A stretch of DNA of 52,669 nucleotides from a virus, in IMG/VR virus record IMGVR_UViG_3300028666_000041, positions 1-52,669 of that record; one strand, written 5' to 3'. Position numbers and translations under genes: made by a program. Positions within the stretch are counted from its first letter, which is position 1. Every line of letters starts with the position of its first letter. The notes under the pieces were generated by a model that worked only from the letters and a program-made list of their open reading frames with translations, was not told the DNA's origin and did not search any database. Shown here piece by piece: positions 1-52,669 of this stretch.

Positions 1-1
1 A

Positions 2-184
2 TGGTTTAATAAAGGAATGGGCTTCATTAAACAAGATGAAAACGAAACTGACATGTTCGTGCATTATAGCGACATATCAATGGAAGGTTATAAGACATTA
101 GCAAAAGGTCAATTAGTATCCTATCAGGTTGGAACCAATCGAAGAGGACAACCAAAAGCTATTAACGTAACAGTTATCAAATAG
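2..184 (+). CDS. Cold-shock protein, CspA family (C-terminal part)
   Basis: The reading frame enters from outside the window and ends at TAG; 60 residues are visible. The sequence carries both nucleic-acid-binding signatures of the cold-shock domain: an RNP1-like KGMGFIK (Met where Phe is usual) and an RNP2-like MFVHY, followed by the usual SDI...GYKTL..GQ.V.Y stretch and a basic RRGQ..A C-terminal strand. Members of this family are small OB-fold proteins (about 65-70 aa) that bind single-stranded RNA or DNA and melt secondary structure, so only a few N-terminal residues are probably missing. In a phage it could act as an RNA chaperone or host-takeover factor; that role is inferred. It converges on a minus-strand gene with one base between the two stop codons. 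Confidence 0.88.
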   Translation, partial: WFNKGMGFIKQDENETDMFVHYSDISMEGYKTLAKGQLVSYQVGTNRRGQPKAINVTVIK

Positions 185-185
185 T

Positions 186-470
186 CTAATCTAATTTTTC
201 TTTTAGTTTTTCAATTTTAATATCAATTTTTTCATTGATTTGATCAATTTTTTCGTCCATTTTTTCTGCTAATTTTGCTTGAGCAGTTAGTGTAACGTTC
301 AGCGCTGTTTGAATTTCTTTATCTTCTATAATATGTTTATTTAAAGCCGTATTGATTACATCAACTCTACCTAGTATAGATTTGATGAAAAATCCAAGTA
401 CGCCGAAAAAAGAAGTCATAAGTATGGTTAATATAGTAGTTAAAACTGTTGTTAATGTGCTATTTGGCAT
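186..470 (-). CDS. Small membrane-anchored coiled-coil protein, unknown function
   Basis: 94 aa. Residues about 4-30 form one hydrophobic segment (TTVLTTILTILMTSFFGVLG), and the remaining 60 residues are charged with heptad-like spacing (KMDEKIDQINEKIDIKIEKLK), typical of a coiled coil. The shape is a single-pass anchor with a soluble helical rod. The ATG overlaps the stop of the upstream gene as TAATG, so translation is probably coupled to it. It is the last gene of a three-gene minus-strand unit. Its size and layout would fit a spanin- or holin-like accessory protein, or a membrane tether, but no family signature is visible. No function is assigned. Confidence 0.6.
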   Translation of the reverse strand: MPNSTLTTVLTTILTILMTSFFGVLGFFIKSILGRVDVINTALNKHIIEDKEIQTALNVTLTAQAKLAEKMDEKIDQINEKIDIKIEKLKEKLD

Positions 471-709
471 TATATGCTCTCTAGTTTTTTAATGGTTTTA
501 TCTAGCTTATCATTTAGTTTTTCATAAGTTTCTTGAAGTTTCTTTGAAGTTTTTTTCGGGCATTTTTCAATTATATCTTCTGTATTGTTTTTTATAATGG
601 CTTCAACAGTATCTTCTTTAATAGGTTTTTTCTTACTTTTAGGCTTAGCGGTTTCAATAGCAGTTTCTTGTTGCAACTCATTATTATAGGACAAAACGGC
701 AGATTTCAT
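470..709 (-). CDS. Small charged helical protein, unknown function
   Basis: 79 aa, lysine/glutamate-rich. A basic patch (KPKSKKKPIKE) is followed by a probable coiled coil over residues 50-78 (KKLQETYEKLNDKLDKTIKKLE). A good ribosome binding site (AGAGGA) lies about 6 nt before the ATG, within the 10-nt gap after the upstream stop. It is the middle gene of the minus-strand trio and overlaps the next gene by one base. Two adjacent genes both ending in Lys/Glu/Asp-rich coiled coils suggests the two products may pair; this is inference. No known family is recognised. Confidence 0.55.
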   Translation of the reverse strand: MKSAVLSYNNELQQETAIETAKPKSKKKPIKEDTVEAIIKNNTEDIIEKCPKKTSKKLQETYEKLNDKLDKTIKKLESI

Positions 710-719
710 CGTATTCCTC

Positions 720-1127
720 TTATTGGTTATTCCACTTACCTAAATGACTTTCCTCTGCTATTTCTGCATTTTCTTCTGCGTATTCTTCATCTGATACATT
801 GAGTTCATCATATACTGGTTTTTCAAAATCAATAACTGAACGCTGTCGTGTTGGGAATGTTGCGTTTTCCTGCAATGGAATATAGGTTTTCATTGGCGTT
901 CCGGGAGCGAATTTTCTGACAACAACATATTTATTTTTAGCGAACAAGGAACCAGAAGAAGCTGATTTAGTAAGCTGCTCTTCTGTAATATGTTTATAAT
1001 GATTTTTGTCTAACAGATTAATAGAACGCATGGGGTAGATGTGTATTCCAAGATCAGCGAGGCTAATTGCCTTATTGGATATATTGGTGATCCAAAACTC
1101 TTTTGTTGGTTGGACGGGAGTTTTCAT
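720..1127 (-). CDS. Conserved-looking phage protein of unknown function
   Basis: 135 aa from the ATG at 1125-1127. An in-frame TTG nine bases earlier (1134-1136) would add three residues; neither has a clear Shine-Dalgarno sequence, so the start is uncertain. The N-terminal half (FWITNISNKAISLADLGIHI, then INLLD and LTKSASSGSLFAK) reads as a small beta-rich domain followed by a helix. The last 30 residues are very acidic (DEEYAEENAEIAEE). It is the first gene of the minus-strand trio, divergent from the structural gene at 1196. This resembles short hypothetical proteins seen next to phage structural genes, but I cannot name a function. Confidence 0.55.
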   Translation of the reverse strand: MKTPVQPTKEFWITNISNKAISLADLGIHIYPMRSINLLDKNHYKHITEEQLTKSASSGSLFAKNKYVVVRKFAPGTPMKTYIPLQENATFPTRQRSVIDFEKPVYDELNVSDEEYAEENAEIAEESHLGKWNNQ

Positions 1128-1195
1128 GGTAGTCAAATATATGCATGGAAAATAGTAGTTATTATAATAATCTGATATTATAGTAAGGATATATT
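1128..1195. promoter_or_regulatory. Divergent intergenic region, probable back-to-back promoters
   Basis: This AT-rich gap separates a minus-strand unit from a plus-strand gene, so both probably start transcription here or within the neighbouring ends. On the plus strand TATAAT occurs at 1163-1168 and TATTAT at 1176-1181, either of which could be a -10 element. No convincing -35 is seen. A ribosome binding site AAGGA lies at 1185-1189 before the ATG at 1196. Confidence 0.35.
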
Positions 1196-2116
1196 ATGGC
1201 TGGTTTAACTACACTAACAACTCGTAGTCAGTTAATTGATGTTAATAGCACTGTTCAGTTGGTAGCTCAGTTTACTAACCAAGCCGGTGCTCCTGTTAAT
1301 TTAGATAGCTATCCTACGGTGTCAATAGTTGCGCCATCAGGTTTAGTAACTTTAACTGCAACCACTGCTGGTGTTATGCAGTTAGATGTTGGTAAGTATC
1401 AATTTAATTTTTTAGTTCCATTTAATGGACCATATGGGGTATGGAATGATATTTGGCAGGGAATATATAATGGTGTCCAATTAGCTAATTCATTTGAGTT
1501 TGTGGTAGTAAACACTGATGTTCCAAGGGTTATTAATTCTGATGGCTACATCGCTCTTGGTGACGATCCTGGCTTCAATTTTTCACAACTCGCAATTCGT
1601 AATATTAATAAGGTTGTCAAAACAGTGAAAGCTAGATTGAATAATAATGGTCTTTCGCAGAGTACTGATCAATATGGTAATATCATTTATGTAAATTGTG
1701 ATATATTTTCCAATGATATGTTAGTTACATTCGTTGTGAACTCATTGAGTGAGTTTAATCAAACGCCATATTTTACATTTTTTACTTGGGAAGATACTCA
1801 AATCATTAATGAGTTCCACGCTATATTAGCCGATGGCGCGGTACTATCGGCATTGGCAAGTCAGGCATTGATCGAACGAGGAAGAGAATACTCTATAACC
1901 GACAATGGTGTTGCGTTTACCCCTCCATCAGTTGCGGAAATGTTAAATACACAATGGAATACTATGCTAACTCAATTTTATGATAAGTTAAAGTATATTA
2001 AGAATAGTATGAGAGGGGCTCCAAGAGGTTTAGGTACGCTAACTATTGCAAGTGCAGGGGCACAAAATCCACAATTTCAACGTCTTAGGCATTTACGGGC
2101 TCGTCAGATATTTTAA
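1196..2116 (+). CDS. Putative virion structural protein with N-terminal Ig-like domain
   Basis: 306 aa, with a clear AAGGA ribosome binding site. Residues about 1-105 look like a beta-sandwich (VDVNSTVQLVAQFTNQAG... ending SFEFVVVNTD), as in adaptor or carrier Ig-like domains. A linker containing SDGYIALGDDPGF follows, then a mixed alpha/beta domain to about residue 240, and a helical basic tail (RGAPRGLG, RLRHLRARQIF). The Ig-like domain, lack of catalytic motifs and position at the edge of the fibre/tail block point to a virion component, possibly a neck, connector or fibre-attachment protein. That role is inference. The stop is 10 nt from the end of the convergent J-domain gene, and no terminator hairpin is seen between them. 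Confidence 0.6.
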   Translation: MAGLTTLTTRSQLIDVNSTVQLVAQFTNQAGAPVNLDSYPTVSIVAPSGLVTLTATTAGVMQLDVGKYQFNFLVPFNGPYGVWNDIWQGIYNGVQLANSFEFVVVNTDVPRVINSDGYIALGDDPGFNFSQLAIRNINKVVKTVKARLNNNGLSQSTDQYGNIIYVNCDIFSNDMLVTFVVNSLSEFNQTPYFTFFTWEDTQIINEFHAILADGAVLSALASQALIERGREYSITDNGVAFTPPSVAEMLNTQWNTMLTQFYDKLKYIKNSMRGAPRGLGTLTIASAGAQNPQFQRLRHLRARQIF

Positions 2117-2126
2117 ATATTACTAA

Positions 2127-2513
2127 CTACTTCTCTAAATCTTTTTGGTACCAGTCTCCCCAAGGTACTTTTGGAGTCTCATGTGGATTTTTCACTAATC
2201 TTAACTTGCCATACTCCTTAGGCTTCTCCGGCAATGCAGGCTCCACAACAACCTCATCTTCTTTCAATTTTGCCATCATAACGCTCTTAGCCTTATTCAA
2301 TAATTGAAATCGCATATCATCACCACCAACAACATCTGGGTGATACATTTTTGCCAATCGCCTATAAGATTTTATAACCTCTTCTTCGGTAGCATCTTCT
2401 TGCACTCTCAATACGAATGATGCCTGCTCCAATGACATATTGTCTAGCAAGTTATTCAATGTACTTGCTATACAAAATAGTTCAGACAGTTCCTGTATCT
2501 TCTTTATATTCAC
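2127..2513 (-). CDS. J-domain (DnaJ-like) protein
   Basis: 128 aa, GTG start with an AGGT-type ribosome binding site about 9 nt upstream; the next in-frame ATG (codon 26) lacks one. Residues about 28-82 form a compact J-domain: EEEVIKSYRRLAKMYHPD carries helix II and the invariant HPD loop (residues 58-60), and FQLLNKAKSVM supplies helix III. J-domains stimulate the ATPase of Hsp70 (DnaK). The glycine-rich, zinc-finger and C-terminal domains of full DnaJ are absent; a proline-rich tail with a final WGDWYQKDLEK replaces them. It would recruit host DnaK to a phage target, for example during virion assembly or replication; that is inferred from the family. It is transcribed against the structural genes. 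Confidence 0.85.
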   Translation of the reverse strand: MNIKKIQELSELFCIASTLNNLLDNMSLEQASFVLRVQEDATEEEVIKSYRRLAKMYHPDVVGGDDMRFQLLNKAKSVMMAKLKEDEVVVEPALPEKPKEYGKLRLVKNPHETPKVPWGDWYQKDLEK

Positions 2514-2578
2514 AATAAAATACCTAATAATGCTATATCAGCATTCTAATAGTTTCACATATAAGTATAGGATTTTTT
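2514..2578. promoter_or_regulatory. Divergent gap with a small inverted repeat
   Basis: This 65-nt AT-rich gap lies between the divergent J-domain and homing endonuclease genes. It contains a perfect 6-bp inverted repeat, AATGCT (2529-2534) and AGCATT (2540-2545), with a 5-nt spacer. That could be an operator or a chance hairpin. Promoters for one or both genes are expected here, but no clear -35/-10 pair is visible. Confidence 0.2.
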
Positions 2579-3598
2579 ATGGTTAGAGCCAGAGTTATAC
2601 CAAAAGATGAATTAGTTGAAGCAATTAATAGTTGTGCTAACAGTATTGATATGACTTGGGACGTGGTTAGAAAACTAAAAACTTCTATTGTTGTATTAAA
2701 AAAGAATTGTAAAATCCATAATATACCATATCCTTCAACACGATATGTATGTGATGAAGATTTTTTTAGCAATATAAATGAACAATCAATGTATTGGGCT
2801 GGATTTCTTTCTGCCGATGGTAATTTACGAATGCGTAAGAGTACCACATATGATATAAAGCTGGAATTAGCCACAAAAGATATAGCTCATATAGAACTAT
2901 TTAAAAAACACATAAAATCAAATGCCATCGTAAAAAGTTTTACCAGAAAGCCATCTCCATTATTATTAAAAAACAAGAGTGTTAAAGAACAGTATTTTGC
3001 ATCCTATTTAATAATGAGATCTAAAAAAGCATTTGACGATCTTGGCAGATTTGGTATAACGCCACAAAAAACATATTCATATACTATGCCACAATGGCTA
3101 GTTGAACACGAATTAGTTCGTCATTTTATTAGAGGCTATATGGATGGTGATGGGTCATATTCTTTCAATAAAAGAAATGAACAACCATATTCCATACATA
3201 TTGGCTTGGTTGGTGCATGTCCTGCTGTGGAACAAATATATAATATAATTAATAAAAATTGTTTTATTGAATACGGCTGGATCAACTCAATAGATGAAAA
3301 ACTTAGAAGTTTTGCATTTAATTCATTAGCTGATGTTAAAAATATATATAATTATATTTACGGCGATTCAACTGTTTATTTAGAAAGAAAAAAAATAATT
3401 ATAGATCAAATAGATAATTTAATTGAAAAATCCTCAATGCATTTTCTTGATTCTAATACAGTGCAAAAATTATACGACGAATTAAAAAGTTTTAATAAAG
3501 TTTCAAAAATATTGAATTGTGATAGAGCCACGGTAAGAAAGTTTATGCATGATAATAATTTAATATATAAATCATTTCCAAATATGAACAGGAAATAA
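2579..3598 (+). CDS. LAGLIDADG homing endonuclease, free-standing
   Basis: 339 aa. Two LAGLIDADG helices are visible: YWAGFLSADG (residues 72-81) and HFIRGYMDGDG (residues 182-192). The acidic residues ending each helix are the expected metal ligands, so this is a single-chain, double-motif enzyme. Beta-strand segments follow each motif (YDIKLELATKDIAHIELFKK and the region after YSIHIGLVG). The C-terminus (residues about 293-335, ...NKVSKILNCDRATVRKFM) looks like a helix-turn-helix DNA-binding extension, and the N-terminal 50 residues may hold another. Such enzymes cut one long target site and copy their own gene into it. Neither neighbour is visibly interrupted, so it sits between genes rather than inside an intron or intein. 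AGGA precedes the ATG by 7 nt. Confidence 0.92.
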   Translation: MVRARVIPKDELVEAINSCANSIDMTWDVVRKLKTSIVVLKKNCKIHNIPYPSTRYVCDEDFFSNINEQSMYWAGFLSADGNLRMRKSTTYDIKLELATKDIAHIELFKKHIKSNAIVKSFTRKPSPLLLKNKSVKEQYFASYLIMRSKKAFDDLGRFGITPQKTYSYTMPQWLVEHELVRHFIRGYMDGDGSYSFNKRNEQPYSIHIGLVGACPAVEQIYNIINKNCFIEYGWINSIDEKLRSFAFNSLADVKNIYNYIYGDSTVYLERKKIIIDQIDNLIEKSSMHFLDSNTVQKLYDELKSFNKVSKILNCDRATVRKFMHDNNLIYKSFPNMNRK

Positions 3599-3599
3599 T

Positions 3600-4106
3600 A
3601 TGTATTCAATAGAAGAGATAAAAAAAGTTCCAGCAAAAACATTATTGAAGCTAATAGATAGAATGAAAAAGTTTTTAATTGAGCACGACATAGTAAAAGA
3701 TATGTGCAAAGAAAAAGATGTTGACCCGTCAATAATAGATATTATTCCCATGCGATTTGCTGATATCCCAGTGAGCGCTAGGACTGATCATGGTGTTATA
3801 ACATTCAATTATAAATTATTATGTGATGGTGATTTCGTAAAAGATTACGGGTACGCTGTGCATGAGATACAGCATTGGCTAGATCAGTGCTATAATAAGC
3901 ACCCTACGCCCGGCGCCAATGATGGTGATTATTTACACAACCCGGCAGAACAAAAGGGCTTCAAACGTCAGATAGAATATATAGATGATGAGTTTGGTGA
4001 AAATGAAGCAGAAAATTATGTCGATCATTTATTAGATCATCACAATAGAAAAGGTAAAGATAGAAATGAACTTAAAGAAACGTTAATGGAAAAAGTTAAC
4101 GAATAG
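3600..4106 (+). CDS. Small HExxH zinc-metallopeptidase-like protein
   Basis: 168 aa, with AGGA 5 nt before the ATG, one base after the homing endonuclease stop. The helix AVHEIQHWLDQ contains an HExxH zinc-binding motif (residues 88-92) with the catalytic glutamate E89. NPAEQKGF, with E117, follows about 25 residues later and is a plausible third zinc ligand, as in gluzincin-type peptidases. The N-terminal helices and the short strand preceding the motif (HGVITFNYKLL) fit a minimal metallopeptidase core. Its substrate is unknown. It could process virion or host proteins, or be a non-proteolytic metal-binding relative. No signal peptide is seen, so it is probably cytoplasmic. Confidence 0.65.
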   Translation: MYSIEEIKKVPAKTLLKLIDRMKKFLIEHDIVKDMCKEKDVDPSIIDIIPMRFADIPVSARTDHGVITFNYKLLCDGDFVKDYGYAVHEIQHWLDQCYNKHPTPGANDGDYLHNPAEQKGFKRQIEYIDDEFGENEAENYVDHLLDHHNRKGKDRNELKETLMEKVNE

Positions 4107-4114
4107 GAGATATT

Positions 4115-5719
4115 TTGCCTTATTACCTTAATGTCAATATAGATGGATTAGTAGTCGCCAAATCAAATGGCGATGGATATTCTATTACATTAAAATGGGC
4201 AACTGCCTATCCAACGGACAGATCTAATAAAATACTATACAACATTTACATGAGTGATGGTATTGCGCCAGATTTTCCAGATCAGTTTTTTCTTCAATCA
4301 CCAACATTCGTATCTTTTGATGGTTCAACCAGCGTTCAAATTGTTGATTTAGTTCCCGGAACATTATATCATTTTGGTGTTCGAGCCGCCGAGTATAACC
4401 CATCATTTTTTAATCCATCAACACTACAGCCAGTATATAATGGACTTGTTGCATTACCATATAGTTTATTACAGAATAATATACTTGCAACAAGCATATT
4501 GATACCATTAGTGGATACGACAGGCTTCCCATCAACTGGTACAGTAAAAATAGGATCTGAGTTAATAAATTATTCAAGTATAAGTGGAAACAATTTAGTT
4601 CTAACAAGTGCTTCTATGCAAAGAGGATTTAATAATTCTATTGCAACAATACATAATACTGATGGTTATGATGGTTATGTATACTGGGATCCTAATGTAA
4701 TTTTTTGGCCGGTTGAGCAGGAAGATCAAAATACCATTGTATATGAATGCTGGAATAGATTTGATATTGAGCATTTTGCATTCACAGTTGTAGATGGATA
4801 TCATCAAAAGGTAAAAGATATTCTAACAATAGATGCAACATGTAGCGATAATCTAAATACTCCTGCAACCATTGGTACTCCATCATCGGTATTTTCTGGG
4901 TATCGTAGAACAAGCCCCGCATTGTTGCTAAGCGGCGCTTGCATTGGAAGCTATATTGGTGGGCAGACTGGGTGTGCAGATGGTTATGGTGGTGTTGGCT
5001 TGCAGTTGCGCGGACTAAATATACAGGATGCTAATATAGCAATACAATCCTCTATTATATTAGCAACAACGGGAGAACCGGTCTGCTTGGTACAAAGACG
5101 CTGGACTGGTATCACATGTAAGTGTTATTTACCATATAATGAATATCCTGAGGCACGCTGTAATATCTGCCTGGGCACAGGTATCGTTGTTGGTTGGATT
5201 CAATATTTCAATCCTGCTCGTAGTGATGGTAAAATTATGATAAGGCTAGATCCAAGCGTTGATGACTTAATAGCAATGGATAGTGGTTTAGAGTCTACGA
5301 TGCAACCTAACGCATGGACTATACCGGTTCCAACTATCAAAGATAGAGATTTTATTGTTAGATTTGATGATTGTGGTAACGAAGAATTTCGTTATGAGGT
5401 ATTAAATGTAACAAGAAACAAGTTATTTTTAGATGGTACTGGTGCTCAAAAATTTGCAATGCAAAGAGTTAGAAAAACAGATCCAATATATCAAGTACCA
5501 ATAACTTATGATACAAGTGATTTTCCAAGTACTATACCAACAAGTGTTGCGTCATCAATTGGAATACCATCACATTTTCATACAGTTGTTATAAGTGAAA
5601 AGGTTACATCTATTAGTCAAATAAATCAAATAACAAGTGTTGCAGCTGGTCATTCACATGTGATTCGTGACGGGATAGTTTTACCAGAAAGATTACATAA
5701 TCATATTATTACGCTATAA
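4115..5719 (+). CDS. Virion fibre/baseplate protein with FnIII, cysteine cluster and C-terminal HxH motifs
   Basis: 534 aa from a TTG start; a strong ribosome binding site TAGGAG overlaps the preceding stop 5 nt upstream, which supports this rare start. Residues about 5-95 form a fibronectin type III-like domain (ITLKWATAYP... LVPGTLYHFGVRAAE). A short beta-domain follows (TGFPSTGTVKIGSELINYSS, ending QRGFNNS). At about residues 334-353 a four-cysteine cluster, CKC...CNIC-LGTG, resembles a zinc knuckle. The C-terminal 55 residues contain HFH, HSH and HNH, spaced like the metal-binding HxH motifs of trimeric phage fibre tips. This is probably a structural, host-facing protein that binds metal at two places. 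It carries five Asp-Gly-Tyr tripeptides. Confidence 0.7.
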   Translation: MPYYLNVNIDGLVVAKSNGDGYSITLKWATAYPTDRSNKILYNIYMSDGIAPDFPDQFFLQSPTFVSFDGSTSVQIVDLVPGTLYHFGVRAAEYNPSFFNPSTLQPVYNGLVALPYSLLQNNILATSILIPLVDTTGFPSTGTVKIGSELINYSSISGNNLVLTSASMQRGFNNSIATIHNTDGYDGYVYWDPNVIFWPVEQEDQNTIVYECWNRFDIEHFAFTVVDGYHQKVKDILTIDATCSDNLNTPATIGTPSSVFSGYRRTSPALLLSGACIGSYIGGQTGCADGYGGVGLQLRGLNIQDANIAIQSSIILATTGEPVCLVQRRWTGITCKCYLPYNEYPEARCNICLGTGIVVGWIQYFNPARSDGKIMIRLDPSVDDLIAMDSGLESTMQPNAWTIPVPTIKDRDFIVRFDDCGNEEFRYEVLNVTRNKLFLDGTGAQKFAMQRVRKTDPIYQVPITYDTSDFPSTIPTSVASSIGIPSHFHTVVISEKVTSISQINQITSVAAGHSHVIRDGIVLPERLHNHIITL

Positions 5720-5747
5720 ACATTTGCTAATAAAATAGCATTCCCAT

Positions 5748-8414
5748 ATGGCAAAGCCTACTTACACGCCTCCGATTGGGGGACTTGCAACTAACAGATA
5801 TGATTTTCAATCACATATTGAAGGATTGAGTTTTCGTCATAGTGCAGATCAGATTGATGTTATACCGTCAGTTATAATAAATGGATTGCCATATGTCACG
5901 GTTGCAGACGCATTAGCAGCAACATCTACATCAATAACTCAACTAATTGCCAATGGTGAAGGTTTCATTACTATTGGTGATGGTTATGATTGCTGGCATA
6001 ATGCAAATGGAACAATTAATTTCGATCCAACAGTTCCATCATTGGATACGATATTAAATCCTATATTCAATGCAATTTATAATAACACAGCATTACCAAT
6101 TCAATTTCAGAGAATTAAGCGTGGTGGCATTGTTGTAATCAAAGCCGGCACATATTATGTAACAAATACAATTAATGTTCCGCCAGGTATAGTTATATTT
6201 GGTGAAGGCTATGGAACCAAGATAGTTAATGCTACTTCATTAGTTATTCCTCCAACATCGGGAAGTCCTCCGTATCCAAAATTAACATCAACAGCTGCTC
6301 CTGTTTTTAAGGTTTTACCTGACATCAATAGAATAAATAATGACGGTGCAGTAAATGGTAATTTACCATATTTTATGTTTGAACGAGTAACTAAGTTTAT
6401 GAATTTAGTTATATCAGATAATTTCGTTGAGCCAACCATATTGGGCGATTTGAATTATAAATTAGCACAGAATTATTCTATAAATAATCCACTAATCTTA
6501 CAAGAGCCAGGATCGCATTTAGAGTGCGATGGTGTTATTTTCGTTGGAAGAGTTAATTTTGCAACTGCACAGACTGTTGCTACAAATGGTATTTCATCAT
6601 ATCCGATACAGTTAGATATCGCTAATCCAATTAGTACTGGTACAATATTAAAAGTTAAAGATTGTTTTATTGATGGGTTCGCATTAGCTTGTGAGTTTCG
6701 TGGCACAGGGTACAATGCAGATATATGTGAGTATATAAATAATAAAATCCGTGTATATGGATATTTAGCAAATGATTCGTCTGCCGCAATACACAATTGT
6801 ATTGTAAGTATTACAGCAAGCAATATAGAGTTTAATAATAACTATATAATTGGTAATGGTAATAATGTAAAATATGGTGTTTATGCAGATGTAACCGGTA
6901 TATCTGCTCCTGCAAATAAAAACTTAATGCCAAGAGCCAATGTTATTGGTAACTCGGGTGTGGTAAATGATAACCCAACATATGCTGGTATAAGTAATAA
7001 CTCAACTGTTAGTATATTTGGAACTAATGAAGCTGTTGTGCAGACTATAATTTTAGCAACAGTTGCTAATAATACATTTGGTTCAGATTCATCGAATCAG
7101 AGAACAATTGTTCCATCAACGACTGCATTGCAGCAATTAGATGATACAAGTATGGCGGCAGGTTCTATTGTATGGGTGGGAAGTGATGAGGAACATTTTT
7201 ATTTAGATAAAGGAACTAATGCTAACAATGCATTGGTCACTCCAATAGATAGTATAAATATATTTGCAACAGCATCTGGTGTTGGCAAATGGATTAGGTT
7301 ATTATATCTAAATTATGGCAATGCTCAAATAAATGGTAATTTGACTGTTAATGGAAGTATAATAGGAACTATTAGTGGTGGTAGTAGCATACCGGGTGAT
7401 TTTACTATTGGTGGTAATTTACATTTGACTGGTAGTATAATTCCAACCACTGGAACACTTACCGTTTCTGGATCAGAAAATATATCTAATAATTTGATTA
7501 TTGTCGGAACTACAACACTAAATACTGGAGCAGTTGCTATAACTCCGACATTTGGTATGACTTTTACAACAACAAATCAGTTAGCGTTTACATCAGTTGG
7601 AACTGGTAGAACAACTCTTTCTTTTGTTCCTTCTAATGCTGGAAACTCAACAGCTGCTACAACATATAAGAATAATACAACTGGGGCTTATGAAATAGCA
7701 TCAAATTGTTATTGGGGAGCTGTTGGAGGAACAAGCAACTGGGTATCATACGATACAACAAAACAATCAACATTATTGACAATAGGCAACTATCTTTCTA
7801 ATGTTGGGTCTAGTGAAAACGGGGCTCTTGTATTACACGTTATGCCTCCTGCACCAGTTGGTACGGCTAATTGGACTGATACTGGGTGGAATTTTTCTGG
7901 GCAATATTTTACCTGGATTCCAGGTGGAAGCAATGGATCTGGCTTATGGACATATAAGCAATCTTCTCTTGTGTTAGCTGGCACAAATATGGTGGATAGT
8001 AGCGGTAATCCTACACAACCGCATATCCAAATAACCGGAAATCCTGGGCATTTGAATTTAGGACCAAGTTCGCAGGTTCCAAATTCTATATATGCAGATA
8101 GTATAATTAAAGCTTGGGGTTCATTTACTTATTTTGGTGGTATTCAATACGGTGATTGTTTCGGAATAAACATTATAACATATCCAAATACAATGTTTAG
8201 CGCAGCTACAGTTACATTAACAAATGCTCTTGATGATACAAATTATAATGTTGTTTGTACTATATCTAATAGTAATTTCACTCCATCTAATGCGACAATT
8301 CAAAATAAAACAACATCAACATTTGATATACTTCTTTTAGATTCTGACGGTATAGATTTTATAACTAATTCAGATCAGATATATTTTGTTGTATATGGAC
8401 GAATAGGCGGATAA
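5748..8414 (+). CDS. Tailspike/tail fibre with pectate-lyase-like beta-helix
   Basis: 888 aa. An N-terminal attachment region of about 120 aa is followed by the start of a right-handed parallel beta-helix: GGIVVIKAGTYYVTNTINVP and IVIFGEGYGTKI (residues 125-160) are typical of the pectate_lyase_3-like opening. Rung-like N/I-rich repeats continue to about residue 430 (IEFNNNYIIGNGNN, ANNTFGSDS). A shaft region (NAQINGNLTVNGSIIG..., residues 520-610) and a globular C-terminal tip ending YFVVYGRIGG complete a trimeric spike or fibre plan. Spikes of this fold bind and often cut surface polysaccharide, but no catalytic residues can be assigned by eye. It stands 28 nt after the preceding gene and 1 nt before the next. 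Confidence 0.75.
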   Translation: MAKPTYTPPIGGLATNRYDFQSHIEGLSFRHSADQIDVIPSVIINGLPYVTVADALAATSTSITQLIANGEGFITIGDGYDCWHNANGTINFDPTVPSLDTILNPIFNAIYNNTALPIQFQRIKRGGIVVIKAGTYYVTNTINVPPGIVIFGEGYGTKIVNATSLVIPPTSGSPPYPKLTSTAAPVFKVLPDINRINNDGAVNGNLPYFMFERVTKFMNLVISDNFVEPTILGDLNYKLAQNYSINNPLILQEPGSHLECDGVIFVGRVNFATAQTVATNGISSYPIQLDIANPISTGTILKVKDCFIDGFALACEFRGTGYNADICEYINNKIRVYGYLANDSSAAIHNCIVSITASNIEFNNNYIIGNGNNVKYGVYADVTGISAPANKNLMPRANVIGNSGVVNDNPTYAGISNNSTVSIFGTNEAVVQTIILATVANNTFGSDSSNQRTIVPSTTALQQLDDTSMAAGSIVWVGSDEEHFYLDKGTNANNALVTPIDSINIFATASGVGKWIRLLYLNYGNAQINGNLTVNGSIIGTISGGSSIPGDFTIGGNLHLTGSIIPTTGTLTVSGSENISNNLIIVGTTTLNTGAVAITPTFGMTFTTTNQLAFTSVGTGRTTLSFVPSNAGNSTAATTYKNNTTGAYEIASNCYWGAVGGTSNWVSYDTTKQSTLLTIGNYLSNVGSSENGALVLHVMPPAPVGTANWTDTGWNFSGQYFTWIPGGSNGSGLWTYKQSSLVLAGTNMVDSSGNPTQPHIQITGNPGHLNLGPSSQVPNSIYADSIIKAWGSFTYFGGIQYGDCFGINIITYPNTMFSAATVTLTNALDDTNYNVVCTISNSNFTPSNATIQNKTTSTFDILLLDSDGIDFITNSDQIYFVVYGRIGG

Positions 8415-8415
8415 T

Positions 8416-8811
8416 ATGATAATAACATATACAAATGTTTATACTACAGATTTAACAATTAATTCTTTAAATTTAACTTGCACATATGATGGGTATCATA
8501 CTGATGGATATCATTTAGGTATAAGTGATGGGTATGTTACGGCATCATCAACATCTTATTTTGTTCCTGAAACAGAAGTAGTGATACCATTACCATTTCC
8601 TGATTTAGTCAATATCTATATATGTCTAGATTTAACAAATCATAATGCACCCTGTATAGTGGTTGATGAGGTTTTTAGCGGGCATCACCCATACATATTT
8701 GATGGAAGTACTCATTACAAATTACTCAATTCATTAGCAAGAATATCTAAAACAGATTTAGAAAATCAATCAATATCATTCTTAAAAATTATTCTAAATC
8801 CAAATCAATAA
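8416..8811 (+). CDS. Small beta-rich protein with three DGY repeats, unknown function
   Basis: 131 aa, with an AGGCGG-like ribosome binding site inside the end of the tailspike gene. The sequence is beta-rich with no membrane segment. Residues 24-41 contain three closely packed Asp-Gly-Tyr units (YDGYHTDGYHLGISDGY). The region PETEVVIPLPFPDLVNIYIC and the ending LENQSISFLKIILNPNQ read as strands of a small beta-sandwich. Because it sits directly behind the tailspike it may be a spike accessory, chaperone or capping protein, or a small virion protein. No family is recognised. Confidence 0.6.
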   Translation: MIITYTNVYTTDLTINSLNLTCTYDGYHTDGYHLGISDGYVTASSTSYFVPETEVVIPLPFPDLVNIYICLDLTNHNAPCIVVDEVFSGHHPYIFDGSTHYKLLNSLARISKTDLENQSISFLKIILNPNQ

Positions 8812-8818
8812 AGGTAAA

Positions 8819-9001
8819 ATGAGAACGCGTGCCAAAAATACAAAAGACATTCCTGGATTAGTAGAATCCAGACAAAAACAATCCGATCTTAATGATAAAT
8901 TAGCTATGTTTAAAACTAAATCTTTTTCAGATTTAACACAGTATGATAAAGATTTTTTATTGAAGTTATTATTTGAGCGTGCCGGGTTGATAAAAAGCTA
9001 A
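8819..9001 (+). CDS. Small helical protein, unknown function
   Basis: 60 aa, with AAAGG 4 nt before the ATG. The sequence is basic at the N-terminus (MRTRAKNTKD) and helical afterwards (LVESRQKQSDLNDKLAMF, YDKDFLLKLLFERAGL). It lies in the same orientation in an 8-nt gap arrangement between two fibre-region genes, which supports it being real. No motif allows a function to be named. Confidence 0.45.
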   Translation: MRTRAKNTKDIPGLVESRQKQSDLNDKLAMFKTKSFSDLTQYDKDFLLKLLFERAGLIKS

Positions 9002-9037
9002 TCTATTCATATTGGCACATAATATTAGGAGATTAAT

Positions 9038-9427
9038 ATGGACTCGGGCATTAGCGCATTATTTTCGTGGCAATTCATACTATTTGCATTGGGAGTCTCT
9101 GTGGTAATGTGGTTTCTACGAACAATATTAGAGTATATATTTCCAAATATAGATAAGATAAAGTTTTGGTCAGAGCTATGCTTGCCGTTACTTCCACCAA
9201 CAATAGGCGCTACAGTATCATATTTTGCTACAAAATATGCCTATCCAGATGGTTTGAATTCATTAAGTGGTAGGTTGCTTTTTGGTTCAGTTGCCGGGCT
9301 TCTTTCTGGTCTAATATTCCGGGTAGTCAGAGGTATGCTAAAAGATAAGATACAAAATTTCGTTTCTTCTCAACAACCACCAGCTAACCCACCATCACAA
9401 GTAATACCGTTTCCAACAGATAGATAA
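9038..9427 (+). CDS. Integral membrane protein with three helices, holin-like candidate
   Basis: 129 aa, with a strong ribosome binding site TAGGAG 5 nt before the ATG. Three hydrophobic segments are visible: residues 8-34 (FSWQFILFALGVSVVMWFL), about 48-66 (LPLLPPTIGATVSYFATKY) and about 79-97 (LLFGSVAGLLSGLIFRVV). A basic helix and a proline-rich tail (QQPPANPPSQVIPFP) follow. Size, helix number and charged C-terminus fit a holin-like inner-membrane protein, but the gene lies between fibre genes with no endolysin nearby, so a membrane role in adsorption or exclusion is equally possible. Confidence 0.6.
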   Translation: MDSGISALFSWQFILFALGVSVVMWFLRTILEYIFPNIDKIKFWSELCLPLLPPTIGATVSYFATKYAYPDGLNSLSGRLLFGSVAGLLSGLIFRVVRGMLKDKIQNFVSSQQPPANPPSQVIPFPTDR

Positions 9428-9438
9428 TAAGGATAATA

Positions 9439-12400
9439 GTGAGTAATTTTCCGTTTCAAATAGATTCAGATGCTGAGTTGCCGCGGGTTGATGGAAATAT
9501 AACCGATCTTGGTGATATTGCCATTAACGCTCTACGTTCAGCTATGTTCGCAGTGGAATCTAATATCGGTATTAATGCTCAGGGTTCTACTGGATCAATT
9601 GCACAGCGTCTTTCCATCGCGCTCAATCCAGATGGTACGATCAATCCATCAGCCTTAGTTGGTTTAGGGTTAGTTGTATTACCAATAACTGATGCTCAAA
9701 TATCTCCAACTGCTGGAATACACGAATCAAAATTAAGTCTTGTATACTCAACATCATCATTATATACACTAATACTAACATTACAAAACTCAATAGATGT
9801 ACTGAATGGATTCCTAAGTTTAACTGGTGTCAAGTTAGAACCACATATTGATGGAACAGCATATAATCACTTTCTATCAGCTATTCGCGTTGATCAGACA
9901 ACGCCATTCGTAAAAACAAATCCATCCGTATTACCATCTTCCGGAACTAATGTTGTAAGCAGAAATACAACTAATTCAGATCTTTTGGTTGAAGATATTA
10001 GCAATGATTTAGTTGTTCATGAAAAATCCGATGGTAGCGCCAATGTAACGCCAACATCAGGTGGAACGGTTCCACCAACTAATTATGCTCATATGGCTAG
10101 CGGTATTAATGTTGTGTCGAGTAATTTTTCCACGATACCACAATCTAGTCAAGATGTACAATCTATTATAGAATATTTTGATAACTCAAGCTTGTTATTA
10201 CTTGGAAGTCGTGTACAAAATCTATATGCTAACGGTATATCAAGAACTTCTAGGGCATCAAGTTTTCTATCAGATGGATATGGTGAGCCAATTGTTCCGC
10301 CAACGCCAGCGATATCTTATTTTCTAAATGTGCCACCAGGACCAATGGCATCTTCACCAGTTGATAGTTTTACCAATGGTGATGATGTTGTATTGTTTAG
10401 TCCAACAGCGCAACAACTAAGTACATACAATTTTGATGCACAGTTTGCCCAGGTTCAGCCTGGAGATATTTTAACTATAAATTATGGTACCGGAATATCA
10501 TATCAGTTTGTTATTGACTCGGTTAAGGCTAATGTTACTGGAATGGTACGAACTTATGCTGTTAGAATAAATGGCAAAAATCCAATATCAAATGTAAGCG
10601 CGTTAGCAAGAATAGATAAGGCAGTTTTCCATAGAGGAAAATACGGAGTACTGGCTTCAAGCCGCTCTCCAAATTATACTGGCAATTACGAGAGCTTGAT
10701 TGTATCAAATCCAAGATCTGCTGCTGCATTAGGCAATGGATTTAATTCGTCTAAGTTTGACTCTAATCATTATAACTTGTATATATATTTACTACCAACT
10801 GGTGACACTTCTACTATAATTCCATTACCAGCAATAGATGTTACTGGAAATAAAGGTATATCACCAGGTCAATATACATTAGATAATATAGTCAACAATA
10901 TCAACGTTGCGTTTAGGGCGCCTGGATTCAATTATAGATTTGTCGCATTTGAATATAACGGTCAGATCGGTATAATGCTAGCAGATCCTTATAATAACGC
11001 TAGTTTCAGTATATCTGCCGGTACAGTTGATACAAATGGTAATTATACTTCATCATCACTTTCTTCTTTCCCAGATAATGTTGTTGATAATTTCAACAGT
11101 ATTGACCCTCTTGGATTTGGGTTAGGCGGGGCTAATGTTGCAAGTCCACCACCTTCAACAGCGTATTCAACAGTTGCTGCTGCAATGTTCAATCCTACAT
11201 TACTATTCTATCCATTAAAAAGAAACTTCTTCTATACAAATGGAGTAGAACGAGATAGTTTAAGATCAGATCCAACAATACTAAATAATATACAAGATTC
11301 ATTTGGTGATGGTTATTGGTCAGCCACAATATTACCACCACCATATACTAATGTTCTACCAAATAGAGTTGAAGTAGTATATCAAATAAATCTAGATTTG
11401 TCTAATGCAGGACTGGCTGCTGGAAAGACTATTGTTATTCAACCAGCGTTTCCGCTATCTGATCCTAGATTTAATTTTAGAGATTACGGAAGATTCACTA
11501 TAAAGAGTGTTTCGTTTCAAAATTGTTCTACGCCAGCTGCTTATACAAATATTACTGTATATGACGGCGTCCACGGCGCTGGGACATCACCAGCAGCAAC
11601 ATCAAATAACATACCTGTCTTCGTTTATTTTTCAGATGACTCAGTATCATTTGATGCAGAAAATGTTTTTGATTCAACCACAATTAGCCCGTTCAAGAGA
11701 TTTTTTGAAGTATATGTTGATGGCAACGGACATACATTTACACACGAGCGTGCAAGATTTATTAATACTGGATTAGATATAACAAATATCAATTTATATA
11801 GTATATCGCCAAAATTACGAGGTTATACTACAGTTAATAATGATAAAGAAATTAGATTAACGATCAATAATTATGATCAAAATACTGGGGTTTATACTGG
11901 GTTCTTAGGAAGATGGAATCCAATTTCACTATCACTATCTAACCTTGGTCCAACAATCACCGGTAAAAAGGGCGAAGTAATTAGATTCTATGATGAGACA
12001 AATATAGATTATATAGATTTCATTATAGATATAAATCTAGCTCTTACCAGTTTTTCTAATAAAACACTAGATATACAATTGTTCAAGACATTAGAACTTG
12101 ATGAAGAAATTATGTTAATTTCAAGCTGTCAAGTTAATGATATTACAAAACTAGTTTCATATCTAAAAGATGAAAGACAATTTGGAAATGTTAGCGAAGA
12201 ACAATTTACTAGTTCAGCTCTTGATTATATAAGCGCTCCAAATAGATTATTAAATGAAAACGGTATAATAAATGGTTTTGATAATTATGCAGTATCAGGA
12301 AATACTATTTCATTCAATGGTGGTACAGCATTAATAAATGGTAAAATTATTTTCATAAATGAAACTAACATAACTGTTCCAGCAGTTATTGAAGCATTAT

Positions 12401-14352
12401 ATCCAACATTTACAACAACAGTAAATACAATTACTTGGTATGTATGCGCGAACAATAAATCTGAAATAGAACTTATTGCATCAACCGATTACAGTCCATC
12501 ACTTGTTGGAACATATGGCTCGTTGGATCAAAATAGAATATTTTATGTAACTAATCCGGCATCATCTAATACATATCCAGTACGAGGAACTTATTTTAGC
12601 AATCTACTAAGTTATTCCGATGTAGTTCCATTATATGTAATAACAGCGACGGTAACTGGTACTGCAATATCGACTCTATCTATAACTGATGCAAAAAGAT
12701 TTATATCTAATGGGTTTTCTGGTATAACTGATTCTTTCATTCTTAGCACCGAAGGACAGTTTAGAACAATAGATTCAGTTAATTCTTGGATCTCACAATT
12801 CACTAATTTTATATCATACACAAATACTTCTAATAACACAAAAGGAACTAGTGTAAATGTAAGAGGACAATTAACATTTACATCATCGATTTCACTTGGT
12901 TATGCTGCAAAAACAATTTTCAATGGAAATGATGCAATATTAAATTTCGGAACATCAACTGTTTCATTAAGTAATAATATACAGTTTGATAATATGACGA
13001 TCAATGCTGCAAGTTCGACATTGTTGGTTGGTAGCAATATCTCATTTATAAATTGTACTATCAACTTCCCAACAAATACTACAGTATTTGGTAATAATAT
13101 ATCTTTTACAAATTGTACTGTTAACTTCCTACAAAGCTCTATGACATTTGGTACAAATACAGTTTTTACGAACTGCACTGTGTCGATGCCAAATACAACT
13201 ACTACTTTTGGATCTAATTCTACATTTACTGGATGTACCATAGCCACACTAGGAGTGCTAAGCACATTTGGAGCTAATTCAATAATAAGTAATTGTACAA
13301 TCACGACGGTGTCAGGGGCAACGGTTGGTACAACCACATCATTCACTGACTCAACATTGAATATTAGCTCCGCTACTGGTTTAGGTCTAACACTATCAAA
13401 TAATAATAGTTTTACAAATTGCGTTATTAATGTTTTTTGTCCTACTGGTTTCACTATGGCAAATAATAATACATTTCAGTCATGTGTGATTAATTATACT
13501 TATGATGCAACCAGTGATTCAAGTTTTACAATAACAAATCCAGCCAGTCCAACAAAAGCTTGTCTGCTATCAAATATTACATCAAGCGGTTTGGAGAATG
13601 TTGTTATTGATAAATGTATATTCAATTCACCAAATCTAAATAGATTTCAATTCATATCGATGATATATGCCAATTCTCTTAGTTTTGCTGAGAATATAAA
13701 AATCACCAGTAATAAGTTTATAACAACTGCTCCTAATGCGGATGATAAGTTTGCTGTCATTGCAATCGTTGGTCCAAGTGTTGCTCCAACAACAACTACT
13801 GGAACAAGATTGAATAATTGTTTTATAACAGATAATTTCTGTAATAAAAATCAGCTAATAGAAATTGCTCCTACAAATGTAGGTCTTGTTGTATATGATG
13901 CTATTTGTACAACCAATTCGTTCATATCTAATAATACTTGTGGCGCCATCAATATAACTACTAAGCAAGATTTACCTAATTCAGTCCTTCCAAATACTAC
14001 ATATCAAGCTGATAAAATGGGAAGTCTGACAATATCTGGTAATACTTGCAAGTATATTTATACTGGCTATGCAAGTGGTCTGGCATATTCTCTCACTCTA
14101 GATTCGCCAGCCGGATCATTTCCGGCCAATTCTGGCATATTCACCGGAGCATTAATGATAGTAAATAATAACTGTGCATTTATGTATATCTCCACTAGGG
14201 TTTCTGCAACTAACACACATGGCTATGCTCCATTGATTATAAGAAAAAATAATATGAAAGCATATGATATTAATTTTACAACATTTTTTGATGGTGGATT
14301 GCCAAATACTCAACCAGCTGGAATAGTTACAGATACAAGGATAGGTACATAA
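9439..14352 (+). CDS. Giant tail fibre with C-terminal beta-helix
   Basis: 1637 aa from a GTG start with AAGGA 6 nt upstream; the first residues (SNFPFQIDSDAELPRVDGN) are a typical fibre N-terminus. A segment near residue 90 (ITDAQISPTAGIHESKLSL) is the sort seen in phage fibre attachment regions. The centre (residues 250-1130) is a chain of beta-domains without visible catalytic motifs. Residues about 1180-1355 form a regular right-handed beta-helix with 20-residue rungs (F.NCT......FG.N), and less regular N-rich rungs run to the end. The frame stops without an obvious tip domain, and the next ORF begins inside the stop codon with more beta-helix. It is likely to be a trimeric side fibre. 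Confidence 0.72.
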   Translation: MSNFPFQIDSDAELPRVDGNITDLGDIAINALRSAMFAVESNIGINAQGSTGSIAQRLSIALNPDGTINPSALVGLGLVVLPITDAQISPTAGIHESKLSLVYSTSSLYTLILTLQNSIDVLNGFLSLTGVKLEPHIDGTAYNHFLSAIRVDQTTPFVKTNPSVLPSSGTNVVSRNTTNSDLLVEDISNDLVVHEKSDGSANVTPTSGGTVPPTNYAHMASGINVVSSNFSTIPQSSQDVQSIIEYFDNSSLLLLGSRVQNLYANGISRTSRASSFLSDGYGEPIVPPTPAISYFLNVPPGPMASSPVDSFTNGDDVVLFSPTAQQLSTYNFDAQFAQVQPGDILTINYGTGISYQFVIDSVKANVTGMVRTYAVRINGKNPISNVSALARIDKAVFHRGKYGVLASSRSPNYTGNYESLIVSNPRSAAALGNGFNSSKFDSNHYNLYIYLLPTGDTSTIIPLPAIDVTGNKGISPGQYTLDNIVNNINVAFRAPGFNYRFVAFEYNGQIGIMLADPYNNASFSISAGTVDTNGNYTSSSLSSFPDNVVDNFNSIDPLGFGLGGANVASPPPSTAYSTVAAAMFNPTLLFYPLKRNFFYTNGVERDSLRSDPTILNNIQDSFGDGYWSATILPPPYTNVLPNRVEVVYQINLDLSNAGLAAGKTIVIQPAFPLSDPRFNFRDYGRFTIKSVSFQNCSTPAAYTNITVYDGVHGAGTSPAATSNNIPVFVYFSDDSVSFDAENVFDSTTISPFKRFFEVYVDGNGHTFTHERARFINTGLDITNINLYSISPKLRGYTTVNNDKEIRLTINNYDQNTGVYTGFLGRWNPISLSLSNLGPTITGKKGEVIRFYDETNIDYIDFIIDINLALTSFSNKTLDIQLFKTLELDEEIMLISSCQVNDITKLVSYLKDERQFGNVSEEQFTSSALDYISAPNRLLNENGIINGFDNYAVSGNTISFNGGTALINGKIIFINETNITVPAVIEALYPTFTTTVNTITWYVCANNKSEIELIASTDYSPSLVGTYGSLDQNRIFYVTNPASSNTYPVRGTYFSNLLSYSDVVPLYVITATVTGTAISTLSITDAKRFISNGFSGITDSFILSTEGQFRTIDSVNSWISQFTNFISYTNTSNNTKGTSVNVRGQLTFTSSISLGYAAKTIFNGNDAILNFGTSTVSLSNNIQFDNMTINAASSTLLVGSNISFINCTINFPTNTTVFGNNISFTNCTVNFLQSSMTFGTNTVFTNCTVSMPNTTTTFGSNSTFTGCTIATLGVLSTFGANSIISNCTITTVSGATVGTTTSFTDSTLNISSATGLGLTLSNNNSFTNCVINVFCPTGFTMANNNTFQSCVINYTYDATSDSSFTITNPASPTKACLLSNITSSGLENVVIDKCIFNSPNLNRFQFISMIYANSLSFAENIKITSNKFITTAPNADDKFAVIAIVGPSVAPTTTTGTRLNNCFITDNFCNKNQLIEIAPTNVGLVVYDAICTTNSFISNNTCGAINITTKQDLPNSVLPNTTYQADKMGSLTISGNTCKYIYTGYASGLAYSLTLDSPAGSFPANSGIFTGALMIVNNNCAFMYISTRVSATNTHGYAPLIIRKNNMKAYDINFTTFFDGGLPNTQPAGIVTDTRIGT
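12979..13500 (+). repeat. Tandem 60-nt repeats encoding 20-residue beta-helix rungs
   Basis: Eight to nine imperfect units encode rungs of the form [SVT]F.[NG]CT[IV]........FG.N[NST]. The first four full units are exactly 20 residues, and later ones are 19-23. A cysteine recurs at the same place in nearly all units (one has Ser), predicting a ladder of stacked Cys side chains in a parallel beta-helix. The DNA is diverged, so this is an old duplication. Confidence 0.75.
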
Positions 14353-15419
14353 TGGTTTTTGAAACCCCTATTAACAATGTAGTTATAGATGGAAATACAT
14401 TTGATTATGGTACTTATACACCAGACGGTAATCCCGCGAGTAGTCCAATCGTTTATTCCTATTTTTATTGTGTTACAACAACATTGGATACAACAATTAC
14501 AAATAATTATTTTTCTGGCATAGCTAAGCCAAGTTTGGCTGGTGTTCCAAGTATAATAGATATAGGCTCGGGTTCGAACATCATAAAAAACAATATATTT
14601 AATAGAAGTGCTTCAACTATATATGCATATATAGTTTGTAATTCTACTAATGATCAAATAATCACAGACAATATTTTTGATGGTTATACTGTTGATGGCT
14701 TAACTGATGAGAATCTTATTAAGGGAGTAAATCTTACTGCAACAGGATTAAGTGTTGGCTCCACATATAACAATAACAAAAATCAAACTGGTTATTCTAT
14801 GATACCAGTTTTGGTTGGCGAAAAATTATGGAGTGAGAGTTCAACTGGGCCGTACAATGAAGATCCTTTAAGTCCGCCATTCATATCACCTTCAACATTT
14901 GGTGGTGCTGGAGCGAATCAAACTACCGCTGCAGCTATGTATGCTTCCTTAACTCTACAAGATACAACTCAACACGGATATTTTAGAACTTATGATATAG
15001 CAAAAATTGTACCAATTAATACCCAAATTTTAGAGGTAAAACAAGGTGTTTATGCTCCCCCATCTGGGGATACCATTGATACAGGTACGAGCGAAATTGT
15101 CATTTCGATAGCCAGTGGTGTTACAGATTATGATGTTACCGGATATAGTTCCATGTTGGATGTACAGCTTCAACTTGGATTAAATCTTGGTGTTGCCGAT
15201 TCTCAAACGACAACGTTATCAGGACCTGGATTACTTGCAATACAATCGGGAACCTATTATTTAACTATTGATTCTGCAATACAGAATAATTCACAATATT
15301 ATTTTAACACATTACAGTCAGCACTCACCATATCGATAGGTTATGTATTTTTATTATCAAATTGGGTTGCTGGAACTGGCATAATTTTTTCACCAATTAG
15401 AATAAAATATAGGTGGTAA
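14352..15419 (+). CDS. Beta-helix continuation plus fibre tip protein
   Basis: 355 aa; the ATG overlaps the preceding stop as TAATG, and AAGGA lies about 10 nt upstream inside the previous gene, so independent coupled translation is possible. Residues 1-125 continue the N-rich beta-helix pattern of the upstream fibre (NNVVIDGNTFDYG, TITNNYFSG, IIKNNIFNRS, IITDNIFDGY). Residues 150-355 look like a separate C-terminal tip (STFGGAGANQTTAAAMY..., ending IIFSPIRIKYRW). The split may be genuine, with two interacting fibre chains, or the result of a frameshift that broke one longer gene. The -1 frame upstream is open for only about 60 nt. Confidence 0.6.
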   Translation: MVFETPINNVVIDGNTFDYGTYTPDGNPASSPIVYSYFYCVTTTLDTTITNNYFSGIAKPSLAGVPSIIDIGSGSNIIKNNIFNRSASTIYAYIVCNSTNDQIITDNIFDGYTVDGLTDENLIKGVNLTATGLSVGSTYNNNKNQTGYSMIPVLVGEKLWSESSTGPYNEDPLSPPFISPSTFGGAGANQTTAAAMYASLTLQDTTQHGYFRTYDIAKIVPINTQILEVKQGVYAPPSGDTIDTGTSEIVISIASGVTDYDVTGYSSMLDVQLQLGLNLGVADSQTTTLSGPGLLAIQSGTYYLTIDSAIQNNSQYYFNTLQSALTISIGYVFLLSNWVAGTGIIFSPIRIKYRW

Positions 15420-15420
15420 A

Positions 15421-15660
15421 ATGAAAAACTGGATGGTTACATTAAAATCTGTGTGTGATGCGTGCATTGGAGTACCAAATACCTATAAAAAGCTTGGTAA
15501 ATTAAATGTATTGGTCACCTGTTCTGTGTGTGGCGGTTCAAAATGTGTTGAAAAGAAAATCACCATTTCATCTTTTGCAAGCATACTTAACGCAGTTCAA
15601 GACGGATACAATTCATTACAATTAACAAATATGATTGATGCCATTAAAGATGGATACTAA
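15421..15660 (+). CDS. Small CxxC/CxxC zinc-ribbon-like protein
   Basis: 79 aa, with AGGTGG directly upstream of the ATG. Two cysteine pairs, CDAC (residues 12-15) and CSVC (residues 34-37), are placed as in a four-cysteine zinc ribbon, with GGSKC giving a possible extra thiol. The C-terminal half is helical and contains two Asp-Gly-Tyr units, one being the last three residues. It lies between the fibre-tip gene and the tail terminator candidate. It may be a small virion or assembly factor; function unknown. Confidence 0.55.
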   Translation: MKNWMVTLKSVCDACIGVPNTYKKLGKLNVLVTCSVCGGSKCVEKKITISSFASILNAVQDGYNSLQLTNMIDAIKDGY

Positions 15661-15665
15661 TACAT

Positions 15666-16457
15666 ATGACAACTAATAACTTCTATCGTTCAGATTTAAA
15701 TGGAATATATAGTGTCATTCAAAACTCAATGACATTATATCCAAAAGAGCTTGTTATTGCTACATTACGAGATTTTTTTTCACGCGATTCATACTATCAT
15801 TATGCTCACGATTTATGGGGATACCCTCAAACGCCAGATCATACTAACCTACCACAGGATGTTGGATATACCGATAGTATTACTACTCGTGTTTTTATTG
15901 GAGAATCATATCGTTTTGATGTAATATATTACCCAGCTATTATTGTTAGGCACGGCGGTTCAACATCGGTTCCTGTTTCTATGAATAGGGAAACTGGTGT
16001 TGTAAAATGGGGTAATCTTATATTACAAGATGGTTATGGAAATATGAAAACATTTCCTGTTCCAGAGTTTTTTTCATTTGCCGGTGCTTGGGAAGGTTCC
16101 ATTAATATAGATATAATGGCAAGAGATCTTAGGGCAAGAGATGACCTCGTAGATTTAGTATCATTATTATTTGTTGATATTGCATTTAATGATTTACAAA
16201 AATCTGGATTAGTTATTAAAGGTGTGTCTTCTGGAGCCCCAGTTGAACGAGATGATAGAAACGATCATTTATTTGTACAAACAGTAACGTTGCAAATTAG
16301 ATCTGAATGGCATAGGCATATCAAAATAGCAAACTTAATAGATGTAGTCAATTTTAGCGTTGAATTTAGCAGACTTCCATCACCTCCGGGGGTTGTGGCA
16401 CCAAACTTAACAATAAATATGTCGGAAAATATTACAGATGTAATGATAAATCTATGA
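15666..16457 (+). CDS. Putative tail terminator/tail completion protein
   Basis: 263 aa, TGA stop. An N-terminal helix (GIYSVIQNSMTLYPKELVIATLRDFFS) leads into an alpha/beta core with FRFDVIYYPAIIVRH-like strands. At residues 150-235 lies a pattern common in tail terminators: a strand with IDIMARD, a helix (DLVDLVSLLFVDIAF) and a terminal strand QTVTLQIRSEWHRHI. Its place immediately before sheath and tube is where tail terminators (T4 gp15- or gp3-like) are usually coded. Such proteins cap the tube and sheath at the head-proximal end. The assignment rests on position and general fold, not on a diagnostic motif. Confidence 0.5.
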   Translation: MTTNNFYRSDLNGIYSVIQNSMTLYPKELVIATLRDFFSRDSYYHYAHDLWGYPQTPDHTNLPQDVGYTDSITTRVFIGESYRFDVIYYPAIIVRHGGSTSVPVSMNRETGVVKWGNLILQDGYGNMKTFPVPEFFSFAGAWEGSINIDIMARDLRARDDLVDLVSLLFVDIAFNDLQKSGLVIKGVSSGAPVERDDRNDHLFVQTVTLQIRSEWHRHIKIANLIDVVNFSVEFSRLPSPPGVVAPNLTINMSENITDVMINL

Positions 16458-16549
16458 GATACCATGGCATAAAAAAGAATACTTACATATGATTCATAGT
16501 AATAACATCACATTTAATTTAGCAGGACTTACTAAATAAGGATTCCACA

Positions 16550-19333
16550 ATGGCGAACGTACCGAGCGCACAAAATTCACTTCCTGGCGTAATTACAAAC
16601 GTCGTAACCCAAAGTACTGGCGCATCAGTACCAGGTGGTACTCGTATCGCTTGCATAATTGGTGAGGGAGCCCGTCAGGAAATTATAGTTGCTTCTGCTG
16701 TAGGTGGTGGCAATGATGGATTAGATGGATACTATACATCAGCAACTGGAAGTGATGGAAGACATTTTCTCTTACAAAACTCTCCGATCATTTCACACAG
16801 AGAAAAACTGTACAAAAATGGAGTTTTGCTTCAAGGATTAGAAGAAGCAATAGATCAAAATACATTTCCAAATACATATGATTATAGAATCAATATTGCC
16901 AATGGGCAAATCGAATTACAACGAGCACATTTAGTCAATCAGGGTGGTTCTTTCTATACTAATGGCGTCACTAATGTTGGCATTGGTACAATCAATAATA
17001 TCTCTCTCGTAGATGTTAATGCTCCAAATGAATCTTGGACTATCAAATGTGTTGCGGTACAACGAAATAATCTAAATCAACCAATTGCCGGAACAGCACA
17101 ATTCGTAGCATTCGGTTCTGTATCTGGTAATGTTTTAGATGCAAACGGGAATCCAACAATTTGGGTTGCAAATAATCAAGCTGTTTCAAACAGTATTTTG
17201 ATGTTTTCTATATCAGAAACGACAAATGGTCCAACCACAATATCACCATTCCGTCCAGGTGATTATTTTACTGTTAAAGTTTCAAGCGGTGTTCTAAATA
17301 AAAACGACAGCCTAACTGCCACATACATTGCTGTATCTGATATAAACAGCCCAACATTTTTCACAGCAGTGCAACAAGTAAATACAAAACACGGACTACC
17401 AAGTCTAACAAATACATTGTCTCTTGGTTGCCAATTAGCATTTGCTAATTCGCCGCCTGGCATTATGTGTCTTCAGGCGGCACCTCCTCTTCCACGACGC
17501 GTTTCATATGTGTTAGAAACAAGTTTCCCAGCTACATCTACAAATGTAAATGATTTCGTTCTTCCATTACCATTAGGTGTATCACCAGATCCAAACTCAA
17601 ATATCGATATTTTCGTAACGAATCCTGCCACCGGTGTAGAGAAACAACTTCTTGCAAATAAATTTGAGTTCTTCACTCTCGGTGATGTTGGTCAACCAAC
17701 AGTGTCTCAATTCGTATTTGACAATGCAATGCCACCATCTGGTAATTCATATTCGTATTCAGTAACACAGACAAATGCAACAGTTAATTTTGGTCAAGAC
17801 GGATATATCAATCGCGATCTATTAACTCAAATAAATGCCTTATTTAGTTCGTCAGTTACATTCGACAATACATATGTTGGATTAGAACTATCAGTTATTG
17901 ACGCGGTAAATAATGCTAACGTTGGAACATTTGCAATAGTTGGTGTTGTTGGCGGACAATTACAAATAAGAGCAGAAGCAACTCCACCATTTGCTGATTT
18001 TATTAATGATCCAACCACAACTTTTCAACTTATTGACCCAGTTTTCGGTGAGGTAGTTGTTGGTAGTACAGGTTCTGATGGTGCATTGATTGCAACCCCA
18101 GATACTGCAACTGGTACACTACATAGTGGTGCTGTTAATTTCAATACGTTCAATGTTATAGCCCTCGGACTAAAACTACAAATAACAGCTTCTGCTGATG
18201 CATCAAACGTTGGTATTTACGATATTACATCATATAACTCGGGCTCAAATACACTAACAGTTGCTAAATCATTCGTTAGTGAGCATAGCCTAAAATATGA
18301 AGTAATTGATCCATCACAAACAAGTGATTACTTGGTTTTGAATCATAACGTAGTTCCAAATAACTACTCAGTACGCGTAACATTAGTGGATGTGCAAGAT
18401 GCAACATTCTTCGATGCTGGCTGGGAAAAAGCATTAGCAACATTAGAATCACAAGAACTTGATATAGTAGTTCCGCTTCCATTGCAGACAATATCAGTAA
18501 TATTTGATAATGCAATGAATCATTGTCTAACAATGAGTAATTTGACAAACAAAAAAGAGCGTGTTCTATTTATAGGCGCTATAAACGGATTAACTCCAGA
18601 CAACGTGACAGGCGTTAGCCTTGCCGCTGTTGAAAATATCGGGGTACTCGAAGGTATCCAGGGCGCAACTGTAGCGGATATACTAGCTGGTAATACTGAA
18701 GACTTAGCAAATTATTCCGTATCAGCAGCATACGGTCAAACATTCAGGGTTGCATATTTCTATCCTGATCAGATCGTTGTACAGGTTGGTGGCAGCAATC
18801 AGATTCTTGATGGGTTCTACATTGCAGCTGCAGCCGCTGGTTATACATCAGGTGTATCAAATATCGCCTCGCCACTCACCCATAAGGTGCTAAGCGGATT
18901 CACAATAAACGTAAATAGAATGTTCAGTAATACAGTGCTACAGGCATTAGCTGCTGCTGGTATTGCAACATTGCAACCAGTTGCTGGTGGTGGTCAAGTA
19001 TTGTGGGGTATAACAACCACTCAAAGCGGATTCCCAGAAGAACAGGAACTATCAATTGTATTCATTAGAGATCGAATTGCCAAGGCAATGCGAACTGGGT
19101 TTGATGGATTCATTGGAACTCCAGAAAATCAGGATACACAAGGAACGTTACTTGCTCGTGCAATTGCAATGTTGAGAGGTTTCGTAGGTCAAGGATTGAT
19201 TACAGCTTATACACAACCAACTGTTGTTAGAGATAGCGTTGAACCAAGACAATGGAACATTTCAGTAAAGGTGCAACCCGTCTATCCCATCGACTGGATT
19301 TATATTACAATTGATGTCGGAACAATAGTATAA
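16550..19333 (+). CDS. Contractile tail sheath protein
   Basis: 927 aa, with AAGGA 8 nt before the ATG. The N-terminus (LPGVITN near residue 12, then GGTRIACIIGEG) is the classic sheath start. The C-terminal domain (FDGFIGTPENQ near 851, LLARAIAMLRGFVGQG, then RQWNISVKVQPVYPIDWIYITIDVG) matches the conserved sheath C-terminal fold that interlocks subunits. Sheath proteins polymerise around the tube and contract to drive it into the host. At 927 residues this is larger than many sheaths. Part of the extra length lies at residues 417-587, where two copies of a beta-domain also found in the wedge and fibre proteins are inserted, probably facing outward. The tube gene follows after 36 nt. Confidence 0.92.
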   Translation: MANVPSAQNSLPGVITNVVTQSTGASVPGGTRIACIIGEGARQEIIVASAVGGGNDGLDGYYTSATGSDGRHFLLQNSPIISHREKLYKNGVLLQGLEEAIDQNTFPNTYDYRINIANGQIELQRAHLVNQGGSFYTNGVTNVGIGTINNISLVDVNAPNESWTIKCVAVQRNNLNQPIAGTAQFVAFGSVSGNVLDANGNPTIWVANNQAVSNSILMFSISETTNGPTTISPFRPGDYFTVKVSSGVLNKNDSLTATYIAVSDINSPTFFTAVQQVNTKHGLPSLTNTLSLGCQLAFANSPPGIMCLQAAPPLPRRVSYVLETSFPATSTNVNDFVLPLPLGVSPDPNSNIDIFVTNPATGVEKQLLANKFEFFTLGDVGQPTVSQFVFDNAMPPSGNSYSYSVTQTNATVNFGQDGYINRDLLTQINALFSSSVTFDNTYVGLELSVIDAVNNANVGTFAIVGVVGGQLQIRAEATPPFADFINDPTTTFQLIDPVFGEVVVGSTGSDGALIATPDTATGTLHSGAVNFNTFNVIALGLKLQITASADASNVGIYDITSYNSGSNTLTVAKSFVSEHSLKYEVIDPSQTSDYLVLNHNVVPNNYSVRVTLVDVQDATFFDAGWEKALATLESQELDIVVPLPLQTISVIFDNAMNHCLTMSNLTNKKERVLFIGAINGLTPDNVTGVSLAAVENIGVLEGIQGATVADILAGNTEDLANYSVSAAYGQTFRVAYFYPDQIVVQVGGSNQILDGFYIAAAAAGYTSGVSNIASPLTHKVLSGFTINVNRMFSNTVLQALAAAGIATLQPVAGGGQVLWGITTTQSGFPEEQELSIVFIRDRIAKAMRTGFDGFIGTPENQDTQGTLLARAIAMLRGFVGQGLITAYTQPTVVRDSVEPRQWNISVKVQPVYPIDWIYITIDVGTIV

Positions 19334-19369
19334 TAGGAATAATAATATATTTTATATAGGAGATAACGA

Positions 19370-19993
19370 ATGCCATCTATCGCACCAAATACAGGAAGTA
19401 TAATTGAACGTCCTGATGGAACTGACGCTACATTTACACAACTATCAACTAACATAGTAATTCGCGTTGGTATAACTGCTGTCGGTGCTATACAGACTAT
19501 CAATTTTACTGAACAGCGAACCATTACAATGGTTGATGAAGTTGGAACTGATGGTCACATTGACTCCTCCCCAACAGCTAGCACCAACATAACTGGTTCT
19601 TGCACTAGGATTAGGTTTGATCGTGCTCGTGTAACAGAGGCATTTAGTCGTGGGTTCTTGCATATACACGCACAGCGTATTCCGTTTGATATTGATATTT
19701 ATGACATAGCAAGTGGTGATGGCAGTACTGCAATAATTACAACAGTAAAAAACGTATGGTTCAACAATTTACAGTTTTCATATTCTGCTACTAACTGGTT
19801 AATAAGTGAAGAAGCTGGTTTCGCAGCAGAAGGTATCTATTCTACTCTCAATGGTGGTAATGCTGCTACTGGTGGTCTATTAGGTTCTAATATAATGCAG
19901 CTCAATTCAATTGAGCGACGTGCCGATGTTGGTCAATTGCTTGGCTCAATGGATTCACCTGGTCTTATTACAGATTATTTCTCAAACGTATAA
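19370..19993 (+). CDS. Tail tube protein
   Basis: 207 aa, with a strong TAGGAG ribosome binding site. Directly after the sheath gene, it has the size and beta-rich character of contractile-tail tube subunits (T4 gp19-like). Notable segments are FTEQRTITMVDEVGTDGHID near residue 50, IDIYDIAS near 112, and a C-terminal helix-strand unit (GLLGSNIMQLNSIERRADVGQLLGS). Tube subunits stack as hexameric rings around the tape measure and form the DNA channel. It contains no Asp-Gly-Tyr motif, unlike the sheath. A hairpin follows the stop, as expected for one of the most abundant virion products. Confidence 0.82.
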   Translation: MPSIAPNTGSIIERPDGTDATFTQLSTNIVIRVGITAVGAIQTINFTEQRTITMVDEVGTDGHIDSSPTASTNITGSCTRIRFDRARVTEAFSRGFLHIHAQRIPFDIDIYDIASGDGSTAIITTVKNVWFNNLQFSYSATNWLISEEAGFAAEGIYSTLNGGNAATGGLLGSNIMQLNSIERRADVGQLLGSMDSPGLITDYFSNV

Positions 19994-20015
19994 TTAAAAA
20001 CTAAAACATAATTTT

Positions 20016-20046
20016 CCCGTGATATAGTACATATCACGGGATTTGT
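20016..20046 (+). terminator. Intergenic hairpin terminator after the tube gene
   Basis: A perfect inverted repeat, CCCGTGATAT (20016-20025) and ATATCACGGG (20031-20040), has a 5-nt loop AGTAC and one further T-A pair outside. It is followed by ATTTGTGTTTT. The stem is strong for this AT-rich genome, but the T-tract is interrupted, so termination may be partial. It separates highly expressed sheath/tube from the chaperone and tape measure genes. Confidence 0.7.
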
Positions 20047-20092
20047 GTTTTAATATCCCAATAAAACAACATATTGATAGGAGAAAGTAATT

Positions 20093-20743
20093 ATGCCAGA
20101 TTTTAATTCACCAAATATTCGTAGAACATCAAATCAACCACCGGCTCAACAAAAACAACAGCCCGCACAGCAATCATTACGTGAGTTCAATGTTGGATTG
20201 CCAGAAGATATGGATACACAACAAACGAACCCTGTTCAACCACAAATGCAGCAAATCTCCCCTGCCGAATATGAAGCAAGAATCAAATCTCTTCGCCAAG
20301 AAAAAGCAGAAGTTCAAAAACATGGTGTAAAAATTACAGATCATGGCAAGCGAAGAATTGAGTTATTAGCAAATATTGGACGGCTCACTCGTGATGTTCA
20401 AATCGGAGATAATGTTTTTTCTATGCGAACGCTCAAATCACAAGAAGCACTAGATGCTACAATGGCTACTCTTGCTGTTGCTAAGTATGACTGGGAAGCA
20501 TCTTTTGAATCAAGAAAACAACAGCTTATTCGCTCTATCTATAAAATAGATGGAGATGATATTAATATCGTTCTTGGAGAAAATACAACGGAATCAAAGT
20601 TAGAACTAATAAACTCATTAGAAGAAGTTGTTGTTAATAGACTGTGGGATGAGTTAGCAGCAATGAAAGAAGAGGCAAAAACTAAATTTGGTATAAACTC
20701 AACTAAAGAAGCCGAGGAGGTAGCAGAAGATTTAAAAAAATAG
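20093..20743 (+). CDS. Tail assembly chaperone (gpG-like)
   Basis: 216 aa, with TAGGAGA 10 nt before the ATG. A proline/glutamine-rich N-terminus (about 70 aa) precedes a helical body (EARIKSLRQEKAEVQK, ALDATMATLAVAKYDWEASF, ESKLELINSLEEVVVNRLWDEL). It lies immediately before the tape measure in the position of lambda gpG. Its last codons contain a -1 slippery heptamer directly before the TAG stop, which is the hallmark of the gpG/gpGT pair. Such chaperones coat the tape measure and recruit tube subunits; the short form is made in excess. The role is inferred from position and frameshift architecture. Confidence 0.82.
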   Translation: MPDFNSPNIRRTSNQPPAQQKQQPAQQSLREFNVGLPEDMDTQQTNPVQPQMQQISPAEYEARIKSLRQEKAEVQKHGVKITDHGKRRIELLANIGRLTRDVQIGDNVFSMRTLKSQEALDATMATLAVAKYDWEASFESRKQQLIRSIYKIDGDDINIVLGENTTESKLELINSLEEVVVNRLWDELAAMKEEAKTKFGINSTKEAEEVAEDLKK

Positions 20744-20777
20744 TAAGGGAACCAGACCACAGATTTCTCTGGTACCT
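20714..20777 (+). promoter_or_regulatory. dnaX-like -1 programmed ribosomal frameshift signal
   Basis: Three elements occur in correct order. A Shine-Dalgarno-like GAGGAGG (20714-20720) lies 13 nt before the slip site. The heptamer A AAA AAA (20734-20740) is in the zero frame directly before the TAG stop at 20741-20743, and an overlapping T TTA AAA lies at 20731-20737. A stem-loop pairs ACCAGA (20751-20756) with TCTGGT (20768-20773), extended past one mismatch by two G-C and one G-U pair, leaving a 6-nt spacer after the slip site. The -1 frame is open through the whole region. Confidence 0.9.
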
Positions 20778-21096
20778 ATGTAAAATGCGTGGCTGCTTCC
20801 CCGATGATCCTCAAATTGAAAATATAGATCCGGTTATGAAAGCTTGGATGTTCTATAATTGGTTAGAAGATTATGCAGATGAAAATAAAATGCTTGAAAA
20901 TCAAGGAATGCTAATAGGTTCATTTTCAAATCCAGAACTAGTACAAAAAATTCTTGGTAAAGATGGACAAACATTTGCATCCAGTGATGAAGAATTCGAA
21001 GAAACATCAAGATTGGTTATGGAAGCAAATAAAAAAGCTGACGAAGAAAAACAAAAAATAAAGAAACGAAAGAGAAAGAGAAAAATCGAAGGATAA
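20740..21096 (+). CDS. Tail assembly chaperone extension (gpT-like), made by -1 frameshift
   Basis: This 118-residue extension is read after a -1 shift and joined to the 216-residue upstream protein, giving a fusion of about 334 aa. The first ATG in this frame (20785) has no ribosome binding site, so separate initiation is unlikely. The extension begins IVREPDHRFLWYLCKM, continues with FPDDPQIENIDPVMKAWMFYNWLEDYAD, and ends in a very basic tail (KKRKRKRKIEG). In lambda and many other phages the T domain binds the major tail protein while the G part binds the tape measure. The stop is 6 nt before the tape measure ATG. Confidence 0.85.
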   Translation: MVREPDHRFLWYLCKMRGCFPDDPQIENIDPVMKAWMFYNWLEDYADENKMLENQGMLIGSFSNPELVQKILGKDGQTFASSDEEFEETSRLVMEANKKADEEKQKIKKRKRKRKIEG

Positions 21097-21102
21097 TTTT
21101 AG

Positions 21103-23499
21103 ATGGCTGCTGATGAACCAAAAATACCACAGGATAAAGATATAGCTAATACCATTGCAGGAATAAATGATATAGGCAATGCTGGCGATGGGCTAACTAG
21201 TATATTTAATGGTTTGAAGAAGAATATTATAGATATTGGAACTGAAGGCGTTAAGCATCTGGGTGATATTGGTAAGTTAACAAAAGAATCCATTGAGTAT
21301 TTTGGATCTCTAGGAGACAAGTTAGGCGATGTAATTAATGCTACAAAAGATATGGGTGATAATTTTAATGATGCTGGTCAAATAGGAGTTGGTGCAATAG
21401 ATGGAGTATCCGAATCTCTTGACCATTTATTAGTTGATATTGGTAGAGCCGCATCTACTGTCTCTTGGGCAAAAATGTTTGAAGGAGCAGATGCTGGCGG
21501 AGCTTCTATTAATGTTGTTTCTGGAAGTCTTACAAAATTAGTTAATACATTTAATGGTATTATTCCTGGCGACGCCCTAAAAGCTATAACTGGGCAATTA
21601 GCTAGTTTAGGAGATCATTTTATTGAAAATGCCGGTCAAGCTGAAAAATTAGAAAATATGTATGTTTCTCTGCAAGGGGCTGCTGGAAATATGGGTGAAT
21701 TATTTGAAAAAGATGGGCGTACATTAGTTGATCTAGCTTCTAAAACAAAAAACTATACCAATCAAGTATTAGCAGTAGCTGGTGCAACTGGTCAAAGTTG
21801 GGAAAATACATTAAAAATGTCTAATGAGTTGAAAAAACTTCCTGGATATTTTGATCAAACGATTAATACCGGTAAGGGCGCAGAATCTCAATTACATGTA
21901 TTACAGTCTACAATGAATTTGATGACCGGGGCAGGAATTAGTCAGATAGAAACTATGAAAATATTGGGAGAAGCCTATAACACACTCGGACAGGCAACAG
22001 GCAAATTAACGAATCAAGCACAAGCTGGTGCTGAATTTTTGGCAGATGTATCAAGCGTTGCAAATAAATTAGGAGTACAGTTTGATCAGGTACTTCCAAG
22101 TATGAATACTATTGCGGAAACATTTAGGTTCATAGGTAATGAATCGGATGAAGGAGCAAAGTTTTTAACAAAGTATACTGATGCATTACGAGAGACAGGA
22201 TTAACTGGTAAAGCATCAATGGAAATTGTTGATGGTATGACTAAATCGATTCATGATATGACAATCGGAACTAAAGCATTTTTGTCATTGCGATCAGGTG
22301 GACCGGGTGGATTACAAGGATCATTTCAAATAGATCAGCTGCTTCGTGAAGGCAAATTAGATCAAGTTGCTCAGATGGCAGAAAAGGCTATGCGCCAACA
22401 ATTCGGTGGAAGGATATATACACAAGCAGAAGCTGCGTCAAGCCCACAAGCAGCTGCTCAATTTATGAGGCAGCGATCACTTTTAAAAAGTGGAGCATTT
22501 GGCATAGGACAAGGTGCTAGTGATGAACAGGCTACAAGACTATTAGAAGCATTAGGCAAAAGAGATTTTGGTGCTATATCAAAAGAACTAAAAACAGGAA
22601 CGGGAGCGGTAGGAGAGGTTAGTGGTCGCGGACAAGCCATAGAAGAAAGAAATAATACAGAACTAAAGAAAATGAATCTTGCTGTCGCTAGAGCTGCGGT
22701 AGCAGCTGAAATTACCGCTGGTATTCAGATGAAACAATTTTTTGGCACAAGCGGTGCGAATAAAGCAGACATATTGACTAATATGGGTAAATCATCAATC
22801 TATTCTAATCAATTTAATTCAATGAGCAAAACTGCTACCACCAAAGAAGAATATCAAAAAGAAGAGGCGATATCTCAAAGACAAACGGTAGAGCAAATAT
22901 ACAAATCTATTGGCGGTATAGTAGATGGTATAGCAAATGCAGGAAATGAAATTAAATCTGGTACCGAACAAACAATAGATGATATTAAAGGGGTACTTGG
23001 TATTGCTAAACAAAATCCAGAAGACAAAGTAATGGACAATACCATTAAACAGCCACATCGCACATTAATGCAACCAGATAAGCCATCACAAAATGTACTT
23101 AAAATTCCAGATACAACAGTTATTTCTGCAAAATATAATCCGCAAGGTTCTTCAAGCAGAATGCCAACGGTAGCGGAGGCAAGTAGAGATCCTAAAATGG
23201 CAGAACAGCGTAAAAGAATGATGCAAGAGTCTCACGACAGAAAATCTAACCTATACACAGATGCAGTCCATAAAGCAGGATACAATCAGCATGCTCCAAC
23301 AACAGCTACCGCAGCAACCAAAGAGGCACTAAAATCACAGGAAGAAACAAAACAGCTTCCGCCACAAAAAGTGATATTAGAAATATCAGCGCCACCAGGG
23401 TTTAATGTCCACAAGAAATCAGGACCAAATAGCATAGAAGTTATGAATGGAGCTGCCGCTGGCACAAACAACGGAAAATCTTCAGATCCTGGATACTAA
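21103..23499 (+). CDS. Tail tape measure protein
   Basis: 798 aa, with AAGGA upstream inside the chaperone end. It is mostly helical and alanine/glycine/lysine-rich, with amphipathic stretches (TKESIEYFGSLGDKLGDV, ASLGDHFIENAGQAEKLENM, LKMSNELKKLPGYFDQTINTGK). The C-terminal 200 residues look disordered and polar. It directly follows the chaperone pair, the usual order. Tape measures line the tube during assembly and set tail length; at about 0.15 nm per helical residue, 798 aa would predict a tail near 120 nm. No peptidase or lysozyme motif was recognised. It has no Asp-Gly-Tyr motif. Confidence 0.85.
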   Translation: MAADEPKIPQDKDIANTIAGINDIGNAGDGLTSIFNGLKKNIIDIGTEGVKHLGDIGKLTKESIEYFGSLGDKLGDVINATKDMGDNFNDAGQIGVGAIDGVSESLDHLLVDIGRAASTVSWAKMFEGADAGGASINVVSGSLTKLVNTFNGIIPGDALKAITGQLASLGDHFIENAGQAEKLENMYVSLQGAAGNMGELFEKDGRTLVDLASKTKNYTNQVLAVAGATGQSWENTLKMSNELKKLPGYFDQTINTGKGAESQLHVLQSTMNLMTGAGISQIETMKILGEAYNTLGQATGKLTNQAQAGAEFLADVSSVANKLGVQFDQVLPSMNTIAETFRFIGNESDEGAKFLTKYTDALRETGLTGKASMEIVDGMTKSIHDMTIGTKAFLSLRSGGPGGLQGSFQIDQLLREGKLDQVAQMAEKAMRQQFGGRIYTQAEAASSPQAAAQFMRQRSLLKSGAFGIGQGASDEQATRLLEALGKRDFGAISKELKTGTGAVGEVSGRGQAIEERNNTELKKMNLAVARAAVAAEITAGIQMKQFFGTSGANKADILTNMGKSSIYSNQFNSMSKTATTKEEYQKEEAISQRQTVEQIYKSIGGIVDGIANAGNEIKSGTEQTIDDIKGVLGIAKQNPEDKVMDNTIKQPHRTLMQPDKPSQNVLKIPDTTVISAKYNPQGSSSRMPTVAEASRDPKMAEQRKRMMQESHDRKSNLYTDAVHKAGYNQHAPTTATAATKEALKSQEETKQLPPQKVILEISAPPGFNVHKKSGPNSIEVMNGAAAGTNNGKSSDPGY

Positions 23500-23513
23500 A
23501 ATAGTATATATGT

Positions 23514-24398
23514 ATGGCGTTGCTAAATGATCAAAGAAGTCTTCCAATTCTTACTGCCGCAGTATCTGGTACTGGCTTAAATGCCGCAATAAATAATCAA
23601 AGCCAGGCATACCAAGCTAATGGATTTACTGGATCTCCAATTCCAAATGCTGATGGCAATGGATTGCCATCAAGTAAAATACCGCCAGCACAATTAGCAA
23701 ATACACGAAGAAATATTGGTCATTGGTTCGTTCCAGAGGTTGGTGTAATTAATATGTATATTAATCCCCAATCTATTACATACAGTAATGGAAAAGTTAT
23801 TACAACAAATAGAACAAAAGGCGGATACAATATACAGTATTGGGGAGAAGAGTTAACTACATTGAGTATCAATGGGCATACAGGTAGCTCAGGCGTAGAA
23901 GGACTAAATGTATTATATGAGATATATAGAGCAGAACAATACCTATTTGATCCTATTGCATTAACGATGGCTGCTGATAGTTCAATTACAGGATTAAACG
24001 ATGTAATTGATTCTTCACTTGGAAATCTTGGTGGATTCGCTAGTTCGTTAACAAGTGGTTCATTAGGTGTTCTTGGATTAGATCCAGCAAGTCAAAATAT
24101 ATTGCCACAAAGTGTACCTTCATTAGCGTCAATGGCATTAGGTATAGAGTTTTATTATTCCGGATGGGTATATAGGGGTTTCTTCAATTCATTCAGTTTT
24201 ACTGAAAGTGTTAATCCGTTAGGATTATTCACATATGATATTAAATTTACCGCAACTCAAAGACGCGGCTACCGTACTAATTACCTACCTTGGCAACGAT
24301 CTGCTAATTCTGGACCGTCTAATAATTCTCAGAATGGTATTCCATTAAGTTTTAGTGATATGCAGAATGCTAATAATTTTAATAATACATCAAGATAG
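23514..24398 (+). CDS. Baseplate hub/tube-initiator protein
   Basis: 294 aa. After a flexible N-terminus, residues 72-140 show MYINPQSITYSNGKVITTNRTKGGYNIQYWGEELTTL-type strands followed by INGHTGSSG and a helix (GLNVLYEIYRAEQYLF). This is the pattern of small phage proteins that join tube to hub (RT.GG..VQYWG.EL signature). The later strands SMALGIEFYYSGWVYRGFFNSFSF and a C-terminal region with FTATQRRGY complete a tube-like beta-barrel. Position between tape measure and the large hub gene supports a role at the tail tip. It has no strong ribosome binding site. Confidence 0.6.
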   Translation: MALLNDQRSLPILTAAVSGTGLNAAINNQSQAYQANGFTGSPIPNADGNGLPSSKIPPAQLANTRRNIGHWFVPEVGVINMYINPQSITYSNGKVITTNRTKGGYNIQYWGEELTTLSINGHTGSSGVEGLNVLYEIYRAEQYLFDPIALTMAADSSITGLNDVIDSSLGNLGGFASSLTSGSLGVLGLDPASQNILPQSVPSLASMALGIEFYYSGWVYRGFFNSFSFTESVNPLGLFTYDIKFTATQRRGYRTNYLPWQRSANSGPSNNSQNGIPLSFSDMQNANNFNNTSR

Positions 24399-24400
24399 TT

Positions 24401-24411
24401 AATGATATATA
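24401..24411 (+). promoter_or_regulatory. Shared 11-mer upstream of hub gene, candidate late promoter core
   Basis: AATGATATATA occurs here, 26 nt before the ATG of the large hub gene, and again at 31386-31396, 29 nt before another structural gene. In a genome with few gaps, the same word at similar distances in two intergenic gaps could mark a phage-specific promoter. No -35 is visible. Confidence 0.25.
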
Positions 24412-24426
24412 GTGTAAGAAGGAATA

Positions 24427-27400
24427 ATGGCTAGCACTAATGATTTTTTAAGTAATTTAGGAGATGTTCTAAATCAACAGTTTAATTCCGGAGACAATAA
24501 AAATAAGAGTCTCGATATTGCTACCAATGGTCAAACTAATAGGTATGGCAAGCTTGGTCCATTTGCTAATCAATTTGATCAAACAGCCGATAGGTCATAT
24601 ACTGAAGAAGGCGCTCAACGTATAGATTACAATAACTATACTCCAAAGCAATTAGGTATTTCTATGCAAGATCCTAATGCTACGGTTTTGGTGAAGAAGC
24701 GTATGTTCGCATCACTTGCTGAAAACTGGCGACCAGATATGATGGATAGTCATGAAAAACTATTATATAAAACTACAAAGGTTTTATTCCAAAATAAATG
24801 TAATCAGATTTCATCATATGAAAAACTATGTAAAATATCACAAATATCATCAGATCTAGGACGAGTTGATTACCATCTTTTACCGATTATATTCTCATTA
24901 ACAGATAATATATCACAAACTCCTGGCGCAACATTAGGTGCATATGGAGCTGACAGCTTACAAGATTCAGTTAATGGTGCATTGTCAAAATTTACTAATA
25001 TAATTGATCGTGTGAAAGAGATTTATGCCCTATCACAGGATACTCCGTATACTTCTTGGATTGCCGGTATCCCAGATACATTTCGATCTAATTTTAGCCA
25101 AGGAACCGGCGTAATAGAATTCAACAATGTAACATCGATAACAACTACTACAACATTAGATTTTGCAAAAGGATCTTTTTCATTAAGTTTTAATGACCCA
25201 TATAAGATTATGAGGATTACTAATCTTGATATAGAACAAGCGATTAGTGATGCAACTAATAGATTTTATTCTAATTCATTTTTGCAATTGGGTATTACAT
25301 CATTAGACCAAACTATTGCATTACAAAAACAACAGCTAAATCTGAATAGAGAGTTAAGAAGAGCAAATCCTATCAATTTTATAGTAAGCCCCGATACATA
25401 TCTAGGAAAACGGGTTAGAGCTATAATAGATAATATAGGATTTGAAATTAATTTTGATGCTAGTAGTATTAGCAATATTATTGGACCAAAATCTGGAAAT
25501 ATAGATCCATCTGCGCTACAAGGTAGTGATGCCGTAGGCGATGACGGATTGAGCCCAAGTGAAGTGATATTATTCAATAATATAGTATCATCATTATATT
25601 CTCAGTTGTCATTGGCAACAAATACAAGACGACAGGCAATAGCTGATAACCAAGATCCTAAGAAAAATCTCAATCGCATAAGAGAAAAAATGAGATTGAA
25701 TTATTCTGGCAAATTAGTAATTCAGCCAATGGATAATGTGCATATTTATATAAACTCGAAAAAGAAAGTAGATAATAAGATTCTTGGCGGATTACAAAGT
25801 TCTTTTTCTGGATTAGGGTTTTTACAAGGACTCAACAATCTAACAAATGATATAAAAGATACGTTTGCAATAAATGAAACATATTCATTGGAAAAATCTG
25901 TTTTCGTTGGTAATGATTTTCCAAATTGGTTATGGCAGATAATGAGAAGCACAATAGTTTCCGATAGGGATGGTGCTCATGTATTTGCTGGAATCGTAGA
26001 TGAGGCGACTTCATCATATAGCGATAGGACATATACAGTATCGGTAAAAGGCTCGGATAATGGTGGATATTTTAATTACGGTGTTGTTAATTTTAAGCCA
26101 TCGGTAAATGTATTCAACGGACCATTATTTGATCCTATGACTCCATTCAAGTTAGAGTTTGATTCAGTAACAGGTGTTGATAATAATCAGTTAGAACTCC
26201 TAGATGAAAATAAAGAGTTATTTGAATCATCTTTCGTAAAAGATAAAAATGGATTATATGCTGGTATAACAACAACAGAAAATAACTACCTGCAACAAGA
26301 TGCAGATAGAATACAAAATAATTCGGTTAGGCGGGTTTTCTATGATCCAGATGGAATGGTGTATAGGTGGAAAGAAGGAATTGCATCATTAACATTATTT
26401 GGTGATTCATATCAAGCAAGCCCTCCTGGGACATACGCCCCAGCGTTGACTAAAGACCCGTTTGCCGGTCAAGATATAATGAATGTAATATCGTTATTGA
26501 TATCCGGACAACCATACAATTTTACAACATTTTATAAAGCCGCGCTAATGGTTGATGGTGCATTCAAAAAAGACAGCGGAACAAATCAAGATTCATCAGG
26601 ATCGTATTTTCGTGGATTGACTCAACAATTAAAATCTAGAAATGCTATTTATGGAAACTATGTGCCATTCAAAACATTGACAGTAGATGAAACATCATTT
26701 TCAAAAATATTAAATAATCAATTGAATGCTACTGCATATGATGGTGAATTACAAAGTTTATTAAAACAACGAGCAGATTTTGCTGATAAGCTATCAGTAT
26801 TTGGAATAACAAGTGCCCAAGATGTGGATATAAAAGGAAATGATAATTCTAAATTAATACAGCAAAATCTTCAACAATTAGATACATTAATACAGAATAA
26901 AATAAAACTAATTAATGATAGTCTTAATCAAGCTGGTAATCCTCCAGTTTCACTACTTGGAAATGATATATCTTTTGATTATGATAATTCTAATCTTAAC
27001 TCAGGAACTAAAACAAGATTAGATGATTCGGCTAGAAGAGATTTGAGACGAAAAATTGCATTTTTAACTAGAAGATTAGCTTGGAAGGTTCGAGCTAATG
27101 AGGATATTAATTTTTTCATAGTCGATGATACTTATGATAAGGACTATGATATCCAGGCATTTGAAACCCAATTTATTAATCCAGATACATTTAAGAGCGA
27201 ATATATGACAGTAGCTCAAAAACTAAATAACATAAATAATGTAATAAGCGGATTTGAATTATTTGTTAATACACAAGGACATATAGAAGCTAGACCGCCA
27301 AAGTACAATAGAGTACCAAGTTCAGTGTTTTATAAAATGCTGCGATTGAAAGATGATCTTGGTATTCAGATTTTTCCACAATTTTTAGAAGATCTTTCAC

Positions 27401-29352
27401 TCAATCAGTTAGATGCCGCCAATCAACAAATAGAAACATTAGAAGATGAAATTAGATTATATTGTCTATCATTAGGATATAGTAATGATTTTGACTGTGA
27501 GTATTTTATTAATAATTTTGATCAAGGATCATTAGCTGGTATCAATAGGTTAAGCTCGGGCGCTGGCGGATTTAGATTTGTATCAGATGAACAAACGGGT
27601 AAAATAACTAGTACGGTAGCATTGAATATTCTCGCTCAACCAGATACAATGAATGCTGCAATAAATACTAGTCTAAGCAGCATTCAATCACAAACTAATT
27701 TAAATTTATTCAATGCTATTTCAAGAGCAACATTCGTTCAATCAGTTCTGCCATCAAATACCATAAATAATACTACACAATTTCAAACAGCATCTCAAAT
27801 ATTAAGTAATACATCAGCACAAACCAGAAAAGATGTTATTGTGGCAAGATTACAAGGTTCGACTGGTATGTCATTTGATGTATCTCAGTTATTTGCAAGT
27901 GGGAGTCAAGCTCCATCTAAGGTTACAAGTAACGATATTCTTCAAGTATCTAACGGTATATCAGATAGACTGTCTCAACGACAAAGTGCTATAAAGGCAG
28001 CTGTTAATTCGCTAAAAAGCTTACAAGAAGGAGTTACATTAGCTACTGGTTCTGGTGGTCCAGGTAATCAGGCGCTTGGTAATAATCTGCTCCATCCAGC
28101 ATTAAGTAGAAGCAAAAATATACCTAAAACATTCGAACATATGATTGAGGATGAATCTTATGATGATTTAGGTCCTGGCTCTGGCAACAGGTATGTTATA
28201 AAAAATAATGATATCCTACAATATAGTATAACAGAAAATAAACCAGCACATACATATGTAGAAGTAACCGGAAGATTTGGTGGATTGTTAGTTGATCAGC
28301 AACAAAACTTGTCATCAGATTTAAATGTATTTGAAAGCGGAAACGCTCTCAATACAGTAGCTGCAATAGATTATGATTTATGGAGAATGTATGGCGTACT
28401 TGTTCCTCAATCCATCGATGCTCCATATCTAACTAATCCAGATGTTCAATGTGCCCCGTATGCCGTTTCAATTTTAAATCAAGCAAGAAAAGATATATTG
28501 AAATCATCTTTAACTATTATTGGCAATGAATATCAACAACCGGGAGAAGTCATATATATGGAAGATGTTGATTTATTGTTTTATGTACAAAGTGTAACTC
28601 ATTCATTTACTTTTGGATCTACATTTACAACTTCATTAGATTTAAGTCACGGTCACAATGTCGGTGAATACATACCAACATTTCTTGATGTTATAGGTAA
28701 GATGTTATATAAGAACAATAAAACTACTAGTAATTTAGTTCATAAACGACAAGGCAATGTTTTCAATCAAGAGCATATTGCCACAATAGTTGGTAATACA
28801 GCAACAACTAACTCATCAACAATTTATACAGCCCCAAATACCACAACATCAATAGATACTGATTTAATAAATACTGTATATGGTGCATCTAATAGATTAG
28901 GATTACAGCGCCTTTTAGATTACGGTGGAACATCACTCAGTATAGATGGTGCGGTATTAGAAATACGAATATATTACAATAATGCTGACGGCGATTTTAG
29001 CTCACCAAACACATATACAACAAGTCTTCAGGCAGAAATAATAAATTATTTGACTGGCGCTACTGATTTAGCAGATAATGCTCAGCCAACGGGTAGCCTG
29101 CAAACTAATACACAAAAACTACAAGCATATAAATCACAAATAGATGCTGTACTGGTAAATTCAGATGAAGATGGAGAATTTAGATATCCATCCCGCGAAG
29201 CATTTTATTATGCTCGTGATATAGTAAGTAAATCATCACAAGGATCTTCTGATTCAACAGAATCACAGTTAGATATTGATTCAGCAATATATAACTATAT
29301 TGTAGATTGTTGGGTTGTATTCAATAATCCAGCACAACAGGGAAGTTCATAA
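24427..29352 (+). CDS. Large baseplate hub protein (gp27/gpD-like regions)
   Basis: 1641 aa, with AAGGA 5 nt before the ATG. Several parts look like hub proteins of contractile tails. A segment near 430-545 has KLVIQPMDNVHIYIN, FVGNDFPNWLWQIM, HVFAGIVDEATSS and TYTVSVKGSDNGG. Residues 1278-1410 carry EVTGRFGG, LTIIGNEYQQPGEVIYMEDV, YVQSVTHSFTFGSTFTTSLDLSHGHN, resembling the last domain of gpD/gp27 hubs. Long helical linkers lie between. Hubs form the trimeric base on which the spike sits and which connects to the tube. The protein is several times longer than gp27, so it may also take over roles of other hub proteins. It ends in a TAATG overlap with the spike gene. Confidence 0.65.
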   Translation: MASTNDFLSNLGDVLNQQFNSGDNKNKSLDIATNGQTNRYGKLGPFANQFDQTADRSYTEEGAQRIDYNNYTPKQLGISMQDPNATVLVKKRMFASLAENWRPDMMDSHEKLLYKTTKVLFQNKCNQISSYEKLCKISQISSDLGRVDYHLLPIIFSLTDNISQTPGATLGAYGADSLQDSVNGALSKFTNIIDRVKEIYALSQDTPYTSWIAGIPDTFRSNFSQGTGVIEFNNVTSITTTTTLDFAKGSFSLSFNDPYKIMRITNLDIEQAISDATNRFYSNSFLQLGITSLDQTIALQKQQLNLNRELRRANPINFIVSPDTYLGKRVRAIIDNIGFEINFDASSISNIIGPKSGNIDPSALQGSDAVGDDGLSPSEVILFNNIVSSLYSQLSLATNTRRQAIADNQDPKKNLNRIREKMRLNYSGKLVIQPMDNVHIYINSKKKVDNKILGGLQSSFSGLGFLQGLNNLTNDIKDTFAINETYSLEKSVFVGNDFPNWLWQIMRSTIVSDRDGAHVFAGIVDEATSSYSDRTYTVSVKGSDNGGYFNYGVVNFKPSVNVFNGPLFDPMTPFKLEFDSVTGVDNNQLELLDENKELFESSFVKDKNGLYAGITTTENNYLQQDADRIQNNSVRRVFYDPDGMVYRWKEGIASLTLFGDSYQASPPGTYAPALTKDPFAGQDIMNVISLLISGQPYNFTTFYKAALMVDGAFKKDSGTNQDSSGSYFRGLTQQLKSRNAIYGNYVPFKTLTVDETSFSKILNNQLNATAYDGELQSLLKQRADFADKLSVFGITSAQDVDIKGNDNSKLIQQNLQQLDTLIQNKIKLINDSLNQAGNPPVSLLGNDISFDYDNSNLNSGTKTRLDDSARRDLRRKIAFLTRRLAWKVRANEDINFFIVDDTYDKDYDIQAFETQFINPDTFKSEYMTVAQKLNNINNVISGFELFVNTQGHIEARPPKYNRVPSSVFYKMLRLKDDLGIQIFPQFLEDLSLNQLDAANQQIETLEDEIRLYCLSLGYSNDFDCEYFINNFDQGSLAGINRLSSGAGGFRFVSDEQTGKITSTVALNILAQPDTMNAAINTSLSSIQSQTNLNLFNAISRATFVQSVLPSNTINNTTQFQTASQILSNTSAQTRKDVIVARLQGSTGMSFDVSQLFASGSQAPSKVTSNDILQVSNGISDRLSQRQSAIKAAVNSLKSLQEGVTLATGSGGPGNQALGNNLLHPALSRSKNIPKTFEHMIEDESYDDLGPGSGNRYVIKNNDILQYSITENKPAHTYVEVTGRFGGLLVDQQQNLSSDLNVFESGNALNTVAAIDYDLWRMYGVLVPQSIDAPYLTNPDVQCAPYAVSILNQARKDILKSSLTIIGNEYQQPGEVIYMEDVDLLFYVQSVTHSFTFGSTFTTSLDLSHGHNVGEYIPTFLDVIGKMLYKNNKTTSNLVHKRQGNVFNQEHIATIVGNTATTNSSTIYTAPNTTTSIDTDLINTVYGASNRLGLQRLLDYGGTSLSIDGAVLEIRIYYNNADGDFSSPNTYTTSLQAEIINYLTGATDLADNAQPTGSLQTNTQKLQAYKSQIDAVLVNSDEDGEFRYPSREAFYYARDIVSKSSQGSSDSTESQLDIDSAIYNYIVDCWVVFNNPAQQGSS

Positions 29353-31367
29353 TGGCACAAGGACCCATATTTAAGCCATCTGGACTAGTAAGACTAGCTA
29401 CTATTACTAAGGTAGACACTAGTACGATGTCAGCCTATGTTACGTTTCGACCGGATTCACCGTTAGGAAATGACGGAATTAATCAGGTTCTGGTTCAATT
29501 ACCAGTTCCATATCTTTCGTCTGGTGGTGGTTTTATTGGGGGTTTTCCTGCTGAAGGAACGCCAGTATATGTTAGTCAGGTTGAAGGCACAAGCAGTTAT
29601 GCAGTAGTTGGTTTCGTAGCTAGAGATCCGATACCTCAATTAAAAAAATCTGCTACTAAATTAAATATACCAGATCTACAGAGAGGTCAAATAACGATAC
29701 AGGCTAATACGGATGGTTCTATAACACTAGATGATGATTCGATAACTATTGGTGAGCCAAAAAACTCAGTTATATTTGATACATCGAGAAAGATTTTTCT
29801 TAGCACTTTTGATCAGTCTTATTATTTTGGACAAGGTTCTAGGATAGTTGATGGAGTAGTATTACGAGATAAACAGCCAGCAAATAATTACCCATCATTT
29901 TTGAGAGAATCAGATCCGGCATATGACGATACACTCATTGTAATCGGTATGGATCCTGTTGCTAATTCTAGGATTTTCAATTCAGGAACGGCTGTAAGGA
30001 ATCCAGCAAGAGTTGAAAAACGAGAAGTTGTATATGAATATGAAGAATCTGCTAATGTGTATAGCAATGATATTGAATTAGAGTTTTATAAAACCGGAGT
30101 CTTCCCCAATTATAATAATATCATTGATAGGCGTGCAGGTAGAGCAGATGCATTAAGCTTAAGTTTAACATCTCCAAATTATTTGATGGAATCAATAAAA
30201 GGAACGGTTGTAGATATCTATGGTAATGTAATAGATTTAAATAGAGATATTATTCCATTAGGAAAAGATAAGCTATCTTCATTCAATATAAAATCTACTG
30301 CTAGCGAACAAGACACTTTTAAAAATGTATATGAGCAAATAAAAAGACAAGAGCGTAAGAGTCTTGCATTTCATTTTGAAATAAACTCCAGAAAAGAAAC
30401 AACTGGATCTGGACCTCCCAATGTAAATAATAAAGATAATTATGCTCGTGCTCGTAGCAGATTTTTTATGGATGTGGATAAGGAGGGGCAACTTAAATTA
30501 AATGTTCCTGCTTCGAGTGAAACAGGAAATATTCCATTAAATATAAGATATGAAAATTACTCAACTGTATCACCAAACACAGAATCTAATAACACTAATG
30601 ATATAGTTTTTAATAGTTTATATAAAGATATTTTACCAGAATCATTCATTAATTCTCCAGCTATATCATTGATAGATGAGACAGGTAATTCATTTGGTCC
30701 AATAGACAGGTTCTCAAATAAAAATTCTCCAACATATGTTCAGCACGGTACAGTGTATCATAATATAAATGAGACTTGCAGCACATTACAAATTAATAGT
30801 TTTTATACACCGGTTGAATATGTCCCAACTACATTTTTAGATTTAGTTGTTCCATTACAGACAATAGTTAGTACTAAAATAACAGTGAATGGTCAAAATG
30901 CTAATGCTGGTGGTAGGAGTGGAAGTTTAAATTTTGATGGATCAATAGAAATTAATGTTGGTGCAAATACAGTTGACCGTCAGTCATTGTGGTTAGATAC
31001 ACAAGGCGGAATTGTTGCTAATGTCGGAAGGGATTTGAGAAATGTTAGCGTAGCAGCTAATATGGATGGAGAGGTATTGATTCAAGTTGGTGGGGATACT
31101 GTACCAGCGGAAACTGAACGATTTAAAAACTCAAATACTGGATGGGTAGCCGGGGTTGTGGATATAAGGGTATTTAATTCACAAAAGGAAATGACAATAT
31201 TTAGGATTGATGATAATGGTCTTTCGGTTACCACTCCTGGCAGCATAACTTATTATGCTAGTAAAATGTTATTTCGTAGTACTGCCTCTATGGAGTTTGA
31301 TAGTGATAATTTAATACTCAACGGAAGATTAGTAGTAAAAGATCCTGGTGCAGGACCAATCAGATAG
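29352..31367 (+). CDS. Baseplate central spike protein with N-terminal OB-fold (gpV/gp5-like)
   Basis: 671 aa, start coupled to the hub stop by TAATG. Residues about 10-95 look like the OB-fold of gpV/gp5-type spikes: VRLATITKVDTSTMSAYVTF, QVLVQLPVPYL, GGFPAEGTPVYVSQVEGTSSYAVVGFV. After this, beta-rich segments (QITIQANTDGSITLDDDSITIG) and a long strand-turn region lead to a C-terminus with ITYYASKMLFRSTASMEFDSDNLILNGRLVV, plausible as the beta-prism of the spike. The spike punctures the outer surface of the host when the sheath contracts. No lysozyme insert is seen. It carries no Asp-Gly-Tyr motif. Confidence 0.7.
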   Translation: MAQGPIFKPSGLVRLATITKVDTSTMSAYVTFRPDSPLGNDGINQVLVQLPVPYLSSGGGFIGGFPAEGTPVYVSQVEGTSSYAVVGFVARDPIPQLKKSATKLNIPDLQRGQITIQANTDGSITLDDDSITIGEPKNSVIFDTSRKIFLSTFDQSYYFGQGSRIVDGVVLRDKQPANNYPSFLRESDPAYDDTLIVIGMDPVANSRIFNSGTAVRNPARVEKREVVYEYEESANVYSNDIELEFYKTGVFPNYNNIIDRRAGRADALSLSLTSPNYLMESIKGTVVDIYGNVIDLNRDIIPLGKDKLSSFNIKSTASEQDTFKNVYEQIKRQERKSLAFHFEINSRKETTGSGPPNVNNKDNYARARSRFFMDVDKEGQLKLNVPASSETGNIPLNIRYENYSTVSPNTESNNTNDIVFNSLYKDILPESFINSPAISLIDETGNSFGPIDRFSNKNSPTYVQHGTVYHNINETCSTLQINSFYTPVEYVPTTFLDLVVPLQTIVSTKITVNGQNANAGGRSGSLNFDGSIEINVGANTVDRQSLWLDTQGGIVANVGRDLRNVSVAANMDGEVLIQVGGDTVPAETERFKNSNTGWVAGVVDIRVFNSQKEMTIFRIDDNGLSVTTPGSITYYASKMLFRSTASMEFDSDNLILNGRLVVKDPGAGPIR

Positions 31368-31385
31368 TTTTAATAATATAAAATC

Positions 31386-31396
31386 AATGATATATA
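31386..31396 (+). promoter_or_regulatory. Second copy of the AATGATATATA intergenic word
   Basis: Identical to the word at 24401-24411 and placed 29 nt before the next ATG (31415). It may be a late promoter core or chance in AT-rich DNA. Confidence 0.25.
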
Positions 31397-31414
31397 ATAA
31401 TGAAGGATAGTTAA

Positions 31415-33559
31415 ATGCCATGTACCCCACTACCAGAATCTAATGTTGTCGCCCCCAATGCTGGGACATTCCCTGGTAGCAGTGGATTTTCCGTTGCATT
31501 GCCGTCATATAATATTCCATTCGCTCCCTCACCAGTAGAAGATTTAACATCCATATTTAATCAAATAAGTTTTATATTGCCACCAGGCACGCTAAAACCT
31601 AAAATGGAACCAAATGTTATTATTGATGTTTATGGTGCCGTAAATGATTTATTACAAAAGTTCTCTCCATTTTTAATGTTGTATAAATTTTTTCTTCCAG
31701 TATTAAATTTAATTCTATGTATAATTGAAGTATTGTGTTCATTACTCAATCCGTTTACACTTGGTGGTGCAATAAGTAATTTATTTCGTAATTGCATACC
31801 GGAGTTTCTTTCAATTTTTCCAGCATTTGCAATACCAATTATGATAATATCATTATTATTGTTGATTCTATCTTTAATAGAATATTTGATAACTCGTATA
31901 GCTGGAATGATTGAGGTAATAATTTTTAATTTGAATTTGTTAGGAAAAGCAGCTCAAAGGTTAGACAATGATAGTATCATAGGTATAACCAAAAAAATTG
32001 GTGATTTATTATGTTCACTACAAAATCTATTTGTAATTTTTGGTGTATTTACTATTATAATACAAATCATAAAAGCAATTCTAAGTTTAGGTTTTAGAAT
32101 ACCTCCATGTAGTTCAAGTGGTGGTAATCCCAGTTCCTGTTGCACTCCTGATGTATGTCCAGGATTTATTAAAGATAATAGTGATATTAAAGGTACAGGA
32201 TCTTTCTTATATTATAATGAAGTTGGTATAGATTCTGGATTAGAATTACCTGCATCCTTCCCACCAATAATATCATCAATAAGATCAGAAAGCTGGCAAT
32301 TCTATGATGCATCTCTATCAACGCATCAAGCATTTATTAATATAACTTCACCATACGACTTAACTCCATCTAATACAAAAGTGTTTTTCCCTGGTGGTAC
32401 TAATTATACAACTACTACTTCGCCTCCGTCAACGCCATATGTAATCAGTTTCAGATTTTTTTATAATCCTGCTGATTTTGCATTTAATCCAACGGATCCA
32501 AAAGGTCCAAGGTATATGAAAATAGCTAATGCTATTGTGCAAAGTCCTCCAACGGTTGGAGTATCATCATATAATAATGATTACGTTGCTCCGTTTAATG
32601 GTACACTCAATTTAGTCGGTGGGGTTATTACTGAGGATAATGGAGCACCAGTATTAGATGCCCATGGTAGAACGACCCCGCTAAATACTTTTATTCATCA
32701 AAAGCCAATAGGTATACCAGCAAATGGAGAAGTATATTACCCTAATGATGGATACTTATTTTCAGATGTAGAATATACTTTTACAATTAATCATGAAGTT
32801 TTAGTTGGAGAAAGCCTAATAACTCTTGGGTGTATTCCAGAAGTAGCGTTAAATAAAGACTTCATTAACAATACAATTGGTGCTCAGTTCAATGGCAATG
32901 CGGCTGCTCTTGCTAATATTGTACTTCCTGATGTTGGTGGAACCCAAGATGCCATTACAAATGCTATAACATTGTATAGACAAAGCGTTTCTATTGAATC
33001 AACAAATGCATTTCAGGCAACAGTTCTTGGGTTGTTAAATAATCTGCAACAACAGACCAATAGTTCACTGGCTGCAGTTATTCCTGCATCTTATGATCAA
33101 TATACTAGCTCATTTAGTTTAAGTCCAGTCATACAATTTATTACACAACCGATAACCGTATCTGTAAATATCAATGAAAGCTCGTCTCAGCCGTTAACGA
33201 ATAATCTATCTCCACAAGTAGCTGAATCAATAGCGGCACAATTGAATGCTAATATTTCATTAGGAACTATTAGCTCATTTTCCTATGATGGGTATCAACT
33301 ATTTACAGCAGAAATATTAAGTGATATTCCAGGAAATGGAACCATTAAAGTTTCTTTTAATAATAACTATATAAGCATTCTATCTAATCCATCAGATATT
33401 ACTCAAACGCCATCCGTTGCAGTAACAGAGTTAGACTATACATTTGTATATTCACCAACTATATCCTCATCTGGTTCCTCAAGTACAGATGGAGGAATAC
33501 CAAGACGAGATTCTGGAGATGTTTCCAGAGATGAGTCTAATGATAGTGGAGCCAGATAA
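31415..33559 (+). CDS. Baseplate-cluster protein with three membrane-like segments
   Basis: 714 aa, with AAGGA upstream of the ATG. Residues about 85-111 (FLMLYKFFLPVLNLILCIIEVL), 130-157 (FPAFAIPIMIISLLLLILSL) and 202-226 (LFVIFGVFTIIIQIIKAIL) are long enough and hydrophobic enough to span a membrane. They are followed by a cysteine cluster (PCSSS...SCCTPDVCPG, residues 231-249). The remaining 460 residues are soluble and beta-rich, with two Asp-Gly-Tyr motifs and a serine-rich tail (SSGSSSTDGG). It lies between spike and wedge genes and has no signal peptide. A tail-tip protein delivered into the host membrane to open a DNA channel is an attractive inference; a non-virion membrane protein is the alternative. 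Confidence 0.6.
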   Translation: MPCTPLPESNVVAPNAGTFPGSSGFSVALPSYNIPFAPSPVEDLTSIFNQISFILPPGTLKPKMEPNVIIDVYGAVNDLLQKFSPFLMLYKFFLPVLNLILCIIEVLCSLLNPFTLGGAISNLFRNCIPEFLSIFPAFAIPIMIISLLLLILSLIEYLITRIAGMIEVIIFNLNLLGKAAQRLDNDSIIGITKKIGDLLCSLQNLFVIFGVFTIIIQIIKAILSLGFRIPPCSSSGGNPSSCCTPDVCPGFIKDNSDIKGTGSFLYYNEVGIDSGLELPASFPPIISSIRSESWQFYDASLSTHQAFINITSPYDLTPSNTKVFFPGGTNYTTTTSPPSTPYVISFRFFYNPADFAFNPTDPKGPRYMKIANAIVQSPPTVGVSSYNNDYVAPFNGTLNLVGGVITEDNGAPVLDAHGRTTPLNTFIHQKPIGIPANGEVYYPNDGYLFSDVEYTFTINHEVLVGESLITLGCIPEVALNKDFINNTIGAQFNGNAAALANIVLPDVGGTQDAITNAITLYRQSVSIESTNAFQATVLGLLNNLQQQTNSSLAAVIPASYDQYTSSFSLSPVIQFITQPITVSVNINESSSQPLTNNLSPQVAESIAAQLNANISLGTISSFSYDGYQLFTAEILSDIPGNGTIKVSFNNNYISILSNPSDITQTPSVAVTELDYTFVYSPTISSSGSSSTDGGIPRRDSGDVSRDESNDSGAR

Positions 33560-35217
33560 TGGATAATAGCTCAAATAATAACTACTATAATAATAATTCA
33601 TCAGAAGATAATTCTCAATCTCAATATCAAAATAATCAAGATATATTGAACATTGATTTTGATACATTATACAATAATTTCATTTCACCAGTTGACGCAT
33701 TACGCAGTCATTTTAATGCATTAGTTCCTAACTCACAGGAACTAAATACGCCTCAATATCAGGAATCAAGATGTCATGCGTTCTATCGTATGTTAGGATT
33801 CCCTGTTGTTGCCGATAGTAGTAATTTTTATAGTCCAGGGTATGATCCTAATCTAAATTTAGATAAAACTGCCACCGCAGCATATCAGAAAATAGCAAGT
33901 AGTGTAATAGACAATTTAGCTTTAAAATCACAATTTGCGTATAGGGAACAGCAAGTACAGTTATATTTTAATACCATATTTTCTGGCGGTGGAACTCAAG
34001 CCCAACAAATAACTCTCGGCTCATTATTTATAAGATCGTTTGAGCGACAGCTTGGAAGCACTGCCCCATTAGTTGATGATCCAAATAAAAACCAATCGAT
34101 TGATGAAAGAGTTCAGGAATTGAATAAAGTTTTCGCAATTACTCCATCTATTTTGGTTACTAGACATCCAATAAAACCATTTATAGTTGATCCAAGAATA
34201 GACTCATCGGTTAGACCAATAGTGAATAGGATTTGTGCCCCATTTTTAAAAGATAAAACACAAACTAAGGTATTTGGTTCTGCAACAGGTTCTACTGATA
34301 ACCTAAAAAGACCGTATATTGAAAAAGTAATAACAACAAGATTTAATAATAAAAATCTTACTCTAGATCAAGGTAATGATGTCATTACTGCTATTTTTCA
34401 AAGTATAACTGATGACCCATCACAAACGGATCAGGATTTAGTTGCAGCAGTAGCCGATCCATTAGGACAATTGTATAGTTCAGAGGTAAAAATATTTAGT
34501 GATTATGTTAAAATTATGCAAATTGTAGTAGATAAATTAATTGAATCAATTAATGAAATACAAAAAATTAGACAAGCAATGAATTTTCAACCAATGCCCA
34601 ATCCTATTGGTGGAATAGAAAATGGTGGTACGGTAAATGTACCGATTGCTAATGATCTTAATAATCGATTATTAGAAAATGAAATAATTACACGAACACA
34701 AAAACAAATATTAAATGATTTACAATTTGATACTGGGCTTAATGGAGTTCCTGATGTGGGGGATTTTGTATTTTCTAATCTAGATGATTCAGTATTTTCT
34801 ATAAATAAAAATATTGCTAAATCATATCAACAAAATCTAGATTTATTAAATGAAAAAAGAAATAAGTTAGGTAATGATGGTATAAATTTTTTAAAAAATA
34901 TTGAAATAATAATGGGTGAGTTCAGTGGACTTGGATTAATAGATATGATTGCAATGCAAGCAGCATTATGGATTATGGATCCATTAGCATTATTAGGATT
35001 GATTGATACTAGAGCACTCCAAAGAATTAGAGATTATAGAAAAGATATAAATATTGGTGATATAGGTAATACGAACCTGCCAGCACAAGATCAGCAAAAT
35101 GTACCAGATGTAGTGACAGCATTAGCATCATTTGAAAGCACACTGCTAAATATTTACCAATTTATACAAAAATACTATGATAATGTCAATAATGGAACAG
35201 TTGTAATTGCTCCATAG
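33559..35217 (+). CDS. Helical virion structural protein of the baseplate cluster
   Basis: 552 aa, TAATG-coupled to the preceding gene. The first 30 residues are low-complexity Asn/Ser/Gln, then a mostly helical body: VDALRSHFNALVPNSQEL, LGSLFIRSFERQL, EVKIFSDYVKIMQIVVDKLIESINEIQKIRQAM, NLDLLNEKRNKLGNDGINFLKNIEIIMGEFSGLG and a mildly hydrophobic MIAMQAALWIMDPLALLGLI. No known domain is recognised. Co-location and coupling with the membrane-segment protein and the wedge genes suggest a baseplate component, possibly a partner of the upstream protein. Confidence 0.55.
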   Translation: MDNSSNNNYYNNNSSEDNSQSQYQNNQDILNIDFDTLYNNFISPVDALRSHFNALVPNSQELNTPQYQESRCHAFYRMLGFPVVADSSNFYSPGYDPNLNLDKTATAAYQKIASSVIDNLALKSQFAYREQQVQLYFNTIFSGGGTQAQQITLGSLFIRSFERQLGSTAPLVDDPNKNQSIDERVQELNKVFAITPSILVTRHPIKPFIVDPRIDSSVRPIVNRICAPFLKDKTQTKVFGSATGSTDNLKRPYIEKVITTRFNNKNLTLDQGNDVITAIFQSITDDPSQTDQDLVAAVADPLGQLYSSEVKIFSDYVKIMQIVVDKLIESINEIQKIRQAMNFQPMPNPIGGIENGGTVNVPIANDLNNRLLENEIITRTQKQILNDLQFDTGLNGVPDVGDFVFSNLDDSVFSINKNIAKSYQQNLDLLNEKRNKLGNDGINFLKNIEIIMGEFSGLGLIDMIAMQAALWIMDPLALLGLIDTRALQRIRDYRKDINIGDIGNTNLPAQDQQNVPDVVTALASFESTLLNIYQFIQKYYDNVNNGTVVIAP

Positions 35218-35267
35218 GCTATTTTTGCTTCAATAATAATAATTTGGCATATTTAGTAGGTGAAACT

Positions 35268-35705
35268 ATGTCTTTTGATCTAAAAATACTTAATGGTGAT
35301 TTAGTTATTTCAAATTCTGATTTTGCTACGGTTCAAGGAAACGATAAATTGGTGCAAGATTTGCTCAAAATAGCCTTAACAGAGGCTGGTGCGAACGTAT
35401 TAAATCCTTGGTATGGAACACTAATGTCTAAGTCTTTAATAGGATCTGTTCTAAATAGTGATATATTACTATCAGTTGCGCAAACTCAACTAGAAAATGC
35501 GGTTCAAAATTTGAAAAAACTACAAAACTTACAAGTTCAGTCTGGTCAATCAGTTTCACCAGATGAACAAATCGCATTTATTAAAAATATATCAATAACG
35601 CAAAGTCCATATGATCCGCGCTGGTATATAACGACTATAAATGTATTGAGCAGAGCATTTGGTAAAGTAAGCGCGACATTTCAAACTCCAATAAGTAATA
35701 TTTAA
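35268..35705 (+). CDS. Baseplate wedge protein, gp25-like
   Basis: 145 aa. The ATG at 35268 is preferred because AGGTG lies 5 nt upstream and the protein then starts MSFDLKILNGDLVIS, the usual start of this family. An in-frame TTG at 35244 would add eight residues but lacks a ribosome binding site. DFATVQGNDKLVQDLLKIALTE and the GTLMSKSLIGS segment fit the gp25-like core, which forms part of the wedge joining hub to sheath and starts sheath assembly. It is longer than the about 130 aa of T4 gp25, with a helical stretch in the middle. The next gene starts 9 nt later, and that gene order (gp25 then gpJ/gp6) is conserved across contractile tails. Confidence 0.82.
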   Translation: MSFDLKILNGDLVISNSDFATVQGNDKLVQDLLKIALTEAGANVLNPWYGTLMSKSLIGSVLNSDILLSVAQTQLENAVQNLKKLQNLQVQSGQSVSPDEQIAFIKNISITQSPYDPRWYITTINVLSRAFGKVSATFQTPISNI

Positions 35706-35714
35706 GGCTACATA

Positions 35715-38700
35715 ATGGTAACGATCAGATCAACTAATGATATTATATTAAGTCTAATAGACTTTTTTAATACAGCTCAGCCAAATTTGGATTTAAAGCC
35801 GGGAACGGTCGCTAGAGATCTGATTGTAGATGCTCCGGCATCACAGATTGCATTGTTATATGATGAACTTGGTAAGATATCTAATCTTCAGTCATTAAGA
35901 CTTGTATCCGGTAGTGACCTTGATAAATTAGCACAAAACTATGGTGTCACAAGAAAAGTAGCAACCAAATCTTCTGGTACGGCATTATTGACATTTAGTT
36001 CTATCCCAGCTATCATTGCCATCAATGTTAATTCATTAATAACTTCTACGAGCGGCTCTACATTCGTTGTATTGAATGGTACAAGCGTAGATCCAGCAAA
36101 TGCTAATTTTTATAAATCTATCGCTACTAAATATCAAAGTGCATTGAGTTTTTTGAATATAACAGATCAATATGCGGTAGAAGTATCGGTACAGGCAACT
36201 ACTGCTGGTAGTGCCGGAAATGTATCACAATATTCATTAAATCAAACGGCTATTGCTGGTGTATCAAATGTTACGAACACATTTCCATTCACTGGTGGTG
36301 TGGATCAAGAAAACGATGCAACATTTAGGAATAGAGTATTAGCAGTATTTAGTGGTTCTAATATAGGCACAGCCCTCGGATACAAAAATCTCGTAGAGTC
36401 AAATTCAGCCGTTGAAGACGCAGTGGTAATTGGTCCTGGTAATCCACTAATGACAAGAGATGGAACGCAGGTAGTAAAAAATTCAGATGGTAGTTATACG
36501 ATAATATCAGAAGGAACTGGCGGAAAAGTAGATATCTTATTGCTTGGAAGTATATTGACTCAATTTACGGATACATATATCTATATAGATCAGAGTAATA
36601 ACAATGATCCAACTAGTACTGCTAATATAATTGTTTTAGGTCAAATTCCAGCAGATGTTAATAAAACAGTTACTCAAAAAAGAATTGACGATATCGCAAA
36701 TGGTACATTACCGGCTCAACCTGTAGAGGCAATTTTACAAGTTACAGGAACGCTTAGTGGCGGTAATTTTATTCCAAAAACTACAGATAGTCTTGGAAGA
36801 GTGTCTGGAAACTATGAGCTAATAAAAGATACTGGAGTATATGCTGGCAGTCCATGGGGATTCGATAAATTTCACTGGATATCAAATAAGATATCGTTAT
36901 TTCAAGAAGATAGAATCAAGTCAAAATTTAACGGACAAGATGCTACAACATATTCGGATGTTATTGATATATCAGAAGTACAACAGAGTATATCTATAGT
37001 TAGTGAAAATAGTAATGTATCAACAAGTGATAATTCTATAATTCAACTATTACACACTCCAGCTACAAATGTAACCAGGGTATTCAATGTGAATACTGGT
37101 GAAACATATCAAATCACTAATCAGAACTTAGACAATACTGGAAGCACTAATACAACTGGCAGAATACAAATTACTGGTAATACATTACCGGCATCAAGTA
37201 ATATCCTTCAAGTTGATTATACCTGGATAGTTAGCTATGATCCATACAGCGATTATGATGGTAAATTCTTAAAAAATAATCCTCGACCAATAACTGATAG
37301 CGTTGATTGGGATATGTCTAATGTTATTAGAGATGAACGGGTTTTATTTTCTATGAATGCCACTAATAATTTTTATGTTGGGACGGTAAAACATCCGGTA
37401 TCTACAATAATAAGTGCTGATTATTTTAGTTTTACGCGTGGTACTGTTGTAGCTAGTACTGTGCCGAATTTTCCAACAAGATTGCAGGTAGTTCTATCTC
37501 CCATAGATAACCCAATTAGCTCCATAGAAGATATTAGATTGGCTGATTCCAATGAAGAAGTATACAATACTGCAGAAGGCGATGGAATTATTATTAATAA
37601 TAGCATCGTAGTTGGTATAGAACTTAAGTATAGCGTTATTGTAATTTTGCCAACAGACACAACAGCAGTACTTGGTAGCTTGATATCAATTACATATAAT
37701 CAACAAGATGCATTTAATGCCACTAATTCAACCGGAAGTTTTTCATCCAATCAAATAACTGTTCCAGTTGGAAATGTTCCAACAACAACTCAATCTGTAT
37801 ATTTGGATGTTACATATCTAGCTGCGGTACCAGATTTAATGTCTGTTGGTATAACTGGATTACCAGTTAGTAGATCTGGTAATGGATTTTTACTAAATAC
37901 CAGCACTGGCGCAACCAATACTATAAAATCAAATGTAATTAAAAAAGAAAATCAAACTATTCAGGTCAACGGTCTTTCCCAAAATTATATTACATTGAGT
38001 ATACCTTCTTCTGATTTCTCATTATTACAATCACAAGTAGTATCAGTAATAGATTTAGTGTCAGGTAAAGAAATATGGAATGCTGATTTTCCAGGTACTG
38101 TTGTAAATACAGGTACTGCATATCAGTTGATTTTTTCTGGATTTAACTCGCCAAATATTGGTGATAATGTTCTTGTGTTATATTTTGCAGATGATATAAG
38201 AAGATTTCAACCATTTACATACAACAACACAATACTAAAAAACGATTTTCAGAACTTATTATTCAATTTCACTAATAATAATTATTATGTACCAATACAT
38301 AATTTTATTGTTGAAAATAATATAACTTTTAATATAATTGATAATACGACCGGTATAGCAATAGCATCTGGTACAGATGGATATATACAGTCTGTAAACG
38401 CCAATTCTACGGTTGCAACTTTTTCAAGTATATTATTTAGTTTTTCATCAGTAGATGATTTATTAGGTAAGTCGATAAGACTAATTAATACATCTAATGT
38501 AAATAATAAAGGAACATATAATATAACATCATTTAGTTCTTCAAGTAATTTAATAACAATACAATTAGCAGTAGCTAATCTAGCAGTGAATCAAATAAGT
38601 GTAATTAGAATTGCGGATGGTAAGGATTTATGGACAACTTCTGGTATAATTGATCCGGTAAATAATATTTTAAATTTACCAGCAAATGCTGTTGCCTCTC

Positions 38701-39806
38701 AAGGTGATGCAGTGGTTGTAATGCTATTTTCAAATAAAAATTTGCATCAGTCACCAACTAAGCTATCTATAACAGTCACAGATCAAATATCTAACCAGGG
38801 TGTTATAACTGCAAGCGGAACAACAGTTACCCAGGTTGCAAGCGTTATATTCACTGCTATAAATAATGGATTAAAACAAAATGCTCTAAGTGCTTTTAAA
38901 ACATTTTTAGGACTTACATCTAATTCTACGATACCATCAAATACTTATATTGTTAGAGTAGTTAGTGTAGAAAAAGTAAATATTACAACTGGTAATCAAG
39001 TATTAAGCACCGCAGCAACATACGATGTATTCGGTACAAGTATTAGTAATAATATATTGTATGCAAATGAAATGATTAATGATACAACATTACAAAATAC
39101 AGAATTTACATTACCATCAACAAGCAATAATCTAGCTAATGCACCAGTAATTGGTGATGCATTACAGGTTACTTTTTATTATGCAACAGATAATGATTCA
39201 GAAAATGTATATTTCTCAAAAAATGGTACGCTGTTCACTAATAAAAAGTTTGCGTTCTTAGATAGATTTTATGCATCAAGCGGATTTAATTCGTCACAAT
39301 CTGCTAGATTTACTGTATCATTTTTTACTCAACCGGCAACCGGCTCAAGGTACACAGCTGTATATGATTACTTAGCTCCAAAGCAAAACGAAAGAATTTT
39401 AATTCAGTATAACTATAACTCACTAATAAGCACAACAACATTTACGGTTGAAGGAGCTAGACCAATAACAGCGGATGTTTTAGTCAAGGAGGCTCAAGAA
39501 TTACTAATAGATGCAACACTAAATATAGTAGTAAATTCAAATTCAACCAACTCAGCTGCAATAGTAATTCAGAATGTAAAAAATGCAGTTACTACAACAA
39601 TTAATACCGGAAAGCTAGGTGATGTATTAAACGCATCAACATTAATTGCAGCTGCACAAGCAGTAAGCGGTGTTGAGCGAGTTAGAATAGTATATTTCAA
39701 TGTTGATGGGCAAGCAGGGCAAGTGTTGACTATAACCGCTCAACAAAATCAGTATTTTGTTGCTAACACTGTAACGGTAGCACAAGAAAGTATTACAAGT
39801 GGCTAA
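35715..39806 (+). CDS. Baseplate wedge protein, gpJ/gp6-like, with large beta-domain insert
   Basis: 1363 aa. Residues 1-230 match the baseplate-J pattern: IILSLIDFFNTAQPNLDLKPGTVARDLIVDAPASQ, LVSGSDLDKLAQNYGV, GSAGNVSQ, TGGVDQENDATFRNRVLAVF. The C-terminal 120 residues (VEGARPITADVLVKEAQELL ... VKNAVTTTINTG ... VSGVERVRIVYFN) match the end of such proteins. Between them some 800 residues of beta-domains are inserted, far beyond the roughly 300-660 aa of gpJ/gp6. The insert includes one copy of the recurring roughly 80-aa domain (residues about 883-970) and two copies of a second repeated domain (nt 38031-38225 and 38589-38770). gp6-like subunits form the ring that holds the wedges together. 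The next gene overlaps by 8 nt. Confidence 0.85.
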   Translation: MVTIRSTNDIILSLIDFFNTAQPNLDLKPGTVARDLIVDAPASQIALLYDELGKISNLQSLRLVSGSDLDKLAQNYGVTRKVATKSSGTALLTFSSIPAIIAINVNSLITSTSGSTFVVLNGTSVDPANANFYKSIATKYQSALSFLNITDQYAVEVSVQATTAGSAGNVSQYSLNQTAIAGVSNVTNTFPFTGGVDQENDATFRNRVLAVFSGSNIGTALGYKNLVESNSAVEDAVVIGPGNPLMTRDGTQVVKNSDGSYTIISEGTGGKVDILLLGSILTQFTDTYIYIDQSNNNDPTSTANIIVLGQIPADVNKTVTQKRIDDIANGTLPAQPVEAILQVTGTLSGGNFIPKTTDSLGRVSGNYELIKDTGVYAGSPWGFDKFHWISNKISLFQEDRIKSKFNGQDATTYSDVIDISEVQQSISIVSENSNVSTSDNSIIQLLHTPATNVTRVFNVNTGETYQITNQNLDNTGSTNTTGRIQITGNTLPASSNILQVDYTWIVSYDPYSDYDGKFLKNNPRPITDSVDWDMSNVIRDERVLFSMNATNNFYVGTVKHPVSTIISADYFSFTRGTVVASTVPNFPTRLQVVLSPIDNPISSIEDIRLADSNEEVYNTAEGDGIIINNSIVVGIELKYSVIVILPTDTTAVLGSLISITYNQQDAFNATNSTGSFSSNQITVPVGNVPTTTQSVYLDVTYLAAVPDLMSVGITGLPVSRSGNGFLLNTSTGATNTIKSNVIKKENQTIQVNGLSQNYITLSIPSSDFSLLQSQVVSVIDLVSGKEIWNADFPGTVVNTGTAYQLIFSGFNSPNIGDNVLVLYFADDIRRFQPFTYNNTILKNDFQNLLFNFTNNNYYVPIHNFIVENNITFNIIDNTTGIAIASGTDGYIQSVNANSTVATFSSILFSFSSVDDLLGKSIRLINTSNVNNKGTYNITSFSSSSNLITIQLAVANLAVNQISVIRIADGKDLWTTSGIIDPVNNILNLPANAVASQGDAVVVMLFSNKNLHQSPTKLSITVTDQISNQGVITASGTTVTQVASVIFTAINNGLKQNALSAFKTFLGLTSNSTIPSNTYIVRVVSVEKVNITTGNQVLSTAATYDVFGTSISNNILYANEMINDTTLQNTEFTLPSTSNNLANAPVIGDALQVTFYYATDNDSENVYFSKNGTLFTNKKFAFLDRFYASSGFNSSQSARFTVSFFTQPATGSRYTAVYDYLAPKQNERILIQYNYNSLISTTTFTVEGARPITADVLVKEAQELLIDATLNIVVNSNSTNSAAIVIQNVKNAVTTTINTGKLGDVLNASTLIAAAQAVSGVERVRIVYFNVDGQAGQVLTITAQQNQYFVANTVTVAQESITSG

Positions 39807-42800
39807 CTTAAGAATCATAACTGTATCGGTAGTAACTAGTACTACTATTACTGCTAAATTTTCAGAAAATTTAAATGAAAATATAGATACATCAAATATT
39901 ACAATAAGTTCACAAACTCCCGGAGTTTCTGACTCATCTGTATTAATTGTTAGTGTATTAGGTAATACATTAAATATTACCACGCAGCCATTAGTTCCAC
40001 AAGCCGCATATTATATAATTTTTCAATCAACCAGCCAAGTGCCATTCAATTCACTTAATGGCGATGCATTCATTTTGAATGACGGTGTAACGAATAGACA
40101 ATTAATATTAGGTCCACTGGATGCTGGTAATCCTGTGCTAATATATCTAAACAATTTTTTACGAAATAATGTTTATGATTTAGATAGCCCTTCGATAATA
40201 TCGAATTACATCAAAGGACTATCTTCTGTACTATCGCAATCATTGTATGCTGTGCGACAGTCAAAAAATGAAAATTACTTAAGTACTACCATAATTGATG
40301 AGTCAAAAACGAGAGGCACTGGACCATACGATAGACTGAATGAGGAAAGCGCATATGAAATACTAAGAGTTGGCATGAACCCAACTAATGATCCAGTACA
40401 AAATATAACATCAATATCAACATTTCCATCATATCCTGTATCATTACAATCTGCAAATTACACAGAGAGTTTACCAGTGGTTTATGCTGATAAATCCGGT
40501 TCATTTAATATGGATACTTTTACAATTAATTCTACTGAACGATTTGTAATAGTATTAAATAGTGTAGTGTTTGTATATAATTCATCAATGCCACTATATA
40601 ATTATGATATACCAACATATGGATATCAGATATTAGATTCGACATATGATCCTGATAACGCATTTACTTATGTATTACTTGCTGATAATCAATTAAAATT
40701 GAATCAAGAAGTATTTAATGATCCTAATTTTTCAATAGAAAATCTTGCATACATTCAGGTTACATACCAGTATAGAGATACTGGAAAAGTTTTAGATCCA
40801 TCATCATTAGTTATTGATACGGTAATATCATCTGGTCGTGAAATTGTTCCACCATTAGAAAATACTTTTACACTAATGCATGCTCCAATAGTAACAGGCT
40901 CAGATGCTATAGGAACTATTGGTGATGTGGTATTTATAGATCCTAACGCATTTCCAGGATCTGGTACTCCGCACCCTGCATTTCTATATGAAATACCATT
41001 TAGATTTGATTACTTACCATCACAAGTAGGCGAATATTCAGTTGATTACAATACTGGTAATGTGTATGTGTATGGACAAGATAATAATAAAACAGGAACG
41101 GGCGCGTATCCTCCATTAGCTACATACAGTTATAGATATGTTTTTAAATCTCAGATAGATTATGTATATGATTCAGATAGTTTCGAGTTAGTTGCATTAC
41201 CTAATGGAAGTCTAACTGGTTCGTCTGCTAATGTAATATTTAATTATGAACAAGTATTGGCACAAGGAATAGATTATGTTGTAGCCTCTCATATAGAAGT
41301 ATTGAGTGAATATGTAGATAATAGATTAATTGCAACAAATACTATCCAGCCATTAAATTTTCCAGTTACAGATGTATTTAGAATATTCAATCAAACAACC
41401 GGTGAAGTATACAGTATACTCAGATGGACTGACAATCAAATATTTTTTAGCTATATCAAAGCTCCTAATATTGTTAGTACGACAGGAGAACGAGCAACAT
41501 TTCAAAATATTGTAAATGAGACGCTATCTGTTGCAGCAGTAATGACGTTAGCTGGTGGTGAGATATTTCAATTTTTTCTAAATAATAACAATATTATTTC
41601 TACTTCACAGGATGAAATAGGATCATCATTCAATACAAGTGTATCATTTTCAAACACTAGTACATTTCAACAAGAAGTATATTTTGATAATTCGTCAACA
41701 AACACACAAAATATAGCTAGACTTCAAAATATAGGTGATTACCAAATTGATTATGTTAACGGGGTAGTATGGTGTTATGTTCCAATTGGGCAATCATATT
41801 CAGTTGGATTTATATCATATAAACGAGGATACATATCTCCAACAAATCCGCATCTAATTTCAGTTGATGATATCTATTACCAGCTAAATATTTTAAATCA
41901 AAAAACAAAACAATTTTCATATACAAATTTTAGTGATGGTAGTATATTACCATCAACATTCGATGTTGCGAATGAAGGATTTTTAAATGGAAATCCTGAA
42001 TATCCATATCAAATATATAACAATCAAGTTGGAACATTTATAAATACTGTATTTTCTCCCGGAGTATCCAGTTATATTGGATATGTAAGAGGATTATATG
42101 AATATGAAGACTTGTTGAATAATATAAATCCGATTAATTTTTCACAAGCTACAACTTTTAATGGTAAAAATATAACCGTATCTTCATTACCATTTACTGA
42201 GTATCATTCAGTACAATTTGATGGAACTAATTATTATATTTTAGCAAACACTTCTTTATTATATTTGTCTCCAAATATTACATTAAATATTCAGATAACA
42301 AGACTCTCAGATAACGCCACATTATGGAATAATTCTGGTACGCTAGTTTTTGGTAATCCACTTAAATTGATATTGCCAAATATTAATTCACCAAATGCTG
42401 GTGATGCAATACAACTTTCGTATTCTTATACAATAAATAATCTCTATCGAGTAGTTATAGATTATGATAAAGGCGGATATTATATAGACTATACATATTT
42501 AGCTGATGAAATAATTATTAGCTACGAGTATGGTGATAATGTATTAGATTTTAGCAAATCAATGGCATTGAGTCAAGGTGATACATATTATGTTAGCTAT
42601 AAAGTTGGTGCATTACGGGACGCATTACTTAAAAATTTCGGAACGCTAATAAATATACCTATCCTAAATAGTTTAGATGTTTCATTTGAGAGAGAAAGAT
42701 ACAGAGACGCGTTGATAGCGGCAATGAGTTCTTTTCCTGAGGGACCAACAATTACTTCTATGAGCAATTTGGTTGAAACAATCGTTCATGCACCCCCACA

Positions 42801-45800
42801 AATAATAGAATCTGCATTCCAAAACTGGTCACTTGGAAGTGATCTACTCAATCCACAACCAATAACAACAAATGGTTCCTTTTCATTAGTACAAGCGAAA
42901 TATGATAACGGTGTTCTTATGAACACGCCTGGTCAAGTCATTAAATTTCCAACAGTTTCTAATTTGAGATTAGAGCAAGGATCTTTTGAGTGTTGGGTTA
43001 TACCAAACTGGGATGGCATTGATAATCAATCAGTGCTACATTTTACAATAACTAAAAATGGTCAGCCTGTTCTACCACAAAATGTATTCATTGGACCATC
43101 TGCCTATCATCCGGTTTTTGATGGCTATGCTTCATTTACTATTACTAAAAATAGTAATACATTGGGGATTCCAAATAAAAGTAAAGATGGTGTTTTTATA
43201 TATTGTGCAAATGATCCATATACTAATTTTAGTAGGTGGTATTTCGATGTTTTAGATGGGTACGCAGATGGTTATGGAATAAAAAACTATCAAATTTCAG
43301 TAAAAACAGATGGAACATTTTATAATGTAAAACCAACAAGAAACAATCAACTATCTTCTGATAGGATATTTAGTGGTACAAATAATATATCATATAGTAT
43401 TTCTGGAATTAGTAATGTAAATCAAGGTATAACATTTGTAGCTGATTATAATCATTATGTTTTTGATTTTGGTAAAGATCAAAATCATAATAGATTCTCT
43501 ATATATAAGGATGAAAGCGGATATCTAAATTTTAGAGTTTTTGATAAGGACGGTAGAAATTCAACAGTGGATACTGATATTTCTAGTTGGAAGGCTGGAC
43601 AGAAACATCATATTGCGGCGTCTTGGTCACTAAATACAAAAAATAGTAGAGATGAGTTGCATTTATTTGTTGATGGTAAGGAAGTACCAAATATAATAAA
43701 ATATGGTAGTAACATAGCACCATATCTACATGAAAAATTCAGAACAGTTGATCCAGAAGAAATTGTTGGGGTAATTAATTCTGCAATAGTTTCATCAATA
43801 GATTTGGTAACAACTATTGGATCGAATATTGTAACATCGTCATTAAATTTTAGTGCATATGGGGTTGTAAATGGTGGAATAATTTATATCGAAGAACCAG
43901 GTTTTTCTCAATCGGGTTATTCCATAGTAAATGTCAACGGAAACACACTTACATTAGCGTCGGTTATGCCGTTGTCTATGACTGGTGGATATTTCTCAGT
44001 AAATAAAACTTCTTTCAATGTATTAACTGAAATAGATTTATATCCAAATATATCTGTATCATTATTACATTCATTATTAAATGGAAATGACTTACAGGTA
44101 ACAGATGGTTATAACATAGTAACATCAGCTTCATTTAATTTTTCAATAAAAAATATTTTACCAGGATACATAATCAGAATTGCTGAAAGCGGATTTGCTG
44201 AAAGTTATATTATTTTAGCTGTCAATGGTAATAACCTTACTCTTAATTCTAAAATGCCAGTAAATTATTCTTCCGCTGCATTTTTTATATATTCAAATGC
44301 AGCTCAGGAAATACCTGGTGTACGAGCATTGCATCCAGCATATAGTATAACGAGAAATTCAAATGATACTATTACATTAACTATATTAGATAAAGCATTG
44401 CCAAATGATATAGTTTTAATAGAAACTCTTGGATTAAATCATAGATTGATCAATCATAAATATTATGTATGGGGTAATGCTTCTAATATAATAAAAACAA
44501 AATTACCATCTCCAATTTTACTCTCAGATGTTAAAATTACACATATCTTATTGGATACAATTAATATTGGTCCAAGCAACTCAATGCTAGGTGGCGGTGT
44601 ATTCACATCTAATAATATAGTAATGGACCAGCCATCAATATCTGATAATGGTAGAACGCTATCTGTATATGTTTCTGGTACGAATGTAGATTATTCAAGC
44701 CCCGTAACGGTTTCAATTTATGGTACAAATAATACATCATCACCAGAAGTTTTGACTTTTAGTGCAAACGGAACACAATTAACAGTATCACAATTTATTT
44801 CAGTTGACTATGCTGTAGTAACTTGTAAGCCAATTGATCCAACTAAAAACTGTGTTGTAATTTCAATACAAGAAGCTAACCCTATAACTGTCGCAGAAAA
44901 TAGTACCGTTGTTCCAACTATAAGGTATAGCTACCAAACAGCTGCTGGTAATACGCTTACCGGTAGTGGTAATACAGTTTCCGATGAAAACGGATTCTTT
45001 TCTTCACAAAGTGTTGGAAACTATTTGATGATTACATATCCAGCAATAAATGCTGGGCAGTATCAAATACTATCGGTATCAGCGGATCACTCAAGCGCAA
45101 TGATATCCCCATCATTGTCATCTCCAATTGTTTCTGATGGAATATATGAGATACTAACTGTTACAACATATAGAAGCGGTCTTCAAAACGGATTTTTTAT
45201 ACTAGAAAATCTATCAACGCCGGGTCAACCGTATAATCTGGTTCAAGGATCATATAATTTTGAGTATTATACATACCTGTCTGTTCCAATAAATACAGGA
45301 AATCTGTACTCATATGTTGGTACTGATTTTACTGGTAATAATATATTTAATGGAACAATCGATGAGCTAATGATTGTATCAGAAAAGCTTACAGATGTAA
45401 GGGTCGGTGAAATGGTTGGGGCTAACCAAGAAACGATCACAAAAGATTTTAATTCAATCAAGGCATTGAAGCCAACACAAAATACATTGATGCTACTTCA
45501 TTTTGATACCTTCCCATTCACCAATGACTCATCAATTTACACTACAGCATCAAATCAATTTATTCAATCTTCTATAAGCGTGAATGATAATTTTGGTAAA
45601 AGTATAGCCATAACTAATACTCCATTGGTAATAAATAACACTGGTATATTGACAAAACAGCAAGGAACTATCGAGTTTTGGGTTAATCCTATGTATGATA
45701 CAAGCAATGATCCAAACTACAGATTTTATTTTGATGCCTCTTCTATCGTTAGTGAAAAAATAATCAGTATTAACAATGCTACTGTAAAGGTATCTGGAAG

Positions 45801-46656
45801 AATATCTCAAATACAAAATGTAAAACTTCAAATAGGTAGTCAAAGCGTAGACTATTTTGCTGGTGGAGTAATTGCACCAGATATGCAAACTATATATCTA
45901 AATCGACCACTGCCTAATCAACAAACTCCAGTAGTTGTTAATTACGTACCAACAGGAACAAATGGAGACAGAATATCTATTTTTAAAGATCCAGCTGGTT
46001 ATGTGACATTCAATGTTAGAGCCTCAGGTATTGACTATCAGATTAGGAGTCCTGCGTTATGGTCAAAAGGAACCTGGCATCGTCTTAAGGCAACTTATAT
46101 AATAAATACTGGTCTTGGATCAGATGAAATTAGATTTTTTGTTGATGGTTATGAGCGAAGTAATACATTATTTGGTAACGGATTACTCTTCGGTCAAAAT
46201 CAAGTTTTTGGATCATCATCCTCAGGTCCAAATACGATGCAAGCAAGTATAGTGTTTAAAGACTCAATAAATGAGTTGTTCATTGGATCGGATTTTTCCA
46301 GAGTAAATGGAGCCTATGCGTTGATAGATAATCTTCGTATTAGCAATATCTCTTGGCCATTATTTATGCCATTTGGCGAGTCATTAGATGTAAATTATAG
46401 CACAAATACCAATATAATATTCCCTGTAACGCCAGATTTGTATACAACACTATTATTAGATTTTGATACATTGATTACTAAAAATACTAATTTTGCCACA
46501 CTAAAAAATAGTATGACAGGATTAAGTGATTTTACAATTAATGTTTATGATACTTTTGATATATTAGCAGATAATATTGTCGTGAAGCAAGTATTAGAAG
46601 AACTGATTAATATTTTGAAGCCAGCTAATAGTCAGGTGTATATCAACTACTTCTAA
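39799..46656 (+). CDS. Very large wedge/fibre protein with two LamG-like lectin domains
   Basis: 2285 aa from a GTG overlapping the previous gene by 8 nt. The N-terminus is Ig-like (residues 1-75), then a region (LNNFLRNNVYDLDSPSIISNYIKGL) like wedge proteins after gpJ. Two concanavalin/LamG-like domains are visible: one starting near residue 1050 (GSFECWVIPNWDG) and resuming at 1230-1300 (RFSIYKDESGYLNF, DELHLFVDGKEV), and one near 1955-2180 (GTIEFWVNPMYD, DRISIFKDPAGYVTF, DEIRFFVDGYERS). Between them lie three copies of the recurring 80-aa beta-domain. The C-terminus returns to a wedge-like ending (VLEELINILKPANSQVYINYF). LamG folds often bind sugars, so it could be both scaffold and receptor-binding. 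It carries five Asp-Gly-Tyr motifs. Confidence 0.65.
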   Translation: MANLRIITVSVVTSTTITAKFSENLNENIDTSNITISSQTPGVSDSSVLIVSVLGNTLNITTQPLVPQAAYYIIFQSTSQVPFNSLNGDAFILNDGVTNRQLILGPLDAGNPVLIYLNNFLRNNVYDLDSPSIISNYIKGLSSVLSQSLYAVRQSKNENYLSTTIIDESKTRGTGPYDRLNEESAYEILRVGMNPTNDPVQNITSISTFPSYPVSLQSANYTESLPVVYADKSGSFNMDTFTINSTERFVIVLNSVVFVYNSSMPLYNYDIPTYGYQILDSTYDPDNAFTYVLLADNQLKLNQEVFNDPNFSIENLAYIQVTYQYRDTGKVLDPSSLVIDTVISSGREIVPPLENTFTLMHAPIVTGSDAIGTIGDVVFIDPNAFPGSGTPHPAFLYEIPFRFDYLPSQVGEYSVDYNTGNVYVYGQDNNKTGTGAYPPLATYSYRYVFKSQIDYVYDSDSFELVALPNGSLTGSSANVIFNYEQVLAQGIDYVVASHIEVLSEYVDNRLIATNTIQPLNFPVTDVFRIFNQTTGEVYSILRWTDNQIFFSYIKAPNIVSTTGERATFQNIVNETLSVAAVMTLAGGEIFQFFLNNNNIISTSQDEIGSSFNTSVSFSNTSTFQQEVYFDNSSTNTQNIARLQNIGDYQIDYVNGVVWCYVPIGQSYSVGFISYKRGYISPTNPHLISVDDIYYQLNILNQKTKQFSYTNFSDGSILPSTFDVANEGFLNGNPEYPYQIYNNQVGTFINTVFSPGVSSYIGYVRGLYEYEDLLNNINPINFSQATTFNGKNITVSSLPFTEYHSVQFDGTNYYILANTSLLYLSPNITLNIQITRLSDNATLWNNSGTLVFGNPLKLILPNINSPNAGDAIQLSYSYTINNLYRVVIDYDKGGYYIDYTYLADEIIISYEYGDNVLDFSKSMALSQGDTYYVSYKVGALRDALLKNFGTLINIPILNSLDVSFERERYRDALIAAMSSFPEGPTITSMSNLVETIVHAPPQIIESAFQNWSLGSDLLNPQPITTNGSFSLVQAKYDNGVLMNTPGQVIKFPTVSNLRLEQGSFECWVIPNWDGIDNQSVLHFTITKNGQPVLPQNVFIGPSAYHPVFDGYASFTITKNSNTLGIPNKSKDGVFIYCANDPYTNFSRWYFDVLDGYADGYGIKNYQISVKTDGTFYNVKPTRNNQLSSDRIFSGTNNISYSISGISNVNQGITFVADYNHYVFDFGKDQNHNRFSIYKDESGYLNFRVFDKDGRNSTVDTDISSWKAGQKHHIAASWSLNTKNSRDELHLFVDGKEVPNIIKYGSNIAPYLHEKFRTVDPEEIVGVINSAIVSSIDLVTTIGSNIVTSSLNFSAYGVVNGGIIYIEEPGFSQSGYSIVNVNGNTLTLASVMPLSMTGGYFSVNKTSFNVLTEIDLYPNISVSLLHSLLNGNDLQVTDGYNIVTSASFNFSIKNILPGYIIRIAESGFAESYIILAVNGNNLTLNSKMPVNYSSAAFFIYSNAAQEIPGVRALHPAYSITRNSNDTITLTILDKALPNDIVLIETLGLNHRLINHKYYVWGNASNIIKTKLPSPILLSDVKITHILLDTINIGPSNSMLGGGVFTSNNIVMDQPSISDNGRTLSVYVSGTNVDYSSPVTVSIYGTNNTSSPEVLTFSANGTQLTVSQFISVDYAVVTCKPIDPTKNCVVISIQEANPITVAENSTVVPTIRYSYQTAAGNTLTGSGNTVSDENGFFSSQSVGNYLMITYPAINAGQYQILSVSADHSSAMISPSLSSPIVSDGIYEILTVTTYRSGLQNGFFILENLSTPGQPYNLVQGSYNFEYYTYLSVPINTGNLYSYVGTDFTGNNIFNGTIDELMIVSEKLTDVRVGEMVGANQETITKDFNSIKALKPTQNTLMLLHFDTFPFTNDSSIYTTASNQFIQSSISVNDNFGKSIAITNTPLVINNTGILTKQQGTIEFWVNPMYDTSNDPNYRFYFDASSIVSEKIISINNATVKVSGRISQIQNVKLQIGSQSVDYFAGGVIAPDMQTIYLNRPLPNQQTPVVVNYVPTGTNGDRISIFKDPAGYVTFNVRASGIDYQIRSPALWSKGTWHRLKATYIINTGLGSDEIRFFVDGYERSNTLFGNGLLFGQNQVFGSSSSGPNTMQASIVFKDSINELFIGSDFSRVNGAYALIDNLRISNISWPLFMPFGESLDVNYSTNTNIIFPVTPDLYTTLLLDFDTLITKNTNFATLKNSMTGLSDFTINVYDTFDILADNIVVKQVLEELINILKPANSQVYINYF

Positions 46657-46685
46657 TTATTCAGCATATTAGATAGGAATATATA

Positions 46686-49600
46686 ATGCGAGTACCAGTT
46701 TCAGCTCCTCAAAATCTTTTTTTCGATACTCAAAATGTCGATAATTCCAATCTAACATTGGAGCAAACTCATGATAATATTATACAATCAGGTATAATAA
46801 ATAATCATTTTGGGTCTGGCGTTCTGCCAGACTCGCTCATTCAGCGAGTATTATTTGATTCAGAATCGGCTAATGGGTTGTTAGATGGAAAGCCTATAAA
46901 TATTCAATTTCAACCATCAGATAGTAATAATGGTAATCAGTTAGCAATAGAGCTATCTGATTCTCAGGCATCCGGAAATAGAACTGTTAAAGTATTAGTT
47001 ATAGGACTAGATTTTCAAAATAATTTACAATATGACAGATTTACTTTTGATAGAAACGAAATACAGTTAAGTTCAAAACATTATAGAACTATATTAACAT
47101 TACTGTTTAATGATTTTATTGGAGCCGCCGTTCAATCACTAAATCTTGGTGGTAGAATAACAATCAAAGAAGCTAATCCACTAACTCTATCAAGAGACTG
47201 TATAATGATATCGCAAGATATCGAGCCCAATTTGTTTTTTAGAGATTTTTTCGTTAGTACTAATACTACATTGGCAAAAACTTTAATGTCAGCATTGCCA
47301 AGTTATAATATAGACAATTTAAATATCAATATTGCGCCGCTAACATATGCTAGTATAGTCGAAAATGATGTAAGCTCACAGGTGGCACAAAAGTTTTTAG
47401 TAACTACAAATAATATACAAAAAATTACACTTCTTCTTTCTGTAATAAATAATACTACGCCAAGTAATTTAATATGGACCGGTGATCTATTGATTAGTTT
47501 GTATCAATTACAATCTACGGTTTCTTGCCCAACAGACATTGTACCACAATTAGCAATAGATTATGATCCATCTAATATCCCAATAGCTCAATTAAGCGTA
47601 AATTATTCAACATTATTGGCGTCTGGAATACAACTAAATACTGTACCACAACCAGTTGATTTCATATTTAGTAATACGCCTGTTGGTTCTGGATTAGTTT
47701 TACAAGCCGGTAGTTATTATGCTGTTACAGTAAAAAGAGCAGGTTCGGCTGATACTTGCCAAGTGCAGTTTGCAGTTGGTAGTAATAGTGCCACAAATAC
47801 ACGAGAAACATTATTTAATGGAAGTGTTTGGGTGGATGTGCCAGAACAGTCATTATGGTTTCAGGTATGGACTGATGCTGCAAAGGTATCTGATGGTCAA
47901 GCGTATGATTCCGGTAATGGAGCATTCGTTCCAAAAACACAAATAGATCCAACAACCGGGCTTACAGTTGATTATGTATTAAATGATATTCAGTTTGTTA
48001 GAAATGATTTATACTATGCATTATTTCAGGCTATTACAAAGGATAGTGATCCAGTACAAAGCGAACGAACTGGTGAGCCGGTATTTACTGAGCAACAGCT
48101 CGTACCATCGATTACATTGTTAAATGCAACAGGGTTAGCGAACATACAAAATGTTTCATCACCGTTAATATTAGGTACAATATCAGATCAAAATATAAAA
48201 TCATATAATGCATTCGTTTCTACGACCACCGCTGCGTTTCATGAGTTTGGAATGGTTGGTAATCAAATAGTAATTAAAGTAATTACGGATCCAACTGATG
48301 GATATAGATATGATCAAAATATAATAGAGTTAGTATCACTATTAGTAAATGGATCGTTGAATGGTGCGAAGATAATACCAAATGTATCTAATCCGTCGCT
48401 ATATTACAGAATATCAAAAGCTGAATTAATTTCTATGATATATGGAGATATAAATGGTGATGGTGTTGTTGATAATAATGATTTAATCTTAGCTCAACAA
48501 TTAGAAGTTGCTAATTTAAATGTAATACCAAGTTATAGTCAATATATTCAGCAAACAGAACTATTTGTCGCTGATGGTTATTTACATTGGCAAGTACTAA
48601 GCCCAACGATGACTGTTATTGCGTCTGGTAGTGATGGTATATTGGTTCCAAATCCATCAAATGGTGCACAAGCTAATTTTGGTAGTGCTTCGGCAAACTT
48701 CAATAGTATATTAAATCTTGGATCCAATACTCTTTCTATCACTAATTCAGTGACAAGTCCAGGAAATAATGGATCATTTACTATTATAAATCTAATAAAT
48801 AATAATGATATATCTATACAAAAACAATATTATACATCAGATACAATACTACAAGTTATGCGATCAGATATAAATGGTGATATGATATTGAATGCAACTG
48901 ATATTAGTTATATTGAAAATTATGTTAATGCTGTCGCGCCAATACCAGCAACAACATCTCCTGCAAATAAAATTGGAACATCATTTAATGCTATTCGTTT
49001 AACATTAGAAAAATACATAGATAGAAATGATGACTATCCGGCAAATGCTACCAACAGAGGTACAACATTACATATGCTACCAGATGTATTTTTAGATGGA
49101 TATACAGCATTTGCAAATCAAAATCTACAATATAACCCACTATCATTTAGTGTAATGCAACAGCTAATATGGGATCAGTCCTCAGTTGTTGTTAATTCTA
49201 ATCCTAGATTAGTTTCAGCCTCATTTAACTATCAAACAGGGTATGTAAATCCTAAATGTTTTGTTCCAGGTGTTACATCTCAAGTTTTTCCCGAAGCTAA
49301 GCCATTTGATCCAGGTAGGAATGATTTTTTCATATCAAATAACCTAATAGTAAATGATGGCGGTCAGTTTTTACGACCTGACGGTTATTTTATGAAAATG
49401 GATTTTGAAATGTCAACAATACTAATCGAAGTACCAAATGTATCATTTGATACTGAACATAGTGTTAATTTATTAACTGATTTTATTGCTGATGTATCTG
49501 GAACCGGATATACAAATCTTGGATATAGAGCTATGAAATTTGCTGATTGCACCACAGTTGGAATCAATGCATTAAATCTAAATCAAATTAGATTTGCCGC

Positions 49601-49919
49601 ATCAGTACAATCATTTTCTCCAATGATAAATGGTATTGATCCTCAATGCATAACAGGTATTATAGTTGATGGTAAAATCGGTGTTTCTATAAATTATTCT
49701 ACTGGATTGTTAACATTGAACTTCACAAATCTATATCAAGATCCTGTAAAACAAACTTTAAACACAAAGGTGGAAATAACGGTATATCTCAAAAAAGCCG
49801 GATGGAATAATAGTCCAGTATATGTAAACTCAATTCAGGCACAAAATATTCTTGGTGTTCCTAACCCACCACTAACAAATACTGTATGCCCAGATCCATC
49901 AATTGTTATTATAAGCTAG
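46686..49919 (+). CDS. Large virion protein with split dockerin
   Basis: 1077 aa, with TAGGA before the ATG. The N-terminal 500 residues are beta-rich and resemble baseplate/fibre adaptors (MRVPVSAPQNLFFDTQN ...). At residues 586-607 YGDINGDGVVDNNDLILAQQL is a type I dockerin calcium-binding repeat, and at 725-748 MRSDINGDMILNATDISYIE is the second; the two are about 117 residues apart instead of adjacent. One copy of the recurring beta-domain (residues about 645-725) fills the gap. Dockerins bind cohesins in cellulosomes and occur more widely as calcium-stabilised linkers. Four Asp-Gly-Tyr motifs are present. It probably forms part of a fibre or its attachment to the wedge; the role is inferred. 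Confidence 0.62.
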   Translation: MRVPVSAPQNLFFDTQNVDNSNLTLEQTHDNIIQSGIINNHFGSGVLPDSLIQRVLFDSESANGLLDGKPINIQFQPSDSNNGNQLAIELSDSQASGNRTVKVLVIGLDFQNNLQYDRFTFDRNEIQLSSKHYRTILTLLFNDFIGAAVQSLNLGGRITIKEANPLTLSRDCIMISQDIEPNLFFRDFFVSTNTTLAKTLMSALPSYNIDNLNINIAPLTYASIVENDVSSQVAQKFLVTTNNIQKITLLLSVINNTTPSNLIWTGDLLISLYQLQSTVSCPTDIVPQLAIDYDPSNIPIAQLSVNYSTLLASGIQLNTVPQPVDFIFSNTPVGSGLVLQAGSYYAVTVKRAGSADTCQVQFAVGSNSATNTRETLFNGSVWVDVPEQSLWFQVWTDAAKVSDGQAYDSGNGAFVPKTQIDPTTGLTVDYVLNDIQFVRNDLYYALFQAITKDSDPVQSERTGEPVFTEQQLVPSITLLNATGLANIQNVSSPLILGTISDQNIKSYNAFVSTTTAAFHEFGMVGNQIVIKVITDPTDGYRYDQNIIELVSLLVNGSLNGAKIIPNVSNPSLYYRISKAELISMIYGDINGDGVVDNNDLILAQQLEVANLNVIPSYSQYIQQTELFVADGYLHWQVLSPTMTVIASGSDGILVPNPSNGAQANFGSASANFNSILNLGSNTLSITNSVTSPGNNGSFTIINLINNNDISIQKQYYTSDTILQVMRSDINGDMILNATDISYIENYVNAVAPIPATTSPANKIGTSFNAIRLTLEKYIDRNDDYPANATNRGTTLHMLPDVFLDGYTAFANQNLQYNPLSFSVMQQLIWDQSSVVVNSNPRLVSASFNYQTGYVNPKCFVPGVTSQVFPEAKPFDPGRNDFFISNNLIVNDGGQFLRPDGYFMKMDFEMSTILIEVPNVSFDTEHSVNLLTDFIADVSGTGYTNLGYRAMKFADCTTVGINALNLNQIRFAASVQSFSPMINGIDPQCITGIIVDGKIGVSINYSTGLLTLNFTNLYQDPVKQTLNTKVEITVYLKKAGWNNSPVYVNSIQAQNILGVPNPPLTNTVCPDPSIVIIS

Positions 49920-49925
49920 GAGATT

Positions 49926-52669
49926 ATGACATTAATAATAGCATTAGGTGATCCTGTAATAATAAATGTTTTAGTATTGTCCCCCGGAATACTATTAACT
50001 CCAACTGGTACTGTTATTTTACAAGATGGCAGACATACAGTTTCGGTTGGAAGACTTGGTAGTAATGGTCAATTTACATTTAATTTGTCATCTACTGTAT
50101 TAGGTCTTGGCGTTCATGAGATGACGGTGTACTATGCAGGTGATCAAAACTTCGCAGCTGGGTTGTCAAATGTATTGGAAGTAGATATAGTAAATCTGAC
50201 CCAGTCTGTTACTACAATAACTCCGTCGGCTACTGGTATAGCATTCGGTACTCCTGTAACATTTTCTTCTACTGTTACTGGGGTAGGTGGTACTCCAACG
50301 GGTACTATTACATTTTTAGACGGTGTAAATGTAATAGATACTGAAACTCTGGTTGCTGGTTCGGCAACATCTGTTCCCGTAGTATTGAGTGGAGGAATGC
50401 ACGCCGTTATAGCAGAATATAGTGGTGATAATATATTTGGCGGTAGTTCGTCATTTCCAGCGCTGATTACAGTAAGTGAGTACGCTTCATCCATAGCTGT
50501 TTTAATTTCGAATAGCAATCCATCTAATTATGGTGGTAGTATTATTTTTTCAGCAGCAATTACTGTTCCAGTTGGTGGGGTTGCAACCGGTACTATTACA
50601 TTTTATGATGGCGCGATGGTTATTGGAACATCAGGAGTTTCATCCAATTCAGGCTCAACAACAATATCTACATTGACTGCCGGAAGCCATAATATAACTG
50701 CTCAGTATTCTGGTGATAGTAATTTTAGTTCATCCACCTCTCCTGTATTAATGCAGACAGTTAATAAATTAACAAGCTCAACAACACTAATAACATCTGC
50801 AAATCCTGTAACATTCGGTACAGCAGTATTACTATCTGCAACGGTTTCATCTGCATTTACTGTACCAACAGGTACAATTACATTTTATGATGGTGTTACT
50901 GCTCTTGGTAGCGCGGTTCCTGTAAATGGTTCCGGGTTAGCAACATTAAATATACCATTATTTTCTGCCGGAGGATCTCCGCATTCTTTAACTGCAATAT
51001 ATAATGGTGATACAAACTATCTAACAAGTACGTCAAATGCAATAAGCGAAGTGGTGAATAAAGCTAATACGACTACAACGGTAATATCATCTGCTCCAAC
51101 ATCACCAGCAGGTGTTAGTATAACATTTACCGCTACCGTTATAGGATCTAATGGTGGCCCGGTAACTCAAACAGTACAGTTTTATAGTAATGCATCACCT
51201 CTTGGTGGTCCAGTTACCGTAAATGGTTCTGGTATAGCAACATATTCAACTAGCAGTTTAACCACTGGCAGTTATACTATAACTGCAACATACAGCGGTG
51301 ACTCAAATAATAATACTAGTACATCTACTCCAATTACACAAGTAATAACAGCCGAAGCATCAACAACATTATTGACATCTAATATGCCAACCGTACCTTA
51401 CGGCACAACTGGTGTTATATTCACCGCTACTGTTAGTGGCTCATTGGGTACGCCAACTGGTACTGTACAATTTCAAGATAATGGTGCAAATATAGGGACG
51501 CCTATTACAATAAGTGGTGGAGTAGCTCAATTTGCATTAGCACCAACTCAATTTCTTCCAGGTAATCATCCAATAACGGCAGTATATAGTGGTGATTCAA
51601 CATATGCTCCTGATACATCAAATACTGTATTTGAAACTATAAATAAATTAACTCCAACATTCTCAATTTCATCAAGTGCTAACCCATCTATTTATGGTAA
51701 TAGCGTTATATTTTTCGGAACAGCATCTGGAACTCAGGGAACTCCTACTGGTACTGTACAATTCGTAATTGATGGCACTAACTATGGTGCTCCAATTACA
51801 TTAGTAGCCGGTTCTTCTCAAACATCAACTTCGGCATTAATTGCTGGTACTCACACTGTTTCTGCAAATTATAGCGGAGATACAATTTATAATTCAGCAA
51901 CTTCATCTCTATCACCAATACTAACTGTTAGTAAAGCAAATACAACTACCTCAATTGGCTCTTCAATTAATCCAACTGCTAAAAATCAATTCACAACATT
52001 TAGCTCAACTGTAACATCTGCTACAACCGGTACGCCAGATGGTTATATACAATTCAAAGATGGTGTAACAAACATCAGTGGTCTTATACCACTAACAAGT
52101 GGTAGCGGAGCATATGCTTATTCAGGTTTAACAACTGGTTCTCACACAATGATAACAAGTACATATCTTGGTAATGCAAACTTCAATGCAAGTGTATCTA
52201 TAAATCTAACTCAAAATGTTACTGCTGCTCCAAGCTTAACAGTATTGGTATCTAATCTACCATCATCAACATATGGTCAAACTGTTACGTTCACTGCTAC
52301 CGTAACAGGTTCTAGTCCAACTGGCACATTAACATTCAAATATGATGGCATTATATTTGCCACAACTACATTACCAGTAAATACTGCGTCTTATGGATTA
52401 TTAACAGCTGGTTCACATTCAATTACAGCAGTATATTCTGGTGATTCCAATAATGCTGGTAGCACATCAACTCCAATCACACAAACTGTAAGTAAGGCCA
52501 ACACAACAATTACTCCGTTTTCAGCGTCACCATCATCTGGTAAAACGATATTTAGTACATTTGGTCTAAGTGCCACGGTGAATCCGCAATATGGATTAAG
52601 TCCATCAGGAAGCGTAACATTTACAATAGTATCACCATTTACTAATTTAGGTTCAGGTGTTATAAGCTC
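49926..52669 (+). CDS. Giant Ig-like repeat protein (bacterial Ig-like domain array), 3' end outside window
   Basis: The frame starts at ATG 49926 (TAGGAG upstream, overlapping the previous stop) and stays open for 914 codons to the window edge. It consists of about nine complete and one partial tandem domains of roughly 90-100 residues, each with the pattern P.G.V.FTATV, G.PTGT[IV].F.DG, G.A......L..G.H.ITA.YSGD.N.....S and a short linker. This is the Big_3_5-type bacterial Ig-like domain. There is no catalytic domain in the visible part. Such arrays act as spacer or sugar-binding rods in surface proteins and phage fibres, and here probably form a flexible virion appendage. The receptor-binding end, if any, lies downstream. 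Confidence 0.85.
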   Translation, partial: MTLIIALGDPVIINVLVLSPGILLTPTGTVILQDGRHTVSVGRLGSNGQFTFNLSSTVLGLGVHEMTVYYAGDQNFAAGLSNVLEVDIVNLTQSVTTITPSATGIAFGTPVTFSSTVTGVGGTPTGTITFLDGVNVIDTETLVAGSATSVPVVLSGGMHAVIAEYSGDNIFGGSSSFPALITVSEYASSIAVLISNSNPSNYGGSIIFSAAITVPVGGVATGTITFYDGAMVIGTSGVSSNSGSTTISTLTAGSHNITAQYSGDSNFSSSTSPVLMQTVNKLTSSTTLITSANPVTFGTAVLLSATVSSAFTVPTGTITFYDGVTALGSAVPVNGSGLATLNIPLFSAGGSPHSLTAIYNGDTNYLTSTSNAISEVVNKANTTTTVISSAPTSPAGVSITFTATVIGSNGGPVTQTVQFYSNASPLGGPVTVNGSGIATYSTSSLTTGSYTITATYSGDSNNNTSTSTPITQVITAEASTTLLTSNMPTVPYGTTGVIFTATVSGSLGTPTGTVQFQDNGANIGTPITISGGVAQFALAPTQFLPGNHPITAVYSGDSTYAPDTSNTVFETINKLTPTFSISSSANPSIYGNSVIFFGTASGTQGTPTGTVQFVIDGTNYGAPITLVAGSSQTSTSALIAGTHTVSANYSGDTIYNSATSSLSPILTVSKANTTTSIGSSINPTAKNQFTTFSSTVTSATTGTPDGYIQFKDGVTNISGLIPLTSGSGAYAYSGLTTGSHTMITSTYLGNANFNASVSINLTQNVTAAPSLTVLVSNLPSSTYGQTVTFTATVTGSSPTGTLTFKYDGIIFATTTLPVNTASYGLLTAGSHSITAVYSGDSNNAGSTSTPITQTVSKANTTITPFSASPSSGKTIFSTFGLSATVNPQYGLSPSGSVTFTIVSPFTNLGSGVIS
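50200..52669 (+). repeat. Tandem array of diverged Ig-like domain repeats
   Basis: Repeat boundaries fall at about 50200, 50476, 50761, 51060, 51351, 51641, 51940, 52231 and 52491, each unit about 280-290 nt, and a first unit covers 49926-50199. The conserved YSGD-type turn recurs in nearly every unit (variants YAGD, YNGD, YLGN). DNA identity between units is low by eye, so they have diverged and are not prone to simple slippage. Confidence 0.75.

Follow-up and report, generated by a model that had tools for sequence, protein, structure and literature searches.

The closest described systems are the tail chaperone genes of lambda (G/GT), P2 (E/E+E') and HK97 (gp13/gp14). These loci have the same gene order as the one analysed here, with a -1-frame extension just before the tape measure gene, and their shift also takes place shortly before the first ORF ends. 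Frameshifts in tail chaperones are commonly cited as seemingly stimulator-free. Upstream Shine-Dalgarno (SD) pairing at the three comparison sites amounts to -2.1 kcal/mol (lambda), -3.9 kcal/mol (P2) and about -1 to -2 kcal/mol (HK97), compared with -12.3 kcal/mol in our locus. All three use other heptamers, and no sequence similarity to the proteins of our locus was detected. The gp181/gp182 pair of the 497-kb Bacillus phage G is, like our locus, placed before the tape measure, and its annotation gives a chaperone and a joined frameshift product. The phage G junction differs (AATTAAAAAAC TAG, with a weak SD of -5.3), and the likeness is one of fold only. That different phages use -1, -2 or +1 shifts is already known (PMC5009743).

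Results

Layout of the candidate cassette and its gene neighbourhood

In the window, i.e., the entire 52.7-kb virus record that we analysed, two overlapping ORFs sit between the tail tube and tape measure genes, the roles of both flanking genes being assigned from position (Table 1). The SD, the slip site, the stops, the stem and the open -1 frame named in the initial annotation are all present where it had placed them. The spacer before the stem, given there as 6 nt, required a correction. The 6-bp stem starts 7 nt after the TAG and 10 nt after the slip site; a distance of 6 nt from the slip site applies to the extended stem.

Table 1. Features of the candidate frameshift cassette and neighbouring genes in the window
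Feature	Position	Strand	Details
Internal SD, GAGGAGG	20714..20720	+	13 nt 5' of slip site; anti-SD score -12.3
Slip site A_AAA_AAA	20734..20740	+	phase TTA AAA AAA TAG
T_TTA_AAA overlapping A_AAA_AAA	20731-20737		read from sequence
Tandem zero-frame stops TAG TAA	20741..20746 (TAG 20741-20743, TAA 20744-20746)	+	abut slip site; from sequence
Probable 3' hairpin (initially annotated stem, extended, one A.A mismatch)	20747..20777	+	local fold and excess junction folding in relatives
ACCAGA/TCTGGT stem arms	20751-20756 / 20768-20773		able to pair
Open -1 frame	20707-21096		first ATG at 20785
G-like tail assembly chaperone ORF, 216 aa, zero frame	20093..20743	+	weak PHROG matches and AlphaFold model
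T-like C-terminal extension, -1 frame, 118 aa, IVREPDHRFLW...	20740..21096	+	conserved from first post-slip codon; PHROG matches in some relatives
Putative tape measure gene, 798-aa ORF	21103..23499	+	role inferred from position
Putative tail tube gene, conserved upstream neighbour	19370..19993	+	role inferred from position
Sheath-like gene	16550-19333		phrog_23 tail sheath, E 1.2e-5; Pfam sheath match

The G-like ORF of the window and its relatives gave weak matches to PHROG tail assembly chaperones, and tail-chaperone families of PHROG are matched by part of the extension family. A Pfam scan of the N part of the G-like protein returned scattered chance-level matches only. The AlphaFold model of this N part (pLDDT 85) has the HK97 chaperone 2ob9 as its closest PDB fold and nearest solved structure, with a probability of 0.94 but an E of 0.066. 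Its best named viral model is the phage G chaperone gp181/gp182 (E 1.1e-6). These profile and fold matches fit a tail assembly chaperone, without proving one by themselves. We noticed that phrog_1316, which bears the name RNA polymerase beta subunit, is also matched by 16 of 58 extension proteins (best E 1.6e-6); this name is probably an annotation error for a tail-chaperone-like family.

The putative tube gene sits between the sheath-like gene and the chaperone, and the relatives keep it beside the chaperone. Its weak match in PHROG carries the label head protein. Searching PHROG and Pfam, we found no family match for the putative tape measure ORF, and a homologous ORF occupies the same place in the relatives L010-L013. 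In L013, an extra 279-aa ORF (790-1629), by eye HNH homing endonuclease-like, lies between the sheath and tube genes. Elsewhere in the window, 2.6 tandem copies of a 60-nt unit (13028-13181) lie inside a 1637-aa ORF (9439-14352) and are likely a structural repeat.

Scanning viral contigs with three queries (the chaperone, the -1-frame protein and the tube protein), we extracted 105 distinct related junctions, of which 93 are -1, 12 are +1 and none is in frame. Many of these loci lie on contigs of 200-470 kb, and several on contigs of 400-470 kb. The cassette family is one of very large, uncultured, contractile-tailed viruses of bacteria. Performing tblastn with the chaperone and with the tube against 50,697 phage records, we found no relative. 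The extension profile matched none of the prokaryote genome contigs searched, and an Rfam scan gave no match. Chaperone proteins 100% identical to that of the window are encoded on four other metagenome contigs (L002-L009), so the same or a near-identical phage recurs across samples.

The constrained reading frame switches at an invariant slip site

The slip site is invariant: in all 93 of the -1 loci, a T precedes a run of exactly seven A, always in one phase. Other Lys-Lys pairs in the same ORFs are encoded by AAAAAA in only 35 of 101 cases, which argues that the slip site is selected. The zero-frame stop comes one codon later (AAA AAA TCG TAA) in about a fifth of the relatives. The overlapping T_TTA_AAA had also been proposed as a part of the signal. 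Its codon varies as NTA (CTA, TTA, ATA or GTA), so the heptamer, present only where this codon is TTA, was ruled out as a second slip site.

Before the slip site, the three codon positions of the zero frame have a mean column entropy of 1.08/1.05/1.62; over the first 15 codons past it, those of the -1 frame have 0.63/0.41/1.25. The frame constrained by purifying selection thus switches from zero to -1 at the slip site. Together with the invariant A7, it supports the initial proposal that a -1 frameshift joins the two tail-chaperone ORFs, and comparison of the relatives thus establishes the slip site and the fusion at the level of sequence.

In 72 of 75 loci, no -1-frame ATG, GTG or TTG occurs before codon +11, and the protein is conserved from codon 0; hence, IVREPDHRFLW would most plausibly be produced only via the shift. 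The same observation speaks against the idea that the SD serves re-initiation or coupling and that the -1 ORF is started as a separate protein. SDs before gene ends often serve coupling (PMC5009743), and the window does have a -1-frame ATG at 20785. However, this ATG, which the initial annotation had rightly discounted as the start, is located 64 nt past the SD and is absent in L013. We consider a separate start exceedingly unlikely and retain the shift as the source of the extension.

The dnaX-type slip site A_AAA_AAG is absent, A_AAA_AAA being used in 93/93 of the -1 loci. AAG is never found there, though it makes up ~31% of the Lys codons in these ORFs, and its absence may bear on the tRNA-Lys set of the hosts; if they had a tRNA-Lys CUU, the choice of A_AAA_AAA over A_AAA_AAG would be accounted for. 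In E. coli, A_AAA_AAA is reported to be far less shift-prone than A_AAA_AAG (PMC5009743).

The upstream Shine-Dalgarno element is under selection

Among the 93 -1 loci, 51 carry AGGAGG or GGAGG as the SD core, 24 have a core of 4-5 nt, and 18 have none recognisable. The SD is mostly located 13-14 nt before the slip site. Stimulation of -1 shifts is reported for gaps of 9-14 nt (PMC5009743), and the 13 nt of the window are within this range. Using synonymous recodings drawn with each locus's own codon usage as the reference, we found a mean anti-SD pairing of -8.84 kcal/mol for the -1 loci versus -4.11 ± 0.31 kcal/mol for the recodings. The best among 500 recoded sets reached -5.09, weaker than the real set, and a similarity-thinned subset gave the same outcome. 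Pairing beyond all 500 synonymous recodings indicates that selection acts on the RNA. The comparison therefore establishes, from sequence, the SD of the initial annotation as a selected part of the signal, with pairing that exceeds synonymous recodings across 93 + 12 loci. SD strength and 3' folding showed no trade-off (Spearman 0.01). In a literature search with most subscription journals outside its scope, we found no tail-chaperone frameshift reported to have an SD stimulator.

A 3' hairpin is probable at the junction

Locally, the window folds into a 9-bp helix with one A.A mismatch, with -10.4 kcal/mol for 20744-20778. In the longer stretch 20744-20804, another pairing, GGGAA-CAG-CCAC/GTGG-CTG-TTCCC, is more stable (-18.5), and, taken alone, the window has an unremarkable 60-nt minimum free energy (MFE; z -0.81). 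Across the relatives, 48-nt segments starting 0-6 codons past the slip site fold better than synonymous recodings with the ORF's own codon usage as the baseline (mean z -0.70, -0.84 and -0.47; s.e.m. ~0.14). Segments deeper into either ORF stay within ~0.3 of zero. The sole exception away from the junction is the last upstream segment (z -0.72), which holds the SD, and its excess folding is probably a by-product of the G-rich SD. Since the excess is limited to the junction, a 3' hairpin is a probable part of the signal.

The relatives have two alternative hairpins with a common 5' arm, and lineages use one or the other. Stem I, GARCCNGA/TNTGGTTC, includes the initially annotated stem and forms a helix of at least 5 bp in 43 of 71 sequences; stem II, of the GGAACCTG-ATCA-TAGGTTCC type, occurs in 31 of 71. 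Shuffling codons within amino acids reproduced these helix counts (43 vs 42.3), and so no covariation beyond codon preference was seen. The compensatory changes that the initial annotation proposed to seek in relatives did not appear in these sequences. Its downstream stem stands in part: excess folding is found at the junction only, but ACCAGA/TCTGGT lacks covariation, and its 5' arm can pair into a different hairpin in many relatives.

These results raised the question of whether the frameshift is real and the stem a by-product of the sequence coding for the conserved EPDHRFLW. The protein fixes the CC of Pro and the TGG of Trp, the shuffled counts equal the real ones, and two different hairpins occur, with a third pairing as the MFE structure in the window. 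On the other hand, the junction folds beyond the own-codon-usage expectation (mean z down to -0.84), and deeper ORF segments do not. Codon choice at the junction is also odd, e.g., Pro is encoded by CCG in 58% of cases there versus 22% in the background. We regard a by-product as a serious possibility, somewhat short of an even chance, and keep the hairpin as a probable component of the signal.

A sister clade is predicted to make the same fusion by a +1 shift

Twelve loci (L101, L113, L114, L136, L138, L140, L142, L143, L146, L147, L152 and L158) have NNN AAA AGY where the others have A7, and their extension lies in the +1 frame. AAA_AGY is present in 12/12 of them, and +1 re-pairing of AAA to AAA would be perfect in 12/12. 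The -1 and +1 fusions align residue for residue, e.g., VAEDLKK-IVREPDHRF versus VAEAISK-VVKDPDHRF, which indicates that the position of the shift is unchanged and its direction changed. In a maximum-likelihood tree built from the 105 fusion proteins, the +1 loci fall into a single group (support 99/93), and one change accounts for them; on this phylogeny, the +1 shift arose once, by a switch from -1. By inspection, we rejected a -2 shift in this clade: the P-site Lys tRNA would be unable to re-pair two bases back.

The initial annotation had pointed to relatives that lose the slip site, keep both ORFs and gain a new start codon as evidence against a frameshift. One clade has indeed lost the slip site with both ORFs kept. 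Instead of a new start codon, a +1 shift site replaces A7 there, which strengthens the fusion reading.

The SD of the +1 clade is at the same codon, with a mean pairing of -10.43 versus -5.31 ± 0.89 for recodings. It is located ~17 nt from the P-site AAA, versus the 3-nt spacing reported for +1 shifts. The prfB +1 frameshift, an SD-assisted shift with which we compare this clade, differs in its SD, which lies 3 nt from the P-site codon, and in using CTT TGA C where the clade has AAA AGY. In the +1 clade, the SD may act as a general element of pausing or tension, or it may be inherited and have a different role. A tentative and rather doubtful idea is that the SD is direction-neutral, the same selected SD codon serving -1 at A_AAA_AAA and, after the switch, +1 at AAA_AGY. 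If true, this would contradict the rule that the direction is set by the spacing, at 9-14 nt for -1 and at 3 nt for +1. We found no description in the literature of a direction switch within one alignable family with the SD kept.

The two kinds of slip site also bear on transcriptional slippage on A7, in which mRNAs with an extra A would encode the fusion. The run is all A and invariant, and both kinds of slippage are possible at one site. However, the run is always exactly seven, while bacterial slippage is usually described at runs of ~9 (PMC5009743). A selected in-frame SD at a fixed distance would have no role in slippage by RNA polymerase, and the 4-A +1 site of the sister clade is unsuited to that enzyme. 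Slippage during transcription thus appears very improbable to us, and we favour slippage on the ribosome.

Discussion

We propose, with a probability of roughly 0.85, a programmed -1 ribosomal frameshift through which one gene would yield a G-like chaperone and, presumably less often, a GT-like fusion for tail assembly. We prefer this reading because of the invariant A7, the frame switch of selection, the selected SD, the junction folding, the chaperone-like fold and the gene order, and because the same fusion is kept via a +1 shift in one clade. Against a -1 cassette stand the 18/93 loci without an SD core, the lack of hairpin covariation, the poor shifting of A_AAA_AAA in E. coli, and a +1 clade whose retained SD lies at a distance for which +1 stimulation is not known.

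In the proposed mechanism, the 16S rRNA tail of the translating ribosome would pair with GAGGAGG near the end of the first ORF. With A_AAA_AAA in the P and A sites, the anti-SD pairing could hold or pull back the mRNA, and the stop codons and probably the hairpin ahead may slow forward movement. Both tRNA-Lys would re-pair one base back, and translation would run on through the T-like domain (IVREPDHRF...). The analogy to lambda suggests that G would bind the tape measure and GT would recruit tube subunits.

Given a selected SD and a probable hairpin in a large clade of very big phages, the chaperone ratio may be set differently there. The switch to +1, with the protein and the SD unchanged, offers matched natural variants for studying anti-SD pairing during elongation. 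The A7 plus SD signature could aid in annotating the split chaperone gene in huge-phage genomes.

E. coli dnaX is like the cassette of the window in having an upstream SD, an A-run slip site and, in the window probably, a downstream hairpin, all at similar distances. Unlike this cassette, it uses A_AAA_AAG, its shift yields a shorter product, and it is a cellular polymerase gene (PMC5009743). The -1 signals of the IS3 family and other IS elements likewise combine an SD, an A-run and a 3' structure, but in transposase genes and not tail genes; an SD stimulator is present in an estimated 56% of IS elements (PMC5009743). The window cassette and dnaX have similar parts and are not homologous. The cassette would have a dnaX-like working, and we do not count it in that family. 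Tail-chaperone frameshifts and dnaX-type stimulators are already known, and what is new here is an SD-equipped, direction-switching tail-chaperone cassette.
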